Part shown: positions 1 to 64,000 of the stretch, one piece after another
How positions within the stretch are numbered: position 1 is the first letter of the stretch
How the letters are laid out: each line of letters opens with the position of its first letter
Source: Aneurinibacillus soli
Lineage (GTDB): Bacteria > Bacillota > Bacilli > Aneurinibacillales > Aneurinibacillaceae
Length of the DNA: 64,000 nt
Reading direction: 5' to 3'
NCBI RefSeq assembly: GCF_002355375.1
Contig: NZ_AP017312.1
Location: forward strand, 3,384,001-3,448,000
Notes under the pieces: model-generated
What the model saw: the letters and a program-made list of their open reading frames with translations, nothing else
Told to the model about the DNA's origin: nothing
The model's database searches: none
Made by a program: the position numbers and the translations under genes

Positions 1-453
1 GACAGTACGTGCTATCTCGGCACTTCTCAGTGTCGTTCTCAAGAGCGGCATCGTGTTATATTTTTTACAGATGATGAAGGGAATGAGATTCGAGTCGTAA
101 CGGATCGAAGAGACCTATCTGCCGAAAAAATTGCGGAGATTTATAAAGCCAGATGGCAAATCGAAACGTTTTTCCGCTGGATTAAGCAACACGTAAATGT
201 ACCAGTATTGTTTGGTACCACTAAAAATGCTGTATACGGTCAATTGTATACGGCTTTAATTACCTATGTTTTGATAAAGTGGATCTATGAGAAGGCGAAA
301 CCGATGGTTTCACGTTTCGCTATGCTATCTTTTATTCAGTTTGCACGTCTTTTACGGTTTGAGAGCCTTCAGGTCGAATGGATGATTGCAATTCATACAG
401 TAGTAAGTGAATCTCTACTCATACAAGGAAGTAGTTTGTCTAAAATTGGTTAA
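1..453 (+). CDS. IS4-type transposase, C-terminal part (gene runs off the left edge)
   Basis: The frame is open from the first base to a TAA at 451-453, so only about 150 C-terminal residues are in the window. It contains the YREK signature of IS4-family DDE transposases, Y-x2-R-x3-E-x6-K, in YKARWQIETFFRWIK (about residues 49-63 of the fragment). The Glu would be the third catalytic acidic residue. The segment before it resembles the late beta-strand region of such enzymes. The stop codon directly abuts the stop of an opposite-strand CPBP protease remnant, so there is little room for a conventional terminal inverted repeat and the right end of the IS is not resolved. Whether the copy is intact cannot be judged without the left flank. 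Confidence 0.85.
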   Translation, partial: DSTCYLGTSQCRSQERHRVIFFTDDEGNEIRVVTDRRDLSAEKIAEIYKARWQIETFFRWIKQHVNVPVLFGTTKNAVYGQLYTALITYVLIKWIYEKAKPMVSRFAMLSFIQFARLLRFESLQVEWMIAIHTVVSESLLIQGSSLSKIG

Positions 454-771
454 TCAACAGGCCTGATCGTATACATCTGAAATTATTAAACCACTAAAAA
501 CCATAAGAAAATTAAAAGCTACATGCCATATTAATGCAGGAATAATGCTCCTAGACTTAACTGTTATACCTCCGTAAAAAAATCCTCCAATAGAAAAGGT
601 AATACACGTAGTCCAAGGAAATCCAAGAGAATAGTGTTGTAAACCAAACCCTAAACTTGTTATTATAACTGCCCATTTTTCTCCTAATTGCTCTGAAAAT
701 CGACTCAGAAGTATACCCCTCCATAGAAATTCTTCAAGAGTTGCATTTGTAATGGAAAATATGATTGCTAA
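454..771 (-). pseudogene. CPBP/CAAX-type intramembrane protease, N-terminally truncated remnant
   Basis: Reading the minus strand in one frame gives about 105 residues with the hallmarks of CPBP (Abi/CAAX) membrane proteases: a Glu-Glu motif in TLEEFLWRG, a histidine in GLQHYSLG and the late IWHVAFNFLMV motif. The frame ends at TGA (454-456), but a TAA at 772-774 closes it on the upstream side and no start codon or RBS is present. The N-terminal helices are therefore missing. Its last codon touches the stop of the adjacent transposase, which suggests that a transposition or deletion event removed the rest of the gene. Members of this family process peptides or confer bacteriocin self-immunity. 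This copy is probably dead. Confidence 0.75.
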
Positions 772-812
772 TTAGACAGCTTATACAATGCGTTATGGCT
801 ACCTCTGTATAA

Positions 813-850
813 CAAAAAGCCCTTACCGCTTGGGTACGGTGGGGCTTTAT
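813..850 (-). terminator. intrinsic terminator after the HEPN gene
   Basis: On the minus strand AAAGCCCCACCG and CGGTAAGGGCTTT form a hairpin that ends in a run of T. It lies about 40 nt past the stop of the HEPN-motif gene. Nothing else is visible between it and the CPBP remnant. Confidence 0.7.
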
Positions 851-888
851 TTGCGAAAAATAAATGGCACAATTTTCTATCCTATATC

Positions 889-2853
889 TTAATTAAACCT
901 ATAATTAAGGACATTTATATCCCTATTTTCTTTTAGCTTTTTGATAAAGATTGATTGATTCAAATGCCATTTTAAAAACATATCTCTTAAATTCACATTA
1001 TAATCCTTACTATGTTCGTATAATACTTGGACTAGCAATCTGTTGGAATACTCTTTAACCTTTGCTACATAATGCGGAAGCAACGTATTATCATAGTGCG
1101 CATTATGTACAATCTTATTTCTGTACCTGTAAATATATAAAATATCGTCTTGGATTTGTTTTATTCTTTCTTCAATAACTTTAAGGGCAAATTTATTTTG
1201 ACCATAAAATTTATCAACATAAGTGATTCTATCCTTAATTACTCTACAATCTGTATACGTATTTAGTTCATCTAAATTTTCAACAAAGTCATCTAATCGA
1301 ATAAACTCTCCCTCTTCCACTTTTAAACCACACTTCTTCTTAATTTCCTCTGGCAATTCAATTGCTCTTCTCGCACTCTTTTCCTTAAACGAAAACACCT
1401 CATTATTCACTAAATTACCTATATATTGGAACAACTCTGCGCATATACCATTCTTATAACTCATTATTTCTATACACGGTATAAGTTCTTTAGCCAAAGT
1501 ATAGGTAGTTTCTTTTTCCTTGTTGAGTATTAACTGCCTTCCCTCTTCAGTAAAGTCTTTAAAATCCATTAGGTTTTCAATTGCTACCCAATAATTAAGT
1601 AATTTATCTTCTGCTTTAATTGATTCCTCTCCTTTTCTAAACCAATGCAATGAATCAACAATTTTTTTCTCTATAAATGATTGCTTTTCTTGATTCCTAT
1701 ATAAATAACTACCTACTTTCTCAAAAATAAGTTGATATTCTTCACCTATGTATACCTCGCTCATATTAACTGAGTATTGGACTTTTAGTCTTTCATGAAT
1801 ACCAGATTCATATCCTCCACTAGCCCTTAGCTGAAATTCTTCATCTAAGATTAAGCAGTCATCTTTAACAACCTTAAAATCAACCTTACTTTTGTAAAAA
1901 CATCTTAATAAATCAAAAGCCTTTTCAATCTTATTAATAGCCGTGTACCTTGCAACTCTATCATCAATGGCATTTACCCAGACAGCAGCATTAAAAATAT
2001 GTTCATCTTCCCTGAAAAAAATCTCTCTATCTTTTGCTTCTTCTGGCTGAGAGATATATTTATCTACCCTTGGAGAGTAAAAATGGACTTCGCCACATGT
2101 AAATCCTTCGTATGCTATCAATCCTTCAATCTGGAAAATCACTAGCATGTCAACAGATTCTTTCTCAAAATAGTTCTCAAAATCGGTTAATCTTTCTTCT
2201 ACACTTAGATTATCCATCTTATTTTTAATTGAATTAGTATAGTCATCCTCACTTTCGAATTCCCCTATATCCAAATTGTGAGGGTAATCCGTTATTATGT
2301 ATTTCCCATGTAAAATATACTTTTTAAAAATGTTAACAGGCATCTGCTTTATATTTTTTAAATCAAATCCTTTAAGCATTAATTCAACAATCAGACTTTG
2401 GCTTAGACACAATATTCTTTCATACGAAGAATCAGTCACCTCTTTGGATAATAAAATTGACTTTAACAGTTTATATGTTTCCTTTAAATAACTACCTTCC
2501 GTAAAAAATTCCCTAATACGTTTACATACACTTATTAAGTATTCATTTTTATCCGAATTTAAATAGTCCCTTATAACTTTAAATTCAATTTCATAAATTC
2601 TCTTTATAATTTCATCTTCATCTAAAAAACGGTTAATTTGTTTTAAGAAATAACTCTTGTTTTCTTTATTTCTCATTTTATTAGAAACTATTTCATCAAT
2701 AATATCATTCACTATGGTTTGAGGATTAATTAGGCTTAAGCCATAAGAATTTAAATTAAGATTCCCAATTAATTCTCCCCAAATATCTATCCAATACTTA
2801 ATTTTATCGTTTATAACTCCATCCTCATAATCATCCCAAAGAAATAACTCCAT
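889..2853 (-). CDS. large HEPN-motif protein (ApeA-like candidate defence protein)
   Basis: A 654-aa soluble protein, AT-rich and unlike its backbone neighbours. Near the C-terminus (about residue 578) it has RNKIVH, the R-x4-H motif of HEPN ribonucleases, and upstream LLNYWVAIENLM, which resembles the helix found in ApeA-type HEPN domains. The N-terminal 350 residues are not recognised. I chose the ATG at 2853, seven codons inside the longest frame, because AAGGTGAGG lies 6-7 nt upstream of it and the outer ATG has no RBS. It is the last gene of a co-directional cluster with a five-helix membrane protein and a small protein. HEPN proteins of this size often act as abortive-infection RNases; here that role is inferred, not shown. 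Alternative: a HEPN fold without nuclease activity. Confidence 0.6.
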   Translation of the reverse strand: MELFLWDDYEDGVINDKIKYWIDIWGELIGNLNLNSYGLSLINPQTIVNDIIDEIVSNKMRNKENKSYFLKQINRFLDEDEIIKRIYEIEFKVIRDYLNSDKNEYLISVCKRIREFFTEGSYLKETYKLLKSILLSKEVTDSSYERILCLSQSLIVELMLKGFDLKNIKQMPVNIFKKYILHGKYIITDYPHNLDIGEFESEDDYTNSIKNKMDNLSVEERLTDFENYFEKESVDMLVIFQIEGLIAYEGFTCGEVHFYSPRVDKYISQPEEAKDREIFFREDEHIFNAAVWVNAIDDRVARYTAINKIEKAFDLLRCFYKSKVDFKVVKDDCLILDEEFQLRASGGYESGIHERLKVQYSVNMSEVYIGEEYQLIFEKVGSYLYRNQEKQSFIEKKIVDSLHWFRKGEESIKAEDKLLNYWVAIENLMDFKDFTEEGRQLILNKEKETTYTLAKELIPCIEIMSYKNGICAELFQYIGNLVNNEVFSFKEKSARRAIELPEEIKKKCGLKVEEGEFIRLDDFVENLDELNTYTDCRVIKDRITYVDKFYGQNKFALKVIEERIKQIQDDILYIYRYRNKIVHNAHYDNTLLPHYVAKVKEYSNRLLVQVLYEHSKDYNVNLRDMFLKWHLNQSIFIKKLKENRDINVLNYRFN

Positions 2854-2944
2854 AAGACCCCTCACCTTATCCATTTAATTCCATGTAAATGTATTACATA
2901 AAAACCGTGCCTTTATGCATTTTTTACATACTAAAATCAATCTA

Positions 2945-3514
2945 CTACCTAATAATATCCTTCAGGGGATTCAATAGGAAATATGCCAAAAACATGTGTA
3001 ATAATGACACAATAATTATAGTTATTTGCATAGTTAGCCTTATCATTGTTTCCTTCTCTATAATTTTAAACTTGTCGTTGTTTATTGATTGAACACCTTC
3101 TTTTATTGAGATATACAAATCAGTAAGCACCTCCATATAACCAACTAGAAATGTTATAAAAATGGTATATCCGATTTGCTCCCCTTGTTTCAAAGTAGAC
3201 GATAGAATAAAAATCACAATCCATACACTAAAGGCAAGCTTAATCAAATTTTTTACAACGTTTATAGTCACCTTTCCTGTAAATGCTATCATGATAAACA
3301 AACCAATATCCATCAAATAAAAGGTTTGAAGCCACTTCATAAGTTCAGAAAAACCTTGGCTTCTATACAGATAAAACCAAATATATACAGAAAAGAATAC
3401 TACCAGTATTGTTAATACATTAATGCTTACGCCTAGTATTTTATTGTCCCTTTTAATTTTTTTATTTTTTCGATTCTTTTCTACTCTGGTTTCTATTAGT
3501 ATCACTCCTCTCAA
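2945..3514 (-). CDS. multi-pass membrane protein, unknown function
   Basis: About 185 residues with a basic N-terminus (RVEKNRKNKKIKRDNK) followed by roughly five hydrophobic segments (about 27-50, 63-80, 88-107, 113-130 and 158-182). I do not recognise the family. The start is uncertain: the outermost TTG (3514) overlaps a GAGAGGAG RBS-like stretch, a GTG three codons later follows that stretch too closely, and no ATG lies in range. It sits 91 nt upstream of the HEPN-motif gene in the same orientation, so co-transcription is likely. That pairing could mean a membrane partner or effector of a defence module. The composition is AT-rich, like the HEPN gene. Confidence 0.55.
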   Translation of the reverse strand: MRGVILIETRVEKNRKNKKIKRDNKILGVSINVLTILVVFFSVYIWFYLYRSQGFSELMKWLQTFYLMDIGLFIMIAFTGKVTINVVKNLIKLAFSVWIVIFILSSTLKQGEQIGYTIFITFLVGYMEVLTDLYISIKEGVQSINNDKFKIIEKETMIRLTMQITIIIVSLLHMFLAYFLLNPLKDIIR

Positions 3515-3551
3515 AACAAAAAAATTCCATATAACAGAAAAACAACTCTAG

Positions 3552-3797
3552 TTATCTACAATTCGCTATTACTTCCCTCTTCTTAAATCTGTAGTTGTTT
3601 AGCCAATAAATCAAAGCATCCGCATCATAGCAAAGTCCGTAATTCTCGCCATCTTCACAGACCCAGTATGGATGGTCAATGCTTCGGTCATATAACCAAG
3701 ATAGGAACTCATCTCTTAGCTTGTTTATTTTTCTGCCGACTTTGGACGGACACTTCATAACCTGTTGATGTTGATAGAAATCAATAACGATGTACAT
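3552..3797 (-). CDS. small conserved-looking protein, unknown function
   Basis: Encodes 81 residues rich in Trp, Tyr and charged side chains (starts MYIVIDFYQHQQ; contains SWLYDRSIDHPYWVCEDGENYGLCYDADALIYWLNN). The ATG at 3797 is preceded by AAAGGTGGG at good spacing. An in-frame upstream start adds nine residues but has no RBS. There is no signal peptide or membrane segment. Two cysteines and several acidic residues are visible, but no motif I can name. It is 37 nt upstream of the membrane protein gene and reads in the same direction, so it may be the first gene of the accessory three-gene cluster. Confidence 0.5.
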   Translation of the reverse strand: MYIVIDFYQHQQVMKCPSKVGRKINKLRDEFLSWLYDRSIDHPYWVCEDGENYGLCYDADALIYWLNNYRFKKREVIANCR

Positions 3798-3922
3798 ACA
3801 GCTACCCACCTTTAAGTAATTCACTCAGTTACGATTATACCATTTATAGGTAATCGAATTGGCTGTAATTTTCAAGAATGTGGGAGCTGATGTACTCTCG
3901 GTATCAGAAGGAACAAAGGCAT

Positions 3923-3951
3923 CAAAAAAGAGGGCATTTTCAGCCCTCTTA
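3923..3951 (-). terminator. terminator of the fixABCX operon
   Basis: AAGAGGGC and GCCCTCTT form an 8-bp stem with a T-rich tail on the minus strand, 65 nt downstream of the fixX stop. Confidence 0.8.
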
Positions 3952-4015
3952 ACTGGTCACATCTATTGAATTTCGGTCGATTTTTTCAATAAAACTGGTA
4001 CTACTTCCTTTCTTA

Positions 4016-4312
4016 TTACGCCAGCCTAAACACAATCCCATGCCCACCTTTTGGATACTCCCATTTAATATTTTCATATGGGCAGCCAATCCGACATGAT
4101 CCACACTCGTGGCATCCTTCATACCCGACCGACATCCGCTTTCCTTCCCATTTATACACCTCACCCGGACAGAACAACGTGCACAACTTATCGGGACAAC
4201 TTGTCGCACATACATCATTATTAAGCACATGCAGATGCGACTGGCTATCAGCACGGTAGCGCAGCAAATACTGCTTTTCTTCCAGTGTGTTCGTACGCGG
4301 TACCAGACTCAT
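4016..4312 (-). CDS. fixX: FixX, ferredoxin-like partner of the ETF-quinone oxidoreductase
   Basis: A 98-aa iron-sulfur protein. CATSCPDKLCTLFCP (mid) and CHECGSCRIGCP (C-terminal half) are the cysteine motifs of FixX/ETF-QO small subunits, and the ending GHGIVFRLA is also typical. The ATG at 4312 overlaps the TAA of fixC (TAATG) and the RBS AAGGTGATG lies inside the end of fixC, so translation is probably coupled. An in-frame ATG six codons upstream is possible but badly placed. It should pass electrons between FixC and its redox partners at the membrane. It is the last gene of fixA-fixB-fixC-fixX, followed by a terminator. Confidence 0.9.
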   Translation of the reverse strand: MSLVPRTNTLEEKQYLLRYRADSQSHLHVLNNDVCATSCPDKLCTLFCPGEVYKWEGKRMSVGYEGCHECGSCRIGCPYENIKWEYPKGGHGIVFRLA

Positions 4313-5607
4313 TATTTCATCACCTTCCATGCGCGATAAATGTCCTGCACCATGCCAAGTTTGCTTTTGCCTTCTGTCAAACTACGGAAAATCTTCTTCT
4401 GCTTATCCCGCTTCGGCACACCATCAATCGTAAAGAACTGGCTCGCTGCCTTGTTAATCATCGGAATATAGTCATTAAAATATTGCGGATGCGTCTCAAA
4501 CGTATGCGTCGCATCTTTATATTTCTTCAAATCACGTCCAACAAAGCTGTCAAGCAGGCGAACTCGATACGTATCAAGCATATTCTCTGAGAAATCATTT
4601 GCTTGCTTCGCCAAGATGATCGTCTCCGCTGCCAGTCGCCCAGCCGTCATCGCCATGTTGCTGCCTTCGCGGTGAATGCCATTAACCATCTGTCCCGCAT
4701 CTCCGACAAGCACAACGCCATTGCCGACAATTTTTGGCATAGCGTTATAACCGCCTTCTGGTATGAGATGCGCTGCATATTCCGCTGGCTCGCCACCGCG
4801 AATAAGCGGACGAACGATCGGATGATCTTTCAAATAATCAAGCAAGTCGTACGGGCGAAGGCGGTGCTTAATCATGCCTGATAGTGTAGCCCCAACACCA
4901 ATATTGATGCTTTCTTTATTCGTATAAATAAAACCCGTGCCGAGAATCCCTTTCGTCGCATCTCCAAAAATCTCAATCGTCGTCCCCTGGTTCGGCTCTA
5001 AATTAAATCGATCTTCGATTTTCTCAGCTGGCAGATCGATAACTTCCATAACAGCAAGTGCAACATCGCTCGGCTTAAACTCTTTATGGAAGCCGAGTGA
5101 CTTGCCGAGCAACGAATTGACGCCATCTGCTATGACAACCACGTCCGCATACACATCGCCATCCGGTCGATCGGTCCGTACACCGATGACACGTCCATCT
5201 TCGACAATGCACTCAGTTACAACCGTTTCATTAATGAGCAACGCCCCTACTTCAACCGCCTTACTGGCATACCACTGGTCAAACTTGGCACGCAGCACTG
5301 TAAAGTTGTTATACGGCTCTTTGCTCCATTCAAGTCCCTTGTAGCCGCTTGTAAAAACCGATTCCTCTCCCATCATCCAGAAACGTTGCTCCACAATCGG
5401 ACGTTCGAGCGGCGCTTCTTTATAGAAACCAGGAATAATCTCATCCATCTGGTGGCGATACAATACGCCGCCCATTACGTTTTTCGAACCCGGATACTCC
5501 CCACGCTCAATAAGCAACACGTTCAATCCGGCTTTTGCCATTACATAAGCTGCTGAAATACCGGCCGGACCAGCTCCCACGACAATCGCATCAAATTTCT
5601 CAGACAT
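4312..5607 (-). CDS. fixC: FixC, electron transfer flavoprotein:quinone oxidoreductase
   Basis: A 431-aa flavoprotein beginning MSEKFDAIVVGAGPAG, with the GxGxxG FAD-binding motif at about residues 11-16 and a second FAD motif, VLVGDAGQMVNG, around residue 300. Length and pattern match FixC/ETF-QO, which takes electrons from reduced ETF and hands them to quinone. A longer frame continues upstream in register with etfA, but the ATG at 5607 gives the family N-terminus and overlaps the etfA stop by 8 nt. The FeS cluster found in mitochondrial ETF-QO is supplied here by the separate FixX protein. It lies between fixB and fixX in one operon. Confidence 0.93.
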   Translation of the reverse strand: MSEKFDAIVVGAGPAGISAAYVMAKAGLNVLLIERGEYPGSKNVMGGVLYRHQMDEIIPGFYKEAPLERPIVEQRFWMMGEESVFTSGYKGLEWSKEPYNNFTVLRAKFDQWYASKAVEVGALLINETVVTECIVEDGRVIGVRTDRPDGDVYADVVVIADGVNSLLGKSLGFHKEFKPSDVALAVMEVIDLPAEKIEDRFNLEPNQGTTIEIFGDATKGILGTGFIYTNKESINIGVGATLSGMIKHRLRPYDLLDYLKDHPIVRPLIRGGEPAEYAAHLIPEGGYNAMPKIVGNGVVLVGDAGQMVNGIHREGSNMAMTAGRLAAETIILAKQANDFSENMLDTYRVRLLDSFVGRDLKKYKDATHTFETHPQYFNDYIPMINKAASQFFTIDGVPKRDKQKKIFRSLTEGKSKLGMVQDIYRAWKVMK

Positions 5608-6931
5608 GAACTTTTTCACCGCCTTTGACTGCTTTTTTGAATGCTTCGATAAGCTTCGGCACCACTTCGAATGCATCGCCGACAATACTGTAGGTCGCGA
5701 CATTATGAATGGCCGCGTTCGGGTCCTTGTTAATCGCAATGATAAATTCCGAGTTCTGCATGCCCACAATATGCTGCACAGCTCCCGAAATCGCAATCGC
5801 AAAATAAATTTTTGGTGTTACCGTTACACCCGTCTGGCCGATCTGGTAATGATGGTCGATCCAGCCTGCCTCTACCGCATCACGAGTCGCTCCCACGCTT
5901 GCATTGATTACTTCTGCAAGGTCATAGCAAAGCTGGAATCCTTTTGCATCGCCAAGCCCCTTGCCACCTGCGACAATGATATGCGCTTCATCCAGCTTGA
6001 CGCGCTGGCTCGTCTCGCGAACGATCTCAAGTACACGCGTCTGCAAATCTTTTTCGTGCATACCGAGCGTCTCGTGAATAATCTGTCCGGTGCGACCTAC
6101 TTGCCGTTCTAGTGCCTTCATCACCTTAGAACGTACAGTCGCCATCTGCGGACGATGGTTCTTACACAGAATAGTTGCCATAATATTGCCGCCGAATGCC
6201 GGACGACTCGCTTCAAGCAAGCGCTGCTCGGCGTTCACATCCAGCATCGTGCAGTCAGCTGTCAGCCCGGTAGCAAGCTCAGTCGCGACCGCGCTTGATA
6301 AATCCTTGCCGTTTGGAGTCGCGCCATATAGAATCATTTCCGGCTTATACTTGTTGCACAAGTCAACCGTGCCTTTCATATACGTCTCCGAACGATAATC
6401 CGTCAGCAACGGATCGTCAATCATATATACAATGTCCGCTCCATATTCAAAGCATGTCTTGGCAAGCGACTCCACATTATGTCCAAGCATAAAGCCTGCA
6501 AGCGGCGCGTTCATCTTATCAGCAAGACGGCGCCCCGCTCCCAGAAGCTCAAGTGACACGCCTACGATCTCACCATCCATATGGTCAATGTATACCCATA
6601 CTCCTTCATGATCGGCAAACTTGTCTGTCCGCCCTTGCGCCGCAGGCTTCGCTTCTGCTACCGGATCTGTGGAAGACGATTCCATCGCGGCAGCAGGGGC
6701 GGTTTCCGATTTTTTCTCGTCTACAACAGGAGGTGGAGCGGCTTTCTTCGCTTTCACTGGATTCGGTAGACTGATTGCCTCAGTCGGGCATACCGAGATA
6801 CAATCCTGGCATTCTTCACATTTTGCTGTATCAACCTCGCATTTGTCCGGTCCAAGGTAAAGCGCACTTACCGGGCATGTATCTACGCATGAGCCGCATG
6901 AAATACAAGCGGCGGAGATGGAAACTGCCAT
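5600..6931 (-). CDS. fixB: EtfA/FixB fused to an N-terminal 2x[4Fe-4S] ferredoxin domain
   Basis: A 443-aa ETF alpha subunit with an extra N-terminal module. Cys 9, 12, 15, 19 and Cys 38, 41, 44, 48 form two CxxCxxCxxxCP motifs of a bacterial ferredoxin. A low-complexity Ala/Pro/Lys linker (about 57-100) follows, and then the ETF alpha domain starts at VWVYIDHMDGEIVG. The C-terminal FAD domain carries SVGATRDAVEAGW and QIGQTGVTVTPKIYFAIAISG, the FAD-binding signatures. Ordinary ETF alpha is about 320 aa and lacks the ferredoxin. Ferredoxin-fused EtfA occurs in several anaerobic or bifurcating ETFs, so this subunit may exchange electrons with low-potential carriers. It is 2 nt from fixA and overlaps fixC. 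Confidence 0.93.
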   Translation of the reverse strand: MAVSISAACISCGSCVDTCPVSALYLGPDKCEVDTAKCEECQDCISVCPTEAISLPNPVKAKKAAPPPVVDEKKSETAPAAAMESSSTDPVAEAKPAAQGRTDKFADHEGVWVYIDHMDGEIVGVSLELLGAGRRLADKMNAPLAGFMLGHNVESLAKTCFEYGADIVYMIDDPLLTDYRSETYMKGTVDLCNKYKPEMILYGATPNGKDLSSAVATELATGLTADCTMLDVNAEQRLLEASRPAFGGNIMATILCKNHRPQMATVRSKVMKALERQVGRTGQIIHETLGMHEKDLQTRVLEIVRETSQRVKLDEAHIIVAGGKGLGDAKGFQLCYDLAEVINASVGATRDAVEAGWIDHHYQIGQTGVTVTPKIYFAIAISGAVQHIVGMQNSEFIIAINKDPNAAIHNVATYSIVGDAFEVVPKLIEAFKKAVKGGEKVHV

Positions 6932-6933
6932 GT

Positions 6934-7761
6934 TTATCGCCCCCCTCCTTGTATGAGCAATTCACGTTTCTCAATCAACAATATATCTACTAGCTGCTTC
7001 ACTTGCTGATCTGCATTTCCTTCAAGCCGCTTGCCGCCTTCAGGCTTTGGAGGGCTGAACATTTTACCAACAATTGTCGGCGATCCCTTTAGACCGAGCT
7101 GTCCCCGGTCTACGTCTTCAAGATCGTTCACGGTCCAGACAACCGGCTCAAAACGAGCAGCACGAATCATATTCGGAAGCGGAGAATACGGCACTTCATT
7201 AATGTCCTTCTCTACAGTAAGAAGACATGGAAGAGAGGACTGCAACACCTCATAACCGTCCTCGATCTTACGGTGCACCGTCATCTGTCTCGCTTTTTCA
7301 TCAATTTCTGTTACTTTTTTGATTCCTGTCAGCGGAGGAATACCGAGACGGCGGGCAATACCCGGTCCTACCTGGCCTGTGTCCCCGTCGATGGCCATTT
7401 TGCCGCAAATAACAAGATCGATCGGTTCCTCTTTTGTAATTCGGTTAATGGCACGAGACAGCGCATAACTTGTCGCAAGCGTATCAGCTCCGGCAAATGC
7501 GCGGTCTGAAATCAGGTACCCTGCATCAACACCAATCTCGACACACTTCTTAATGGCCGCTACAGCCTGCGGTGGACCCATCGATAAAACAGATACTTTT
7601 CCGCCATAGCGCGCACGCAGACGTACCGCTTCTTCCACCGCATGTGTATCATATGGATTCAGAATTGCTGGTACCCCTCTCCTGTCAAGCGTGTTCGTTT
7701 TCGGGTCGATTTTGATGATTTTTGTGTCTGGTACCTGTTTGACACAGACCAGAATGTGCAT
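6934..7761 (-). CDS. fixA: EtfB/FixA, electron transfer flavoprotein beta subunit
   Basis: A 275-aa protein starting MHILVCVKQVPDTKIIKIDPKTNTLDR, which is characteristic of ETF beta. It also has the NPYDTHAVEEAVRLR segment and the CGKMAIDGDTGQVGPGIA nucleotide-binding loop. With FixB it forms the ETF heterodimer that carries electrons from acyl-CoA or other dehydrogenases to FixC. In FixAB-type bifurcating ETFs this subunit also holds the NAD-reactive FAD. The start ATG is preceded by AGAAGGAGGAG. It is the first gene of the fix operon. The 246 nt upstream hold no gene; an AT-rich stretch there probably contains the promoter, but I could not assign -35/-10 boxes convincingly. Confidence 0.93.
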   Translation of the reverse strand: MHILVCVKQVPDTKIIKIDPKTNTLDRRGVPAILNPYDTHAVEEAVRLRARYGGKVSVLSMGPPQAVAAIKKCVEIGVDAGYLISDRAFAGADTLATSYALSRAINRITKEEPIDLVICGKMAIDGDTGQVGPGIARRLGIPPLTGIKKVTEIDEKARQMTVHRKIEDGYEVLQSSLPCLLTVEKDINEVPYSPLPNMIRAARFEPVVWTVNDLEDVDRGQLGLKGSPTIVGKMFSPPKPEGGKRLEGNADQQVKQLVDILLIEKRELLIQGGGR

Positions 7762-7976
7762 AAATGACTCCTCCTTCTGCCGAATATGAATTCACAAGGA
7801 AGTATGTCGTTGCTGACTGACTGAAGCTGCAAAAGGCAAACTGTATACAGAATATTCAGATATTAAAAAACATATTCCTAGTTTTTACGATGTTGATAAA
7901 TAAATATACATCGCTGCCTTTTACACCGCCTATGAATGTTTATTCGCTTCGTCCTCTGGAATTTCCTCCCCTATCC

Positions 7977-8006
7977 AAAAAAATAAAGACAGGTTAAAAA
8001 CCCGTC
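7977..8006 (-). terminator. terminator after the 57-aa ORF
   Basis: On the minus strand AGACGGGTT-TTT-AACCTGTCT is followed by a T-rich tail (TTATTTTTTT). It starts immediately after the stop of the small gene and separates it from fixA. Confidence 0.75.
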
Positions 8007-8007
8007 T

Positions 8008-8181
8008 CTACTTCTGGACCGTGCTGTGTTCATCCAGTGCCCAATATATTTTCTTAATCTCATCTGTACGTTCCTTCGGAGAAAGGCTAGCATCAAACGT
8101 AATCTGACGAATCAGTTCAACGACAAACCGATGTGCCTCATGGCCATGACGCCCGGCTAGCATCTTTAAATATCTTTCCAT
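8008..8181 (-). CDS. 57-aa conserved-looking small protein
   Basis: An ORF too short for usual length cut-offs but well supported. The ATG at 8181 has TTAGGAGGGAGC upstream, the frame runs to TAG at 8008-8010 and a terminator follows directly. The product (MERYLKMLAGRHGHEAHRFV..., ending EHSTVQK) is charged, has no membrane segment and looks largely helical. I cannot name a family. A TATAAT lies about 50 nt upstream, so it may have its own promoter between accA and fixA. Its position suggests it belongs to the same metabolic block, but no function is visible. Confidence 0.6.
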   Translation of the reverse strand: MERYLKMLAGRHGHEAHRFVVELIRQITFDASLSPKERTDEIKKIYWALDEHSTVQK

Positions 8182-8273
8182 AAATAAGCTCCCTCCTAAA
8201 TGATTGTTGTGTGGAACTTGTATCTCCTATTATACCACCCAATAATCACCAGAAGAAAACCTTTTCTTTTTGA

Positions 8274-9125
8274 CTATTCCGACAAAATATTGCATTCACC
8301 CAGACGACGCAACCGGGCATACCGCTCTTCTACAATTTCGTCCATCGTTTTTTGCAGCAAGATATCAAGATGATGGGCGAGACGGCGCCCTGCATAGTAC
8401 ACAGTCTGTTCCAAATTCGTATGCGCCCCTTCTAGCGGTTCGGGGAAAATCTCATCGATTATACCAAGCCGAAGCAGTTCATCCGCCGTAATCTTCAATG
8501 AGACCGCTGCTTCTTCCCACTTGCCTGCGTCTTTCCAGAGAATCGATGCACAGCCTTCCGGACTGATAACTGAGTAGTATGCATTCTCCAGCATAAACAG
8601 CCGGTCACTTACGCCGATCCCAAGCGCACCACCACTGCCGCCTTCACCAATTACCACACTAAGGACAATCGTCCGAAGCCCGGCCATCTCGAGCAGATTG
8701 CGAGCAATCGCCTCCGCAACCCCACGCTCTTCCGCTTCAAGTCCTGGATACGCTCCCGGTGTATCAATAAACGTAATGATCGGACGACCAAACTTTTCGG
8801 CCTGCTTCATCAGGCGCAGCGCCTTCCGGTATCCTTCCGGCTGTGACATCCCGAAGTTACGCATAATTTTATCGCGCGTTCCCCGTCCTTTCTCATGCCC
8901 GATAATCGTCACCGGAAGACCCTGGAATGTGGCAAGCCCGGTAATGAGTGAAGCGTCATTCCCATACAGGCGATCGCCCTTGAGTTCGATAAAATCAGGG
9001 AACAAATAGTTAATATAATCGCTTGTCAGTGGTCGCTCCGGATGGCGCGACAGCCTCACCCGTTCTCCGGCTGAGCGGGGCGTTATGCTGACAGGCGGAG
9101 AGCTGGTTGACTTCTCAACTTCCAT
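8274..9125 (-). CDS. accA: acetyl-CoA carboxylase carboxyltransferase alpha-like subunit, short N-terminus
   Basis: A 283-aa carboxyltransferase of the AccA family. [42 protein letters not shown] and [15 protein letters not shown] are all family motifs for the crotonase-fold active site. The ATG at 9125 overlaps accD by 11 nt; a longer frame upstream is only accD read in another register. Bacterial AccA is usually about 315-325 aa with a helical N-terminal domain (roughly 60 aa) before this core. Here only about 30 unrelated residues precede it, so the domain is missing or replaced. No biotin carboxylase or BCCP gene is nearby. It may be a specialised paralogue serving the neighbouring dehydrogenase pathway rather than the housekeeping enzyme. 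Confidence 0.85.
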
Positions 9126-9966
9126 ACGCTTCCCATTCCTTCGGTTTCCGGTGCAGGGCCACAAAGCGGGCAAGCGTCTCTCGCATCTGCTTACGTGGCA
9201 CGATTGCATCAAGCATGCCATGCTCAAGCAGAAATTCAGCGCTCTGGAAGCCATCCGGTAATTTTTGTTTGATCGTCTGTTCAATGACGCGCCGCCCGGC
9301 AAACCCAATCAGCGCCCCTGGCTCCGACAAAATAATATCTCCAAGCATCGCATAGCTTGCCGTTACACCGCCGGTCGTCGGATGTGTGAGAATCGAGATG
9401 TAGAGAAGTCCAGCCGCACTGTGGCGCTGTAGAGCGGCACTCGTCTTCGCCATCTGCATAAGCGACAGCACGCCTTCCTGCATGCGGGCACCTCCTGAAG
9501 CAGAAAAGATGAAGACAGGTACCTGTTCTCTAGTTGCTCCTTCAATCGCACGTGTGATTTTCTCTCCGATCGATGACCCCATACTTCCCATCATAAATAG
9601 TGGCTCCATTACCGCTACTACTACTCGCTGCCCATGCAGTGTACCTATGCCAGTAATAACCCCTTCATTTACTCCGCTTGTAAGCGTTGCCTTTTGCAAC
9701 TTATCATCATAGCCTTTGAAATCAAGCGGATTCTTGCTTGTGATCCCTGCGTCCCACTCGGTAAAACTGCCCGGGTCCAGCAATGTTTTAATGCGGTTTT
9801 TAGCCGTTAGCCGGAATTGAAATCCGCATTCACACGTATACACTTCCTCTACAAGCCGTGATTTCTGATACAGCTTGTGACAAGTCGGACAGACGATAAC
9901 CTGCGGAGGTCGTGTTGTGACCTCCGCAAGCTTGTGGAAACGAAAGGGGGTAGTTGTAGACTGCAT
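9115..9966 (-). CDS. accD: acetyl-CoA carboxylase carboxyltransferase beta-like subunit
   Basis: A 283-aa AccD-type subunit. The N-terminal zinc ribbon is visible as CPTCHKLY...YTCECGFQF (Cys 26, 29, 45, 47 region), followed by the carboxyltransferase core with [20 protein letters not shown] and [16 protein letters not shown]. It pairs with the downstream AccA-like subunit, overlapping it by 11 nt, and would transfer the carboxyl group from biotin to an acyl-CoA. It starts 4 nt after the alcohol dehydrogenase stop, so the two are translationally coupled. In most Bacillales accDA sits next to pfkA-pyk. Its position behind an SDR and an iron alcohol dehydrogenase is unusual. Confidence 0.9.
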
Positions 9967-9969
9967 TCG

Positions 9970-11154
9970 TCATGCCCCCTCGGAGACGTATGATTTTTCG
10001 ACTAACTCCTTATATAGTTGAACAATTTCTTCGGCCGTCGCCAGGCGCGGATTGTTGCCCGGACTGCCACTTTCAAGCGCGTCATGTGCCATTTTAGGCG
10101 CTGCTTCCATAAACTTCTCTGGATCGACGTTCAGTTGCTTGAGCGTCGGCAGTTGCAGGGCCGCACACAGCTGTTCTGCCATTTCTACTGCTAGCTCTGC
10201 CGCCTCTTCATCAGACATGCCCGTTGTATCCGCTCCCATAGCACGGGCAATATCAGCAAACCGTGATACCGCAGCAGGCATGGAATAGCGCATGACACCA
10301 GGAAGCAGAATCGCATTCGAAATTCCATGTGGTACATGGAACAGGGCACCAATCGGACGTGACATCCCATGCACAAGTGCTACGGATGCGTTGCTGAACG
10401 CAAGTCCTGCTTCCATAGCACCGATCAGCACTTCTTCTCGCGCTTCCATGTCTTTTCCATTCAGCCAGGCACGCTCCAAATTCGGATAGATGCGGCGAAT
10501 GGCTGATAGCGCCATCGAATCAGTAAGAGGCTGCTGTTTGCGCGAAATGTACGCTTCAATTGCATGTGTCAACGCATCTACTCCGGTCCCAGCTGTTACA
10601 CCCCTTGGACAACTTACCGTAAGTTCCGGATCAAGAATCGCCACACGCGGAACAAGAAAGCGGCTTGCGATCATCATTTTGACATCGGTTTCTTCATCTG
10701 TGATAACCGTTACACGCGTTACTTCTGATCCAGTTCCCGCTGTCGTCGGAATGGCGATGATCGGCAGACCCGGTGCCGGCACTTTTTCCATACCCATATA
10801 TTGAGACATTGGCGACTGATTGTTATACATCATCGAGATCGCTTTAGCTGTATCAATGGCGCTGCCGCCCCCGATAGCCACGAGTACTTCGCAATTTTCT
10901 TCTTCACAGAGTGCAAGCCCACGGTTGACTTCACTCAAGGTTGGTTCGCCGGAAATATCAGAGAAAACAGCGACTTTCATTCCGGCTTTTTTCAACACTT
11001 TTTCAAGCGGTTTGGTTATGCCCAGATCAGCGAGAATGCGATCTGTTATAATCAGCGCATGCATGCCATAGCGCAGCGCATATTCTCCTGTTTTTTGAAG
11101 CGAGCCGGCACCTGTTACAATAACTTCCGGCGACAGAAACTGATGAATCGACAT
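9970..11154 (-). CDS. iron-containing alcohol dehydrogenase
   Basis: A 394-aa group III alcohol dehydrogenase. The family nucleotide-binding GGGSAIDTAKA motif and the IPTTAGTGSEVT segment are present. Metal-ligand regions are GVDALTHAIEAYIS and the HGMSRPIGALFHVPHGISNAILLP histidine motif. The start at 11154 (MSIHQFLSPEV) is preceded by AAAGGTGGGC at about 8 nt; an upstream in-frame GTG adds four residues but lies within that RBS. It would oxidise an alcohol, or reduce an aldehyde/ketone, with NAD(P). The substrate cannot be read from sequence. It lies between the SDR gene (28 nt) and accD (4 nt) in one probable operon. Confidence 0.92.
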   Translation of the reverse strand: MSIHQFLSPEVIVTGAGSLQKTGEYALRYGMHALIITDRILADLGITKPLEKVLKKAGMKVAVFSDISGEPTLSEVNRGLALCEEENCEVLVAIGGGSAIDTAKAISMMYNNQSPMSQYMGMEKVPAPGLPIIAIPTTAGTGSEVTRVTVITDEETDVKMMIASRFLVPRVAILDPELTVSCPRGVTAGTGVDALTHAIEAYISRKQQPLTDSMALSAIRRIYPNLERAWLNGKDMEAREEVLIGAMEAGLAFSNASVALVHGMSRPIGALFHVPHGISNAILLPGVMRYSMPAAVSRFADIARAMGADTTGMSDEEAAELAVEMAEQLCAALQLPTLKQLNVDPEKFMEAAPKMAHDALESGSPGNNPRLATAEEIVQLYKELVEKSYVSEGA

Positions 11155-11182
11155 GTATGTGCCCACCTTTTCTTGTTTGTTT

Positions 11183-12025
11183 TTATCTCATTTCCGTTCC
11201 GCAGGATACATTCAAGGACTGCCCTGTCATACTTGCAGAATCGTCGCATGCAAGGAATAGTGCCACTTTGCCAACTTCATCTTCTGTCGGAATACGACGA
11301 AGTGCTGCCATACGGAGCATTTTGTCCTGGATAACTTCCCATGGCACATTGCGGATTTCGGCACGCTTCTGCCATACACGCTCAATGCGAGGTCCCTGTA
11401 CCGGGCCCGGACAGATGCAGTTGACGCGAATGTTGTGTTTTCCAAGCTCAGCCGCCACGCTCTGTGTGAAGCCGATCATCCCCCACTTCGCTACTGCGTA
11501 TGGAGAACGGTATGGATAGGCACGTTTGCCGAAGATCGAGGATACATTGATGATGTTACCGGAGTTCTGTGGAATCATCAGTTTCGCTGCTTCTTTCGTG
11601 CAAAGGAATGAACCTGTAATATCAATATTCAGCGTCGTATTCCAATCTTCGAGCGACAGCTCTGCAACAGATCCTGTTGGGCCGGAGATGCCTGCATTAT
11701 TGACGAGAATGTCGACGCGACCAAAACGCTCGATTGTTTTTTCAAACAGATTTTTGCAGTCGCTTTCACTGGCCACATCTGTCGCAACGCTTAGTACGTC
11801 CGCGCCCAGATCTTCAATTTCTTTATGAACTTTGGCCATGGTTTCTTCATTGCGGGCTGCAAGCACAACTTTTGCGCCTTCTGCAATGTAGGACAGCGCA
11901 ATCGCACGGCCTAGACCTCCATTGCCGCCTGTAATCACTGTAACTTTATCCTGCAGTTTCTTCCCCCCGCTTACTGCTGGCTGTGTGCCTGTCGTTGCCT
12001 GATTTTGAGCCGTGCTGTTTGTCAT
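11183..12025 (-). CDS. short-chain dehydrogenase/reductase (SDR)
   Basis: A 280-aa classical SDR with a polar 25-residue N-terminal extension. The cofactor motif TGGNGGLG is at about residues 32-39, NNAG is central and the catalytic Ser-Tyr-Lys set is in NVSSIFGKRAYPYRSPYAVAKW. The C-terminal segment MTGQSLNVSCGTEMR is typical of 3-oxoacyl-ACP/hydroxyacyl dehydrogenase-like SDRs. It is the first gene of the SDR-ADH-accD-accA unit and has a strong promoter (12082-12110) with a palindromic operator (12045-12056) between promoter and start codon. The substrate is unknown. Together with the alcohol dehydrogenase it suggests two oxidation steps feeding a carboxylation. Confidence 0.9.
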   Translation of the reverse strand: MTNSTAQNQATTGTQPAVSGGKKLQDKVTVITGGNGGLGRAIALSYIAEGAKVVLAARNEETMAKVHKEIEDLGADVLSVATDVASESDCKNLFEKTIERFGRVDILVNNAGISGPTGSVAELSLEDWNTTLNIDITGSFLCTKEAAKLMIPQNSGNIINVSSIFGKRAYPYRSPYAVAKWGMIGFTQSVAAELGKHNIRVNCICPGPVQGPRIERVWQKRAEIRNVPWEVIQDKMLRMAALRRIPTEDEVGKVALFLACDDSASMTGQSLNVSCGTEMR

Positions 12026-12044
12026 GTTAACCTCTCCTTTGAAT

Positions 12045-12056
12045 TGTATTGATACA
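12045..12056 (-). promoter_or_regulatory. operator-like palindrome upstream of the SDR operon
   Basis: TGTATTGATACA is a near-perfect palindrome located downstream of the promoter and 20 nt before the start codon, where a bound repressor would block transcription. A perfect version (TGTATTAATACA) occupies the same position upstream of the neighbouring 36-aa ORF at 12312. Confidence 0.55.
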
Positions 12057-12081
12057 GATTGTTTAATCTCTCTTGTGTTAT

Positions 12082-12110
12082 ATAATAATCAGGTAAAACT
12101 TGTCTGTCAA
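12082..12110 (-). promoter_or_regulatory. sigma-A promoter of the SDR-ADH-accDA operon
   Basis: TTGACA (-35) and TATTAT (-10) on the minus strand are separated by 17 nt. The sequence around the -10 (ATTATATAACACAAGAG) is repeated in the second promoter at 12350-12378, showing duplication of the whole control unit. Confidence 0.75.
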
Positions 12111-12144
12111 CAAAAAATTCTGAATAATTTTTTTATAGTGAAAA

Positions 12145-12180
12145 ACAAAAAAAAGACACAGACACGGTTCGTCTGTATCG
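12145..12180 (-). terminator. terminator after the 36-aa ORF
   Basis: ACAGAC-GAACCGT-GTCTGT is followed by a run of T on the minus strand, directly past the TAA of the small ORF. Confidence 0.65.
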
Positions 12181-12181
12181 T

Positions 12182-12292
12182 TTATTTACGAGTTAAAAGC
12201 GAAGTATTGATTCGCTGTTTGAGCTTCTTTTGTGCTGTACCTGCTGGCAATACAGCGAATTCCAAGTGTGTTCTCTTTTTAGTCTGATTCAT
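12182..12292 (-). CDS. 36-aa basic peptide with its own promoter, operator and terminator
   Basis: A very short frame (MNQTKKRTHLEFAVLPAGTA..., ending SLLTRK). The ATG at 12292 has AGCGGAGGGAATTTT upstream at good spacing. Support comes mainly from context: a promoter at 12350, a perfect palindrome at 12312 and a terminator right after the stop, so the locus is a complete one-gene unit. The peptide is basic, with no membrane segment, and I know no family for it. The unit looks like a duplicate of the control region of the SDR operon just downstream. It may be a small regulator or a leader, or the transcript itself may be the functional part. Confidence 0.5.
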   Translation of the reverse strand: MNQTKKRTHLEFAVLPAGTAQKKLKQRINTSLLTRK

Positions 12293-12311
12293 AAAATTCC
12301 CTCCGCTCATT

Positions 12312-12323
12312 TGTATTAATACA
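12312..12323 (-). promoter_or_regulatory. perfect operator palindrome upstream of the 36-aa ORF
   Basis: TGTATTAATACA is perfectly self-complementary and sits between promoter and start codon, matching in position and sequence the site in front of the SDR operon. One repressor probably controls both; no candidate repressor gene lies directly beside them. Confidence 0.55.
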
Positions 12324-12349
12324 GATCTAAAAACATCCTCTTGTGTTAT

Positions 12350-12378
12350 ATAATAATACCGTTCTCAGAAAACGTCAA
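12350..12378 (-). promoter_or_regulatory. sigma-A promoter of the 36-aa ORF
   Basis: TTGACG and TATTAT on the minus strand with 17-nt spacing. The flanks (GTCAACAAAAATTCTGAA upstream on the plus strand, TTGTGTTATATAATAAT around the -10) match those of the SDR promoter. Confidence 0.7.
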
Positions 12379-12395
12379 CAAAAATTCTGAAAAAA

Positions 12396-12436
12396 TAAAA
12401 AAAGGGCATGCGATGAATTCGCTGCCCTCTTTTTAT
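12396..12436 (-). terminator. terminator after the DUF169 gene
   Basis: Stem AAAGAGGGCAGCGAATTC / GATGAATTCGCATGCCCTTT-like arms with GGGCA/TGCCC core, AT-rich on both sides, three nt past the DUF169 stop. It could act in both directions. Confidence 0.65.
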
Positions 12437-12438
12437 TT

Positions 12439-13245
12439 TTATTCTTGCTCTTTCCACATATCATTTAATTTTTCATATGTGGCCGGATATTTAGCCTGGT
12501 AGTGCAAGAACGATGGGATCGGATAACGTACTCCGCCTCGATGTGTACCTGCAAATCCTTCCATGACATCGCTTGCCATACGATATGGGAAAGAGAATGC
12601 CATTTCATGATCATATGTCTGACCGAACACTCGATCACCGTAGCACGGCAAAATAACCTGCGCACTGTCCGCCTGCATGGTGCGGATAATTAACTCTGCA
12701 CAGTCAGCACGTGCCGAGAATTCGGACGTAATCGCTCCACCTGTTTTGTAAAGAGAAACGGCTACCATTCGCATTACCTGGGCCGAGTTACCATATACCA
12801 CTACGACATCCGGCTCGAACTCTGCACGGTTTAGCGGGCTGACTACAATCGTTCCACTCTCTTCTTTTGTAAACTTCGGAACTGCCGCTTCAGACAGCTC
12901 TCCACATGCTTGTGTTTCTGCATACATCCCGTGTGCCAGATTCCCTTTCGTATAAAATTCAAGCGGCTCTTCAAAGTGAAAAACAGCTTTTGCAATCGGA
13001 CAGGATACATCTTCTCCTCCCAGTGCAATCGCCCAGCCGTAGCGGCGTGACATGGTAATAGCTTGGCAAATGCTCAGCTGTACATGCAGATCACGCAGTG
13101 GACGCTTTGCCTTTGCCGAAACCTCTTCACCTGGTCGTAATACCCGAATCGCCAATGGAAATGTATCAGGACGAACATGCTTTTCAATTTCGTTGTGTAG
13201 CAGAACACGTTGTTCTTGCCCGGAAGTCTGGATTGTTTCGCTCAT
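12439..13245 (-). CDS. DUF169 family protein (COG2043 type)
   Basis: A 268-aa soluble protein with the DUF169 pattern: CQAITMSRRYGWAIALGGEDVSCPIAKAVFHF in the first third, then the VVVSPLNRAEFEPDVVVVYGNSAQVMRM strand-loop region and CAELIIRTMQADSAQVILPCYGDRVFGQT. Conserved cysteines (in QLSICQAI and DVSCPIA) could bind a metal or cofactor, but the biochemical function of the family is not established. It lies at the head of the minus-strand metabolic block and ends at its own terminator, so it is a separate transcription unit. A cre-like site lies about 65 nt upstream (13311). Confident for family, not for function. Confidence 0.8.
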   Translation of the reverse strand: MSETIQTSGQEQRVLLHNEIEKHVRPDTFPLAIRVLRPGEEVSAKAKRPLRDLHVQLSICQAITMSRRYGWAIALGGEDVSCPIAKAVFHFEEPLEFYTKGNLAHGMYAETQACGELSEAAVPKFTKEESGTIVVSPLNRAEFEPDVVVVYGNSAQVMRMVAVSLYKTGGAITSEFSARADCAELIIRTMQADSAQVILPCYGDRVFGQTYDHEMAFSFPYRMASDVMEGFAGTHRGGVRYPIPSFLHYQAKYPATYEKLNDMWKEQE

Positions 13246-13310
13246 TTTTTCCCCTTCTTTTCTGTATAAAGTAGTAATTATTCAATATTTCGTAATATTC
13301 TATACAATAA

Positions 13311-13326
13311 ATGAAAACCCTTTCTT
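13311..13326. promoter_or_regulatory. weak cre-like site between the DUF169 and flavoprotein genes
   Basis: ATGAAAACCCTTTCTT matches the CcpA cre consensus WTGNAANCGNWNNCWW at all fixed positions except the central CG, which is CC here. The same deviation occurs at the acsA site (44076). The 169-nt divergent intergenic region holds nothing else I can support. Confidence 0.25.
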
Positions 13327-13414
13327 TTTTGCGAATGTTTCTTTGTTTACCCGCTTTCTTGCAATTATCGCCCACTCTCTTCAGAATAAGAGAAGAAAAG
13401 GAAGGTGGATACTT

Positions 13415-14728
13415 GTGACTGATTGGGATGTAATTGTAATTGGAGGCGGTCCAGCAGGGCTTATGGCCTCTGTGGCAGCGGCTGCGCAGAATGCCCGTGT
13501 ACTGCTTATTGATAAGGGAGACAAGCTAGGCCGCAAGCTAATGATCTCGGGCGGTGGACGCTGCAATGTGACGAACGCCAAACCCCTGGAAGAATTGATG
13601 AAAAACATCCCAGGCAATGGCCGATTTTTATTCGGTGCGCTATCCCGCTTTAACAATACACACATTATAGAGTTTTTTACCGGACTTGGCATTGCGCTAA
13701 AAGAAGAAGACCGGGGCCGGATGTTTCCCGCAAGCGATAAAGCCAAAAGCGTAGTGGACGCTCTGCTCGGCGATATCCGTCGCCTTGGTGTTACTATCCG
13801 GACGAATGAAGCGGTGGAATGTCTGTTGTTCGATGATGAATCTGTCACCGGTGTACAGCTTCGTACAGGTGAAATTATACAAGCTAGCGCCGTGATTGTA
13901 GCTGCGGGCGGTGCTTCTGTTCCGGCAACTGGCTCTACGGGAGATGCGTATCCGTGGGCAGAAGAAGCCGGGCACGTCATTACAGAGCTGTTCCCAACCG
14001 CTGTCCCTCTCACAGCCGATAATCCTTATATCAAAGAAGCAAAGCTACAGGGGCTCTCTCTGCAAAATATCGAACTTACGCTATGGAATCCGAAAGGAAA
14101 AAAAATATGCGTTGAAGAAGGCGACATGCTGTTCACCCACTTCGGTATTTCCGGTCCAGCAGCGCTTAGGGTCAGCCACTATGTTTCTGTTACACAACGC
14201 AAGTTTGGGTCTATCCCATTATCTGTAACAATTGATATAATACCGGAAAAAAGCATCTCAGAGATTGAACAAGAAACACTGGCTCTCATGCAGGCAGAGC
14301 CAAAGAAAGCAGTTAAGAATGTTCTGCGTACGTATGTGCCTGAGCGTCTGCTGCGTACGATACTAGAAGAATGCGGCATCAGCGAAGATACAACATACGC
14401 ACACATTAGTCGTACGACCTGGACAGAATTCGCACGTTTATTCAAGCAGTTCCCCGTACAGGTTACCGGCACACTGCCACTTGAGCAAGCTACAGTCACT
14501 GGAGGAGGTGTCAGCATCAAGGAAATCGACCCGAAAAGCATGCAGTCCAAACGCAAGATAGGCCTCTTCTTCGCAGGGGAAGTGCTTGACGTGCACGCGC
14601 ATACGGGCGGATATAACATCACGGTCGCTTTTACAACAGGTCATGCCGCAGGCTATGCTGCCGCACATCAAGCCCTTGGAGTGGAGGATCACTTTGTTCC
14701 GCTAAAACAAAAAGACAAGGGGCGCTGA
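13415..14728 (+). CDS. HI0933/YtfP-family FAD-dependent oxidoreductase
   Basis: A 437-aa flavoprotein of the HI0933 (TIGR00275) family. The N-terminal dinucleotide-binding motif is VIVIGGGPAGLMAS, followed by the family signature GRKLMISGGGRCNVTN and a C-terminal GLFFAGEVLDVHAHTGGYNITVAFTTGHAAG. I chose GTG at 13415 because GGAAGGTGG lies 6 nt upstream and it places the Rossmann motif at the N-terminus; the frame extends much further upstream without an RBS. Homologues are B. subtilis YtfP and E. coli YhiN; the substrate is unknown. The next gene starts 4 nt later, so the two are probably co-transcribed. Confidence 0.88.
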   Translation: MTDWDVIVIGGGPAGLMASVAAAAQNARVLLIDKGDKLGRKLMISGGGRCNVTNAKPLEELMKNIPGNGRFLFGALSRFNNTHIIEFFTGLGIALKEEDRGRMFPASDKAKSVVDALLGDIRRLGVTIRTNEAVECLLFDDESVTGVQLRTGEIIQASAVIVAAGGASVPATGSTGDAYPWAEEAGHVITELFPTAVPLTADNPYIKEAKLQGLSLQNIELTLWNPKGKKICVEEGDMLFTHFGISGPAALRVSHYVSVTQRKFGSIPLSVTIDIIPEKSISEIEQETLALMQAEPKKAVKNVLRTYVPERLLRTILEECGISEDTTYAHISRTTWTEFARLFKQFPVQVTGTLPLEQATVTGGGVSIKEIDPKSMQSKRKIGLFFAGEVLDVHAHTGGYNITVAFTTGHAAGYAAAHQALGVEDHFVPLKQKDKGR

Positions 14729-14732
14729 TGAG

Positions 14733-16640
14733 ATGAAAGCAAGAGTAAAAGAAATGCTACGGCAAAATGAGCTGTTTCGCGTACTTCCAGAAGCAATCAT
14801 AACGGAGATTGTTGATTCTTCTACAATTGTTTCTTTTCCAAAAAATCATTTTGTCATTCATGAGCGCGACCGTGACAACGACCTGTTTTTCTTGATTACA
14901 GGGCTAGCTAAAAATACAGTGATGACAGATGACGGGGAAGAATTTGCCGTTCGCTTCTACCATCCAGGTGAACTCGCAGGTCTGATTAATACACTCGCAG
15001 AAGACTCATCCCGCTTTTCTGTCCAGACAGTGGAAGACTGCGAGTTCCTGATGATTGCCAAGCCACTGTTTAATCGACTGATCCATGAGCAGGCGCTGTT
15101 TGCTGAACAACTGACACATGATATCAGTCGACGCTTGCAGCATATGTATCAGGCGCTTGCCGCTGAGACATCCGAGCACCATCATGGGCTCGAAACGTAT
15201 CCATACCGCAAGCGTGTAGGCGAGATGATGGATCATACCCTTACATCTGTTCTGCCAGAAACCAGCATCGTAGAAGTGGCTTCCGCGATGCTAGATGAAA
15301 AAGTAAGCTCAGTACTCATCATGGAGAAAGAAGCGCTTCTCGGCATCATCACCGAACGCGACTTAATCAAGCTGATTCCTTCTCACACCACCATACCCAC
15401 TCGTCAGGCACGCGACATTATGACAGAGAATGTTATTACGGTGGAAGATGACGCCTTTTTCTATGAGGCAATGCTTCTTATGATGAAACATCAGGTCAAA
15501 CACCTGCCGGTCGTATCGGCAGGCAAAGTCGAAGGTGTCATCACACTGCGAAAGCTATCCGACTTTCGCGGGCAATCTGTACTTGGCATGGTGAAAACGA
15601 TTGACCAAGCTGATACAGTTGAGAAGCTTGCGGAGCATCATACGAATATTACTGCCTTTCTGGACCGCATGATGAAAGAAGGGGCGGCTGCTCATGAGAT
15701 TTGTACCATCATCACCGAACTGAATGACCGTGTGCTTCGCCGAATTATCGAGCTTTCTGAGCAGGCTATGGTTGAAGCGGGGCTCGGCACCCCACCGACT
15801 GATTACTGCTGGATTACAATGGGAAGCGAAGGCCGCAAAGAACAGACCCTCAGCACCGATCAGGACAACGGCATTATTTATCCAGATATTGATAATGACA
15901 TTCATCTTGCTGAAGTAGACACCTATTTCGCCGCCCTTGCTGAAAAAATTGTAGCAGGACTCGAACAGTGCGGCTTCCCTCGCTGCAAAGGGGATGTGAT
16001 GGCAACCAACAAAAAATGGCGTAAATCACTGGCCGAGTGGAAGTATATGATCGAAGCCTGGTTCAATCACATGCAGGGAGAAGAAATTCGGATGTTCACC
16101 ATTTTCCTGGACTTCCGCCCAGTCTATGGACAGGCGAAGCTCGCTCATGAACTGCGCCAATATTTTATGATACGCAAAAAGAATTTTCCTTTTATGTACA
16201 ATCTACTTGCCGAAGATGATGCGTCATGTGGTGTACCGCTTGGTATGTTTGGACGCATCGTGTACGACAAGAAAATCAAAGATGGGATTGATATAAAAGG
16301 AGGCGCACTTGTCCATTTTGTGAATGCTATGCGCTTGCTCGCAATCTTTGAAAATGTTGAAGCTGTCTCGACACTTGAAAGGCTCACAGCACTCACCAGC
16401 AAAGGAACATTTACAAAGGAAGAAGAGGACGAAGTACTCGACTCCTTCAATACACTTCTCCATTTTCGGATTCGGGAAAACATGCGTCAACTACAATCCG
16501 GAATACCGCTTTCCAATGAGCTGCATGTCGCAGTTCTGCCGAAAAACGAACAGATTCGACTAAAGAAAGCGCTTAATACAGCTAAATGGCTGCAACAAAA
16601 GCTTATTCGCCAGTTCCAGGTACGCGGCATCCGAATTTAA
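14733..16640 (+). CDS. cNMP-binding/CBS/DUF294 putative nucleotidyltransferase
   Basis: A 635-aa cytoplasmic protein with four modules: a cyclic-nucleotide-binding-like beta-barrel (about 10-140), a CBS pair (about 165-285), a DUF294 nucleotidyltransferase-like domain with MGSEGRKEQTLSTDQDNGIIY (about 365-385, the GS...D-x-D active-site pattern) and a DUF294 C-terminal helical domain. In proteobacteria proteins of this build are often encoded beside the acetate permease actP and thought to regulate it. Here an actP pair follows 230 nt downstream, which supports the same link. It starts 4 nt after the HI0933 gene and ends at a clear terminator. The nucleotide ligand and any transferase target are unknown. 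Confidence 0.85.
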   Translation: MKARVKEMLRQNELFRVLPEAIITEIVDSSTIVSFPKNHFVIHERDRDNDLFFLITGLAKNTVMTDDGEEFAVRFYHPGELAGLINTLAEDSSRFSVQTVEDCEFLMIAKPLFNRLIHEQALFAEQLTHDISRRLQHMYQALAAETSEHHHGLETYPYRKRVGEMMDHTLTSVLPETSIVEVASAMLDEKVSSVLIMEKEALLGIITERDLIKLIPSHTTIPTRQARDIMTENVITVEDDAFFYEAMLLMMKHQVKHLPVVSAGKVEGVITLRKLSDFRGQSVLGMVKTIDQADTVEKLAEHHTNITAFLDRMMKEGAAAHEICTIITELNDRVLRRIIELSEQAMVEAGLGTPPTDYCWITMGSEGRKEQTLSTDQDNGIIYPDIDNDIHLAEVDTYFAALAEKIVAGLEQCGFPRCKGDVMATNKKWRKSLAEWKYMIEAWFNHMQGEEIRMFTIFLDFRPVYGQAKLAHELRQYFMIRKKNFPFMYNLLAEDDASCGVPLGMFGRIVYDKKIKDGIDIKGGALVHFVNAMRLLAIFENVEAVSTLERLTALTSKGTFTKEEEDEVLDSFNTLLHFRIRENMRQLQSGIPLSNELHVAVLPKNEQIRLKKALNTAKWLQQKLIRQFQVRGIRI

Positions 16641-16656
16641 TAGGCATCATTCACAC

Positions 16657-16692
16657 AACCGTATCATTCTTAAAAAATGATACGGTTTTTTG
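16657..16692 (+). terminator. intrinsic terminator after the DUF294 gene
   Basis: AACCGTATCATT and AATGATACGGTT make a 12-bp perfect stem followed by TTTTTT. Confidence 0.9.
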
Positions 16693-16752
16693 TCAAGTAC
16701 GTTTGTCCAAAAAAAGTTCTTGCAAATTTTCTAAAATATTCTAATATTTAAA

Positions 16753-16788
16753 TAGATAGCGCTTACATTAATTTGAAAACGCTTTTTT
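16753..16788 (+). promoter_or_regulatory. two adjacent cre-like (CcpA) sites upstream of the acetate permease pair
   Basis: TAGATAGCGCTTACAT (16753-16768, two mismatches to the cre consensus) and TTGAAAACGCTTTTTT (16773-16788, one mismatch, central CG kept) sit just downstream of a probable promoter (TTGCAA, then TAATAT near 16745) and before the DUF485 start. Carbon catabolite control of acetate uptake is expected, and ccpA lies in this window. Confidence 0.5.
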
Positions 16789-16866
16789 TTGAGGGGGTGG
16801 CATTGTCGCACTGTTTTGCTCGTACACATGTACAGTAACCATACTATATTGATTGGAGTGAAAAGA

Positions 16867-17220
16867 ATGGCTGGTTTTGCAAAAAGCAACTCTTCGACAC
16901 CAGGAGGCTCCCACGGAAAAAAAGTAAACTACAGCGCGATCGTACAGTCTGCAAAATTTAAGCAATTAATGACTACCAAGCGCAATTTCATCGTTCCTAT
17001 CTGCATTTTTTTCTTTACGTTTTACTACGTCCTGCCTATTATGACCTCATACAGCAAAGTACTTAACACCCCGGCAATCGGTTCTATTACATGGGCATGG
17101 GTATATGCTTTTGCACAATTCATCATGACCTGGTCGCTCTGCATGATCTACTCCAGTAAAGCTACCTCCTTTGACAAAATTGCAGATGAAATCATTGAAG
17201 AAAACAAGGGAGGAAAATAA
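16867..17220 (+). CDS. DUF485 family membrane protein (ActP partner)
   Basis: A 117-aa protein with a polar N-terminus (30-40 aa) and two transmembrane helices (about 47-66 and 80-103), the layout of DUF485/YjcH proteins. These are nearly always encoded directly upstream of a cation/acetate symporter, as here, with a 3-nt gap to actP. The ATG at 16867 has GGAGTG upstream; in-frame extension adds unrelated residues. It is presumably an accessory subunit of the SSS transporter or affects its assembly. Cre-like sites lie just upstream. Confidence 0.85.
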   Translation: MAGFAKSNSSTPGGSHGKKVNYSAIVQSAKFKQLMTTKRNFIVPICIFFFTFYYVLPIMTSYSKVLNTPAIGSITWAWVYAFAQFIMTWSLCMIYSSKATSFDKIADEIIEENKGGK

Positions 17221-17223
17221 TCA

Positions 17224-18756
17224 ATGAATACAACAGCATTTATATTCTTCCTTCTCATCGTAGGGGCAACTCTCCTGATCACATACTACGCCTCTAAAAG
17301 AACGAATTCAACAAGTGAGTTCTATACAGCAGGCGGCGGCCTGACCGGATGGCAGAACGGACTTGCCATTGCCGGTGACTATATGTCAGCTGCCTCATTC
17401 CTCGGAATCGCTGGCTCAATCGCCCTGTCTGGATTTGACGGCTTCTTCTTTAGTATTGGTTATCTCGTGGCGTATCTCGTTGTTCTCTACGTTGTAGCCG
17501 AACCGCTGCGTAACCTTGGTAAGTATACGATGGCTGATATGATTGCAGCCCGTTTTGACAACAGTAAAGTTCGTGGTGTTGCCGCGCTTAGCACGATTAC
17601 CATTTCTACTTTTTATATGATTGCTCAGCTCGTTGGAGCAGGTGCACTTATTAAACTTCTTCTTGGTCTTGACTATACGACATCCGTTCTAATTGTTGGT
17701 ACACTGATGACTGTGTATGTAATCTTCGGCGGCATGACTGCAACGAGCTGGGTGCAGATCGTTAAAGCCGTTCTGCTCATGATCGGTACATTCATCATTT
17801 CCGTTATGGTATTTGCGAAGTTCAACTTTAGCTTCGTTGAGATGTTCAACCATATGAAAGAAGCAACACCGCTCGGCGAAGCTTATCTAAATCCAGGCGT
17901 AAAATACAAAAACGGTCTTGATACAATTTCAATCAACATCGCACTTGTACTTGGCACAGCTGGTCTCCCGCACATCCTCATTCGCTTCTTCACGGTTAAG
18001 GATGCGCAGACGGCACGCAAATCCGTTGTATACGCAACATGGTTGATCGGTTTCTTCTATATCATGACGATCTTCCTTGGCTTCGGTGCAGCTGCATTCG
18101 TAGGTAAAGAGGCGATCATGAAAGCAAATGCAGCTGGTAACATGGCAGCTCCTCTGCTTGCACAGTCACTCGGTGGCGACTTGCTGATGGCTTTCGTCGC
18201 AGCGGTAGCATTCGCAACGATTCTTGCAGTAGTAGCAGGTCTTGTACTGACAGCAGCCTCCGCTTTTGCCCACGACTTCTATAGTCATATTCTGCGCAAA
18301 GGCCAGGCAACCGAAAAGGAACAAATGGTAGCAGCTCGCTGGGCTTCCGTCGGTGTATCCGTTCTCTCTGTTATTCTTGCCCTAGGTGCACAAAAAATGA
18401 ACGTAGCGTTCCTCGTATCTCTTGCATTCTGTGTAGCAGCAAGTTCCAATCTGCCCGTTATCATCTACACAATTTTCTGGCGTCGCTTTAATACAGCAGG
18501 AGCTGTCACAGGGATGTTCGTAGGGCTCTTCACTGCCCTTATACTTGTAGCCGTAAGTCCGAACGTATTCGGTCCTTCAGGCAAAGCGATCTTTGAAGGT
18601 ACTCCGCTGATCAGTCTGACTAATCCTGCTCTCATTTCTGTACCAGTCGGCTTCCTTGCCGCCTATCTCGGCACATTCCTTGGACGCCGTGAGAGCGATG
18701 AGAAATTTGATGAAGTGCTTGTTAAAGCCAATACAGGCATGAAAGACAGTGCATAA
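17224..18756 (+). CDS. actP: ActP, sodium/acetate symporter (SSS family)
   Basis: A 510-aa integral membrane protein with about 13 hydrophobic helices. SSS/ActP features are TNSTSEFYTAGGGLTGWQNGLAIAGDYMSAASFLGIAG near the N-terminus, LGKYTMADMIAARF and GLPHILIRFFTVKDAQTARKSV in the middle. It co-transports short monocarboxylates, mainly acetate, with Na+ or H+ across the cytoplasmic membrane. It is the second gene of a two-gene unit with the DUF485 partner, downstream of the DUF294 regulator-like protein. Together with acsA-acuABC 25 kb away it forms an acetate uptake and activation route. A terminator follows at 18844. Confidence 0.92.
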   Translation: MNTTAFIFFLLIVGATLLITYYASKRTNSTSEFYTAGGGLTGWQNGLAIAGDYMSAASFLGIAGSIALSGFDGFFFSIGYLVAYLVVLYVVAEPLRNLGKYTMADMIAARFDNSKVRGVAALSTITISTFYMIAQLVGAGALIKLLLGLDYTTSVLIVGTLMTVYVIFGGMTATSWVQIVKAVLLMIGTFIISVMVFAKFNFSFVEMFNHMKEATPLGEAYLNPGVKYKNGLDTISINIALVLGTAGLPHILIRFFTVKDAQTARKSVVYATWLIGFFYIMTIFLGFGAAAFVGKEAIMKANAAGNMAAPLLAQSLGGDLLMAFVAAVAFATILAVVAGLVLTAASAFAHDFYSHILRKGQATEKEQMVAARWASVGVSVLSVILALGAQKMNVAFLVSLAFCVAASSNLPVIIYTIFWRRFNTAGAVTGMFVGLFTALILVAVSPNVFGPSGKAIFEGTPLISLTNPALISVPVGFLAAYLGTFLGRRESDEKFDEVLVKANTGMKDSA

Positions 18757-18843
18757 AATTTTGTGAGATGGGGAAGTATACTAATGAACCTACTCCCCTT
18801 TGAAATTGCAACTGACTCTCACACCTTTATTCCCTTACTTGGG

Positions 18844-18876
18844 GGCGCATTGTACATCAATGCGTCTCTTTTTTTT
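18844..18876 (+). terminator. terminator of the actP operon
   Basis: GCGCATTG-TACAT-CAATGCGT followed by a run of T (TCTCTTTTTTTT). Confidence 0.85.
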
Positions 18877-18881
18877 GCACG

Positions 18882-18920
18882 AAAAAACAGCTGCGTTTTT
18901 GCAGCTGTTTTCTTGTTTTT
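18882..18920 (-). terminator. terminator of the TPM-EzrA-like gene
   Basis: AAAACAGCTGC and GCAGCTGTTTT make an 11-bp stem with T/A tails, 10 nt downstream of the minus-strand stop and facing the actP terminator. Confidence 0.85.
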
Positions 18921-18929
18921 ATCGCTATG

Positions 18930-21149
18930 CTAGTCCAATCCGTACCGTTCTACAGCAAGGTCATATGCCTGAGCGGCCAGTTCGCTTGCTTCTTCATAAC
19001 GTACAGCACGAAATGCAGTTTCAGAAGCTTTGAGAAGCTTGCCAATCTCCGGATCTTTGCGACGAAAGCGATTCGTCCGTTGAACTTTATCTTCTGTCTC
19101 CCGTACATCTCGTACCATTTCAGCAGCCTGCTCAAGCGCATTTTCTACCTGCCCCTTGGCCTGCTTTAGTAGCATCTCAGCTTTTTGGATATTAAGTGGG
19201 CTTTCTGCGAGTGCACCTTCGACGGAAGCAATAGCCTGACGACAATGATGCAGGCTGTCAGCTACGTAGGACGGAATAGCGGGAAGATACAACCGCTTCA
19301 GTTGCTGCTCCACGCGTGCAACGCTTGCACGTAGATCTTTGACTTCCGCAAGGGCTGCCGTCTCTCCTTTACGAAATTCGTTCAGTTCCTTCATAATCAG
19401 TTCTCGTCGTTCCATGATTTCCGTTACTCGCTCTGCTACCTGCGTAAGCATCTGAGAATGGCGTTCATATGCTTCTGGAACTTCCGCTGCAGCGATTTGC
19501 TCAAGCGCATCTTCTGCATCAGCTACCAGCACCGGAATCTGCTGATAGTAGCGGAACGCTTCGCCCTCTTCCACCTGATAGCGTTGCGCGAGGTCCTCTA
19601 GTTCCTCCGCGAGAAACTGTTCGTCCTGCCGCAGTACCATCACATAATGTGGCAGTTCAGTCATATACTGACGATAACGATGGCGGCTCGTAACGATCTC
19701 TTCCATCGTCTGATACACAGCTTCAATATCTTCTCGCACTTTTCCAATCTGTTCTTCTGTTTCTTCAATTTTACCTTCTTCAAATAACTGTGGAAGAATC
19801 TCCGCTTTACCCCGAATTTTGATAAGGCGAGCTAAGAAGAACTCTTCTCCAGATGTGTATCCACCTGTTACCATTTCTTTCGCGTCTTCATCCAGCTGGC
19901 GAATTTCCTGATCAATATCTTTCATAATCGCCTGGCGAATCAGTGGCATCTTCTCTAGTTCTTCCGACATCTCGATCAGATTGTCACGTACCTGCTGCAG
20001 CAGATCGCGCGCCACATGAAAGTCTCCCTTTTCTTCCGACTCCTTGATCTCTCCTGTCTCTCGATCCAACTGATTCAGTCGTTCTTTCAACGTATGGAAT
20101 GAAACATTGTACTGGATTTTCAGTTCGCTAAAGCGCCGTTCAACTTTCTGACGCATATCATTCGTTTCTTCTTTAAAACTTGAAACGTCCTGCAGTGTTT
20201 CTTTCAAATTCTCAAGGCGAATGTGCAGCTTCTCCAAATCGGATTCGATATGCATAAGTTTTCCACGCGCTTCTGTGAGAATATCGCGACTGCGCCGAAA
20301 ACGGAACTGAGATGCCATTTCTTCCGCATCCGCAAGAATAAGTTCTACGTCTACAATGGCGTCTTTTTTGAGATCATCTAACGATGTTAAAATTGCCAGG
20401 TACTTCTCTTTAATTCGCCCCGGTTCTTTCTTCCATGACGGGTCTACCGTAAACAAGTTCAACTGCTCCGATGTACGAATACGCCATTCATCAGTCTCAT
20501 CAATCTCTTTTAATGTACGCTTGCGCAGTGTAAAGGCAATAATTAGCCCAATCCCAAATACTGCGACCAATGCCAGTCCGGCAAGCAGCCAGACCGGGAA
20601 CGCTTCTACATTTTGCGGAGCGTTAGCTGCTGCTGTTTGTGCTACTATTTCTGTCGGTTTTGCATCTTTTACATCAGTGTCTATCGACTGAACAAATGAC
20701 AAAACCCCCTTCATCACCGCGCCCTGCTTGGCATATGGCGTGAAGAAATTGTCTGCTTTACGCGTCACCACTTCCTCGGTAATGCCCCGCTCTGTAAAGT
20801 ATTTGCCACTAACCGCCGCTATTTTTTTATCATTAAACGATACTACAATCACCATCGTTGTATCGTTGATCGTAAATTTACTCGGAAGCTGCTGTGCATA
20901 CTGTGTGAGTGTAAGGGGCTTCGGGTCTGTAATAATAAGCAACTTATAGGTCTGGGCAAGATCAGCAGCGACTTTGGTAAATTCCTTCTTTTCATCGACT
21001 TTTAGTAGATTTTGTGTATCAATAACAGATTTGCTGATCGAAGGGGGGAATCCTTCTGCCCAAACGACAGGCGGACACAGTACTGTCATACACAGCACCA
21101 CAATAACAAAGGTAAAACGGGACATGCGTCGTCCGGCGTCTCTCATCAT
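18930..21149 (-). CDS. TPM domain fused to an EzrA-like membrane-anchored coiled coil
   Basis: A 739-aa protein in three parts. Residues 1-31 are a signal peptide or first helix (ending VVWAEG). Residues 38-158 match the extracytoplasmic TPM fold (ISKSVIDTQNLL..., KIAAVSGKYFTERGI). A membrane helix spans about 185-207. The cytoplasmic 530 residues are charged helical coiled coil. The tail resembles EzrA: ASQFRFRRSRDILTEARGKL after the membrane anchor, and NRFRRKDPEIGKLL...FRAVRYEEASELAAQA at the end. EzrA is normally about 560 aa with a bare N-terminal helix and modulates FtsZ ring formation. The neighbour is refZ-like, as near B. subtilis ezrA, which supports an EzrA role. ATG at 21149 has AAAGGAG. 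The EzrA assignment is inference. Confidence 0.6.
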   Translation of the reverse strand: MMRDAGRRMSRFTFVIVVLCMTVLCPPVVWAEGFPPSISKSVIDTQNLLKVDEKKEFTKVAADLAQTYKLLIITDPKPLTLTQYAQQLPSKFTINDTTMVIVVSFNDKKIAAVSGKYFTERGITEEVVTRKADNFFTPYAKQGAVMKGVLSFVQSIDTDVKDAKPTEIVAQTAAANAPQNVEAFPVWLLAGLALVAVFGIGLIIAFTLRKRTLKEIDETDEWRIRTSEQLNLFTVDPSWKKEPGRIKEKYLAILTSLDDLKKDAIVDVELILADAEEMASQFRFRRSRDILTEARGKLMHIESDLEKLHIRLENLKETLQDVSSFKEETNDMRQKVERRFSELKIQYNVSFHTLKERLNQLDRETGEIKESEEKGDFHVARDLLQQVRDNLIEMSEELEKMPLIRQAIMKDIDQEIRQLDEDAKEMVTGGYTSGEEFFLARLIKIRGKAEILPQLFEEGKIEETEEQIGKVREDIEAVYQTMEEIVTSRHRYRQYMTELPHYVMVLRQDEQFLAEELEDLAQRYQVEEGEAFRYYQQIPVLVADAEDALEQIAAAEVPEAYERHSQMLTQVAERVTEIMERRELIMKELNEFRKGETAALAEVKDLRASVARVEQQLKRLYLPAIPSYVADSLHHCRQAIASVEGALAESPLNIQKAEMLLKQAKGQVENALEQAAEMVRDVRETEDKVQRTNRFRRKDPEIGKLLKASETAFRAVRYEEASELAAQAYDLAVERYGLD

Positions 21150-21244
21150 GCTATACTCCTTTGGCCTTAATCAAACTGTACTCTTTACTAAATTAGGTGC
21201 AAATGATAAAATTCCTGCTTTTCTCTCCTTTTTCTGCAAAAAAC

Positions 21245-21871
21245 CTACCGGGAAGAGGCCGCTGGTGTCAAAATCTGCCGTACAACTGTATACACCTGCT
21301 GTACGGTCTGCTGAATGAACTGTTCTTCAAGTGGTTCTATATAAAACACCTCTCGCACAATCTGAGGATATGTATAGGGAAATCCAGCTATCGCAAACAA
21401 ACAAATAATTACATGGTCCACATCAGTCAGCTCGAATTCCCCGGTCTCCATCCCCTCTTCCAGAACGGAAACAAAATAATGTTTTAGACGTGTCAAATAT
21501 GTACTCATAACTTCTCGACCAAGCATAGACTCCACAGACAGCTCCCGCTGAATAAGACGAGTCGTCTGATTCATCTCACTTTGAAACCGGATATGCGCCT
21601 CAATCATACGATACAGTTGCACATCCATCCTGCCTTGCTCGTCACAAGATTTACAGGCATCCATGCGAGCGAAAAGCAATTCATAATATTCCATCATGAT
21701 CGCTTCAAGCAAACCTTGTTTATGTTTAAAATAATAAGAGATCAGCGCTACGTTCACATCTGCCGCACATGCAATCTGCCGCACGGTTGTCCGGTCAAAT
21801 CCCTGCGAATCAAACAGCGCAGCCGCTGCGTCAACTATTTTCTGCTTCGTGTGCTTCGGTGAACGTTTCAT
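21245..21871 (-). CDS. refZ: TetR-family regulator, RefZ-like
   Basis: A 208-aa TetR/AcrR protein. The HTH is at about residues 10-57 (KIVDAAAALFDSQGFDRTTVRQIACAADVNVALISYYFKHKQGLLEAIM). The ADVNV-x-ISYYFK...GLLE stretch is close to RefZ (YttP), the forespore DNA-binding protein that tunes Z-ring position in B. subtilis. Length (about 210 aa) and location between the rpsD region and the ezrA position agree with that. The alternative is an unrelated TetR regulator of adjacent genes such as the MBL hydrolase, which has a FadR-like operator. It is transcribed toward the TPM-EzrA-like gene and 29 nt after it begins the TVP38 gene stop. Confidence 0.65.
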   Translation of the reverse strand: MKRSPKHTKQKIVDAAAALFDSQGFDRTTVRQIACAADVNVALISYYFKHKQGLLEAIMMEYYELLFARMDACKSCDEQGRMDVQLYRMIEAHIRFQSEMNQTTRLIQRELSVESMLGREVMSTYLTRLKHYFVSVLEEGMETGEFELTDVDHVIICLFAIAGFPYTYPQIVREVFYIEPLEEQFIQQTVQQVYTVVRQILTPAASSR

Positions 21872-21900
21872 AGCCTGTCCCCCTTAAAAAAACCTTGCGT

Positions 21901-22563
21901 CTATGACAGCAAGGTTGGTTCTTTCTTCTTTTTCAGGTAACGAAGTCCAAGGACAAACAGAACCAGACCAATGATAATGATTATCAACTTTCCTTTATGG
22001 TGCTCCCAATGAATTAAATAATGACCAAGAAACGATTCAAAAAGTACAGCTGGAACTTTCCCAATCAGAGTAGCCAACACGAACCAGATGATCGGAATCT
22101 TAGAAATCCCAGCCGCCGTATTAATGACACTGGACGGAAGAATCGGAACCCAGCGTGCCAGAAGAATAATTAAAAATCCGCGCGTTTCTGCGTGGCGGTT
22201 CAAGTTTTTTAGAAAAGAGTGATGACCGATCTTCTTCTCAGCCCAGTCGTGCGCAGCATAACGAGCCAGAAAAAAGTTAGCCAACGCAGCAGCAACCGCT
22301 CCTACCCAATTAACCAAAAATCCGGTCCACAGTCCGAACGCCATGACATTCGCACCGGCTAGCAGCACAAAGGGAACGATCGGGAAAAAAGTCTGGATAA
22401 CAACCGCGAGAATCGCAATCAAATACGCGACCCAACCGTACGATTGAATATACTCAGCCACTTGCTTTACATGTCCTGTACGTACGAGATGTCCAAGCTC
22501 TGTCTGCATGACAAAGTAAATCATGATAGCCAAAAAAAGGACAGAAAAAATAATACGCTTCAA
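21901..22563 (-). CDS. TVP38/TMEM64 (VTT domain) membrane protein
   Basis: A 220-aa polytopic membrane protein with the VTT/TVP38 core: IQTFFPIVPFVLLAGANVMAFG, GAVAAALANFFLARYAA, and RGFLIILLARWVPILPSSVINTAAGISKIPI, then a C-terminal helix and a Lys-rich tail. The TTG at 22563 is chosen because ACAGGAGGCAGCCA precedes it and the first helix starts right after; the frame extends another 50 residues upstream without an RBS. Relatives (YdjX, DedA-like) are implicated in lipid or membrane homeostasis; the function here is unknown. It lies between the RefZ-like and MBL genes in the same orientation. Confidence 0.8.
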   Translation of the reverse strand: MKRIIFSVLFLAIMIYFVMQTELGHLVRTGHVKQVAEYIQSYGWVAYLIAILAVVIQTFFPIVPFVLLAGANVMAFGLWTGFLVNWVGAVAAALANFFLARYAAHDWAEKKIGHHSFLKNLNRHAETRGFLIILLARWVPILPSSVINTAAGISKIPIIWFVLATLIGKVPAVLFESFLGHYLIHWEHHKGKLIIIIIGLVLFVLGLRYLKKKKEPTLLS

Positions 22564-22620
22564 TTGGCTGCCTCCTGTTTTCACATGCTTATTATCTTGC
22601 CTATTATACCACAAATCGAC

Positions 22621-22648
22621 AAAAAAACCTCTCTTATAACGAGAGGCC
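22621..22648 (-). terminator. terminator of the MBL hydrolase gene
   Basis: CCTCTC-GTTATAA-GAGAGG followed by TTTTTTTG on the minus strand, 25 nt past the stop. Confidence 0.85.
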
Positions 22649-22673
22649 CATAAAAAAACATCGTTTTTTTCGA

Positions 22674-23654
22674 CTATTTCCCTTGATTTTTGTAACGGAT
22701 GATTCCATCGCACTCTACACGCTGTACCCTCTCATTTCTCTCCAGCAAATCCAGATGGCCGAGTATCTCAGAAAATGTGAGTGGCATCTCTTTTTTATAC
22801 ACTTTCGGAAACAGGTGTGCTGACAGTTCAAAAACCGTTAGCGGACCCTCTGCTAAAAGCATTGCAATACGAGTAGCTCGTTCCTCCTGACGCTGCAGGC
22901 GAAATTGAATCAGCCCTCGTGGATCGTCAATCTCGCTTCCATGTGCAGACAGCATCCGCTTTATGGGCATTGACGCTATGCGGTAGAGCGTGTCACGATA
23001 CACAAGCAGCGGTTTTGGACGTTCCGCTTCTCTTACCAGTGCTGGCTCGATAAAAGCATTCGACGAAATCTCTTTAATTAAAAAATCTCCCGATAGCATC
23101 AGGCCATCTGCCTCGCAATACAAAGCAATATGGTTCTGCGTATGTCCTGGTGTGTACACAGTCCGCCAGTCTGGATGTCCCGGAAGCCCGTCTCCGTCTG
23201 CGAGCGTTCCGTGTATAAGAGCAGGGTCAGCATACATATCCATCATCTCTTGAAAACGCTCCACAGTAGTCAGCATCTCTTCTGGTACCCCGTTCTCCCG
23301 ATATAACCGGCGAAAAAACTCATGATGCCAGTCCATAAATTCCGGGTCTCGTTCTATATAGGGAATGGCACCTTCATGTGCTAAAATCGAAGCACCGGAT
23401 TTTTCTGCAACAAACGCAGCCAATCCGCTATGGTCTACATGCTGATGGGTCAATACAATACGGGCAATGTCCCCAAAGCCAAACTTATGTGTCTGCATGA
23501 ATCTTTCTATACAAATGAGAGCATCCGGAGTTTTCGGACCGGTATCTACGAGCGTCCAGCCGTCTTCTCCTTTCAGCCAAAAGATATGAACCGGACCCAC
23601 ATTGAATGGTGTCGGAATGGTAAGGTGCTCAAGAACACTAGGTATACTGCCCAC
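22674..23654 (-). CDS. MBL-fold metallo-hydrolase with C-terminal winged-helix-like domain
   Basis: A 326-aa metallo-beta-lactamase-fold protein. The metal motif is THQHVDHSG (about 69-77), further ligands are in YTPGHTQNHIALY and LSGDFLI, and a late LSAHGSEI supplies the last histidine. Residues 250-326 look like a helical/winged C-terminal domain. The start is GTG at 23654 with AAGGGGGG seven nt upstream. A FadR-like palindrome (23674-23691) lies directly upstream, suggesting fatty-acid-linked control. The substrate is unknown; thioester or lipid-derived esters would fit the operator, but this is inference. It is monocistronic, with a terminator on each side. Confidence 0.82.
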   Translation of the reverse strand: MGSIPSVLEHLTIPTPFNVGPVHIFWLKGEDGWTLVDTGPKTPDALICIERFMQTHKFGFGDIARIVLTHQHVDHSGLAAFVAEKSGASILAHEGAIPYIERDPEFMDWHHEFFRRLYRENGVPEEMLTTVERFQEMMDMYADPALIHGTLADGDGLPGHPDWRTVYTPGHTQNHIALYCEADGLMLSGDFLIKEISSNAFIEPALVREAERPKPLLVYRDTLYRIASMPIKRMLSAHGSEIDDPRGLIQFRLQRQEERATRIAMLLAEGPLTVFELSAHLFPKVYKKEMPLTFSEILGHLDLLERNERVQRVECDGIIRYKNQGK

Positions 23655-23673
23655 TCTTATTCCCCCCTTAAAT

Positions 23674-23691
23674 TGACTGAATAGTCATTCA
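23674..23691 (-). promoter_or_regulatory. FadR-type (TetR) operator upstream of the MBL hydrolase
   Basis: TGAATGACTATTCAGTCA (minus strand) matches the B. subtilis FadR consensus TGAATGAMTANTCATTCA at every defined position but one and is a near palindrome. It lies 20 nt before the GTG start. FadR represses fatty-acid degradation genes and is released by long-chain acyl-CoA. The repressor could be encoded elsewhere; the RefZ-like gene nearby is a weaker candidate. Confidence 0.55.
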
Positions 23692-23700
23692 TATTATATG

Positions 23701-23736
23701 ATAAATAAAGCTTCCGCACTCGGAAGCTTTATTTAT
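23701..23736 (-). terminator. terminator overlapping the end of the GGDEF gene
   Basis: AATAAAGCTTCCG-AGTG-CGGAAGCTTTATT forms a 13-bp stem. The stop codon of the GGDEF gene is inside the stem. Confidence 0.75.
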
Positions 23737-26017
23737 TCATTTCATCCGCTTCACACATACGATTGCGACCGCTGCGCTTTGCACGGTACAATGCTTCATC
23801 TGCTTTCTGGAATAGTATTTCCACATCAAGCTCACTACTGTCTCGCGACCAGACCGCAATTCCTCCTGAAATCGTGACTTTTGGTGTTGTCTCATTCATG
23901 ACATTTACACGCAGACGCCCTGCAACCTGTCTCGCAATATCACCTCCGACACGCGGCAAATATATCGCCATTTCTTCCCCGCCCCAGCGAGCTGCTATAT
24001 CAGACAGACGAATTGAATTGTTCAACACATCCGCTACCTGAATGAGAATCTCATCTCCTGTCTGATGACCATATGTATCATTGACATTTTTAAAATGATC
24101 GACATCAATCAGAATCAGAGCACCGCAGGCATCCCGCTGATACGATTGGCGAATGATATCATACAAATATTTACGGCTATATAAGCCTGTCAGATTATCT
24201 GTGATCACCATACGTTCGACTTCTGCATGGAGAGATGCATTCGTTACGGCAACTTTAACATGACGTGCAAGCATCTGTAGGCGTTTAAAATCATCAAAGG
24301 TATAGCGGTTTGGCTCAGAATCTGTAAGCACAATTGCCCCTTCTACCTTATTGTTATCAATGAAAGGAACCGCCATAAGAGACCGACAGGAAAATAACGA
24401 TACAATTTCATCCATACCACTAGCATCCGCGAGCAGAAGAGACTCTTTATTGAGAAGCAGATCACGCAGGCGACAGTCTTCTTTAATTTCGAAAACATTG
24501 TCCTCTTGCTTGTCAGTTGAAGCCTGGATAATAAATCGGGGACTGTCATCGACGCGAGATAGAATACAGCAATGTTCAGCGCGAAACGTCTCGGTGAGTT
24601 TATGAATAATGGAAGCAAGCAAATCATCTAACCGAATGTTTTTGTTAAGCTGACTGGTCATTTCGTCAATTAATAGGAGTTCTTTAATAAGATTTTGAGA
24701 CTGCTGGTACAGCTGCGCATTCTCAAACGCGCTTCCGGCCGTATCCGCAAGCATCGTGATGTATTCAATTTCTCTTGGATGAAGAGAAAGCGATTCATTC
24801 GTGTACAGCTCAATAACCCCATATATCCCCTGTTTTCCCCGCAGCGGAGAAGCTAAGGTCAGTGCTCGTTCCCCTTGTGACTGCACAAGCATCGTACGAC
24901 CTTCCATAAAAGCCCGTGAACTGATATCATTCACATCGAACGTAAACTGCTTAACCGGAAGTTTGGAAAATGTATCGTGCGACAGCCACAAATCGACCTG
25001 CATTTTCGGATACAGCTTTTTCGTATTTTTAATTACGGCATCTAGTACATCCTCTACATTAATAGAGGAGTGGATTTTCTTCGTTACCTCAAACAGAAGC
25101 GTGCGCTTTTGCTCGTCCCTTTCAAGGCGCATATACATCATGGCATTGTACACGGCCAAACTCAAATCTTTGGCAAAGCGCTCTACAAACAACTTCTCCC
25201 GCTCTGAAATCGACTGTCCTTTGGAACGAAGGACAGCAATCACACCAATAATTTGATCACCATGCCGAAGCGGAGAAATAACATAGCTTTCTTCAAAAAC
25301 ATCCGGATTGTCAAGAAGAGTTAGAATATTCGAATTTTCATTCGTGAGCTGCGTTCGCTTACTGGTAAACAGGCTCGTAATCTGTTTATACACTGTATGA
25401 ATATCGCGCATCATATGATAATCCCGGCGCCGAATTCTCTTCTTGCTGGCAATCCAGTGTGGCGATATATCCTGCTCAGCATCATATACCATTACCAGAC
25501 ACTCTGTCTGATCTAGACTTGCAGCAAGTCTTTCTGAAATAGTTTCCATAATACAATCCAAGTGCAGCGTTTCATTAACCGCTTTTAAGCAAGCAGAAAT
25601 GCTTTTGGCTACGTATTGTTCCTGTACAAGGCGAAATACGGAAGCAAACCCCTGCACAAATGAAAGCCCGCACTTTGAATCAACCGCATTAGAAAAAATC
25701 ACCCCTACATAGCCCGGAAACCATACATCTTCTAAAACCGGAACACAGATTGTACAGTTCCCATCCAACTCCTCGATATATGGTTCCGTTGCTAGAACCG
25801 GATACGATTTCTCTAACGAGCAGAGAGTATCTCCTATTCTACGACCTGCAATCGTACGTCCCTTCCCATCTACTACGAACAGCCAGCCTGCATCAGCAGG
25901 GAACGATGAAGCAGAAAGAAACGATTGACTGTTCCGAAATACATCCATTAGGTACCTGGCATAAAATGAATCTGCTATAACCTGCTTATATTCCACATGC
26001 ACAAGATCATTATTCAC
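23729..26017 (-). CDS. multi-GAF diguanylate cyclase (YtrP position)
   Basis: A 762-aa cytoplasmic signalling protein: an N-terminal GAF/PAS-like region (1-150), about three GAF domains (roughly 155-300, 310-440, 450-590) and a C-terminal GGDEF domain (600-762). The active site reads GGEEM, with RLSD five residues before it, so both catalytic motif and inhibitory I-site (RxxD) are intact. It should make cyclic di-GMP under control of ligands bound by the GAF domains. The GTG at 26017 follows AGAGGGCGGAA. A GAF-GGDEF gene near rpsD also occurs in B. subtilis (ytrP). An HD-GYP protein 6 kb away could degrade the product. Confidence 0.88.
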   Translation of the reverse strand: MNNDLVHVEYKQVIADSFYARYLMDVFRNSQSFLSASSFPADAGWLFVVDGKGRTIAGRRIGDTLCSLEKSYPVLATEPYIEELDGNCTICVPVLEDVWFPGYVGVIFSNAVDSKCGLSFVQGFASVFRLVQEQYVAKSISACLKAVNETLHLDCIMETISERLAASLDQTECLVMVYDAEQDISPHWIASKKRIRRRDYHMMRDIHTVYKQITSLFTSKRTQLTNENSNILTLLDNPDVFEESYVISPLRHGDQIIGVIAVLRSKGQSISEREKLFVERFAKDLSLAVYNAMMYMRLERDEQKRTLLFEVTKKIHSSINVEDVLDAVIKNTKKLYPKMQVDLWLSHDTFSKLPVKQFTFDVNDISSRAFMEGRTMLVQSQGERALTLASPLRGKQGIYGVIELYTNESLSLHPREIEYITMLADTAGSAFENAQLYQQSQNLIKELLLIDEMTSQLNKNIRLDDLLASIIHKLTETFRAEHCCILSRVDDSPRFIIQASTDKQEDNVFEIKEDCRLRDLLLNKESLLLADASGMDEIVSLFSCRSLMAVPFIDNNKVEGAIVLTDSEPNRYTFDDFKRLQMLARHVKVAVTNASLHAEVERMVITDNLTGLYSRKYLYDIIRQSYQRDACGALILIDVDHFKNVNDTYGHQTGDEILIQVADVLNNSIRLSDIAARWGGEEMAIYLPRVGGDIARQVAGRLRVNVMNETTPKVTISGGIAVWSRDSSELDVEILFQKADEALYRAKRSGRNRMCEADEMNK

Positions 26018-26051
26018 AGTTCCGCCCTCTTTCTATCCCACTACGCTATGA

Positions 26052-26657
26052 CTACTGTAAATGACTTCCATCATTAATCGTATGTACGATCCACGTATCT
26101 GCTCGATATTCTACATGGGTACATGCAGTATTCGTCCACCTTGTTTTTCCTGTTCCGTATTCTCCGCTGCTCATATGGTGTAGCAAAGCGTTAAGCATCC
26201 CGCCATGGCTTATCACAGCAAGGTGTTCAGATCTGTTCTCCTGAAGAATAGATTGCAAACAGTTCATTCCTCGCTGCTGCATGGATGTGAATGTCTCGAT
26301 ATTATAGCGGCGATTCTGTTCCGTCCATGTATTTACATCCGGTATTTCTGCCTGCACTTCTTCATATTTCTTGCCCTCCCATTCTCCATAGTTCCGTTCA
26401 CGAAACTCATAGAAACGATGGAGAGGCAATCCAAGACATGCTGCGAGTGGTCGTGCTGTTTCGACTGCACGCTGCAGATCACTCACGCAAATTCGATCAA
26501 TCGGAATGTGCTGTAGGTGTTCCGCAAGGCGAAGCGCCTGTTCTCTGCCTGCCTGATTAAGCGGAATATCGCTATGTCCCTGAATGCGGCGTGCTGCATT
26601 CCAATCGGTTTCCCCGTGTCTAATAAGATAAATGTGCGTACTTGAATGAGTGTTCAT
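26052..26657 (-). CDS. histidine phosphatase family protein (PhoE/GpmB-like)
   Basis: A 201-aa phosphoglycerate-mutase-fold phosphatase. The catalytic RHGE motif is in IYLIRHGETDWN (about 11-22), the YGEWEGKKYEEV segment follows, and the second histidine is in AVISHGGMLNALL. Relatives include PhoE and cobalamin/adenosylcobalamin phosphatases; specificity cannot be told. The ATG at 26657 has GGAAGGAG upstream. It is 34 nt upstream of the GGDEF gene in the same orientation and may be co-transcribed with it. Confidence 0.87.
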   Translation of the reverse strand: MNTHSSTHIYLIRHGETDWNAARRIQGHSDIPLNQAGREQALRLAEHLQHIPIDRICVSDLQRAVETARPLAACLGLPLHRFYEFRERNYGEWEGKKYEEVQAEIPDVNTWTEQNRRYNIETFTSMQQRGMNCLQSILQENRSEHLAVISHGGMLNALLHHMSSGEYGTGKTRWTNTACTHVEYRADTWIVHTINDGSHLQ

Positions 26658-26739
26658 GAAACACTCCTTCCAACTTTTTTCCTATTTTAAATTATACGAA
26701 ATATCCAATCAGGTTTCACGCATTATTTTACTGTACATA

Positions 26740-26766
26740 TAAAAAAGCCTGGGGAACCAGGCTTTC
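26740..26766 (-). terminator. terminator of trpB
   Basis: AAGCCTGG-TTCC-CCAGGCTT followed by TTTTTATATG on the minus strand, 5 nt past the trpB stop. Confidence 0.9.
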
Positions 26767-26770
26767 CTGC

Positions 26771-27967
26771 CTATACCTTCTTTTGTTGCATCATGTCAAA
26801 CACCTGCTGTACATCTTTATCACCGCGCCCGGATACATTTACAATAATCGTCTGTTCCGACGATAACGTCGGTGCAAGTTTCAACGCGTATGCTACCGCA
26901 TGCGAGCTTTCAATTGCTGGAATAATTCCTTCAGCACGTGACAGCGTGTGAAAAGCAGCCAGAGCCTCCTGATCCTCGATTGCTACATAATCAGCTCGAC
27001 CTATCGCTTTATAGTAACTGTGCTCTGGACCAACACCTGGGTAATCCAGTCCAGCTGCCACAGAATGGGTGGAAGCAATCTCGCCGTTCTCGTCTTTCAT
27101 CATATAGCACTTGAAGCCGTGTAGAACGCCTGGTTCACCTGCACTCAGTGGAGCCGCATGGTCTCCAGTAGATAGCCCGCGTCCTCCAGGCTCTACGCCA
27201 ACGATCTTGACATCACTGTCGTTAAAAAACGGTGCGAACAATCCGATTGCATTGCTACCGCCACCGACACATGCTACAACATAGTCCGGTAAGCGCCCTT
27301 CTTTCTCAAGATGCTGAGCACGCGCTTCCTGGCCGATAATGGACTGGAAGTGACGCACGATCGTCGGGTACGGATGCGGACCAACAGCAGAACCGAGCAA
27401 ATAGAACGTATTCTCATAGTTTTGCGCATAGTCTGTGAGAGCTGCATCGACCGCTTCTTTCAGCGTCTGCGCTCCATCCTGCACAGCAACAACCTGAGCA
27501 CCGAGAAGCTCCATCCTAAATACGTTCAACGCCTGTCGTTTGGCATCAACTGCTCCCATATATACCACACATTCCATTCCAAACATTGCACAGGCAGTAG
27601 CCGTTGCCACACCGTGTTGTCCGGCACCCGTCTCTGCGATGACACGCTTTACACCCATCCGCTTAGCCAGCAAAACCTGACCCATTACATTATTAATCTT
27701 ATGAGCACCCGTGTGGTTCAAGTCCTCACGCTTCAGATAAATCTTCGCACCGCCGAGCTTCTCTGTCAGGCGCTCTGCATAATACAGCGGGTTCGGGCGA
27801 CCTACGTATTCTTTCATATAGTAATTCAATTCTTCAATAAACTCCGGATCGTCCTTATACTGCTCGAACGCAACTTCTAAATGGTCAAGTGCCGCTTGAA
27901 GCGGTTCTGGCACGAAGCTGCCGCCAAATTCCCCAAAATACCCTTTTTTTGTTTCTACTTTGCTCAT
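26771..27967 (-). CDS. trpB: tryptophan synthase beta chain, stand-alone gene
   Basis: A 398-aa TrpB. Family motifs are [14 protein letters not shown], the PLP lysine in HTGAHKINN (about residue 90), [14 protein letters not shown] and the phosphate-binding [10 protein letters not shown]. It condenses indole with serine to give tryptophan. No trpA or other trp gene is adjacent, so this is a solo copy. It may act on free indole or be a second copy beside a complete trp operon elsewhere. ATG at 27967 has GAGAGGAG. An 8-bp inverted repeat (27991-28012) lies in the leader. The sequence is of the standard TrpB1 type rather than the longer TrpB2. Confidence 0.95.
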
Positions 27968-27990
27968 CTGTTCTGTCTCCTCTCAAACTA

Positions 27991-28012
27991 TGCAATATGC
28001 TCGATCATATTG
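27991..28012 (-). promoter_or_regulatory. inverted repeat in the trpB leader
   Basis: GCAATATG-ATCGAG-CATATTGC, perfect 8-bp arms, 24 nt upstream of the trpB start. It could be an operator or an RNA hairpin. It lacks the GAG/UAG repeats expected of a TRAP site, and no T-box motif is present. Confidence 0.4.
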
Positions 28013-28149
28013 CCTATGATATGCTATGTTTGTTATTGTACTATATTTATACATATTTTTTTAGTGTTTTTTTGTTCATTTTTACCAAAATTCCTGCCAG
28101 GATACCCAGATTACTGCTACTGGCAACATAGAAAGGATTCGACTGTATT

Positions 28150-29064
28150 ATGAACGCCCGCACATTTTTCACTTCACGAGCTGGACTCGCCAGCACCGCT
28201 GCTTTTGTCTGCCTGCTGTGGGGCAGCGCCTTTCCGTTTATTAAGCTCAGCTACCCGCTGCTTGATATTCGACCAAACGAGATGTCCGAACAAATCCTGT
28301 TTGCAGGCTACCGCTTTTTTCTCGCTTCGCTTATGCTGTGGCTCTTCCTGATTTTAACCAGACGCCCCCTTCGCATTACGCGCGCGGCGCTGCCCGCCCT
28401 GCTTCAAATCGGATTGTTTCAAACGACCTTGCAGTATGTGCTATTCTATATCGGGCTCAGTTACAGTACCGGTATTCAAGGCTCGATTATTAGTGGTTCC
28501 GCTACGTTTTTCTCTATTTTGCTTGCCCACTATTTGTATAGCAATGATCGGATGAACATGCGCCGCATCATCGGCCTCATGCTCGGTTTCGCAGGTGTAC
28601 TGCTTGCAAGCGGCACAACAGGTGCACTGACCTTCTCCTTTGGCCTGGGCGAATTCGCTTTGCTCGCTTCTGCTTTTTGCAATGCGCTCGGTGGCATTCT
28701 GGCTAAAAATCGGGCGGCATCGTTTGACACCGTATATCTGACTACCTATCAGATGATGATCGGATCACTCTTTCTGCTCGGATTCGGAGCAATGGGCGCA
28801 GGAATTGCTCCGTTCCATTTCAACGGACAGGCACTCGTATACTTACTGTATCTGTCGTTCCTATCAGCAGCAGGATTTTCACTCTGGAATACGCTGCTAT
28901 CCTATAATAAGGTTGGACGCGTATCGATATATTTTTTCTTAATCCCGGTATTTGGCGTGCTGCTATCAGCGCTTTTGCTGCACGAAGCCCTGCATAAGAT
29001 TGTTTTCATCGCCCTTTTACTGGTCACAGCCGGAATTTACATTGTTAACCGTGAAAAAAGTTGA
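28150..29064 (+). CDS. EamA/DMT-family transporter
   Basis: A 304-aa membrane protein with ten predicted helices in two EamA repeats (about 18-150 and 160-300). The first begins FVCLLWGSAFPFIKLSYPLL, the typical EamA N-terminal helix, and the second includes AFCNALGGILAKNRAASFDTVYLTTYQMMIGS. Members export amino acids or other small metabolites; the substrate is not predictable. The ATG at 28150 has a weak AAAGGATT RBS. It is divergent from trpB across a 182-nt AT-rich region, so tryptophan-related export is conceivable but unsupported. Its stop codon lies within the -35 box of the rpsD promoter. Confidence 0.85.
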   Translation: MNARTFFTSRAGLASTAAFVCLLWGSAFPFIKLSYPLLDIRPNEMSEQILFAGYRFFLASLMLWLFLILTRRPLRITRAALPALLQIGLFQTTLQYVLFYIGLSYSTGIQGSIISGSATFFSILLAHYLYSNDRMNMRRIIGLMLGFAGVLLASGTTGALTFSFGLGEFALLASAFCNALGGILAKNRAASFDTVYLTTYQMMIGSLFLLGFGAMGAGIAPFHFNGQALVYLLYLSFLSAAGFSLWNTLLSYNKVGRVSIYFFLIPVFGVLLSALLLHEALHKIVFIALLLVTAGIYIVNREKS

Positions 29065-29088
29065 CTTTTCTTTTCCAAACGATATAAT
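29061..29088 (+). promoter_or_regulatory. rpsD promoter
   Basis: TTGACT and TATAAT with 16-nt spacing, a strong sigma-A promoter. The -35 overlaps the stop codon of the EamA gene. Confidence 0.85.
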
Positions 29089-29094
29089 ATGGGT

Positions 29095-29300
29095 TATGCG
29101 CTTAATCAGGGTAGCAATGATTGCAGGTACAAACGTCTGGTCTTTTTCATAGCTTCCTCCCTTCAGGGCGAATCTGATTCGACTCCGAACGGAGCATGCG
29201 GCGGAAACGCTACCGTCCGAAGAGCATGGCGCCAAGTAAGGAACTAGCCAGGCGGAAGTAAACACCTGCTTAATCTTAACGCAAAGGGGAACGAATTATT
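29095..29300 (+). ncRNA. rpsD leader, probable S4 autoregulatory RNA
   Basis: About 205 nt of untranslated, GC-rich leader between the promoter and rpsD with several small inverted repeats (for example CTCCG-AA-CGGAG and GCG-GCGGAAA-CGC). In B. subtilis rpsD is repressed by its own product S4 through a long mRNA leader of similar size. The folding here was judged by eye only. Confidence 0.55.
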
Positions 29301-29897
29301 ATGGCACGTTATACTGGCCCACGCCACAAACTGGCTCGTCGTCTGGGTATCTCCCTCGACGGTACAGGCAAAGACATCAAACGCAACTTCCCACCGGGAC
29401 AACATGGACATGGTCGCCGCAAAATGAGCGAATACGCGCTGCAGCTTGCTGAAAAGCAAAAACTGCGCCACATGTTTGGCATGATGGAAAAACAATTCCG
29501 CAGAACTTTTGACGATGCAGGTAGAATGTCAGGCGTACACGGCGAGAACTTCATGAAAATTCTCGAATCCCGTCTGGATAACCTCGTATATCGTCTTGGT
29601 TTCGCGACAACTCGTCCGGCTGCTCGTCAGCTGACTACACACGGCCATATCACAATTAACGGCAAGAAAGTGGACATCCCTTCTTACCGTGTAAAACCAG
29701 GTGATGTAATTGGTCTGCGTGAAAAAAGCCGCAACCTGACAATCGTGAAAGAAGCAATCGAAGCTCGTGTGTTCCTGCCGAACTTCTTAAGCTTTGATGA
29801 AGCGAAAGTCGAAGGTACATTCACTCGTCTTCCAGACCGTGAAGAAATGCCAGCTGAAATCAACGAAAAGCTGATCGTCGAGTACTATTCTCGCTAA
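29301..29897 (+). CDS. rpsD: 30S ribosomal protein S4
   Basis: A 198-aa S4 protein starting [22 protein letters not shown], with the S4 RNA-binding domain at about 88-150 ([45 protein letters not shown]). It binds 16S rRNA early in 30S assembly and usually represses its own mRNA. Strong RBS (AAAGGGGAACG). It is transcribed alone from its own promoter, with a long leader and a terminator right after the stop, as in Bacillus, where rpsD lies outside the main ribosomal operons and near tyrS. The N-terminus lacks the zinc-binding cysteines found in some S4 forms. Confidence 0.98.
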
Positions 29898-29915
29898 TAG
29901 GCCTTTCGATGTCAC

Positions 29916-29946
29916 AATCTCACCGCTCCTGCGGTGGGATTTTTTC
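29916..29946 (+). terminator. terminator of rpsD
   Basis: AATCTCACCGC-TCCT-GCGGTGGGATT followed by TTTT. Confidence 0.9.
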
Positions 29947-29954
29947 ACCCCCAA

Positions 29955-29980
29955 ACCTTTACGTTTACGTTAATGTTAAG
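29955..29980 (+). promoter_or_regulatory. MerR-type operator in front of the MerR-MFS pair
   Basis: GTTTACGTTAATGTTAAG resembles the common MerR operator CTTTACGTTAACGTAAAG (about 14 of 18 matches). It ends just before the RBS of the MerR gene, suggesting autoregulation. No clear -35/-10 pair fits around it. Confidence 0.4.
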
Positions 29981-29990
29981 GAGATGAATT

Positions 29991-30437
29991 ATGGACTACA
30001 AAATCGAGGATGCAGCACGCAAAACCGGATTAACAAAACGTGCGCTCCGCTACTATGAGGAGCTTGGCCTAATCACTCCCTTTACTCGGAGTGACGGCGG
30101 CTACCGTATGTATACCGATGCGGACATTGAGCAAATTATGCATGTAAAGAACTTGCGCGATCTGCTCGGTGTATCGCTTTCAGAAATTAAAGAGTACGTT
30201 GATCTTGAGCAGCGCGCGGCCGCCCTACGAACGGTGTATTTCAACAAGAAAGACCAGAAAAAGGCAGAAGAATCCCTTCATTTTCTAACACAATTGGAGA
30301 CAACGATTCGCAAACAACAGATGTTATTGAGACAGAAAATAGACAGTATGCAACAAATTTTGGAGACTTATGAAGAAAAACTGACACGAATTCATCTGAA
30401 AAAACAAGAGCTAGAATCTCTAACACGGAGGGAATAG
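29991..30437 (+). CDS. MerR-family transcriptional regulator
   Basis: A 148-aa MerR protein. The N-terminal winged HTH is YKIEDAARKTGLTKRALRYYEELGLITPFTRSDGGYRMYTDADIEQI (2-50), followed by a long dimerisation helix (about 75-145, rich in Gln/Lys/Glu). There is no large ligand-binding domain and no metal-binding cysteine pair, so it is a short MerR of the drug-sensing type. ATG at 29991 follows TAAGGAGATGAATT. It precedes an MFS exporter by 2 nt, the usual arrangement for an efflux pump with its own activator (compare BltR-Blt). Confidence 0.9.
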   Translation: MDYKIEDAARKTGLTKRALRYYEELGLITPFTRSDGGYRMYTDADIEQIMHVKNLRDLLGVSLSEIKEYVDLEQRAAALRTVYFNKKDQKKAEESLHFLTQLETTIRKQQMLLRQKIDSMQQILETYEEKLTRIHLKKQELESLTRRE

Positions 30438-30439
30438 TA

Positions 30440-31597
30440 ATGAAGGTACAGCAAGCGAACTCATCTTCTCGTTCGATGTATATTACCATCTTTTCAACAT
30501 TTCTTGCTTTTATGGGAATGGGGGTTGTCGATCCGATTCTACCAGTCATCGGTGAAGAAATTGGCGCTCTGCCATGGCAGGTAGAAATGCTCTTTACGGC
30601 TTATATTTTTACAATGGCCTTTACTATGATTCCAGCCGGAATTTCGGCTGGACGCTTTGGGGAAAAACGTATTATGATCATTGGGATGGCGATTGTTTCT
30701 TTATTCTCCTTGCTCTGTGCCCTGTCGCACACCATTCCAGAACTATCGTGGTTTCGGGCGGGCTGGGGCTTTGGGAACGCCATGTTTTTTGCTACAGCGA
30801 TGACCCTTCTCATCGAGCTGTCACCTAATGCCGGACGGGCGGTTGGCTTTTTTGAAGCAGCGGTTGGTCTTGGAATGGCAGCAGGTCCGCTTGTCGGGGG
30901 ACTGCTAGGCCAGATGAACTGGCGCTATCCGTTTGCCATCACCAGTCTACTTGTATTTTTCGCCTTCCTGCTCACGACATTTTTTGTCAAACAACTTCCA
31001 CGTCCAGCTAACAAGAAAGTTCATGGATTGGCCGAGTTGGCACATCTGCTAAAGTATCGACCTTTCCTTATGGTGGCGCTGTCCGGGATGCTGTATTACT
31101 TCGGCTTCTTCACTGTGCTCGCCTACTCGCCGCTTATGCTTCATCTCTCTGTTGTGCAACTTGGTCTTGTATTTTTTGGATGGGGGCTTTTGCTTGCTTA
31201 CGGTTCTGCGAAACTCGCACATAAGGTAGAGGAACATGTTTCACCGCGCACAGCACTTGCCTACTCTCTGGGAGCTTTCGCTCTTATTTTGCTCGGTATT
31301 TTCGTTATTCCGAATCATGCCGTTCAAACTGCACTTATCGTTGTGTCCGGGCTTGTCTGCGGAATGTGTAATGCTTTGTTTACTGCCTATAGTATGGAAA
31401 TTTCACCGTATGAACGCAGCATTACATCAAGCGCCTTCAACTTCATGCGCTGGCTCGGTGCTGCGGTTGCGCCGGTGGCTTCTGGTCTTATCGCTCATCA
31501 GATAGGTATGGTGTATCCATATGTCATCGCTTTTGTTCTCGTAATTGTCGCTATTGTTCCATTCATTGTCCGAAACCAAAGAACCGCACAAGCATAG
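30440..31597 (+). CDS. MFS transporter, probable multidrug efflux
   Basis: A 385-aa major facilitator with 12 predicted helices. Helix 1 carries FLAFMGMGVVDPILPVIGEEIGA, the pattern of DHA1-type drug exporters, and the loop 2-3 motif reads AGRFGEKRIMI (motif A). Motif C-like GFFEAAVGLGMAAGPLVGGLLG is in helix 5. It should export a hydrophobic compound by proton antiport. It forms a two-gene unit with the upstream MerR regulator and ends at a bidirectional terminator. Substrate unknown. Confidence 0.88.
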   Translation: MKVQQANSSSRSMYITIFSTFLAFMGMGVVDPILPVIGEEIGALPWQVEMLFTAYIFTMAFTMIPAGISAGRFGEKRIMIIGMAIVSLFSLLCALSHTIPELSWFRAGWGFGNAMFFATAMTLLIELSPNAGRAVGFFEAAVGLGMAAGPLVGGLLGQMNWRYPFAITSLLVFFAFLLTTFFVKQLPRPANKKVHGLAELAHLLKYRPFLMVALSGMLYYFGFFTVLAYSPLMLHLSVVQLGLVFFGWGLLLAYGSAKLAHKVEEHVSPRTALAYSLGAFALILLGIFVIPNHAVQTALIVVSGLVCGMCNALFTAYSMEISPYERSITSSAFNFMRWLGAAVAPVASGLIAHQIGMVYPYVIAFVLVIVAIVPFIVRNQRTAQA

Positions 31598-31603
31598 CTC
31601 AAT

Positions 31604-31645
31604 GATAAAAAGAGACTGCTCTCTACAGAACAGTCTCTTTTTATC
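31604..31645. terminator. bidirectional terminator between the MFS and HD-GYP genes
   Basis: GATAAAAAGAGACTG and CAGTCTCTTTTTATC form a perfect 15-bp stem with A and T runs on both sides, serving the convergent genes. Confidence 0.92.
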
Positions 31646-31653
31646 GTTCCCAC

Positions 31654-32718
31654 TTATACAGAAGCCAACTTTGTGACTAAACATTCGTTATATTGTTCTT
31701 TAATCGAAACAAGCTCGTCAAATGTGTCCACAAAAAGTGTCACTAGATCTGGATTAAAGTGTGTACCACTTCCCTGGATAATTTCGGCTCGTGCTTCCTG
31801 TACGGTCCACGCCTTTTTATATGGCCTATCGGATGTTAAAGCGTCAAACACATCACTAATCGCTGTTAACTGTCCAACGAGCGGGATTTCATCCTCTTTT
31901 AATTGATTTGGATATCCACTGCCATCCCACTTCTCATGATGGGTGAGAGCAATAATTTCGGCCAGTTGCAACAAACGATACGAGCTTCCACCCAAAATGC
32001 GTGCTCCGATGATCGTATGTGTCTGCATGATCTTCCATTCTTCCTCAGTCAACATTCCTTTTTTCAGCAGAATGGAATCTGGAATGCCGATCTTGCCGAT
32101 GTCATGCAGGCTGCTCGCCTGAAGCAAAAGTTCGCATTCAATCGCTGGAAGTCCAGCTGCCGCCCCAAGACAGCTTGTATATCGACTCATACGTGTCACA
32201 TGAAGTCCGGTGTCATTATCACGGTATTCGGCTGCATTTCCTAAGAGACGCACAAGTTCGTACTGACTCTTATACATCTTATGCGTACGAATCTCAAGCT
32301 CTCGTTTCTGCGCCTGGACCGCTCGGTTTAACCAGCGTATCTCCAATGCATTCCGAATGCGCAGCATCGCATCTCTTTCTCGGATTGGCATATGAATCAA
32401 GTCTCTGACCCCTTCATCAAGTGCCTGCAGACAATACCGCTCATCCTTCTCTTCTCCAGCCATGATGACTGGAATATATTCATTTGGATAGTAGCTGTAT
32501 ATACAAGAAAGCCAGACAGTATGTTCAGTCCACCTTTTACCTATATCCAGAAGCAGGAGATCCGGGCAAAAGTCGGATGGAAGTTCTGCAAGCATATCGG
32601 TATTGTGTATCGTTGTCGTACACTCATATCCATAGCCACCTAACAACTGCTTCCACTTCTCCTCATTCGCACTCACAATCAGAATAGAAGCCTCTCTGTA
32701 TAACGCTGGCGCCCTCAC
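31654..32718 (-). CDS. HD-GYP domain protein with a receiver-like N-terminus
   Basis: A 354-aa protein: a receiver-like domain (about 10-125, phosphoacceptor region DLLLLDIGKRW) and an HD-GYP domain (about 165-345) with HDIGKIGIPD and HHEKWDGSGYP, the metal and c-di-GMP phosphodiesterase motifs. It should hydrolyse cyclic di-GMP, opposing the GGDEF protein at 23.7-26 kb. I chose the GTG at 32718 because GGAGGAG lies about 7 nt upstream and the codon overlaps the stop of the preceding histidine kinase gene (GTGA). The frame extends upstream without an RBS. The kinase upstream could phosphorylate the receiver domain, but that kinase appears catalytically impaired. Confidence 0.88.
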   Translation of the reverse strand: MRAPALYREASILIVSANEEKWKQLLGGYGYECTTTIHNTDMLAELPSDFCPDLLLLDIGKRWTEHTVWLSCIYSYYPNEYIPVIMAGEEKDERYCLQALDEGVRDLIHMPIRERDAMLRIRNALEIRWLNRAVQAQKRELEIRTHKMYKSQYELVRLLGNAAEYRDNDTGLHVTRMSRYTSCLGAAAGLPAIECELLLQASSLHDIGKIGIPDSILLKKGMLTEEEWKIMQTHTIIGARILGGSSYRLLQLAEIIALTHHEKWDGSGYPNQLKEDEIPLVGQLTAISDVFDALTSDRPYKKAWTVQEARAEIIQGSGTHFNPDLVTLFVDTFDELVSIKEQYNECLVTKLASV

Positions 32719-33422
32719 TCGAACTCTCCTCCTTCTCTGTTTGGATGAGATAGCGGAACGGTGATAGAAAGCTTGGTCCAATTGTCAGCATCCGCATAAA
32801 TGTCCATGGATCCATTCACCTGTCTTGCTCGAATGTCTATCGCCGCAAACACATGTGCGATTTTCTCACTCTCCTGCCCATACAGGCGAGAAACAGAACA
32901 ACCAATTGCGGTAATATCAAGTTGTATAGAGTCTGTATTGATTTGAAAGCGAAACACCAGACGCTGGACTTGTGAACAATGAATGCTGAGCATAACAACT
33001 TCCTGACAGATCCGGTACAGCATTGTTTCAACCGCTGTATCGTAGCGCTTCGTCTCTCCGAGTACTTCAAGATCAATTTCTTTCCCATATTTCTGCTTTG
33101 CCATTTCGATATAAGACCGGACAGCTGGGATAATACCGAGATCGTCAAGCATAAGGGGGCGAAGCTCGAACACCACATCTTTTACTGTATGAAGTGCTTT
33201 ATTGGCTACCCCTCGCATGTCTGCCAAGTGTTTGGTCGTCTGTATATCCAGATCGTTCTCATTAATAATTTGCAGGCCGAGCACAATGCTGTATAGCGCC
33301 TGACCGACGCCGTTATGAAGCTCATGTGAAAGACGTGTTCGCACTTCTTCTTGTGTTTCTATGAATGTATGTACGTTCAGATTCCGACAGCCTTTTCTTT
33401 GCTTACATGAGTCCTCTTTCAT
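32715..33422 (-). CDS. HisKA_3-type histidine kinase with degenerate ATPase domain
   Basis: A 235-aa soluble protein. The dimerisation/phosphoacceptor box SHELHNGVGQALYSI (His33) and the LRPLMLDDLGIIPAVRSY segment are well kept and close to the MASE3 kinase at 36.5 kb. The ATP-binding domain is not: the N-box reads YRICQEVVMLSIHCS instead of YRICQEALTNAVKYS, and the DxGxGF G1 box is replaced by AIGCSVSRLYG. It has no sensor domain. It may be phosphorylated in trans by a partner kinase, or act as a scaffold or phosphatase. It overlaps the HD-GYP start by 4 nt. Two phased TAGGGAAT motifs lie upstream. Confidence 0.8.
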   Translation of the reverse strand: MKEDSCKQRKGCRNLNVHTFIETQEEVRTRLSHELHNGVGQALYSIVLGLQIINENDLDIQTTKHLADMRGVANKALHTVKDVVFELRPLMLDDLGIIPAVRSYIEMAKQKYGKEIDLEVLGETKRYDTAVETMLYRICQEVVMLSIHCSQVQRLVFRFQINTDSIQLDITAIGCSVSRLYGQESEKIAHVFAAIDIRARQVNGSMDIYADADNWTKLSITVPLSHPNREGGEFE

Positions 33423-33493
33423 TGCGTTCCCCTGCTTTCTTCCAAATTTATATATTTAGTATGCCGGATACCACTCGCTTCCTCCATAAGGAT

Positions 33494-33523
33494 ATTCCCT
33501 ACAAGTCACCTCCAAATTCCCTA
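33494..33523 (-). promoter_or_regulatory. two TAGGGAAT motifs, 22 nt apart, upstream of the kinase-HD-GYP operon
   Basis: TAGGGAAT occurs at 33494-33501 and 33516-33523 (minus strand), with start-to-start spacing of exactly 22 nt, about 70-100 nt before the kinase start. The same motif with the same spacing occurs three times in front of the chemoreceptor gene (36414-36465). They are probably binding sites for a shared regulator, plausibly the adjacent response regulator. Confidence 0.6.
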
Positions 33524-33536
33524 ATTCGCACAAATA

Positions 33537-33566
33537 CAAAAAAAAGAGACCACAGGGGCCTCTCAA
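33537..33566 (-). terminator. terminator overlapping the end of the response regulator gene
   Basis: AGAGGCC-CCTG-TGGTCTCT followed by TTTTTTTG on the minus strand. The stop codon is at the base of the stem. Confidence 0.75.
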
Positions 33567-34216
33567 AAATCAAGCAAACCTTTTGTAAACGCATAACGTA
33601 CAAGTTCAGGCCGTGTTTTCAACTGGAGCTTATCCATGATTTTGGCTTTATGTACCTCAACTGTTTTGACCGATAGATGAAGCAACTCCCCGATCTCTTT
33701 ATTCGAATATCCTTTGGCAATCCAGGTCAGTACTTCCTGCTCCCGTGTGGTCAGCTGCTGATACTGATCGATGTTTTCTCCGAGCGAAACCCGATTCAAA
33801 AAATCCTCAATGAGCGACTTGGTTGCCTTCGGATACAAATATGCCTGTCCACCGTATACCGTTGTTATCGCCTGAAGCAAGTCCATATCATCTGCATTTT
33901 TCAAAATGTAGCCAGATGCCCCGGCTTTCAGCACCCGGAACAAATATTCGCTATCATCATGCATCGTCAGAATCAAAATCTCAATCTCAGGCGCTGCCTC
34001 TTTCAGGCGCCCGGTTGCGATGAGTCCATTTTGTCCGGGCGGCATATTTAAATCCATCAGCACCACATCAGGCTTAAGCTGAAGTGCCTTCTGAACCGCT
34101 TCTGCCCCGTCAGCCGCCTCTCCAATCACTTCCATGTTTTCCTGCGCATTGATCAACATTGTTAATCCTGAACGTACAATCGTATGGTCATCCGCAATTA
34201 ACACCCGAATTTTCAT
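33563..34216 (-). CDS. NarL/LuxR-type response regulator
   Basis: A 217-aa response regulator. The receiver domain (1-120) has the acidic pair IADDH, phosphoacceptor Asp55 in VVLMDLNMP, T/S in LTMHDD and Lys in GYILKNADD. The C-terminal LuxR HTH (about 150-210) reads LTTREQEVLTWIAKGYSNKEIGELLHLSVKTVEVHKAKIMDKL. ATG at 34216 follows AGGGGGAG; the longer frame has no RBS. It starts 28 nt after the chemoreceptor gene and is probably co-transcribed with it. Cognate kinases may be the MASE3 kinase (36.5 kb) and/or the degenerate kinase. The phased TAGGGAAT motifs are candidate targets. Confidence 0.92.
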   Translation of the reverse strand: MKIRVLIADDHTIVRSGLTMLINAQENMEVIGEAADGAEAVQKALQLKPDVVLMDLNMPPGQNGLIATGRLKEAAPEIEILILTMHDDSEYLFRVLKAGASGYILKNADDMDLLQAITTVYGGQAYLYPKATKSLIEDFLNRVSLGENIDQYQQLTTREQEVLTWIAKGYSNKEIGELLHLSVKTVEVHKAKIMDKLQLKTRPELVRYAFTKGLLDF

Positions 34217-34244
34217 TCCTACTCCCCCTGCTGATCTGTACTCG

Positions 34245-36335
34245 TTATACCGCAAATTTTCCGATGGAACTGTTCAATTCACCTGCGAGACGATTCAACG
34301 CTTCCGCTGTTTCCGTAATGTCTTCCATGGATGCAAACTGCTCTTCGGACGCAGATGCTATATTTTGCGACATATCACACGATGTAGCCGCAATATTTGC
34401 CATCTCCTCTACAGAAGCCGTGATTTGCTCCGAACCAGCTGACATCTCTTGCGCTACCGCTGACATCTCTTGCATCTGCAGCGAAACGCTTTCAATAGAA
34501 GCCTGAATATGATCAAATATGCGCCCGACTTCCTCGACCGTCTGCGTCCCTTGCTCAGTTTCCGTAATACCTGTTCCGGTAGCATGCACGGCTTCTTTCG
34601 TTCGCTCCTGAATCGCTGCAATTAAACATTGAATCTGCTCAGCCGATGAAGCAGTCTGATCGGCCAGCTTACGAATCTCATTCGCTACGACTGCGAATCC
34701 TTTGCCCGCTTCCCCGGCACGTGCCGCTTCAATTGCGGCGTTGAGCGACAGAAGGTTCGTCTGGGAAGAAATCCGGGCAATTAACTGCAAGATATCCCCT
34801 ATCTTCATGGAATCCTTCTGCAACTCCGCCATGACTGCATATGTACGATGAGCGCCCGATTTGATCGAATCCATCTGTTTGACTGCCTGCACGACCGATT
34901 CATACCCGCTTCGCGCCTGTTCACTCATTTCTACCGATGTACTAGCAATCATGGAGGATGCGTCAGCTACGCGCTGAATGCCCAACGCCATTTCTTGCAT
35001 CGCAAGAGCATTTTCACCCGATGCTCTTGTCTGCGTCTCAGCCCCGCTCGCCACTTGCTGAATGGATTCTGCAATCTGCTGTGACGCCTGTGTCGTTTCT
35101 TCTGCTATCACGTACATCTGTCCAGCTGACTGTGAAACAGCGTCTGCCCCTTGCTTAATCTCGGTAATGATGCCGCGCATATTCAACGTGATATGATTGA
35201 ATGCACGTGCCATATCCCCGATCTCATCAGGACGCCGCACTAATTCCTCCGGTACGTCTGCCTGAAAATCTCCTGCTGCCAGCTTCTCTCCATGCTGTAC
35301 AGCCTGCACAATCGGGCGTGTAAGACTGCGTGCGATCCATATAGTTACGAGCGTCAGAATAAGCAGGCCCACTACGCCCACTACTACGATGGTATACACC
35401 ATTTCATTCGATTCTGCCAACACTTCATCTGTCGGAACATTAATGACGTAAGACCAGGAGTTTTTTTCCTGTCCAATTTTGATTGGGAGTATCGTACGGA
35501 AAATATTCGCCTCTTTATCAAATTCTTCATATACTCTTCCCTGCTCGATGGCGCTAATAATGAGATCCAAGTTTTTTATATCTTTGCGATCCCGTACATT
35601 TTTCCCTACCAACTCCTGCTTCGGGTGAGCAACATATGTCCCATTATGAGAGATAAGCGCCCCGAATCCGGTCTCATAAATCTTTACGGCCTTGTTTTGC
35701 TGTTGGAAAGATTCAAGCGACATATCAATCCCAACGATTCCGAGGAATTTTCCATCCAGTATAATTGGAGCCGAAACGGTTGTGATGAACGTATCTTTGC
35801 CGTCTATTGGATAAACATATGGATCAAGCAGCACTTCCTTGCCGGTGTGCTTTGGAATAAAAAAATCCGGGGCGTCTTTCTCATTTTCATAGCTCGTACA
35901 TGCTTCTACAGCTATATGACCTCCCTGACGTGTCCAATATGGGATAAAACGTCCAGTCTGATCATGCGCTACTTTCCCTGCATATTCCCGGTCTCTGCCG
36001 TCCAGCTGATTCGGCTCCCATACTGTATAAATACTAAAAATCTGACTGTTCTGCTTGAGCACATCTTGCAGAACAGCATTATATGCATCACGGGATACGA
36101 TGTTTGCTTTTTTCATGCCTTCAAACGTCTGGGCCATTGTCTTTGAAATATTCAGACTATTATCGAGCGTCTTTTCGGTCTGTGCCGCTTTTTCAGCAGC
36201 AATCGACATGGCTAGATGCTCCGATTCAGCAATCGCTTTTGTTCTCGTTTCCATTGCAATCAAACTGATCATCGATACGACAATAATGGTGACTGTACTC
36301 ATAATCATCAGAAGTATTTTGGCCCGTAATCTCAT
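34245..36335 (-). CDS. methyl-accepting chemotaxis protein with dCache-type sensor
   Basis: A 696-aa chemoreceptor: N-terminal helix (about 5-27), large extracytoplasmic sensor of dCache type (about 30-300, including [19 protein letters not shown] and [14 protein letters not shown]), second helix ([19 protein letters not shown]), HAMP linker and the methyl-accepting signalling domain with the conserved hairpin [38 protein letters not shown]. It should sense a small ligand and control CheA. ATG at 36335 is preceded by GAGGAG. Three 22-nt phased TAGGGAAT motifs lie upstream and a response regulator gene follows in the same operon. No che genes are nearby. Confidence 0.93.
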
Positions 36336-36413
36336 ATTCCCCATCTCCTCATCCACTGTAAAATCGTGTATAAGGAGAGTATCACAAAATCAGGAACAAT
36401 CTTCCATCAGGGT

Positions 36414-36465
36414 ATTCCCCACATCCCCCTGGATAATTCCCTATGTCACAGTTGCGTATTCCCTA
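36414..36465 (-). promoter_or_regulatory. three 22-nt phased TAGGGAAT-type motifs upstream of the chemoreceptor gene
   Basis: On the minus strand TAGGGAAT is at 36458-36465 and 36436-36443, and TGGGGAAT at 36414-36421. The intervals are exactly 22 nt, two helical turns, so a regulator would bind on one DNA face. The first copy overlaps the stop codon of the MASE3 kinase gene. A TATACA at 36367-36372 without a good -35 fits activator-dependent transcription. Confidence 0.6.
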
Positions 36466-38019
36466 CTTTACTCCCGCAGATTCGTAGTCAGCCGTCTGTA
36501 CATACGTATTTTCCCTAACCGGAATATAGGTGTGAATAGAAGTGCCACTTCCCTGCTGCGAGCGAATGACTACTTGTCCAAGCAGCAAACTCGCACGTTC
36601 CTGCATGCTGAACATGCCAATCCCACCGCCACCTTCCCTAAGAATACGGCTTGCATCGAAGCCACATCCATAATCTTGTACGTTCATATGAATATGCTCA
36701 TCTGCGTGGATCAGTGTAATATCGATCACGTCTGTACCCGAATATTTTACCGCATTCGTAAGTGCTTCCTGGCAAATACGGTACAGTGCGGTTTCAATTT
36801 CCGGGGCAAGCCGCCCTCGGATGCCATCTACTTGTAGCGCAATCTGAATTCGATATGTCTCGCGGCAACGGGTGGTATAAGAACGAAGTGCCGGAATGAG
36901 TCCAAGATCATCAAGAGTGCTCGGGCGCAGCTGTGTTGCAATCTCTTTCACTTCTGTCATCGCCTGCCCTACCATGCTCTCGGTGTCCTGTAACACTTCT
37001 CTCATCTGCTGATCTTCTATGCTTCGCTTCGCCATTTTGATTCTCACAATAGTGCTATATAGAGCCTGTCCGACTCCATCATGCAGTTCACGTGATACAC
37101 GCTTGCGCTCCTCTTCCTGGGCCTGCATGACTAGCGTCGTCATTTTTTTCTCGCTTTCTTGCAATTTCTCTGCAGTTTCCTGCCATTTTATCTCTACTTC
37201 TTCTTTCTCTTCGTACACCTGCTGGAACTGCGGGTAGAAGATGCCTTTCAGCAAAAAGAAATAGCCGAAAAATTTATAGACATGCCCAACTAAATTCTCA
37301 ATGTCATTCACGCTTTTGTAAAGCGTAAACGATATCTCCCCAATCAAAATAAAGCAGATCCCCGTCATCACAACAAGTAAGTCGCCACTCTTATTCTTTT
37401 TATAATACATCCAGAGCAAAACAACATTGCTAATATGCAGCAGACTAATCGAGTATTCAAACATAAACTTTAGCAGCGTAACTCCTTGGCCCTCTTTTAC
37501 AAGTAAAGGTAAATCCGTAATGAAATAAGAAACAGTAATGAGGAAAAACGCCATATATACACAAGCAAAAAGTAACACTCTGATTCGCGATTGCAAAAAA
37601 GAGACCTTGTCAAAATCTTTGTAGAGAATAAACGTAAGTCCGATACTTTCTGTCGTTCGTGCAGCAATCCATAACCAGGTCGCCCGCGCCACGGCATATC
37701 TTTCATCAAAAAAAGGCATTCCTTTATATGCAAACGTATGGATTAGATCGAACATCCCTACGCATAAAAACACAATGCCGATCAGGAAGTGGCTTCGATT
37801 TTGATCACGCGAAGACGTCAGCCATGCCTGCATAAAAATCGAAAAGGAAACAAATATACTGAAAAATTCCAAAAAAGTATGTGAAACAAGGAAGTATGAT
37901 CGATCATAAAACGAAAAATGATGCATAGGATGCAAGTTGATGATAATAAAAAAAAGCAAACCCATCCCTATCGAGATAATCGTTTTTCTCTCCTGCTGTT
38001 TTACCAGGATTTCATTCAT
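36463..38019 (-). CDS. MASE3-domain sensor histidine kinase
   Basis: A 518-aa membrane kinase. The first ~265 residues hold seven to eight helices of the MASE3 sensor type (SHTFLEFFSIFVSFSIFMQAW, FDLIHTFAYKGMPFF, ATWLWIAARTTESIGLTF). A coiled linker leads to the HisKA_3 box RELHDGVGQALYSTI, with the phosphoacceptor His, and an intact ATPase domain with ICQEALTNAVKYS (N-box), DYGCGFD (G1) and GGGGIGMFSMQERA (G2). It likely phosphorylates the NarL-type regulator at 33.6 kb. ATG at 38019 has AGAGGGAG. It is upstream of the chemoreceptor-regulator unit and in the same direction. Confidence 0.9.
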   Translation of the reverse strand: MNEILVKQQERKTIISIGMGLLFFIIINLHPMHHFSFYDRSYFLVSHTFLEFFSIFVSFSIFMQAWLTSSRDQNRSHFLIGIVFLCVGMFDLIHTFAYKGMPFFDERYAVARATWLWIAARTTESIGLTFILYKDFDKVSFLQSRIRVLLFACVYMAFFLITVSYFITDLPLLVKEGQGVTLLKFMFEYSISLLHISNVVLLWMYYKKNKSGDLLVVMTGICFILIGEISFTLYKSVNDIENLVGHVYKFFGYFFLLKGIFYPQFQQVYEEKEEVEIKWQETAEKLQESEKKMTTLVMQAQEEERKRVSRELHDGVGQALYSTIVRIKMAKRSIEDQQMREVLQDTESMVGQAMTEVKEIATQLRPSTLDDLGLIPALRSYTTRCRETYRIQIALQVDGIRGRLAPEIETALYRICQEALTNAVKYSGTDVIDITLIHADEHIHMNVQDYGCGFDASRILREGGGGIGMFSMQERASLLLGQVVIRSQQGSGTSIHTYIPVRENTYVQTADYESAGVK

Positions 38020-38133
38020 TATGAGAGCTCCCTCTTTGTAAATCTGTTTCCACCCATTTTTTTCATTGTAGTAGTCTATCAGAAAAAAAGAAAGCCTTTC
38101 GCCCTAATCCATTCGAGTTTTCTTTCGATCCAT

Positions 38134-38167
38134 AAAAAAAGAGACCTGCCCGATTATGACAGATCTC
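38134..38167 (-). terminator. terminator of tyrS
   Basis: GAGATCTG and CAGGTCTC form an 8-bp stem followed by TTTTTTT on the minus strand. Confidence 0.85.
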
Positions 38168-38175
38168 CTGCTCTT

Positions 38176-39441
38176 CTAGCTCAACTTTACTTTGGCGAAT
38201 TTCCGCTTGCCCACCTGTACAATCATACCGTCTTCTACCACTATATGATCATCGACAGACTCGACTTTTTCTTCATTAATTTTGACTGCACCCTGCTGCA
38301 CCATTCTGCGCGCTTCACCATTCGTCGGTACAAGCTCAAGTACAGACAAAAGTTTTACAATCCACAGCTTGCCGTCTTCAAGCTCGGTCGTTGCCACTTC
38401 TTTTTCCGGGATATCAGTCGGCAACGCGCGCTGCTGGAATACGGTTTTGAAGTGATTCTCCGCTTCATCTGCAGCTTCCTCACCATGGTACATCTGCACG
38501 AACGTACGCGCAAGCCGCATCTTCGCATCACGTGGATGCACCGAACCGTCGGCAAGCCCTGCTTTAAGCTGGGCGAGTTCTTCAAGTGTAATGTCTGTTG
38601 CCAGCTCATAGTATTTAACCATCAACTCATCCGGAATGGACATCGACTTGCCGTAAATTTCGTTTGGTGCTTCGCTAATGCCGATATAATTACCAAGACT
38701 TTTGCTCATCTTCTGTACGCCATCGAGTCCTTCGATAATCGGCATCGTCAGTGCACACTGTTGTTCCTGACCGTATTCTTTCTGCAACTGACGTCCCATC
38801 AGCAGATTAAACTTCTGGTCTGTGCCGCCAAGCTCAACATCGCTCTCAAGCGCTACAGAATCATAGCCTTGCATAAGCGGATAGAAAAATTCATGAATGC
38901 TGATCGGCTGGTTGCTCGTATAGCGTTTCTCGAAGTCGTCACGCTCGAGCATACGTGCCACGGTCGTCTTCGCCGCCAGTGTTACAACATCAGCGAATGT
39001 CAGCGGTGCCAGCCATGTGCTGTTATAATTCACTTCAATTTTATCAATATCAAGAATTTTGGCGAACTGTTCCACGTATGTCGCCGCGTTCACCTTCACT
39101 TCTTCTTCTGTCAGCGGCTTGCGCGTCTCAGACTTGCCAGTCGGGTCACCGATACGACCCGTAAAGTCGCCGATGAGAATCTGCACCGTATGCCCCATCT
39201 CCTGGAACTGGCGTAGCTTGTGCAGCACTACCGTATGCCCAACGTGAATATCTGGCGCAGACGGATCAAGACCAAGTTTTACTTTCAGCGGTGTCCCCGT
39301 TGCTACTGAACGCTCTACCTTTTTACGCATTTCCTCTTCTGGTACGATCTCCGCCACACCACGGCAGATAATAGCCATTTGACGGTCGACTTCCTGCTTC
39401 TGCTCGTCCGTCAGCACAATTTTTGTTGATTCTTCACTCAT
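38176..39441 (-). CDS. tyrS: tyrosyl-tRNA synthetase (TyrZ-like subtype)
   Basis: A 421-aa class I synthetase. The HIGH-type motif reads HVGH (about 66-69), KMSKS is in VQKMSKSLGNYIG, and an S4-like RNA-binding domain forms the C-terminus (GEARRMVQQGAVKINEEKVESVDDHIV). The stretch LGLDPSAPDIHVGHTVVLHKLRQFQEMGHTVQILIGDFTGRIGDPTGKSETRKPLT is of the second TyrRS subtype (TyrZ of B. subtilis, also common in proteobacteria), although the gene stands at the tyrS locus. Two adjacent ATG codons are possible starts (39444, 39441). I prefer the second because it is 7 nt from GAGGG. Expression is controlled by a T-box leader directly upstream. Confidence 0.93.
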   Translation of the reverse strand: MSEESTKIVLTDEQKQEVDRQMAIICRGVAEIVPEEEMRKKVERSVATGTPLKVKLGLDPSAPDIHVGHTVVLHKLRQFQEMGHTVQILIGDFTGRIGDPTGKSETRKPLTEEEVKVNAATYVEQFAKILDIDKIEVNYNSTWLAPLTFADVVTLAAKTTVARMLERDDFEKRYTSNQPISIHEFFYPLMQGYDSVALESDVELGGTDQKFNLLMGRQLQKEYGQEQQCALTMPIIEGLDGVQKMSKSLGNYIGISEAPNEIYGKSMSIPDELMVKYYELATDITLEELAQLKAGLADGSVHPRDAKMRLARTFVQMYHGEEAADEAENHFKTVFQQRALPTDIPEKEVATTELEDGKLWIVKLLSVLELVPTNGEARRMVQQGAVKINEEKVESVDDHIVVEDGMIVQVGKRKFAKVKLS

Positions 39442-39479
39442 CATTTTTCCCTCGCAATCATAAGTTAGGTAGAAATAAA

Positions 39480-39735
39480 AAAAGCCCGCCCCCAAAAAGG
39501 GACGAGCTAGCTCGCGGTACCACCCTTACTTGAGGACAGGCCTGCCCTCCACTCATCTGATAACGGCCGCTGGTATGCGCCCGTCCGCCTGATCGGCGGA
39601 ATCACTCCTGTACTGTATTTCACTGTCTGCAAGGACCGATTCGCAGCTTCCATCGGCTCTCTGATGCTCCTTGTACAGACCGCTACTGCGGTACATTCAC
39701 GGTGATACATTAATATAATCGCAACTATTATTCTC
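39480..39735 (-). promoter_or_regulatory. T-box leader of tyrS
   Basis: Minus-strand leader of about 255 nt. The T-box core AAGTAAGGGTGGTACCGCG is at 39513-39531. Downstream, GCTCGTCCC-TTTTT-GGGGGCGGGC plus a T-run (39479-39507) forms the terminator. Upstream lie the stem I/II region and GAAATACAG with a candidate UAC tyrosine specifier. Uncharged tRNA-Tyr should stabilise the antiterminator and allow tyrS transcription. Confidence 0.9.
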
Positions 39736-39791
39736 ATCATAACGAAAAATCATAACGAAAAGCAACCTTTATCCGTATAAAACGTCTTTAT

Positions 39792-39799
39792 GATATAAT
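39792..39799 (+). promoter_or_regulatory. extended -10 promoter of the PBP gene
   Basis: TGATATAAT (TGn plus TATAAT) with no convincing -35, about 30 nt upstream of the PBP start. It is divergent from the T-box leader. Confidence 0.6.
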
Positions 39800-39827
39800 G
39801 TTTCTGTTACATGTAAGGGGGAATTCC

Positions 39828-42224
39828 ATGACTAAACAAAACGGTTCTACGAACACGCTCGAGGAACCGAATAAAAAGAAAAAAAGTGCCTGGAAAAACA
39901 TTCTGCTTGTACTCCAGATCAGCACCATTCTCTTTTTTATGGGTGTTCTATTTGCCGGTGCAGCAGCAGCCGGTTATGTCGCATCTCTTGTTAAAGGCGA
40001 TCCGGTTCGTAGTTACGATGAGATTTATCAAAAAATCTCAGCCAATAATTTAACCGGCTTCGCATATTTTGCGGATAAGACGCTAATCGGTCAGCTCATT
40101 ACAGCCGAAGACAGGCGCCTCGTCTCACACACAGAAGTATCACCTCACCTTATTGATGCTATTATTTCTACAGAAGACAAATATTTTTATGAACACAAAG
40201 GCATTGTCCCGTCTGCGATTGCCCGAGCTGGTATCCAGCAAATGACCGGCGCCTCAGTCCAGACCGGGGGAAGTACGCTGACCCAACAGCTCGTTAAGCA
40301 AACCATTCTTTCGCCTGAGCAAACGATGCAGCGCAAATTTCGTGAGATGTTTCTTGCTCTGCGTGTGGAACGCATGTTTACAAAAGACCAAATTCTTGAT
40401 GCCTATATCAATAAGATGTATTTCGGGAAAAATGCGAATGGTTCTAACGTATATGGCGTGCAAGCAGCAGCCAAGGGAATTTTCGGAGTTGATGCAAAAA
40501 ACCTGAACATCCCGCAAGCCGCCTATCTGGCCGGTATGCTGCAAGCTCCTTCTTCGTACATCCCGTTTAAGAGCATCAAAAAGAATGGCCTTAAACTCGG
40601 CAAAGAACGTCAGAAGCTTGTATTGAGCCGCATGCTAGAAAACGGAAAAATTACAAAGCAAGAATACGATGAAGCCATTGCGTACGATATTGAGGCACAC
40701 TTAGCTAAGCCGTCGCGCAAAGCATTTGAGAAATACCCATATTTGATGATGGAAATCGAACAACGGGCAGCTGAACTGCTCGTTAAACAGGACATCGCCA
40801 AAAATCCGGAGCTTAAAAAAGAATCGTACAACAAGCTTGTTGAGGAGAAGCGGATTGCAGTTCGCCAGGGCGGGTATCACATCTACACGACCATCAACAA
40901 AAATGTGTATGAAAAAATGCAGCAGATCGCAGCAAATCCGGTAAACTTCGGACCAGACCGACCAGCTATTGATGGCAAGCCAATGCCAGAGCAAGTCGGC
41001 AGCATTCTCATCAACAACAAGACTGGCGCAATTCTCGGTATGATGGAAGGTCGTAATTTTGAAACAGAAAAAACAAATCATGTAACGGCACTTCGTCAGC
41101 CAGGTTCTACAATCAAACCGCTTGGCGTATATGGACCGGCCATTGAAGAAGGCATCATATCACCAAGTTCAACGGTAGTGGACGAAGAAACCGTCTTCCC
41201 AGGCGGCTATACGCCAAAAAATGCGAATAACACGTTTAAAGGTCCTGTTACGGTACGCGATGCGCTGAAGTGGTCCCGCAACGTTCCTGCGGTTAAAGTT
41301 TATTTCGAAACTGGCGTTCGTAAGTCACTTGGCTACGTGAAAAAAATGGGCGTAACTTCGATTGTCGACAGTGATTATTACTTACCAAGTGCACTTGGTG
41401 GCTTGACGTACGGAATCTCCGTAGAAGAGATGACGAATGCGTATGCCACATTTGCGAACGAAGGACAATTCATCGATGCCTATTTAATCCAACGCATTGA
41501 AAATAGTGAACATGAAGTCGTATATGAACACAAAGCAAAACCTGTTCAGGTATTCTCACCACAGACATCATGGCTTGTAACCGATATGCTACGAGATGTT
41601 ATCTCAAGCGGTACAGGTACACGCGTGCTCAGTTCAATCAATGGCCACGATGTAGCCGGTAAAACCGGAACAACACAGGATGAGCGTGATAAATGGTTTG
41701 TTGGCTATACGAAAGACGTATCCCTTGGCGTATGGGTTGGCTACGACAAAAAATATAAGCTGTATAAGAGCTCTTTTGAAGATGCTCAAAAAATCTGGGG
41801 GAAAGTCTTTAGTTCAGTACTCGACATCAATCCACAGCTCTCCCCTACTGAAAACGTGATGAGCAGGCCAAGCGGCACGTCAGACAAAGGAATCTATAAT
41901 GCTGATCTCGCTGCCTCCCGCAATCCGGGTTCATACGGAAAAAAAGAAGAGCCGAAAAAAGCAGAGAACAAATCCAACACCGCGCCGAATGGCCAGGATA
42001 AAACCAATGTGGATGTCAAAACACCGGATGGTACAGATACTACCCAAAATGCAGATCAACAAAAAACGGACGGTTCTAACACCACTGAGAAAAATTCAGA
42101 AACACGTCCGAAGGATCCAGATAAACCGGTCACATCCAAACCAGGACACAAAAGCGACTCAAATGCTAAACCTGAAGCTAAGAAAACAGAGCACAAAAAA
42201 GAAACTACAAAAAATGAGCAATAA
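39828..42224 (+). CDS. class A penicillin-binding protein (PBP1A family)
   Basis: A 798-aa bifunctional peptidoglycan synthase. A cytoplasmic Lys-rich tail and one membrane helix (about 24-50) are followed by a GT51 glycosyltransferase domain, with Glu116 in STEDKYFYEHKG and GGSTLTQQ at 148-155. The transpeptidase domain has SxxK as S427-T-I-K430, SRN at 483-485 and KTGTT at 612-616. Residues after about 660 are a low-complexity tail rich in Lys, Thr, Asn and Glu. All catalytic motifs are intact. ATG at 39828 follows AAGGGGG; the ten-residue upstream extension lacks an RBS. It is monocistronic, divergent from tyrS and convergent with acsA. Confidence 0.93.
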   Translation: MTKQNGSTNTLEEPNKKKKSAWKNILLVLQISTILFFMGVLFAGAAAAGYVASLVKGDPVRSYDEIYQKISANNLTGFAYFADKTLIGQLITAEDRRLVSHTEVSPHLIDAIISTEDKYFYEHKGIVPSAIARAGIQQMTGASVQTGGSTLTQQLVKQTILSPEQTMQRKFREMFLALRVERMFTKDQILDAYINKMYFGKNANGSNVYGVQAAAKGIFGVDAKNLNIPQAAYLAGMLQAPSSYIPFKSIKKNGLKLGKERQKLVLSRMLENGKITKQEYDEAIAYDIEAHLAKPSRKAFEKYPYLMMEIEQRAAELLVKQDIAKNPELKKESYNKLVEEKRIAVRQGGYHIYTTINKNVYEKMQQIAANPVNFGPDRPAIDGKPMPEQVGSILINNKTGAILGMMEGRNFETEKTNHVTALRQPGSTIKPLGVYGPAIEEGIISPSSTVVDEETVFPGGYTPKNANNTFKGPVTVRDALKWSRNVPAVKVYFETGVRKSLGYVKKMGVTSIVDSDYYLPSALGGLTYGISVEEMTNAYATFANEGQFIDAYLIQRIENSEHEVVYEHKAKPVQVFSPQTSWLVTDMLRDVISSGTGTRVLSSINGHDVAGKTGTTQDERDKWFVGYTKDVSLGVWVGYDKKYKLYKSSFEDAQKIWGKVFSSVLDINPQLSPTENVMSRPSGTSDKGIYNADLAASRNPGSYGKKEEPKKAENKSNTAPNGQDKTNVDVKTPDGTDTTQNADQQKTDGSNTTEKNSETRPKDPDKPVTSKPGHKSDSNAKPEAKKTEHKKETTKNEQ

Positions 42225-42267
42225 CACAAAAAAAAGAGACCGGAATCCCGGCCTCTTTTTTTGTGTT
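42222..42267. terminator. bidirectional terminator between the PBP and acsA genes
   Basis: ACACAAAAAAAAGAGACCGG and the matching CCGGCCTCTTTTTTTTGTGT arm make a long stem with A/T runs both ways. It serves the convergent PBP and acsA genes. Confidence 0.88.
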
Positions 42268-42283
42268 TCCTATTCTTCTTTTC

Positions 42284-44011
42284 CTAATCTTCCATCGTAG
42301 ACAAGTCACCTGTCGGCAAGCCAAGCTCCCATGCTTTCAGCACGCGGCGCATGATTTTTCCGGAACGTGTTTTTGGCAGCTTATCACGCACTTCGATCTC
42401 ACGTGGAGCCGCGTGTGCAGCAAGGCCAATTTTTACGAATTGGCGAATCTCTGCCAACAGCTCTTCTGACTCTTCATAGCCATCACGCAGCGCAATAAAC
42501 GCTTTGATAATCTCACCGCGTACCGGGTCTGGCTTACCGATTACACCGGCTTCCGCAACAGCCGGATGCTCGACGAGCTTGCTCTCCACTTCGAATGGGC
42601 CAACTCGCTCACCCGCTGTCATGATTACATCATCTACACGGCCCTGGAACCAGAAGTATCCGTCTTCATCCATATACGCCGAATCACCCGATACATACCA
42701 GCCTTCCAGTCGGAAGTACTCTTCATATTTAGCCGGATTGTTCCAGACGCGGCGCATCATAGACGGCCAGCCTGTCTTAATCGCCAGATTACCCATGCGG
42801 TTCGGCGGAAGTTCATTGCCTTCATCATCAACGATAGCCGCTACAATACCTGGGAATGGCTTGCCCATAGAACCTGGCTTCACATCCATTGTCGCATAAT
42901 TGCAGATCAGTTGTCCGCCTGTCTCTGTCATCCACCATGTATCATGAATACGCTTGGCAAAAACTTTCATGCCCCAATATACGACTTCTGGATTGAGCGG
43001 CTCTCCTACGCTGAGCACGTGACGCAAACTTGCCAGATCAAACTGCTTCACCAGCTCATCGCCCGCTCCCATCAGCATGCGGAATGCAGTTGGCGCACTG
43101 TACCATACTGTAACTTTGTATTTCTCAATTGTAGAATACCAGTCCTGCGGGCTAAAACGACCGCCACGAACAACATTCGTTGCACCATTCAGCCACGGGC
43201 CAAAGATGCCATAGGATGTGCCTGTTACCCAGCCCGGGTCCGCTGTGCACCAGTATACATCCGAATCCTGAAGATCAAGCACCCACTTGGCCGTCTGATA
43301 GTGCTGAATCATCGCATTGTGTACATGCAGTATACCCTTCGGTTTGCCTGTAGAACCAGATGTATAGTGGAGAATGAGACCATCTTCTCGGTCTACCCAC
43401 TCGATCTCGAAATCAGCAGAAGCCTGCTCCATTTCTTTCTCGTAGCTGATCTGACCTTCAGCGAGTTCGCCATCTTCTCCGAACAGAATAACGTGCTTAA
43501 GAGCTGGAAGCTCACTAACCGGAACGCGTGACAAAAGCGCCGGTGTGGTAATAATGGCCACCGCCCCGCTGTCTTCAAGACGATCGCGTACCGCACCCTC
43601 CATGAACGCTTCAAATAATGGGCCGACAATCGCACCTACTTTGATCGTACCAAGAACGCTTACATAAAGCTCCGGTGTACGCGGCATAAAAACAAATACA
43701 CGATCACCTTTCTGAATGCCGTATTTTCGGAGAACATTACCGAACTTGTCAGAGAGCGCTTTCAATTCTTCAAATGTATATTGTTCATCACGTGATGCAT
43801 CGCTGTAATAAAGAGCTGTTTTATTTTTGAGAGGGGTATCCACATGACGGTCGATTGCTTCATACGCCATGTTTACCTTATTTGTTGTGTGCCAGCTAAA
43901 TTGCTTTTCAACATCTTCCCACGCAAAGTTCTTGTATGCTTCTTCATATGCTGGCATATTGTATCCTTCACCTGTAACCGGAAACACTTTCTTTTGGATC
44001 ATCTCGTTCAT
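42284..44011 (-). CDS. acsA: acetyl-CoA synthetase
   Basis: A 575-aa adenylate-forming enzyme close in length to B. subtilis AcsA (572). The P-loop motif is LILHYTSGSTGKPKGILHVHN, the A8 region DVIMTAGERVGPFEVE, and the C-terminal lysine lies in LPKTRSGKIMRRVLK, the residue acetylated by AcuA and deacetylated by AcuC in B. subtilis. It converts acetate, ATP and CoA to acetyl-CoA. ATG at 44011 follows GAGGAG. It is divergent from acuABC, as in B. subtilis, and has a strong promoter (44099-44128) with a cre-like site just past the start point. Confidence 0.95.
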   Translation of the reverse strand: MNEMIQKKVFPVTGEGYNMPAYEEAYKNFAWEDVEKQFSWHTTNKVNMAYEAIDRHVDTPLKNKTALYYSDASRDEQYTFEELKALSDKFGNVLRKYGIQKGDRVFVFMPRTPELYVSVLGTIKVGAIVGPLFEAFMEGAVRDRLEDSGAVAIITTPALLSRVPVSELPALKHVILFGEDGELAEGQISYEKEMEQASADFEIEWVDREDGLILHYTSGSTGKPKGILHVHNAMIQHYQTAKWVLDLQDSDVYWCTADPGWVTGTSYGIFGPWLNGATNVVRGGRFSPQDWYSTIEKYKVTVWYSAPTAFRMLMGAGDELVKQFDLASLRHVLSVGEPLNPEVVYWGMKVFAKRIHDTWWMTETGGQLICNYATMDVKPGSMGKPFPGIVAAIVDDEGNELPPNRMGNLAIKTGWPSMMRRVWNNPAKYEEYFRLEGWYVSGDSAYMDEDGYFWFQGRVDDVIMTAGERVGPFEVESKLVEHPAVAEAGVIGKPDPVRGEIIKAFIALRDGYEESEELLAEIRQFVKIGLAAHAAPREIEVRDKLPKTRSGKIMRRVLKAWELGLPTGDLSTMED

Positions 44012-44075
44012 CAAATCAAGCTCCTCTCCCTCAATAATACATTTTTATTCCTGTACGGACTGCATACTCCTTGTT

Positions 44076-44091
44076 ATGAAAGCCTTTTCTT
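44076..44091. promoter_or_regulatory. cre-like site at the acsA transcription start
   Basis: ATGAAAGCCTTTTCTT matches the cre consensus except for CC in place of the central CG. It is immediately downstream of the acsA -10 box, where CcpA would block transcription. In B. subtilis acsA and acuABC are CcpA-repressed. Confidence 0.4.
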
Positions 44092-44098
44092 GTTTTAG

Positions 44099-44128
44099 AT
44101 TATATCAAATAGTCTGTCTTATTTGCAA
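44099..44128 (-). promoter_or_regulatory. acsA promoter
   Basis: TTGCAA and TATAAT on the minus strand, 18-nt spacing, with an extended -10 (TGATATAAT). Confidence 0.8.
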
Positions 44129-44242
44129 TCCCTAGCTTTTTCTGGAATTCTTCAATGAAAGGTAACGGCTTTTTCATTGTTTTTGTGATATGGGAATAAC
44201 AGATAAAACTGTTATATTACAGAGATAGGTGTGTGGAGAATC

Positions 44243-44875
44243 ATGAAGCATGATAAAACGTATTATGAATTAATCTGCAAGAAACCATCTGGAATGCTTA
44301 CACTGGAAGGACCTGTTACGTCAGAGCGTATTCTTTCTCTCTCCATGGACGAAGGACTAAAAGCTTTTCGAAGGCCACATGAACAGCAAAAAGCACTTGC
44401 AAAAATTGCTGCTCTTCCAGAAGGCCGCATCATTCTCGCCGTCTCCGAAGGAATCATTATTGGATATGTCACCTTTCTATATCCCGACCCTATGGAGCGC
44501 TGGTCGCAGGCAAATATGGACAATCTCCTTGAACTCGGAGCCATTGAGGTATCCCCTCGCTTCCGCAAACAGCATGTCGGGGAGGATATGCTCGCACTCG
44601 CTTTCCGCGATGATGCAATGGACGATTATATTGTATTTACAACCGAATATTATTGGCACTGGGATCTGAAAGGAACCGGACTTGACGTATGGGATTATCG
44701 TAAAATCATGGAGAAAGTAATGGCATCTATCGGCCTGCAATGGTTCGCAACAGATGATCCGGAGATTTGTTCTCATCCGGCTAACTGTATGATGGCCCGC
44801 ATCGGATCACGCATTTCGCTGGACTCTATGGAGGCTTTTGATCGTATTCGTTTTCAAAATCGTGCTATGTATTAA
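44243..44875 (+). CDS. acuA: AcuA, protein acetyltransferase controlling AcsA
   Basis: A 210-aa GNAT-fold protein, the same length as B. subtilis AcuA. The acetyl-CoA-binding region is ELGAIEVSPRFRKQHVGEDML (about 100-120), and the tail with HWDLKGTGLDVWDYRKIMEKVM is typical of the family. It acetylates the C-terminal lysine of AcsA and switches it off. ATG at 44243 has GTGGAG four nt upstream; an outer GTG adds four residues but lies in that RBS. It is first in the acuABC operon, divergent from acsA. Confidence 0.93.
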   Translation: MKHDKTYYELICKKPSGMLTLEGPVTSERILSLSMDEGLKAFRRPHEQQKALAKIAALPEGRIILAVSEGIIIGYVTFLYPDPMERWSQANMDNLLELGAIEVSPRFRKQHVGEDMLALAFRDDAMDDYIVFTTEYYWHWDLKGTGLDVWDYRKIMEKVMASIGLQWFATDDPEICSHPANCMMARIGSRISLDSMEAFDRIRFQNRAMY

Positions 44876-44948
44876 AAATTTCTTTCTATTCTCCCTCGAT
44901 ATGGAATAAAATGATAGATAAAAAGAGAGCTAAGGGGAGGATCGCACC

Positions 44949-45599
44949 ATGCTTGTGGAAGATATCATGAAACGTGACGTTATTACGGTCGCACCGACAG
45001 ATTCCATTCGTCTTGCACTTCTGAAAGTTCATCAATATCGCATTCGCCATATTCCGGTTGTGGAAGATGGCAAGCTGGTTGGCATTATTTCAGATCGAGA
45101 TGTACGCGACGCATGTCCATCTATCATTAGCGCACCGCATGACGACGATGATCAAATCATGAATACAGCTGTATCCACCATTATGCGCAAAGATGTCATT
45201 ACCGCTCATCCGCTCGATTTTGTAGAAGAAGCTGCACTTGCTCTTTACGATAACCGCATCGGTTCTCTTCCCGTTGTCACTGATCGTGATGAATTGATGG
45301 GAATTTTGACAGAAACGGATATTCTTTATACCCTTGTCGAATTAATGGGTGTACATTACCCGAGCTCTCACATCGAAGTAGAAGTAGACGATCAGATCGG
45401 CATACTAGCTGATGTCTCCAACATTTTTAAAGAAGCAAGCTGCAGTGTCACAAGCGTACTCGTTTTCCCTGGAAAGCATCTTGGAAAAAAGAATCTGGTT
45501 TTCCGTGTACAAACCATTAATCCGCGCCATGTAACTGACAAAATTGAAGAGGCTGGTTATCATGTCGTCTGGCCTCGGAAGTTAGAGGAATTGTCATGA
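44949..45599 (+). CDS. acuB: AcuB, CBS-CBS-ACT protein of the acetoin/acetate operon
   Basis: A 216-aa protein with two CBS domains (about 1-60 and 75-135; MLVEDIMKRDVITVAPTDSIRLAL and VSTIMRKDVITAHPLDFVEEAALALYDNRIGSLPVV) and a C-terminal ACT domain (about 138-214). B. subtilis AcuB has the same build and length. CBS pairs usually bind adenine nucleotides; the molecular role of AcuB is not settled. The ATG follows AAGGGGAGGAT. Its TGA overlaps the acuC start (ATGA). Confidence 0.93.
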   Translation: MLVEDIMKRDVITVAPTDSIRLALLKVHQYRIRHIPVVEDGKLVGIISDRDVRDACPSIISAPHDDDDQIMNTAVSTIMRKDVITAHPLDFVEEAALALYDNRIGSLPVVTDRDELMGILTETDILYTLVELMGVHYPSSHIEVEVDDQIGILADVSNIFKEASCSVTSVLVFPGKHLGKKNLVFRVQTINPRHVTDKIEEAGYHVVWPRKLEELS

Positions 45600-46753
45600 A
45601 AAGAAAAACTGCGTTTATTCATAGCAACGACTACTTGAACTACAATTTTAATGACGACCATCCATTCAATCAGAAGCGCATCGCGATGACAATTGATCTG
45701 CTGCGTATGATGAATCTGCTCGAAGACAGCGATTTAGTCGCACCGCGCATGGCGGAAGATGAAGAATTGGCCCTTATTCATGATCGCCAGTATATCGAGG
45801 TTGTAAAAGAAGCCGGGCATGCCGAACAAACACCAGCACTTGCCGCAAGCTTCGGCATCGGGACCGAAGACTGCCCGGCTTTTGTAAATATGCATGAAGC
45901 GACAGCGCTTGCAGTCGGCGGCACATTGCGCGCTGCTGAGCTTGTTATGGCAGGAGAGTACCAGCATGCCGTCAATCTGGCAGGGGGACTGCATCATGGG
46001 TTCCGCGGGCGTGCCTCCGGCTTCTGCATTTACAATGACTGCTCGGTTGCAATTGCCTATCTGCGTCAGAAATACGATGCTCGTGTGTTGTATATTGATA
46101 CCGATGCACACCATGGAGATGGTGTGCAGTGGGCTTTTTATGATGATCCAAATGTGCTTACTCTTTCTTTCCATGAAACCGGAAAGTATCTGTTCCCCGG
46201 CACCGGCAACATTACAGAGCGGGGAGATGGACAAGGATATGGCTTCTCGGTAAATGTACCGCTTGATGCATTTACCGAAGACGATTCATGGCTGGAAGCA
46301 TATTACGCGGTTCTGCCTACTGTCGCACGCGGCTTTAAGCCTGATATTATCGTGACACAAAACGGTTGTGATGCCCATACGTTCGATCCGCTCACCCACC
46401 TATCGACGACAATGCGCATCTATCAAGAAGTTCCACGCCTTGCTCGTGATCTTGCGGACGAGCTTTGTGATGGTCGCCTGATTGCAACAGGCGGCGGTGG
46501 GTATGATATCTGGCGGGTTGTCCCGCGCGCATGGAGCCTACTGTGGGCAGAACTGTCCGGACAGGACGTTCCGCAGGATACACGGATTCCGCAAACATGG
46601 ATTGATAAGTATCAGGCAGAAAGCCCGGTACAACTCGCACCAACGATGTTCGATCCAGAAGGGATTTTCCCTGACATTCCACGCCGTCCAGAGATTACGA
46701 CGAAAAACAAGAATACGGTTGAAAAAGCCCTGCTTTATTGTCCAAAAGGGTAA
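45596..46753 (+). CDS. acuC: AcuC, class I/II-type deacetylase acting on AcsA
   Basis: A 385-aa arginase-fold deacetylase (B. subtilis 387). Zinc-site and catalytic motifs are AGGLHHGFRGRASGFCIYND (tandem His), VLYIDTDAHHGDGVQ (Asp/His ligands), FHETGKYLFPGTG and ATGGGGYDIWRVVPRAW. It removes the acetyl group that AcuA places on AcsA and so restores activity. It overlaps acuB by 4 nt. Its stop is followed at once by a terminator and then by a long self-complementary repeat element. In B. subtilis motPS follow; here they are absent and mtnN-ccpA follow on the other strand. Confidence 0.94.
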   Translation: MKRKTAFIHSNDYLNYNFNDDHPFNQKRIAMTIDLLRMMNLLEDSDLVAPRMAEDEELALIHDRQYIEVVKEAGHAEQTPALAASFGIGTEDCPAFVNMHEATALAVGGTLRAAELVMAGEYQHAVNLAGGLHHGFRGRASGFCIYNDCSVAIAYLRQKYDARVLYIDTDAHHGDGVQWAFYDDPNVLTLSFHETGKYLFPGTGNITERGDGQGYGFSVNVPLDAFTEDDSWLEAYYAVLPTVARGFKPDIIVTQNGCDAHTFDPLTHLSTTMRIYQEVPRLARDLADELCDGRLIATGGGGYDIWRVVPRAWSLLWAELSGQDVPQDTRIPQTWIDKYQAESPVQLAPTMFDPEGIFPDIPRRPEITTKNKNTVEKALLYCPKG

Positions 46754-46806
46754 AAAAGAGGCGGTTCCAGAGCCAGAACATGGCGAACGGAACAGCCTCT
46801 TTTTTC
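46753..46806 (+). terminator. terminator of acuABC
   Basis: AAAAAGAGGCGGTTCC pairs with GGAACAGCCTCTTTTT around a 17-nt loop containing AGCCAGAACATGGCG. The same loop and arm sequences recur, inverted, in the mtnN terminator at 47432-47483. Confidence 0.85.
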
Positions 46807-46822
46807 TTGGTGGAGGATTTCT

Positions 46823-47056
46823 CCAACGTGTGGTGGAGGAGCGGGATCGGGCGGAGCCTCGTCACTTCGGTACGCTCGCTACGGAGTGGGGGCTGTCCGC
46901 TCCAGGTGCCAGACGAACTCGCCCACAAAAGAGAGCCCACGATGTATTCGCATCGAAGGATTGTGGGCAAAAGCCCGTTCACCTAGCCCCTTCCGCTGGG
47001 GGGTCGCGTACAGGCGTTCCGTTGCCCCGCCCGATCCCGCTCCTAGCACACTTTGG
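46823..47056 (+). repeat. structured element, family A, copy 1
   Basis: About 234 nt that fold back on themselves. The outer arms are GGAGCGGGATCGGGCGG (46838-46854) and its exact complement (47027-47043), extended by GTGTG/CACAC and CCAA/TTGG. Inside is a second hairpin with GCCCACAA...TTGTGGGC arms, and CGATG...CATCG within it. TTCGGTACGC and GCGTACAGG could pair as another helix. It reads in the sense of acuC, directly after its terminator. Copy 2 (47181-47427) is a diverged homologue in inverse orientation. The frames across it are not credible genes. Type unknown: RNA element or palindromic mobile repeat. Confidence 0.75.
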
Positions 47057-47180
47057 TTAAACACCATCAAGCAATATCAAGAGGCTGAGCTTTGCTATGT
47101 AGGTAAAAAATAAGGAAGCCGTCTCTGGAGAAGTCAGTGGTGATCGAGCAAATACGTTCTGGCGTGCATGTTTTTTTGTA

Positions 47181-47427
47181 AATCGAAACATTGTGCGGGG
47201 AGTGGGAGAAGGGCGGAGCAAGAGAGTGCCTGTACGCGCCTACTTAGCGGAGGGAGAACAGCGAACGAGCCTTTGCCCGCAATCCTTCGATGATTCAACA
47301 TCGTAGGCCTTTCTTTGCGGGCACGTTCGCCGGGCTCCCGGAGCGGACAGTCACCGCTTCCCTGCAAGCGTACCGAAACGAACGGCTCCTCCCTTCTCCC
47401 ACTCCCTCCCCCTACACATTGTCGATT
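47181..47427 (-). repeat. structured element, family A, copy 2
   Basis: About 247 nt. Outer arms GGGAGTGGGAGAAGGG (47198-47213) and its exact complement (47391-47406), with an imperfect AATCGA.../...TCGATT extension. The inner hairpin has GCCCGCAA/TTGCGGGC arms and again CGATG...CATCGAAGGATT. Read on the minus strand it aligns with copy 1 through the whole interior (TTCGGTACGC, CTGTCCGCTCC, ATCGAAGGATTG, CGCGTACAGGC), while the outer arms differ in sequence but keep pairing. That covariation argues for a conserved fold. It lies directly after the mtnN terminator in mtnN sense. The 124 nt between the copies contain nothing I can identify. Confidence 0.75.
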
Positions 47428-47431
47428 CTAC

Positions 47432-47483
47432 AAAAAAGAGGCCTCCCGCCCGCCATGTTCTGGCTTTCGGAACAGCCTCTTTG
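47432..47483 (-). terminator. terminator of the ccpA-mtnN unit
   Basis: AAAGAGGCTGTTCC and GGGAGGCCTCTTTTTT arms (minus strand) with CAGAACATGGCGG in the loop. It is a diverged inverted copy of the acuC terminator. Confidence 0.8.
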
Positions 47484-47486
47484 CCT

Positions 47487-48179
47487 TTATATATGCTCAA
47501 GCATATTCTTCACAATATGGAAAGAACGCTCAGAAGCGAGTTTGGTGAATTCCGGGAAGTTGACATGTGCAGAGCCGTCTGCTTTATCGGACATGGCACG
47601 AATGATGACAAATGGCACTTCGTTCATATAGCATACTTGTGCCACAGCCGCCCCTTCCATTTCGGTGCAGGAACCGCTCATTGTTTCATACAGATCACGC
47701 ACGAGTTCACGGCTAGCAACGAATTGGTCGCCGGAGAGGATACGGCCTGTCCGTGTTTTACTATGAGATACTTGCTCGCTTGCTTTTACAGCTGCATCAA
47801 TCAGCTGCTGATCGGCTTTAAATATCGATACATCCGTGAACGGAATGACGCCTTTCGGAAAACCGAGTGGCGTTACGTCCATGTCATGGTGCTGGCAGTC
47901 TGTTGAGACAACAATGTCACCGATTTCAAGTTCAGGATGCAAGGCACCTGCTACACCAGTGAAGATCACAGAATCGACTCCAAATGCGTCGATCAAAATC
48001 TGAGTGCAGATGCTGGCATTTACTTTCCCAACGCCGCATTTACAAAGAACAACCTGTTTGCCTTCCCATGTTCCCTCGTAGTACGTAATGCCGGCTTTGT
48101 GTGTCTCCCCTGCAAGCTCCATGCCTTCTTTATATAATGCGATTTCTTCGTCCATCGCTCCAATAATTCCAATTTTCAT
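47487..48179 (-). CDS. mtnN: 5'-methylthioadenosine/S-adenosylhomocysteine nucleosidase
   Basis: A 230-aa nucleosidase. It begins MKIGIIGAMDEEIALYKEGM (Glu12 is a catalytic acid in the family), has GVAGALHPELEIGDIVVSTDCQHHDMD, the ribose-binding TEMEGAAVAQVCY and the catalytic Asp in IRAMSDKADGSA. It cleaves MTA and SAH to adenine and the thioribose sugar, feeding methionine salvage and methyl-cycle detoxification. The ATG has AAGGGGAAG upstream and starts 12 nt after the ccpA stop, so the two are probably co-transcribed, an unusual pairing. Confidence 0.96.
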   Translation of the reverse strand: MKIGIIGAMDEEIALYKEGMELAGETHKAGITYYEGTWEGKQVVLCKCGVGKVNASICTQILIDAFGVDSVIFTGVAGALHPELEIGDIVVSTDCQHHDMDVTPLGFPKGVIPFTDVSIFKADQQLIDAAVKASEQVSHSKTRTGRILSGDQFVASRELVRDLYETMSGSCTEMEGAAVAQVCYMNEVPFVIIRAMSDKADGSAHVNFPEFTKLASERSFHIVKNMLEHI

Positions 48180-48191
48180 CGTTACTTCCCC

Positions 48192-49220
48192 TTATTCGAT
48201 ATCGTCATTATGATCTACTTCGGCCCGTGTAGACTGGCGCTCTTCTATGCGGTGCGGCAGCAACACAATATGATGATCTACTTTCTCATTGTTCATATAT
48301 TTGGTCAGCAGACGCATAGCAACCGCTCCAATGTCATACATTGGCTGTACAACTGTCGTCAGACGCGGGCGCACCATCTCTGCGAGACGAATATTATCAA
48401 AACCAATAACTTCCATATCTTCCGGCACGCGCAGCCCCCGGTCCTGCAACCCGTGAATCACGCCGACAGCCATCTCATCGCTCGCCGCAAAAATCGCGGT
48501 TGGCTGGTCAACAAGTGAGAGGAACTGCTCCACAGCCGCGATGCCGGATTCATAATGAGTATCTCCATTATATACATAGCTATCCTTGAGCATAATTCCC
48601 ACTTCGTCCAGCGCTTTCTTATATCCTTCAAATCGGCGCATGCCCCAGAGCGGATCAACAAGTGGACCTGTTACCATTGCAACACGCTTATGTCCACGCT
48701 CAAGCAAAAATCGAGTCGCATCGTATCCGGCTTCATAATGGCTAATATCGACAGACGGGAGCTGTCCCGTTGGATCTTTCGTACCGGCAAGTACGATCGG
48801 CACAGAAGCGGTTGTAAACACCTGCATATGGTTCTCCGTAATCTCCCGACCCATGAAAATAATCCCGTCTACCTGCTTCTCGAGCAGCGTATTTGTCAGG
48901 TGCAGTTCACGTTCAATCCGTTCGTCCGAGTCACACAAAATAATGTTGTATTTATACATGCTGGCAATATCATCAATCCCACGAGCCAGCTCAGCAAAAA
49001 ACGGACTCGCGATATCCGGGATGACAACCCCAATTGTTGTCGTACGCTTGCTGGCTAATCCGCGCGCAACCGCGTTTGGCCGATAGCCTAGCTGCTCAAT
49101 TGCACCTAGCACCTTTTTTCGAGTGGATGGTTTAACATTCGGATTGCCGTTGACAACACGCGAAACGGTTGCCATTGATACTCCGGCCTCACGGGCTACA
49201 TCATAGATGGTTACTGGCAA
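48192..49220 (-). CDS. ccpA: CcpA, catabolite control protein
   Basis: A 342-aa LacI/GalR regulator. The HTH is at 3-24 ([22 protein letters not shown]), followed by the hinge helix region [23 protein letters not shown] and a periplasmic-binding-like core. Length and sequence match Bacillus CcpA, and so does the position between acu genes and aroA. CcpA with phosphorylated HPr or Crh binds cre sites for carbon catabolite control. Cre-like sites are visible in this window at actP, acsA and the DUF169 promoter region. The promoter is at 49286-49314. Transcription continues into mtnN. Confidence 0.95.
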
Positions 49221-49285
49221 AGTAAATTCCTCCTACCGCTTTTTACCATTTTATGGTTTTCATTCATTTTCATAATTTTTCATTT

Positions 49286-49314
49286 ATCATATTACAAAAT
49301 GCATTGAAATACAA
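49286..49314 (-). promoter_or_regulatory. ccpA promoter
   Basis: TTGTAT and TATGAT on the minus strand with 17-nt spacing, between the aroA terminator and the ccpA RBS. Confidence 0.65.
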
Positions 49315-49326
49315 TTGTCCATCGTA

Positions 49327-49357
49327 CAAAAAGCCGCCAGGAAGTCCCGGCGGCTTG
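49327..49357 (-). terminator. terminator of aroA
   Basis: AAGCCGCC-GGGACTTCCT-GGCGGCTT followed by TTTTG on the minus strand. Confidence 0.9.
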
Positions 49358-49390
49358 CGTTCCATCATATGTTTATACCATCTGCTTGAC

Positions 49391-50485
49391 CTATTGCACA
49401 GCAGCTGCGTTCTCACGATAGAGACCGGATGCACGAAGGTTCTTGAGGAATTCGTTGAACTGCGGAATATCAAGCTGCTGCTTAGCATCAGACAAGGCAA
49501 CAGCCGGGTCCGGATGCACTTCAACCATAACACCGTCTGCACCGACAGCAAGCGCTGCTTTTGCAGTCGGCAGCAATAGATCACGACGGCCCGTAGAATG
49601 TGTTACATCGACGAATACCGGCAGATGCGTCTCTTGCTTGAGGATCGGTACAGCCGAGATGTCAAGCGTATTGCGTGTTGCTTTCTCATATGTGCGAATG
49701 CCGCGCTCGCACAACATAACCTGTGAGTTCCCACCGGATACGATGTACTCTGCAGCATGAATGAACTCTTCAATTGTAGCAGACAAACCACGTTTCAGCA
49801 GAACCGGCGTTTTCACACGGCCAGCTGTTTTAAGCAACTCAAAGTTCTGCATATTACGTGCACCGATCTGAATGACATCAAGGTACTCCTCTGCCATCTC
49901 AATATCAGCCGGTGTTATAATCTCACTCACAACAATCAGACCAAGTTCATCAGCTACACGACGCAAAATTTTCAGACCTTCTACTCCAAGACCCTGGAAG
50001 TCGTATGGAGAAGTTCGTGGCTTAAACGCGCCACCGCGTAAAAGCGTAATGCCATTAGCCTTCAGCGCTTCGCCTACTTGACGAACCTGTTCATATGATT
50101 CAACGGAACATGGACCTGCAACCAGAAGCGGCTCGCTTCCACCTACTTCTACCGGTCCAAGCTTCACAATCGTATCTTCCTGCTTCTTCTTGCGACTGAC
50201 GAGCAATGCCTTACGATTGTCGTCTTTTTGCAGTTCAAGAGAGGCACTGAAGATTTGTTTAAACAGGTGCTGGATCGTACTGTCTTCAAACGGACCTTCG
50301 TTGTTCTCAAGAATCAGGTTCAGCATCTGGCGTTCACGTTCTGGATCGAAGCGGTTAACCCCTTGCTTCAGCTTTAATTGACCGATCTCCTGAACAAGCC
50401 CAGCACGCTTGTTGATCAGTTCTAGAATCTCCAGATTCACATTATCAAGGTCGCCTCGTAGCTGTTCCAGCTTTTCGTTGCTCAT
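49391..50485 (-). CDS. aroA: bifunctional chorismate mutase/DAHP synthase
   Basis: A 364-aa fusion of an AroQ-type chorismate mutase domain (about 1-85; [30 protein letters not shown]) and a type I-beta DAHP synthase (about 105-355; [33 protein letters not shown], and [32 protein letters not shown]). It makes the first shikimate-pathway intermediate; the mutase domain confers feedback control by chorismate/prephenate in B. subtilis AroA. The ATG follows AGAGGTGGAGAAG. It lies upstream of ccpA as in B. subtilis, with its own terminator. Confidence 0.96.
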
Positions 50486-50663
50486 CTTCTCTCCACCTCT
50501 TGTTCTTTATTGTCAGATAATTTTTACAAAATATTTTAAAGAGTATTATAGCTTATTCTTTTGCCTTTGTCAGCTTTTCTTTGCGTGCTTTAAAAGGATT
50601 TAGGCGTTTTAGAGCGAATATGATACGATATTCCCTGTTCGAAAATTGAAGGAGTTGCAAGAT

Positions 50664-52820
50664 ATGTCTGAAGAACAAACCAATCAAATTTTTGCGCTTG
50701 ATATCGGAACGCGCAGCGTAGTTGGCCTCCTTGTCGAGCCAGATGCGTCAGGCAAATTCCGTTTGCTTGGCTACGAACGTGAGGAACACGTAGAGCGTTC
50801 TATGCTCGATGGTCAGATTCATGACGTTGTAGCAGTAGCTGATGTAATCAGCCGTGTCAAGCAGCGACTCGAGCAAAAACTGAATGTAAAATTGACGCAC
50901 GTTGCTGTAGCAGCAGCTGGTCGTTCACTTCATACGCAACGTATGGAAACCGCACGTGACATTACAGGGACAGGACAGATTACCCGTAATGATATTATAG
51001 CCCTTGAACTGACGGCTGTACAACAAGCCCAGCATATTCTCGCGGAACAGAATAAAGCGAACGACTTTACCCAGTATTACTGTGCGGGCTACAGCGTCGT
51101 GAATTACGTACTCGATGGTCAGATCATCGGCAGCCTGATCGATCAGCGCGGGCATGAAGCAAAAGTCGATGTCATTGCCACGTTCCTGCCGCGCGTCGTT
51201 GTCGATTCCCTAGTCGCGGCACTCAAACGCGCCGGGCTTGAAATGCTCGCTCTTACTCTTGAGCCAATCGCGGCGATTAATGTGCTTGTACCGTCTACGA
51301 TGCGCCGCCTGAATGTCGCCCTTGTTGATATCGGTGCCGGTACATCCGACATTGCCATTACCGGCGAAGGTACAGTGAGCGCATACGGCATGGTTCCGAC
51401 GGCCGGTGACGAAATCACCGATGCGCTCAGTCAGGCGTATCTCCTCGACTTTAATGTTGCCGAAGAACTGAAGCGGCGTCTGTCCGCAGAAGATGAAGTT
51501 ATATTCTCGGACATTCTTGGTATGGAATATCAGTGTCCAAGCACAGAAGTTATTGAAAAAATCGATGCAGAAATCCAACAGCTTGCATCCTTAATTAGCG
51601 AGCGTATTCTCGCTTTGAACGGCAAGGCACCCCAAGCTGTCATGCTGATTGGCGGTGGAAGCCTGACGCCAAATCTCACCCGCAAAGTGGCAGAACTATT
51701 GGACTTGCCAACTGCCCGCGTGGCAGTGCGAGGCACCGAAGCGATTCAAACCTTCACAGATAAGGACGAATTGTCCGGACCGGAGTTTGTTACCCCGCTT
51801 GGTATTGCGGTCGCAGCTCGGCTCCATCCGATCAAATATTTAACGGTGTATCTCAATGACGAACCGCTGCGCGTATTTGATCTGAAAGAAATGACAGTTG
51901 GCGATGTCCTGCTATATGCAGGCATTGATTTAAAACGCCTGCACGGGCGCCCTGGACTCGCTATGACTGTACATATTAACGGACGCATGCGTATGATTCC
52001 AGGTGAGCACGGTAGCGCTCCAACCCTGCTTTTGAACGGAGAAGCTGCCCAGCTCGATGCCACCGTACAACCGGAAGACCAAATTACTTTTAGTGCAGGC
52101 AAAGATGGAGAAGCTGCATCAGCCCGTCCGATTGACCTGGCTGATAATGTAGATACATTAGACGTAACGCTTAACGATACGCCACTCTCCCTTTCCCCGT
52201 TCGTCACAATTAACGGAGAGCGCTCAGAATGGGACATGCTTCTGAATGACCGGGATGAAGTTACAATTCATCTGCCCCAAACGCTGCGCGATGTGCTGTC
52301 TGCAGCAGGCCAGCTTCGTGCAGAAATGGACATTCAGAAGATTGGTTTTACGATTAATGGTCGGACGATGACATATGCGTACTGTCCGTATGCCTTTGTC
52401 ATTAACGGGGAGTCTGTAACGCTTGATGACAAGATTCATCGTGGCGACCGTATTATGTTTGACCGTCAGGCAGTAAAACTTCCGTCCATCCAAGAGATGC
52501 TGCCAACCGAAGAAATTACCGAGCTTGCGACGACGATTACGTTTAACGGCAAAGTAATTCGCATTCCCTCAAGCGAAACAGAAGTGCTGATGGACGGGGA
52601 GCGCGTCGAGATGTCTGATCCCATTCACGCCAATGCCGAGATTGTTGTAAAAGTACGCTTTAAGCGTGAGCCGGTGTTCAGTGATGCGTTCCGCTATGTG
52701 GATGATAATCTCCATGCTTCTGAACTTGGCAAGACACTTGTGACGACGATTAATGGCGAGCAGGCTTCGTTTCAAGACCCGGTAAACACGGGAGACGTGC
52801 TGGAGTTCCGGTGGGAGTAG
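50664..52820 (+). CDS. FtsA/PilM-like actin-fold ATPase with C-terminal beta-grasp-like repeats
   Basis: A 718-aa protein. Residues 1-370 form an FtsA-type actin fold: IFALDIGTRSVVGLLVE (phosphate 1), VALVDIGAGTSDIAI (phosphate 2) and AVMLIGGGSLTPNLTRKVAELLDLP (adenosine). Ordinary FtsA is about 420 aa. The extra 330 residues hold a row of short beta-rich units with recurring phrases (VTLNDTPLSLSPFVTINGERSEW, FTINGRTMTY...FVINGESVTLDD, ITFNGKVIRIP...VLMDGERVEM, TTINGEQASF). There is no transmembrane segment or FtsA-type C-terminal amphipathic helix. ATG at 50664 follows GAAGGAG. A cell-division or envelope-assembly role is plausible but unproven. Confidence 0.75.
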   Translation: MSEEQTNQIFALDIGTRSVVGLLVEPDASGKFRLLGYEREEHVERSMLDGQIHDVVAVADVISRVKQRLEQKLNVKLTHVAVAAAGRSLHTQRMETARDITGTGQITRNDIIALELTAVQQAQHILAEQNKANDFTQYYCAGYSVVNYVLDGQIIGSLIDQRGHEAKVDVIATFLPRVVVDSLVAALKRAGLEMLALTLEPIAAINVLVPSTMRRLNVALVDIGAGTSDIAITGEGTVSAYGMVPTAGDEITDALSQAYLLDFNVAEELKRRLSAEDEVIFSDILGMEYQCPSTEVIEKIDAEIQQLASLISERILALNGKAPQAVMLIGGGSLTPNLTRKVAELLDLPTARVAVRGTEAIQTFTDKDELSGPEFVTPLGIAVAARLHPIKYLTVYLNDEPLRVFDLKEMTVGDVLLYAGIDLKRLHGRPGLAMTVHINGRMRMIPGEHGSAPTLLLNGEAAQLDATVQPEDQITFSAGKDGEAASARPIDLADNVDTLDVTLNDTPLSLSPFVTINGERSEWDMLLNDRDEVTIHLPQTLRDVLSAAGQLRAEMDIQKIGFTINGRTMTYAYCPYAFVINGESVTLDDKIHRGDRIMFDRQAVKLPSIQEMLPTEEITELATTITFNGKVIRIPSSETEVLMDGERVEMSDPIHANAEIVVKVRFKREPVFSDAFRYVDDNLHASELGKTLVTTINGEQASFQDPVNTGDVLEFRWE

Positions 52821-53016
52821 CGGGGTGATGGGGGCAAAATGCAGACTGTTCTTTTCGGCAAGGGAGCGGGGACTGCCCGCTTAGTCTATGTCCGGGTGGA
52901 CAGGTCAAACATCTGGGTATTTCAATGATGGAGACAATGACCTGTCTAGTTCACCCGAACATAGACACGCTGGGTACGAAAAGAAAGGTCATGTCATTTT
53001 GCCCCCATCCCCCACA
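52821..53016 (+). repeat. structured element, family B, copy 1
   Basis: About 196 nt with perfect outer arms GATGGGGGCAAAATG (52827-52841) and its complement (52995-53009), and a long inner hairpin between GTCTATGT (52884) and ACATAGAC (52966) continuing through CGGGTG/CACCCG and ACAGGTCA/TGACCTGT. The apical region holds AAACATCTGGGTA (52907-52919), which is shared in inverse orientation with copy 2 (56692-56897). GTTCTTTTC/GAAAAG arms occur in both copies. It begins at the stop codon of the FtsA-like gene. No coding capacity. Confidence 0.7.
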
Positions 53017-53041
53017 ATGTTTTGGCAAAACCCAAAACCAC

Positions 53042-53059
53042 AAAAAAGAAGCTGTGGCC
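53042..53059. terminator. left half of a bidirectional terminator split by the transposon
   Basis: AAAAAAGAAGCTGTGGC here and GCCGCAGCTTCTTTT at 56616-56630 would form a perfect stem with a small CTGC loop if the transposon were removed. It would have terminated the convergent FtsA-like and ytxJ genes. Confidence 0.75.
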
Positions 53060-53065
53060 TGCGCC

Positions 53066-53084
53066 TAACGGGTTCAGTTAAGAG
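53066..53084 (+). repeat. left terminal inverted repeat of the transposon
   Basis: TAACGGGTTCAGTTAAGAG, identical to the complement of 56591-56609; flanked outside by GCCTGCGCC (53057-53065). Confidence 0.9.
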
Positions 53085-53312
53085 GTTGAAAAATTAAAAT
53101 GGCAGATAAAATGGCATTCCAACTGGCAACAGTTTTGGAACGCCATTTTCTTTGATATCTTAACATTTTTATAAAATTGGCATCCAAATTGGCAGGGATA
53201 TATATAGGGGTTGTAGAAGATGGAAATACTTTATGGAAAGGGATGATTCGTTGCCAAATGAATAGTCAATTTTAATGACACTTGTGATGTCAATTTGAAC
53301 AAGGAGGTTGTC

Positions 53313-53570
53313 ATGAAATTTATCGAACCAAAACCACGATTGGAACAAAAATCCACATGGCATGTATCGGAGCAAACAAAAGCGACGGTCAAATACTACG
53401 CCGAGTATACAGGCTATAGTGAAGATGAAGTGGTTGATCAATTCCTTTTGCAACTTCGGGATGACCCCAAGTTCCTAGAGTGGTTGCAAAGCAAACGACG
53501 CAACAAACGAGCCTTTTCCCAAATGTTTGCCGATGCCAAAACGGAGGGGGAACAGATTGGGGAAACTTAA
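53313..53570 (+). CDS. 85-aa transposon protein, possible DNA-binding accessory
   Basis: Small charged protein starting MKFIEPKPRLEQKSTWHVSE, mostly helical (VKYYAEYTGYSEDEVVDQFLLQLRDDPKFLEWLQSKRRNKR), with a basic patch near the end. The pattern of a short strand followed by two helices would fit a ribbon-helix-helix-like DNA binder, but I cannot assign a family. ATG at 53313 follows AAGGAGG at 5 nt. Its end overlaps the transposase start by 14 nt, so the two are translationally coupled, as is common for two-ORF insertion sequences. It is the first gene inside the left inverted repeat. Confidence 0.65.
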   Translation: MKFIEPKPRLEQKSTWHVSEQTKATVKYYAEYTGYSEDEVVDQFLLQLRDDPKFLEWLQSKRRNKRAFSQMFADAKTEGEQIGET

Positions 53571-55506
53571 ACGACTCGCTACTAAAGAAGATGAAATCGT
53601 ACACATCGAACTACCTGTATCTGATACAGAGAGAAATTCGAGGCAGACGGACTATCTCCTGCTAACACCCTTGCAATTTGCCAAGAAATATCGACATGCG
53701 CTATTTCAACCTGTAACCGTTCAATATAAGGAGCAATCTCACTCCATTCAGATGAATCGCTGTACCAATCCGTTTTGCAAATGGTTTGGGCAGGACCAAA
53801 CTCGCTTTACGGAAGTCAAAGGAAAACCGTCCCGTTATAAATTGGGTGGGAGTATGAAACACCGAAGCCAGATGATTACCTGCAATCCTGATCCGATTCA
53901 CCCAACAAGAGGAATGACATGGGATTGCGTGGCACAGCCATTTTCCAATTGGTCGATTGCCGAAGAAATTGCTCGTCTTGCTACTCTTGATCAAGTAAAA
54001 GACAGAACTCCTGACTATGTATTTCATCGAGACTCTTGCACTAAAATCATGACAACACCTTTTGATCAACCTAAAGATTTTTATAAACAAGGGAAAAGCA
54101 AAAGCAATTCACAGAAATGGCAGTGTAAAACGGGCAGGAAAATGACAAATGTGCTACCGACTACAAGAGAGAACTTTAGCTACCGACAAAAGAGAAATGA
54201 GATTCTTCCGCTATTCGCTGCTCTGTTGTTAAACCGAACGCCTGTAAAGCGAAGTTGTGAAATCCTAGGGATCGGTTCAGAAACGTATTACCAAAAATCG
54301 GAATGGCTGTATCGGAGATGTTTGGAGTTTTTGGAACGGTACGAGAAAAAAGCCTTTCAGTCAAAACGGTTCAAAAGTGTGTGGGTCAATACCGATAAAT
54401 TGATTTACTATCTGAACAACGTACGGAAACGAGGGAAAGGCTCACATCGGTACGATAATGTTGAGGAAAAGCATTTTCCCACACACATTGTGATTAGCAG
54501 TGATGTGGATACCCGTTATGTATTTCGTTCTGATGTGGCATATGATTGGCAAGTTCGTCTCTCCGATATCGAAACCGATACCTTTTTGTACAAAGAAGAT
54601 CATGTGAATCTGTTTGCCCGCAAAAACGCTCGACTACGATTCTCATACTGTCCGCAACCACCTTCTCCACACGATACGCAATCAACATTGGAATACGTTC
54701 AGGAGCTGAATGAATTTGAACGAAGAGATCAGTACATTGACGGGCTTCATGTAAACTCCACCTATACCACGATCGCACACTTTTGGCTCATGAAACAGAT
54801 GATTCACACCAACGAATGGCGATTTGTTACCGACGAGGATTTCTCCATTATGACGGCGTTGTTTCGTGTATTTGCAAGAGAAGTAAGACGGGCAGATGCT
54901 CATCACTTCCTATGCAAAATTGATCGTACAAAGAGCCTAAAAGATGCGTTTACCGAGTATCAAGATACCATTCGTGATTTAGAAGTGTGGGGTGCGAGAA
55001 AAGGCTACAGCGGTTCTGTCCGAAAGTTGGCGTTTTTGTGGCTATCCGAATTTTTAAAGCATCACACCTTTCATGAAGAGGTAAACGTAGGCGGAAATGT
55101 CTATCGAAAAGAAGCATCCACGTTCATGGAACATCCGCTGCCTTCGATTGATCAGGGAGTTCGTCTTGTCGACTGCACAACGGATGTATCGTCCTTTGAC
55201 ATTGCTCACATTGCCAACATGATCTTAAAGGTCAATGACAAAGCGACGAGTTCCTTTATGCAACAGATTCGAAGAAGGCTATCCATTTTAGAACGACCGT
55301 TGGTGACCGCTCGAAAAGAAGGGAAAAGCTATATTTATTCCAACTTCAACCCGAAATACGCACAATATGCTGTCACGATTTTACGGACGTATTACAACTT
55401 CTGTATGACGTATAAAACGAGCGATGGGGAACGACTAACCCCTGCCCAACGAATCGGCATTACCCATAAGCGATTTACAATGAAAGACATTCTTTACTTT
55501 AAGTAA
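53557..55506 (+). CDS. 649-aa putative transposase of the 3.5-kb element
   Basis: Large protein with an N-terminal Cys-rich region (NRCTNPFCKWFG...CNPDP...WDCVAQPFSNWSIAEEIARLA), reminiscent of the zinc finger plus HTH of IS1 InsA. A second HTH-like stretch (NRTPVKRSCEILGIGSETYYQKSEWLYRRCLEFLERY) follows. The core may be a DDE fold: acidic candidates are Asp in WVNTDKLIYYL, Asp in HIVISSDVDTRYVF and a later Glu/Asp pair. I cannot fix the triad. The TTG at 53557 follows GGAGGGG by 6 nt and overlaps the 85-aa gene; an upstream in-frame TTG lacks an RBS. It is encoded between perfect inverted repeats with a 9-bp target duplication, so transposase is the best call. Confidence 0.7.
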   Translation: MGKLKRLATKEDEIVHIELPVSDTERNSRQTDYLLLTPLQFAKKYRHALFQPVTVQYKEQSHSIQMNRCTNPFCKWFGQDQTRFTEVKGKPSRYKLGGSMKHRSQMITCNPDPIHPTRGMTWDCVAQPFSNWSIAEEIARLATLDQVKDRTPDYVFHRDSCTKIMTTPFDQPKDFYKQGKSKSNSQKWQCKTGRKMTNVLPTTRENFSYRQKRNEILPLFAALLLNRTPVKRSCEILGIGSETYYQKSEWLYRRCLEFLERYEKKAFQSKRFKSVWVNTDKLIYYLNNVRKRGKGSHRYDNVEEKHFPTHIVISSDVDTRYVFRSDVAYDWQVRLSDIETDTFLYKEDHVNLFARKNARLRFSYCPQPPSPHDTQSTLEYVQELNEFERRDQYIDGLHVNSTYTTIAHFWLMKQMIHTNEWRFVTDEDFSIMTALFRVFAREVRRADAHHFLCKIDRTKSLKDAFTEYQDTIRDLEVWGARKGYSGSVRKLAFLWLSEFLKHHTFHEEVNVGGNVYRKEASTFMEHPLPSIDQGVRLVDCTTDVSSFDIAHIANMILKVNDKATSSFMQQIRRRLSILERPLVTARKEGKSYIYSNFNPKYAQYAVTILRTYYNFCMTYKTSDGERLTPAQRIGITHKRFTMKDILYFK

Positions 55507-55631
55507 CGGGCTTCTTGTGTTTAGAAGCTCGTTTTTTAGGTTTTTAACTTCTTCAACAAAATAAATGGTAATATTATCAAAAAGTCTTCGTTAAAGAATA
55601 TCGTTTTATTAATTTATTTGGAGGTGAGGAT

Positions 55632-55931
55632 TTGAAAAATATAAAATTTATTGCAATAATTCAATTATTATTTTTTTTATTACTTGGCTGTTCATTAAAC
55701 CCAGATTATAGCGCAGTGGATAGACAAGGTGAAATTATTGAGGTTGATAAGGGAAAGGAAAGAATTTTAGTTGATGACAAGAAGAATGGACAAATTTGGG
55801 TTGATATTTCTAAATTGAGCGATAAAGATAAATTTCATAAGCCCTTAGAGGTTATTGTTTGGTTAGATGGAGATGTAATAGACGGTGAACCACAGGTGGG
55901 AATTGCCAAAAGAGTTGATGTTGTGAAATAA
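55632..55931 (+). CDS. small lipoprotein, DUF3221/YobA-like, transposon passenger
   Basis: A 99-aa AT-rich gene. Residues 1-20 are a lipoprotein signal ending LLLGC, so Cys20 would be lipidated and the product sits on the outer face of the membrane. The mature part (EIIEVDKGKERILVDD...GQIWVDISKL...PLEVIVWLDGDVIDGEPQVGIAKRVDVVK) is a small beta-rich domain resembling DUF3221 lipoproteins. Starts with TTG after GGAGGTGAGGA. It lies inside the transposon, 125 nt after the transposase, as cargo. Function unknown. Confidence 0.65.
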   Translation: MKNIKFIAIIQLLFFLLLGCSLNPDYSAVDRQGEIIEVDKGKERILVDDKKNGQIWVDISKLSDKDKFHKPLEVIVWLDGDVIDGEPQVGIAKRVDVVK

Positions 55932-55994
55932 AGCGATTCAGGCGAAGGGTTCATTTTTTAAATCAGTAAAAAATTACTCAGGGGGAGTTTGAGC

Positions 55995-56486
55995 TTGAAG
56001 AAAAAAGGATGGATAATCGGAGGATTGATTTTTTTGTTACTTTCCGTGGGATTGTACAATGCGTATCAAAAATTTTGTACACCTTATGGAGCTTGGGAGA
56101 TTAATTGGAAATTCAAAAGTCCCTCACCTTCCGAAATGAATGATGTAATCAACACCATAGGAGGATTTCCTGCTGAGGGAGAAACGTATACGATTTGTAA
56201 ATACAGCGATTACAAGTTGAAAAAAATTTTGAAAACAAATAATTGGGCTAAAATGGACGATAAGTCTTATGACATGATTAAAAAGAAGGTAAATCATTTC
56301 CAAAACACTGTAAGTAGCATTCACATTGGACAAGAAGAAAAATTCAAAAAGATTTTTCTAAATAACCCTGTTACATTCACGAAAGACTCTCTTTACTTTC
56401 TTAAGTCAAACAGCGATGGGAGTTATTTTTTGTCTATTCTCAATCCAAATGAAAATAAAGTATATATTTTAGAGTGGGTTCAATAA
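55995..56486 (+). CDS. membrane-anchored protein of unknown function, transposon passenger
   Basis: A 163-aa protein with one N-terminal membrane helix (about 6-23, WIIGGLIFLLLSVGLYNAY) after a KKKG start, and an exported domain of about 135 residues rich in Lys, Asn and Ser. No motif recognised. The TTG at 55995 has GGGGGAG seven nt upstream; a TTG two codons earlier is too close to the RBS. AT-rich like the lipoprotein gene 63 nt upstream, and probably co-transcribed with it. A terminator follows, still inside the transposon. Together they look like a surface-protein cassette carried by the element. Confidence 0.6.
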   Translation: MKKKGWIIGGLIFLLLSVGLYNAYQKFCTPYGAWEINWKFKSPSPSEMNDVINTIGGFPAEGETYTICKYSDYKLKKILKTNNWAKMDDKSYDMIKKKVNHFQNTVSSIHIGQEEKFKKIFLNNPVTFTKDSLYFLKSNSDGSYFLSILNPNENKVYILEWVQ

Positions 56487-56494
56487 TACAAATT

Positions 56495-56523
56495 AAAAGG
56501 GTGGCAATCGCCACCCTTTTTCG
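56495..56523 (+). terminator. terminator of the passenger genes
   Basis: AAAAGGGTGGC-AATC-GCCACCCTTTT, 11-bp perfect stem followed by T. Confidence 0.9.
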
Positions 56524-56590
56524 ATGAAAAAATGCTTCAAATTTACTGTCAGTAATCGAGCCAAAAAAGCCGTCAAACAGGAATTTCCAA

Positions 56591-56609
56591 CTCTTAACTG
56601 AACCCGTTA
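56591..56609 (-). repeat. right terminal inverted repeat of the transposon
   Basis: CTCTTAACTGAACCCGTTA, the exact complement of 53066-53084; flanked outside by GCCTGCGCC (56610-56618). Confidence 0.9.
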
Positions 56610-56615
56610 GCCTGC

Positions 56616-56630
56616 GCCGCAGCTTCTTTT
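56616..56630. terminator. right half of the split bidirectional terminator
   Basis: GCCGCAGCTTCTTTT, complementary to the left half at 53042-53059. It now lies on the ytxJ side of the transposon. Confidence 0.7.
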
Positions 56631-56691
56631 CATTTTTAACATCCTGATGATACCCACACTTTATAAAAGCTACGCCTGCCTGATTGATTTC

Positions 56692-56897
56692 GTCGGAGAG
56701 GAAGGGGGCGGGAGCAAGTGAGCATGTTCTTTTCCCTTAGGAGCGTCGGGGAACAGAGGGCGAATAGATCGGCAACTGTCTCCCGCATTGAGCTACCCAG
56801 ATGTTTTGCCGATCCGCCCGGCGTGACCCGGAGCGGCCGTTGTGCTTCCCCGCAGAAAAGAACCAGCGAATGGCTCACGCCCCCTTCCTACTCCGCC
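56692..56897 (-). repeat. structured element, family B, copy 2
   Basis: About 206 nt. Outer arms GGAAGGGGGCG (56700-56710) and its complement (56878-56888), followed inward by GTTCTTTTC/GAAAAGAAC and CGGGGAA/TTCCCCG arms. TACCCAGATGTTT at 56794-56806, within CATTGA...CCCGG, matches the complement of copy 1. Arm sequences differ between copies but keep pairing. It lies just past the ytxJ stop (56910). In the ancestral layout the two family B copies would have flanked one terminator in inverse orientation, the same arrangement as family A at 46.8-47.4 kb. Confidence 0.7.
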
Positions 56898-56909
56898 ACC
56901 CAAATCAAC

Positions 56910-57230
56910 TCAGACAGCGTTCTTACTCAGGTTGTCCTGCGTAATATTCCAGTGCGACGTATGCCACGCCACTGTGCCATTCTTCACATACAACACCTGC
57001 GGCGATTCGTGCTTAATCCCAAAACGCTCAGCAATTTCATTCGATACCGGACGTGCGGTCTGTACAATCACCATAGCCCACGGCTTTGCCGCGCCGCTAT
57101 CCGCATACTTCATAAACTCATCATGTGCCTGCGTACTAATCGGGCATGTAGTGCTGTGTTTAAACAAAATCGCTTCCGGATTCTCCTGTAAAAACTGATC
57201 GAGTTCTTGAATGTTTGTTACTTCTTTCAT
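56910..57230 (-). CDS. ytxJ: YtxJ/BrxC-type monothiol bacilliredoxin
   Basis: A 106-aa thioredoxin-fold protein with the single-cysteine active site TTCPIS (Cys29), characteristic of BrxC/YtxJ. The cis-Pro region is SPQVLYVKNGTVAWHTSHWNIT. It de-bacillithiolates proteins in bacillithiol-making Firmicutes. The ATG follows GAGGAGACTGC. Its position after aroA-ccpA is as in B. subtilis (aroA-ytxJ), here separated by the FtsA-like gene and the transposon region. Its native terminator has been split by the transposon. Confidence 0.9.
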   Translation of the reverse strand: MKEVTNIQELDQFLQENPEAILFKHSTTCPISTQAHDEFMKYADSGAAKPWAMVIVQTARPVSNEIAERFGIKHESPQVLYVKNGTVAWHTSHWNITQDNLSKNAV

Positions 57231-57451
57231 GTAGCAGTCTCCTCTCTTGAACCATTCTTATTTTCTTTACCCATATTACCCGTTTGTGCCCGCTTGGGAA
57301 ATAGCTGAGTTGTTCTGCTGTGCAGTTTGCCTGGCTGTGACAAATTGAATTTTTTGTACCATTTTCTTATCCTTCGCTAGAAATATATGTGCTGTTTTTA
57401 GTGTGCCCAAACATTTTCTAATTTCTCGCTTTATATTTTTGTCAATATTAA

Positions 57452-57480
57452 TTGAGCTATTTCACGAAATCGTGCATAAT
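57452..57480 (+). promoter_or_regulatory. promoter of the dehydrogenase gene with a palindrome in the spacer
   Basis: TTGAGC and CATAAT with 17-nt spacing. CACGA-AA-TCGTG lies within the spacer, a position where a repressor would block RNA polymerase. The rest of the 307-nt gap after ytxJ (57231-57537) shows nothing I can identify. Confidence 0.65.
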
Positions 57481-57537
57481 AAGAGTGCTGTGTGTCGTAG
57501 TTAACAAGTGGATGAGAAACAGAAGAGGTGACTAAAT

Positions 57538-58617
57538 ATGAAAAAAACAGTAGTCGTAATGCAAGGTGATCAAACAGGTCAGGAGCTTCTCGACGAAGCG
57601 CTCCGCGTTTTACAACCAGATGTAATTGGATTTGATATTGATTTCCAATCGTATGACCTTAGTCTTGAAAATCGTGTAAAAACAAACAATGAAATCGTAC
57701 ATGAAGCAGCTCGTGCAATGAAAGAATGCGGCTTTGGCTTAAAAGCAGCTACCATCACACCAGAAGAAAAAGGGTCAGTAGGTAGCCCGAACGCAATCCT
57801 GCGCCGTGAAATCGACGGTAAAGTTATCGTTCGGACAGGCCGTCGCATCCCTGGCATCCGCCCGGTAGCTGGCGCATATGCTCCAATCGCCGTAGTACGT
57901 ATGGCAGTAGGCGATGCATACGGTGCGAAAGAATGGCGTGAAGGCGAAGGCATTGACGAGGTTGCATTCCGTACAGAAAAAATTGACCGTAAAACATGCC
58001 GTGCTGTGGCAGAATTCGCATTCCGTCACGCACAAAAAACAAATGCAAAAGTATTCGGTGGTCCGAAATACACCGTTAGCCCAGTATATGAAGGCATGCT
58101 GAAAGAAGAAATGGATGCAGTAAGCAAACGCTACCCGACTGTTCGTTATGAGCCACAACTCATCGATGCAACATATGCGCTGCTCCTCTCCTCAGCAGGA
58201 GATGCAATGGTAATCCCGGCACTGAACCGTGACGGCGACTGCTTAAGCGACATGGTTCTGCAAATGTTCGGCTCCATCGCAGGCGCTGAGTCTGTCTTGA
58301 TGGGCTTCGATGATGAATTCAATACACAGGCTGTAATGGTGGAAGCACCGCACGGTACAGCTCCGGCTCTGTTTGGCAAAAACGTTGCCAACCCGATGGC
58401 TATGATCCTTGCGTGCGCATCTTTGCTCACATACTTCCATGACACGCAAGCGGCTACGGCATCTCGCGCGATCTACGAAGCGACCATTGAAGCTGTAAGC
58501 GAAGGCACGCGTACATCAGACCTTGGTGGAAGTTCAACAACAAGCGGCTTTACTGATGAAGTGATCAAAAAAGTTCGCACCAAACTTGATGTTTGGGCAA
58601 CTATGCAAAGCTTCTAA
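57538..58617 (+). CDS. isocitrate/isopropylmalate dehydrogenase family protein
   Basis: A 359-aa beta-decarboxylating dehydrogenase. GSVGSPNAILRREIDGKVIVRTGRRIPGIRP is the substrate-loop region, DATYALLLSSAGDAMVIPALNRDGDCLSDMVLQMFGSIAG holds the metal-binding Asp residues, and APHGTAPALFGKNVANPMAMILACASLL is the cofactor motif. The SxxNxxLR-like loop leans toward isocitrate or homoisocitrate rather than isopropylmalate, but the substrate is not certain. No citrate-cycle or leu gene adjoins. It has its own promoter with an operator-like palindrome and a terminator at 58652, so it is monocistronic. Confidence 0.82.
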   Translation: MKKTVVVMQGDQTGQELLDEALRVLQPDVIGFDIDFQSYDLSLENRVKTNNEIVHEAARAMKECGFGLKAATITPEEKGSVGSPNAILRREIDGKVIVRTGRRIPGIRPVAGAYAPIAVVRMAVGDAYGAKEWREGEGIDEVAFRTEKIDRKTCRAVAEFAFRHAQKTNAKVFGGPKYTVSPVYEGMLKEEMDAVSKRYPTVRYEPQLIDATYALLLSSAGDAMVIPALNRDGDCLSDMVLQMFGSIAGAESVLMGFDDEFNTQAVMVEAPHGTAPALFGKNVANPMAMILACASLLTYFHDTQAATASRAIYEATIEAVSEGTRTSDLGGSSTTSGFTDEVIKKVRTKLDVWATMQSF

Positions 58618-58651
58618 AATTACTTATAAACGTCTAGATATACAACAGGCT

Positions 58652-58681
58652 GACCCATCCGTCATAAACGGATGGGTCTTC
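58652..58681 (+). terminator. terminator of the dehydrogenase gene
   Basis: GACCCATCCG-TCATAAA-CGGATGGGTC followed by TTC. Confidence 0.85.
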
Positions 58682-58715
58682 TCATGCATCGCACTTGTAC
58701 GCATAAGGAGGAATC

Positions 58716-60233
58716 ATGAGAAAAAAATGGAAAATCATGTGTTGGTTGCTCCTGCTTCTGGCTATGTTCGGAGCGATCCTGTTTTTCATTACGCGAACAG
58801 ACGCATATCGTTTGTCTTACGATGTAACCGGAAATCCGCTTCCAGATTATCACTTCAATTTGAGTGGCTGGGTGGAACATGTAACCCCTGTTATCACAAG
58901 TAAAACATACAAAAATGCTGTTTATACCTATCATGATTATCGCCAGAATTCCCGTTTGTTCCGCCTGACAACGATCAAACTCGCCAATGGCGATGTGTTG
59001 TATTTCGCTCGGCACTATCAGGCGGCTGATGCTGGCACGGTAACTTTATCTGTAGTCGCTCATGAATCCGCCATTGAGAGCATACACACGTTTGTTCCGG
59101 GCAAGCCCGCTTCCTGGCTTGTCGGGCACAGCCTTCCCGCTTCCATTCAAAGCACCGTGTATGTAGACGGACCCCGTCTTTCCTATCGAATCGGCAGCGC
59201 AGAAGTGTACCGCCCTTTGACGCATACTGTGATCGAAGAGCAACCAGGTAGAGAAACCACGGTTGAAACAAGATCAAGTGCCAACCAGACCTATCACATC
59301 TCTCTCCCAGCAGATGCTCAAACATTCGCCACGACATGGGGGACTTTCTCCAGTGGACGTCTGCTAAATTGGGAGGATGAGGACGCTTTGGAGACATCAC
59401 TTGAAATTGAGTTTGCAAACCAGCAGAAACTACACATGGATGGTTCCTACTCCATCATCCCAAACAATTATGAACCTGCCAGTCCAACAAGCTACTATCG
59501 CAACCCTGCCAATGGCGAGGGTCTGCGGGCTGTCAAATATGCAGATGACCGGAGAAAAGGAACGCTGTTTATGGACATAGCGACCCATCTGGCCTACTGT
59601 GCGGCAGCTTCCCAGAATGCGGATGGCTTCTGGCCAACCTATCCACGTTCTCAGTGGCTGTATCATGAGTATGGCATTGATTATATGTATATGGATAATC
59701 GGCGCAACGCGGACAATACTACCTTCCTGTTACGCTATCAACAAATGTTCCATGATCCTGTAATCGCACAATCTCTACGCCGTTTTGATGCCTATATCAT
59801 TCCGTATGTCGATCGGTATAAGCGGCAGATCGCAGGACGAACTATCAGCTTTATTCCAGACTATATCGGATCTACTACGATCAAAGCTTCTCATACGTCA
59901 TTGAATCATCTCACAGCCAATATGAACTATTTGCTTGAAGCATATTTGGCTGATGGAGACAACGTCAAAAAAGAAGCCGCTTTCACTCTTTTATCCGCAC
60001 TTGATGTAACAAAGGTACGCTGGATTCGTCCGGATTCAAACTTTTACTATGCATTAACCCCAGCTCTAACTCCTTATTTCTCCGGGGAAGATTACTATAA
60101 GCTGACACGAGATGACCTCCTGGAATCACAAGCGCTGCTTACACGCATTACCGGGAAGCCAAGTAATACGATTACATACCTCATTACGCAAAAAGAAAAG
60201 TGGATGGAGGCCCATCCGGTAGAAACAAACTAA
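58716..60233 (+). CDS. membrane-anchored/secreted protein with toroid-like C-terminal half
   Basis: A 505-aa protein with an N-terminal membrane helix (about 5-25, WKIMCWLLLLLAMFGAILFFI) and an extracytoplasmic remainder. The first 250 residues look beta-rich. The second half (FWPTYPRSQWLYHEYGIDYMYMDNRRNADNTTFLLRYQQMF...HLTANMNYLLEAYLADGD) has the spaced helices and aromatic residues seen in alpha/alpha-toroid enzymes such as D-glucuronyl C5-epimerase-like proteins. That resemblance is suggestive only. ATG at 58716 follows AAGGAGG. It stands alone, between terminators. Confidence 0.6.
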   Translation: MRKKWKIMCWLLLLLAMFGAILFFITRTDAYRLSYDVTGNPLPDYHFNLSGWVEHVTPVITSKTYKNAVYTYHDYRQNSRLFRLTTIKLANGDVLYFARHYQAADAGTVTLSVVAHESAIESIHTFVPGKPASWLVGHSLPASIQSTVYVDGPRLSYRIGSAEVYRPLTHTVIEEQPGRETTVETRSSANQTYHISLPADAQTFATTWGTFSSGRLLNWEDEDALETSLEIEFANQQKLHMDGSYSIIPNNYEPASPTSYYRNPANGEGLRAVKYADDRRKGTLFMDIATHLAYCAAASQNADGFWPTYPRSQWLYHEYGIDYMYMDNRRNADNTTFLLRYQQMFHDPVIAQSLRRFDAYIIPYVDRYKRQIAGRTISFIPDYIGSTTIKASHTSLNHLTANMNYLLEAYLADGDNVKKEAAFTLLSALDVTKVRWIRPDSNFYYALTPALTPYFSGEDYYKLTRDDLLESQALLTRITGKPSNTITYLITQKEKWMEAHPVETN

Positions 60234-60263
60234 AAGAACCGCCCTGGACTGGGCGGTTCTTCA
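60232..60263. terminator. bidirectional terminator between the toroid-like and zinc-finger genes
   Basis: AAGAACCGCCC-TGGACT-GGGCGGTTCTT, 11-bp perfect stem between convergent genes. It overlaps the plus-strand stop codon. Confidence 0.88.
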
Positions 60264-60265
60264 CC

Positions 60266-60628
60266 TTACATTTGTAGCTCACGAAGTGCCTGCTCAATTT
60301 CTCCAAGCCATACCGAATCATGCAACGTGCTCACAAGCAGATACATATCGAGCCAGTCATCTGCTTGAAGGGTTGTCGTACGGCAACAGGCACGAAGCAT
60401 CATTCGTGTGAATGGAGAATAATCTGCAAATGATATCGGCCCCTGCTCCCTGGGTACTTGAAGCAGAAACTTCTTCAACTCTTCCTTCACCTGTTCCACA
60501 AGCTCATGATGCTCACAGCACGAACATCGATAAACCGGAACATGCTCAATCTCCGTATGGTTCATATACACAATTTTACGCAAATGTACATGCATTAAAT
60601 GGCCGCAGTGGCCACAGGCTTTCTCCAT
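60266..60628 (-). CDS. small zinc-finger-like protein, unknown function
   Basis: A 120-aa protein with a Cys4-type zinc motif split between CGHCGH (residues 5-10) and YRCSCCEHHE (about 33-42), as in YgiT-type or related zinc ribbons. It is followed by a helical region (ELVEQVKEELKKFLLQ... and ADDWLDMYLLVSTLHDSVWLGEIEQALRELQ). The ATG at 60628 has CGGGAGGTGGGG upstream; the outer GTG nine codons earlier precedes that RBS. The 79-nt gap to the next upstream gene has no terminator, so it may be read together with the 68-aa zinc-motif gene. Confidence 0.65.
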   Translation of the reverse strand: MEKACGHCGHLMHVHLRKIVYMNHTEIEHVPVYRCSCCEHHELVEQVKEELKKFLLQVPREQGPISFADYSPFTRMMLRACCRTTTLQADDWLDMYLLVSTLHDSVWLGEIEQALRELQM

Positions 60629-60707
60629 ACTTGTTCCCCACCTCCCGCCGGACACTGTGTCAAATTCGCACTATCATCCTATTCGGGAAAAAAGGAGTTT
60701 AAACCTG

Positions 60708-60914
60708 CTAATATCGGGCGTTTACTTTCTGGCATACGGGACAAATGGCTACCCGCATTGCACTTCCACCTTCGTCTTCCACCGTATATCCAACCAGCCG
60801 ATTGTCTGAATCGCAATACATGCATTCTGATAAGAACTCCATATCAAAATTCGCCTTCCAGGCAAACGGCTTAAAAATCTGGCCTGTCGAGATACCAAGC
60901 GGCATATCATTCAT
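60708..60914 (-). CDS. 68-aa protein with two CxxC motifs
   Basis: Short protein (MNDMPLGISTGQIFKPFAWK...) with CMYCD at about residue 31 and CPVCQ near the C-terminus, a likely zinc ribbon. ATG at 60914 is preceded by TCAGGAGGG; an ATG seven codons upstream lies before this RBS. No family recognised. Same strand and close to the other zinc-finger gene. The 180-nt divergent gap to the HtrA-like gene is AT-rich and presumably holds both promoters. Confidence 0.6.
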   Translation of the reverse strand: MNDMPLGISTGQIFKPFAWKANFDMEFLSECMYCDSDNRLVGYTVEDEGGSAMRVAICPVCQKVNARY

Positions 60915-61095
60915 AGTAAAGCCCTCCTGATCCATTTCTTTCTTCTTTGCCTAGCATGGACCAAAAAAAAGGGCTTTATACGAATTCTGCAAATTATCTT
61001 TCATTTCACAATGTCCCTTTCGGCACATACACTGGTAAAGGGCCATTGCACACGACCCTACGTGTTTATTCCTACTTCAGGAAGGAGGAAGCAGA

Positions 61096-61809
61096 TTGAA
61101 ACGAAAAGTAACCCCGATTACGCGCACGGAGCGCCAGCCTTCCTATCTACACCCTGCCAATTATTTCGTTCCGATTGTCGAAAAGGCAACACCTGCTATC
61201 ATCTCGATTACAACTGAAGATTATACGGTGAATCGGAAAATGTCAGAGATCCTGCATCAGTTTCTCTTCCCGAACTCGTCAGCTCCGGGCAAAGAGGTGC
61301 GCCGTAGCTTCGGCACCGGGTTCATCATTCATCCCAAAGGCTACATTCTCACCAGCGAGCATGTCATTCACAATGCCCGCACGATTCACGTCAAGCTAGC
61401 AAATGGCGACTCACGACTCGCCGAAGTAATCTGGAAAGATCAGGAACGCGATCTTGCTCTCATTCGGATCATGGCACGCGGTACTCTTCCCGTACTGCCA
61501 CTTGGTTCATCCAAAGAGGTTCAGGTCGGGGAGCTCGTCATTTCCATCGGAAATCCGCTTGGGCTTGAAAACACCGTAACCACCGGCATCCTGAGCGCCA
61601 AAAATCGTCCCGTCCAGATTGCCGGGCGTAAGTATGAAGACATTATTCAGACAGACGCCGCCATTAATCCAGGTAACAGCGGCGGCCCACTAATTAACAT
61701 GAACGGAGAGGCCATCGGCATGAACGCCTTTATCATCAAGGACAACCATGGGCTTGGATTCGCCATCGGCATCGACAGCATCAAACCGTTCATCCGCAAA
61801 TATTTGTAG
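61096..61809 (+). CDS. HtrA/DegP-type serine protease domain without membrane anchor or PDZ
   Basis: A 237-aa trypsin-like protease of the HtrA type with a complete triad: His89 in TSEHVIHN, Asp119 in ERDLALI and Ser195 in NPGNSGGPL. Other HtrA motifs are SFGTGFIIHPKGYILTS and GNPLGLENTVTTGILSAKNR. Bacillus HtrA proteins are about 400-450 aa with an N-terminal membrane helix and a C-terminal PDZ domain. Here both are absent and no signal peptide is visible, so the enzyme is probably cytoplasmic. The TTG at 61096 is supported by GAAGGAGGAAGC. It ends 2 nt from the convergent prfC stop; no hairpin separates them. Confidence 0.85.
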   Translation: MKRKVTPITRTERQPSYLHPANYFVPIVEKATPAIISITTEDYTVNRKMSEILHQFLFPNSSAPGKEVRRSFGTGFIIHPKGYILTSEHVIHNARTIHVKLANGDSRLAEVIWKDQERDLALIRIMARGTLPVLPLGSSKEVQVGELVISIGNPLGLENTVTTGILSAKNRPVQIAGRKYEDIIQTDAAINPGNSGGPLINMNGEAIGMNAFIIKDNHGLGFAIGIDSIKPFIRKYL

Positions 61810-61811
61810 AT

Positions 61812-63395
61812 TTATTCATACGATGTGCTGACGAATTCCACATCCGGGTTTTTCTCTTGCGCCCAGCGCTCAGCAAATTCATTCTCCAACAGTACCACAA
61901 GTCGTCCGGCCCGATCTTTTACGGTCAGACTTCCACCATACTGGATCAAATTCAGCTCATGCTCTTTCTTATCGCCCTTCACCCAGCGAGCAAGCGAATA
62001 GCCAAGCGGCTGAATTTCGACTTCGACCCCATACTCTGCACGCATCCGGTATTCAAACACTTCAAGCTGCAGCTGTCCGACAACGCCAAGAATCATATTC
62101 TCGGCACCCGGTGCAGCTGTTGTGAAATACTGGACAGCCCCCTCTTCACTCAACTGCTGCATCCCTTTATGGAATTGCTTGTATTTCATCGCGTCTTTAG
62201 CACGCACCCGAGCAAAAATCTCTGGTGAGAAGTGCGGAACACCCGCAAAACTATAGGCCTGATTTCCTTCTACAAGCGTATCCCCAATGCCGAATATGCC
62301 CGGATCGAATAAACCGATAATGTCGCCCGCATACGCGTCCTCAATAATATTGCGGTCCTGTGCTAAAAACTGCTGTGGCTGGGATAGCTTGATCTTCTTA
62401 CCCGTACGCACATGCTGCACAGACATACCGCGCGTGAACGTGCCGGATACAATGCGCAGGAACGCAATCCGGTCCCGGTGTGCCGGATTCATATTAGCCT
62501 GGATTTTGAAAATAAAACCAGATAACTTCGATGATTCCGGTACCACTTGGCCTTTGTCACTCATACGCGGTGCCGGACCCGGTGCTAAACGCAAGAAATA
62601 TTCAAGGAATGATTGCACCCCGAAGTTTGTCAACGCACTTCCAAAAAATACAGGTGTAAGCTTCCCACTGTTGATTTTTTCCTGATCAAACGGATCCCCT
62701 GCGATATCAAGCAGCTCCGCGTCTTCTTCTAGCTTCTCATACAGCGTATCTCCGATGCGGGCCCGTACTGCCGCTTCATCCGCATCTTCACTGAATACAG
62801 GCATAAAGCTGCGGCTATGTTCTGCTTCCCCCTTGCGGAACACTTCCACCTGCTGCTTCTCCCGGTCATATACACCCTGGAAGTCAACCCCGGAGCCAAT
62901 TGGCCAGTTCATCGGACAGGAACGAATGCCGAGCACTTCCTCCAGGTCTTCAAGCAAAGCCAGTGGGTCCCTGGCATCACGATCCATTTTGTTGATAAAT
63001 GTAAAAATCGGAATGCCGCGCATCCGACATACTTCAAACAGTTTGATCGTTTGTGGCTCAATCCCTTTAGCGGCGTCAATAAGCATGACCGCACTATCTG
63101 CTGCCGTGAGCGTACGATACGTATCTTCACTAAAATCCTGGTGACCCGGCGTATCAAGAATGTTGATAGCATAACCATTATAGTTAAACTGCATCACACT
63201 GGATGTAACGGAGATGCCCCGCTGCTTTTCAATTTCCATCCAGTCGGATGTGGCTGCTTTCGATTTGCGGCTTTTTACCATCCCCGCCGTATGAATGGCT
63301 CCTCCAAAATACAGCAGTTTCTCCGTCAATGTTGTTTTCCCGGCATCCGGGTGCGAGATAATCGCAAATGTTTTGCGTGGTTCATGGGTAGACAT
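61812..63395 (-). CDS. prfC: peptide chain release factor 3
   Basis: A 527-aa translational GTPase. G-motifs: HPDAGKTTLTEKLL (G1), KQRGISVTSSV (G2), LDTPGHQDF (G3) and FINKMDRD (G4). Length equals RF3, and the C-terminal domains match (GAVQYFTTAAPGAENMILGVVGQLQLEVFEYRMRAEY). RF3 removes RF1/RF2 from the ribosome after termination. The ATG at 63395 follows CTGGAGG by about 10 nt; an upstream in-frame GTG adds 14 residues without an RBS. B. subtilis lacks a close prfC, so presence here is a mild distinguishing trait. Confidence 0.95.
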   Translation of the reverse strand: MSTHEPRKTFAIISHPDAGKTTLTEKLLYFGGAIHTAGMVKSRKSKAATSDWMEIEKQRGISVTSSVMQFNYNGYAINILDTPGHQDFSEDTYRTLTAADSAVMLIDAAKGIEPQTIKLFEVCRMRGIPIFTFINKMDRDARDPLALLEDLEEVLGIRSCPMNWPIGSGVDFQGVYDREKQQVEVFRKGEAEHSRSFMPVFSEDADEAAVRARIGDTLYEKLEEDAELLDIAGDPFDQEKINSGKLTPVFFGSALTNFGVQSFLEYFLRLAPGPAPRMSDKGQVVPESSKLSGFIFKIQANMNPAHRDRIAFLRIVSGTFTRGMSVQHVRTGKKIKLSQPQQFLAQDRNIIEDAYAGDIIGLFDPGIFGIGDTLVEGNQAYSFAGVPHFSPEIFARVRAKDAMKYKQFHKGMQQLSEEGAVQYFTTAAPGAENMILGVVGQLQLEVFEYRMRAEYGVEVEIQPLGYSLARWVKGDKKEHELNLIQYGGSLTVKDRAGRLVVLLENEFAERWAQEKNPDVEFVSTSYE

Positions 63396-63508
63396 ATATG
63401 GTAATCCTCCAGTTAACTCGTTCCTTGTTTCTGACACACTATTCTTTACTATACCATGTCATATGCAGGAACGAGAAGCGTTTCCCCTCATTATCCTTTT
63501 TTCTCCAT

Positions 63509-63542
63509 AAGAAAAGAGCGAGTACATACCCCGCTCTTCTCC
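63509..63542 (-). terminator. terminator of the YhcN/YlaJ gene
   Basis: AAGAGCG-GGGTATGTACT-CGCTCTT followed by TTCTT on the minus strand. Confidence 0.75.
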
Positions 63543-63551
63543 TGTTCGTAT

Positions 63552-64000
63552 TTACCGGAATGGTGCCGTAACGGAATTGCCAATATCCCGAATGAGACTT
63601 GCAATATCGCTCCCAGCTGTCCGCATCTTGTTACCGACGCTTCCGTTTATATCTTGACTTATCATCCGGATACGAGTCGATAGCGTATGATCGGCTGTCA
63701 CATGAATACGGTAGCCCGGTTCCGTCCGGCGCAGCGCTTCATGTACGCTTCGCTCCAGCATCTTCACATTGGATGCTTTTGCCCCTTCTACGCCAACGAG
63801 TACGTCCTCACCATGAACCACAGCTGTCGCCCGGGTCACTCCATCCACGTTAGCAGCCTGCTGGGCGATCCGTTTTGCAATTCGCTGCTCGTCTTCCCGG
63901 ATCGCATTCGAGCGCGGTGCATAATTTTGCGATCCGTTCATGTGATACTCATTGCTACGATAGCTCTGCGTTTTTTGCGTATTCCCGTCTTGCTTGCCGC
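63552..64000 (-). CDS. YhcN/YlaJ-family sporulation protein, N-terminus beyond the window
   Basis: The frame is open to the right edge. An internal ATG at 63941 could start a 129-aa product, but the residues before it (GKQDGNTQKTQSYRSNEYH) are in frame and no RBS is seen, so the gene probably begins outside with a lipoprotein signal. The visible part has the YhcN/YlaJ core: IAQQAANVDGVTRATAVVHGEDVLVGVE, then VHEALRRTEPGYRIHVTADHTLSTRIRMISQ. Members are spore-associated lipoproteins. This supports an endospore-forming host. Confidence 0.8.
   Translation of the reverse strand, partial: GKQDGNTQKTQSYRSNEYHMNGSQNYAPRSNAIREDEQRIAKRIAQQAANVDGVTRATAVVHGEDVLVGVEGAKASNVKMLERSVHEALRRTEPGYRIHVTADHTLSTRIRMISQDINGSVGNKMRTAGSDIASLIRDIGNSVTAPFR

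Follow-up and report, generated by a model that had tools for sequence, protein, structure and literature searches.

A Tn7491-related, cargo-carrying transposon of Aneurinibacillus soli and the terminator-like hairpins that its family usually occupies

In the genome of Aneurinibacillus soli an intergenic segment of 3,544 bp (positions 53066-56609 of the window, by which we mean the whole 64,000-nt stretch of DNA that was analysed) lies exactly between the two halves of a terminator hairpin. Is this segment an inserted transposon, of which kind, and is its position inside a terminator a matter of chance? A previous reading of the sequence only had considered it as a cargo-bearing transposon of an undescribed-looking kind.

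Ends, target duplication and empty site

The left terminal inverted repeat (TIR, TAACGGGTTCAGTTAAGAG, 53066-53084, forward strand) and the right one (56591-56609, reverse strand) are identical at 19/19 positions, and the inverted arms of the element reach 27 nt at 93%. On both sides there is a copy of the target site duplication (TSD) GCCTGCGCC, at 53057-53065 and 56610-56618, with 9/9 positions identical, so that the ends and the duplication are exact, as had been claimed. Outside the element, the sequences AAAAGAAGCTGTGGC (53044-53058, the last 2 bases within the TSD) and GCCGCAGCTTCTTTT (56616-56630, the first 3 bases within the TSD) pair with each other as the halves of a host hairpin, which the element splits; the score of this split terminator was equalled at 0 of 300 random positions of the window. 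The search for empty sites proposed by the sequence-only reading returned one natural case, locus L165 in a genome of the same genus (G006), in which the hairpin is intact, there is no insert and the target is present as a single copy with 1 substitution.

We considered the element as a confirmed, genuine transposon insertion. The earlier statements that the insertion is real and that its excision restores the terminator agree with the pairing of the two halves and with the whole hairpin at the empty site. The split terminator is indeed evidence of insertion, but it had been read as proof only, and yet such a hairpin appears to be the target rule of the family.

All the genes of the element are on the forward strand. 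OrfA (85 aa, 53313-53570) overlaps by 14 nt the start of the transposase (649 aa, 53557-55506), hence the coupled 85-aa protein noticed before is present; the TTG start of the transposase at 53557 agrees with the family alignment. The cargo consists of a 99-aa lipoprotein (P0003, 55632-55931), with a weak similarity to DUF3221 (E 0.0019, below the cut-off), and of an N-terminally membrane-anchored protein of 163 aa (P0004, 55995-56486) with no family assigned. Terminator-like hairpins are found near the left end (53094-53163, score 36) and, followed by a T-run, 3′ of the cargo (56495-56520, score 28).

Family membership, transposase and cargo

The transposase of the window is 51.2% identical, over residues 1-649, to that of Tn7491, a transposon that was first found inside Tn6198 and that spreads the trimethoprim-resistance gene dfrG, according to the available portion of PMC10763498 (where the name is also printed as Tn4791). 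Because a relative so similar over its full length is already registered, the kind of element is not undescribed, contrary to the first impression. A total of 115 plasmid records match the transposase, Tn7491 being the majority among the matches listed. In the plasmid matches listed, the transposase is mostly named "hypothetical protein" or "insertion element protein". The element fits the TIR beginning TAAnnnGTTC and the 9-bp TSD by which Tn7491-type transposons are delimited here. Judged from its sequence, it is a member of a widespread family, Tn7491 included, with the order TIR, OrfA, transposase of ~645 aa, interchangeable cargo and TIR. Family matches were obtained in 16 of 398 Bacilli genomes evenly sampled across the class (own genome and fragments counted), in 36/261 and 61/193 genomes of two families and, of two scans of viral contigs, at three loci in one and none in the other.

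The residues D280, D426 and E579 are invariant in 31/31 aligned transposases, in the order D, D, E that is the hallmark of DDE enzymes; we infer that they are catalytic, and the family is apparently of the DDE type. In the suggested HMM search of the 649-aa protein for a DDE core, no transposase model of Pfam or NCBIfam was matched. Searched alone against Pfam, NCBIfam, PHROGs and the PDB sequences, the transposase gave nothing usable, and a profile of the 31 members retrieved from the PDB just weak zinc-finger chains (E 0.25 or worse). An AlphaFold model built with 11 sequences (pLDDT 47) was too poor for judging the RNase-H fold.

The transposase has two Cys clusters and an HTH, and features of this kind had been described as IS1-like. 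This is correct for the relatives, since 25/31 members of the family match the IS1 model (NF033558) over the zinc ribbon and HTH at E ≤ 0.1 (in some members the match goes further along the profile, at 5-138 of 199 in L007), but the window protein itself does not match the IS1 family model and one of its zinc-ribbon cysteines is replaced, position 193 being G where 30 of the 31 aligned members have C. As the window copy lacks a cysteine kept in all the others, it may be inactive. IS1 is short, with an InsA/InsB′ frameshift organisation and its own typical end sequence. An assignment of the element to the IS1 family proper, as one of its long representatives, is favoured by the matches of the relatives, by the order zinc ribbon then HTH, by the 9-bp TSD common to both and by the annotation "transpos_IS1 superfamily" borne by a relative. 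Against it, the best match of any family member reaches 41 bits, the cut-off being 100; the protein is three times as long and is encoded, in an element of 3.5 kb, by a single open frame (649 codons) with no InsA/InsB′ frameshift organisation; the ends are different (the left ones begin with TAA in 47/52); and cargo and terminator targeting distinguish the family from IS1. We consider this assignment improbable.

OrfA weakly resembles ribbon-helix-helix DNA-binding proteins and is probably a DNA-binding regulator. Its predicted structure (pLDDT 65) gave no significant match in a fold search (56 matches at E ≤ 10, 0 at E ≤ 0.001); chains of CopG and antitoxin type were frequent among the weak ones. 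A role of OrfA as target selector is unlikely, because two proteobacterial elements with defined ends, which have no room for OrfA, still occupy hairpin-like sites.

As for the cargo, the element is indeed a transposon with passenger genes rather than a simple IS. The idea that a surface-protein cargo is unusual was abandoned, given that a cargo survey found lipoprotein or membrane cargo to be common across the family (a crude transmembrane rule, which called 233 of 410 flank ORFs, was dropped as too lenient). Other copies with different cargo, which it had been advised to look for, do exist; backbones 97% identical can bear different cargo, and sequence comparison in this way shows an exchange of cargo between near-identical backbones. 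As to donor genes, P0003 matched nothing else among 15 genomes from the order, and for P0004 the matches were distant only, with distant homologues in 8 other genomes of the 398 Bacilli searched. Cargo would be gained, probably, by use of a new right end beyond an adjoining gene, as proposed for TnSha1.

Position of the insertions relative to hairpins

We scored 50 distinct insertion sites, the hosts being Bacilli and two proteobacteria, and considered as a hairpin site any site with a score ≥ 20 and a hairpin axis at most 1.5 bp from the TSD centre. A terminator-like hairpin was so placed at 42/50 sites. As a control, positions were drawn at random from the intergenic parts of these loci, and 184 of 5,994 (3.1%) scored as high; in another control the value was 2.1% of random positions. 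With bulges allowed, 47 of the 50 sites paired better than shuffles at p ≤ 0.05, and 37 at p ≤ 0.01. The strongest hairpin within 35 nt was centred at most 2 bp from the TSD centre at 38 of 42 sites, about 8% being expected under a uniform distribution, and hairpin targeting was seen in 25/28 transposase clusters.

Eight of the 50 sites scored < 20 (L006, L014, L024, L119, L125, L136, L144 and L160), and L014, L024 and L119 had no significant pairing with bulges allowed. At L136 the initial ends enclose a nested second element, whose 9-bp TSD also falls on the axis of a hairpin (score 35); only the outer element (score 18) is counted among the 50. Four extra elements with 10-bp TSDs scored 32 (L046), 24 (L017), 17 (L123) and 11 (L121), and L138 has inverted flanks and no duplication. 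These comparisons show that the duplication, of 9 and sometimes 10 bp, in most cases has its centre at the two-fold axis of a predicted hairpin similar to an intrinsic terminator.

Such a pattern could be due to survival, if insertion were random or merely intergenic, terminators being common between genes. In fact, the data all come from surviving genomes and, with flanking genes convergent at 22/48 sites and divergent at 5/48, the sites are in harmless places. However, the rarity of a comparable dyad in the intergenic control and the centring within 1-2 bp are not explained by survival, and we give this explanation very little credit.

More weight, while still unlikely, is deserved by a transposase that reads not a hairpin but bendable, symmetric duplex DNA with an A-tract and a T-tract separated by ~20-30 bp, the stem being incidental to terminators. 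The tract positions are the most conserved feature (A at -10 in 43/50 sites, T at +11 in 46/50), and the weak-stem sites L014, L024 and L144 retain both tracts. Conversely, at L118, L143 and L150 the stems are perfect or near-perfect despite the absence of the adjacent A4 and/or T4 tract, and at nearly all sites the distance to the tract ranges between 3 and 13 nt (left) and between 4 and 15 nt (right), whereas the axis is within 1.5 bp in 42.

Proposed mechanism and comparison with known systems

The best explanation overall, to which we assign a probability of roughly 0.85, is that the element belongs to a cargo-swapping family containing Tn7491, with TSDs centred on terminator hairpins and a transposase that reads the symmetry of the target. 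Precisely, a transposase dimer holding both TIRs would recognise the inverted-repeat symmetry of the target and not a fixed sequence, either as an extruded hairpin or cruciform or as a duplex palindrome with flanking A and T tracts, and D280, D426 and E579 would carry out strand transfer at a pair of points that flank the axis symmetrically, with 9 bp between them. Insertion would seldom harm the host, because the target sits just beyond genes. The hairpins of the element may also stand in for the lost host terminator. Many copies bear predicted hairpins of terminator type close to their ends; in the left 200 bp, one with a score ≥ 28 is present in 33/50 elements, against 0/44 mid-transposase controls. 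More tentatively, and with slightly less than even confidence, the family could be a distinct DDE superfamily reading DNA shape, whose dimer recognises the terminator hairpin or cruciform, inserts symmetrically across the loop and gives two terminators of the element in place of one of the host; in this neutral niche the family would carry single genes of chromosomes, for lipoproteins, transporters and resistance enzymes, from one bacterium to another and swap them.

These results describe a little-annotated gene-ferry family of Bacilli and provide a landing-site rule for the dfrG transposon and its relatives; a hairpin-symmetric transposase might serve for harmless intergenic insertion. In the open-licence literature searched, we found no description of terminator-loop targeting by a cargo-swapping transposon family. 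From its sequences, the family appears as a cargo-swapping, apparently DDE variant, with terminator-loop targeting, of an already known kind of transposon.

Tn7491 shares with the window element the full-length transposase homology, the order OrfA, transposase and cargo, and the 9-bp TSD; its TIR starts with TAAGTAGTTCAGTTTTGG, the sequence TAACGGGTTCAGTTAAGAG being that of the window element, and the portion of PMC10763498 available does not mention terminator targeting. Having neither this exact TIR nor dfrG, its cargo being P0003 and P0004, the window element is not Tn7491 itself. Among Tn7491 copies, L002, L005, L015 and L118 are likewise on hairpin axes, and L014 and L024 have no clear hairpin.

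The nearest precedent is IS1272/TnSha1, of the IS1182 family, which in the accessible part of PMC4923244 targets hairpins, often those of terminators, shows little preference for sequence and can carry a neighbouring gene. There, blunt cuts in the stem partly delete the hairpin and leave no duplication, whereas the window element has an exact 9-bp duplication centred on the loop, keeps both stem halves and has a transposase of another kind, with no Pfam match; the family would be a second route, distinct from IS1272, to terminators as low-cost landing sites. Group IIC introns, in the part of PMC7923331 at hand, are retroelements that insert beside or into terminator stem-loops; they share these targets with the window element and, unlike it, have no transposase and make no duplication.

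The window element and its relatives

The sequence-only reading had placed a transposon at 53066-56609, and these coordinates were borne out: the element is 3,544 bp long and has identical 19-bp ends on both sides (TAACGGGTTCAGTTAAGAG and GCCTGCGCC), outside which lies a hairpin split into AAAAGAAGCTGTGGC and GCCGCAGCTTCTTTT. The empty site proposed as a check was found in a genome of the same genus (G006), in which the hairpin is unbroken, the target is present as a single copy with one substitution and the element is absent. The transposase gene has a single copy in its own genome (one contig, 4.12 Mb) and is absent from all six other genomes of the genus. We considered both the insertion of the element and its kinship to the family described here as certain.

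Two stretches of about 190 bp lie outside the element, at 52823-53013 and 56699-56889, bounded by inverted arms (19 and 17 nt). They have a 57-nt core in common (75%), in inverse orientation. With the left repeat as query, 8 matches were obtained in the genome, counting itself and the right repeat, and an Rfam scan of it returned no family at its threshold. At the G006 empty site the left repeat is present and the right one is missing. This repeat is apparently dispersed and mobile.

The HMM search suggested for the 649-aa transposase gave no usable family match for the single sequence. By tblastn (1e-5), relatives of this protein were obtained in 115 plasmid records, including Enterococcus (90) and Staphylococcus (9), with identity below 60% in all of them and at least 80% of the window transposase covered in 95. 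Most of the plasmid matches listed correspond to one full-length relative with 51.2% identity, which adjoins dfrG, in the same layout, both in a staphylococcal phage and on a plasmid of Staphylococcus aureus. The dfrG element is named Tn7491 in PMC10763498, where its TIR is given as TAAGTAGTTCAGTTTTGGAGTACAAAA and its duplication as 9 bp. The earlier description of the window element as undescribed-looking does not wholly hold: it is a relative of Tn7491, with TIRs and cargo of its own. More distant plasmid relatives (20-26% identity) occur in Pseudomonas, Acidovorax, Rhizobium and Marinobacter.

Counting the window's own genome and fragments, family matches were present in 16 of 398 Bacilli genomes, in 2 of 15 genomes of the order, in 36/261 and 61/193 genomes of two families and in 2/39 of a third.

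Insertion sites of the family

Element ends were defined by TIR similarity and a TSD matching at 8/9 positions or more; TIRs containing TAA and GTTC were preferred, and no use was made of any hairpin criterion. Ends were defined in this way at 52 of 88 loci. Among the remaining 36 are fragments, contig ends, four elements whose TSD is 10 bp long and L004, which shares its insertion site with L024. Two duplicate insertions were dropped (L047, the same as L015, and L048, the same as L020), leaving 50 sites with 50 distinct flank pairs. The TSD is 9/9 in 47 of these and 8/9 in 3, and the elements measure 1,171-11,034 bp; those of Pseudomonas and Marinobacter (2,010 and 2,043 bp, respectively) contain the transposase alone.

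We scored the pairing of the left against the right flank around each TSD, considering a score of at least 20 as a terminator-like hairpin. This value was reached at 42/50 sites, in all of which no more than 1.5 bp separated the hairpin axis from the TSD centre, versus 2.1% of random positions in the same loci (300 per locus) and 184 of 5,994 intergenic positions. The remaining eight sites were L006, L014, L024, L119, L125, L136, L144 and L160. When bulges were allowed, 47/50 sites exceeded shuffled arms at p ≤ 0.05 and 37/50 at p ≤ 0.01; even so, pairing at L014, L024 and L119 was not significantly better than that of shuffled arms. In a test that did not assume the centre, run on 42 sites (six dfrG carriers, L153 and L154 being excluded), 38 had the strongest hairpin within 35 nt centred at most 2 bp from the middle of the TSD; L006 (3.5 bp off), L125 (3 bp), L119 and L144 did not.

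AAAA was found within 20 nt on the left at 41/50 sites and TTTT on the right at 46/50, tracts that resemble those of intrinsic terminators. According to crude ORF calls, flanking genes were convergent at 22 of 48 sites and divergent at 5 (two sites had no neighbour on one side). At 36 sites the transposase is full-length; these fell into 28 clusters at 90% identity, and the TSD was centred on the hairpin axis in 25 of the clusters. Outside the 50, the four 10-bp-TSD elements scored 32, 24, 17 and 11. As judged from these flanks, the reading that the family targets the terminator axis is very strongly supported; the hairpin would be recognised by the transposase.

At L136 (minus strand) one member, at 2519-5749, is nested in another, at 1231-5861; the inner element has a separate 9-bp TSD, which also lies on the axis of a hairpin (score 35, outside the 50). 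At L138 (reading strand) the element at 2526-5554 lies between the arms of a long and apparently perfect inverted repeat that contains TIR-like ends, and a direct duplication was not found at its flanks.

Transposase, OrfA and cargo

D280, D330, D426 and E579 were invariant in all 31 aligned transposases; D280, D426 and E579 would form the catalytic triad, and the enzyme probably acts by DDE chemistry. Cys 69, 74, 109, 161 and 190 were also invariant (31/31), Cys124 was kept in 25/31, His157 in 27/31 and Cys193 in 30/31. Only the window copy has G at 193 (54133-54135), where the others have the last Cys of an IS1-like zinc ribbon, and with this Cys lost it may be inactive. At E ≤ 0.1 the NCBIfam IS1 model matched 25/31 members, the best of them at 1.9e-10; the matches cover the zinc ribbon and HTH and in L007 reach profile position 138 of 199. 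Among eight members scanned singly the highest score was 41 bits, the cut-off being 100. The Pfam InsA zinc ribbon gave weak matches in 10/31. OrfA, the 85-aa protein encoded ahead of the transposase, is conserved in an alignment of 9 members, and its predicted model is helical with a weak CopG-like resemblance; it is probably a DNA-binding regulator.

Intact members from Bacilli have OrfA first, then the transposase and then the cargo. The cargo comprised 78 ORFs of at least 75 aa, of which 30, plus the window's two, were scanned with Pfam. Matches above the cut-off were ABC transporter parts (L010, L143), an alpha/beta hydrolase (L044), a PadR regulator (L045), a DUF4871 lipoprotein (L131), GNAT (L136), a sigma factor and SpoIIP (L146), VanZ (L153), erythromycin esterase (L154) and HIT (L155). 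A crude lipobox rule assigned at least one lipoprotein to 14/50 elements; the excess in cargo (16/78 ORFs of at least 75 aa) versus flanks (23/410 ORFs of 90-400 aa) is only suggestive, because the size limits differ. A PadR-type regulator adjoining a HAAS-like membrane protein occurs in L045 and L139 (both scanned) and in L144 (by eye); the backbones that bear this two-gene module differ.

The sequence-only reading had proposed looking for other copies with different cargo, and within the family different cargo does occur on closely similar backbones. L010 and L016 are alike at bases 1-2542 (97%) and over about 142 bp at the right end (74%), the interval that separates these two blocks giving no reported similarity; L120 and L122 are alike at 1-2410 (88%) and over 52 bp of the right end. 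Cargo would be gained by capture. The left 200 bp contained strong hairpins in 33/50 elements and the right 200 bp in 29/50, versus 0/44 mid-transposase stretches.

A dfr-carrying element at L005 (5521-7151, in a Streptococcus suis phage record) has intact TIRs and a separate TSD of its own. Its transposase gene is reduced to 97 codons, possibly by later deletion, or else the element possibly moved in trans.

Comparison with known systems

In the open-licence PMC literature searched, we found no account of terminator targeting by the Tn7491-type group, nor is there any in the available parts of PMC10969869 and PMC3937734. The nearest precedent is IS1272/TnSha1, for which a blunt attack on hairpins is described, with the stem deleted and the duplication absent (PMC4923244). 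Terminator stem-loops are likewise used by group IIC introns (PMC7923331).
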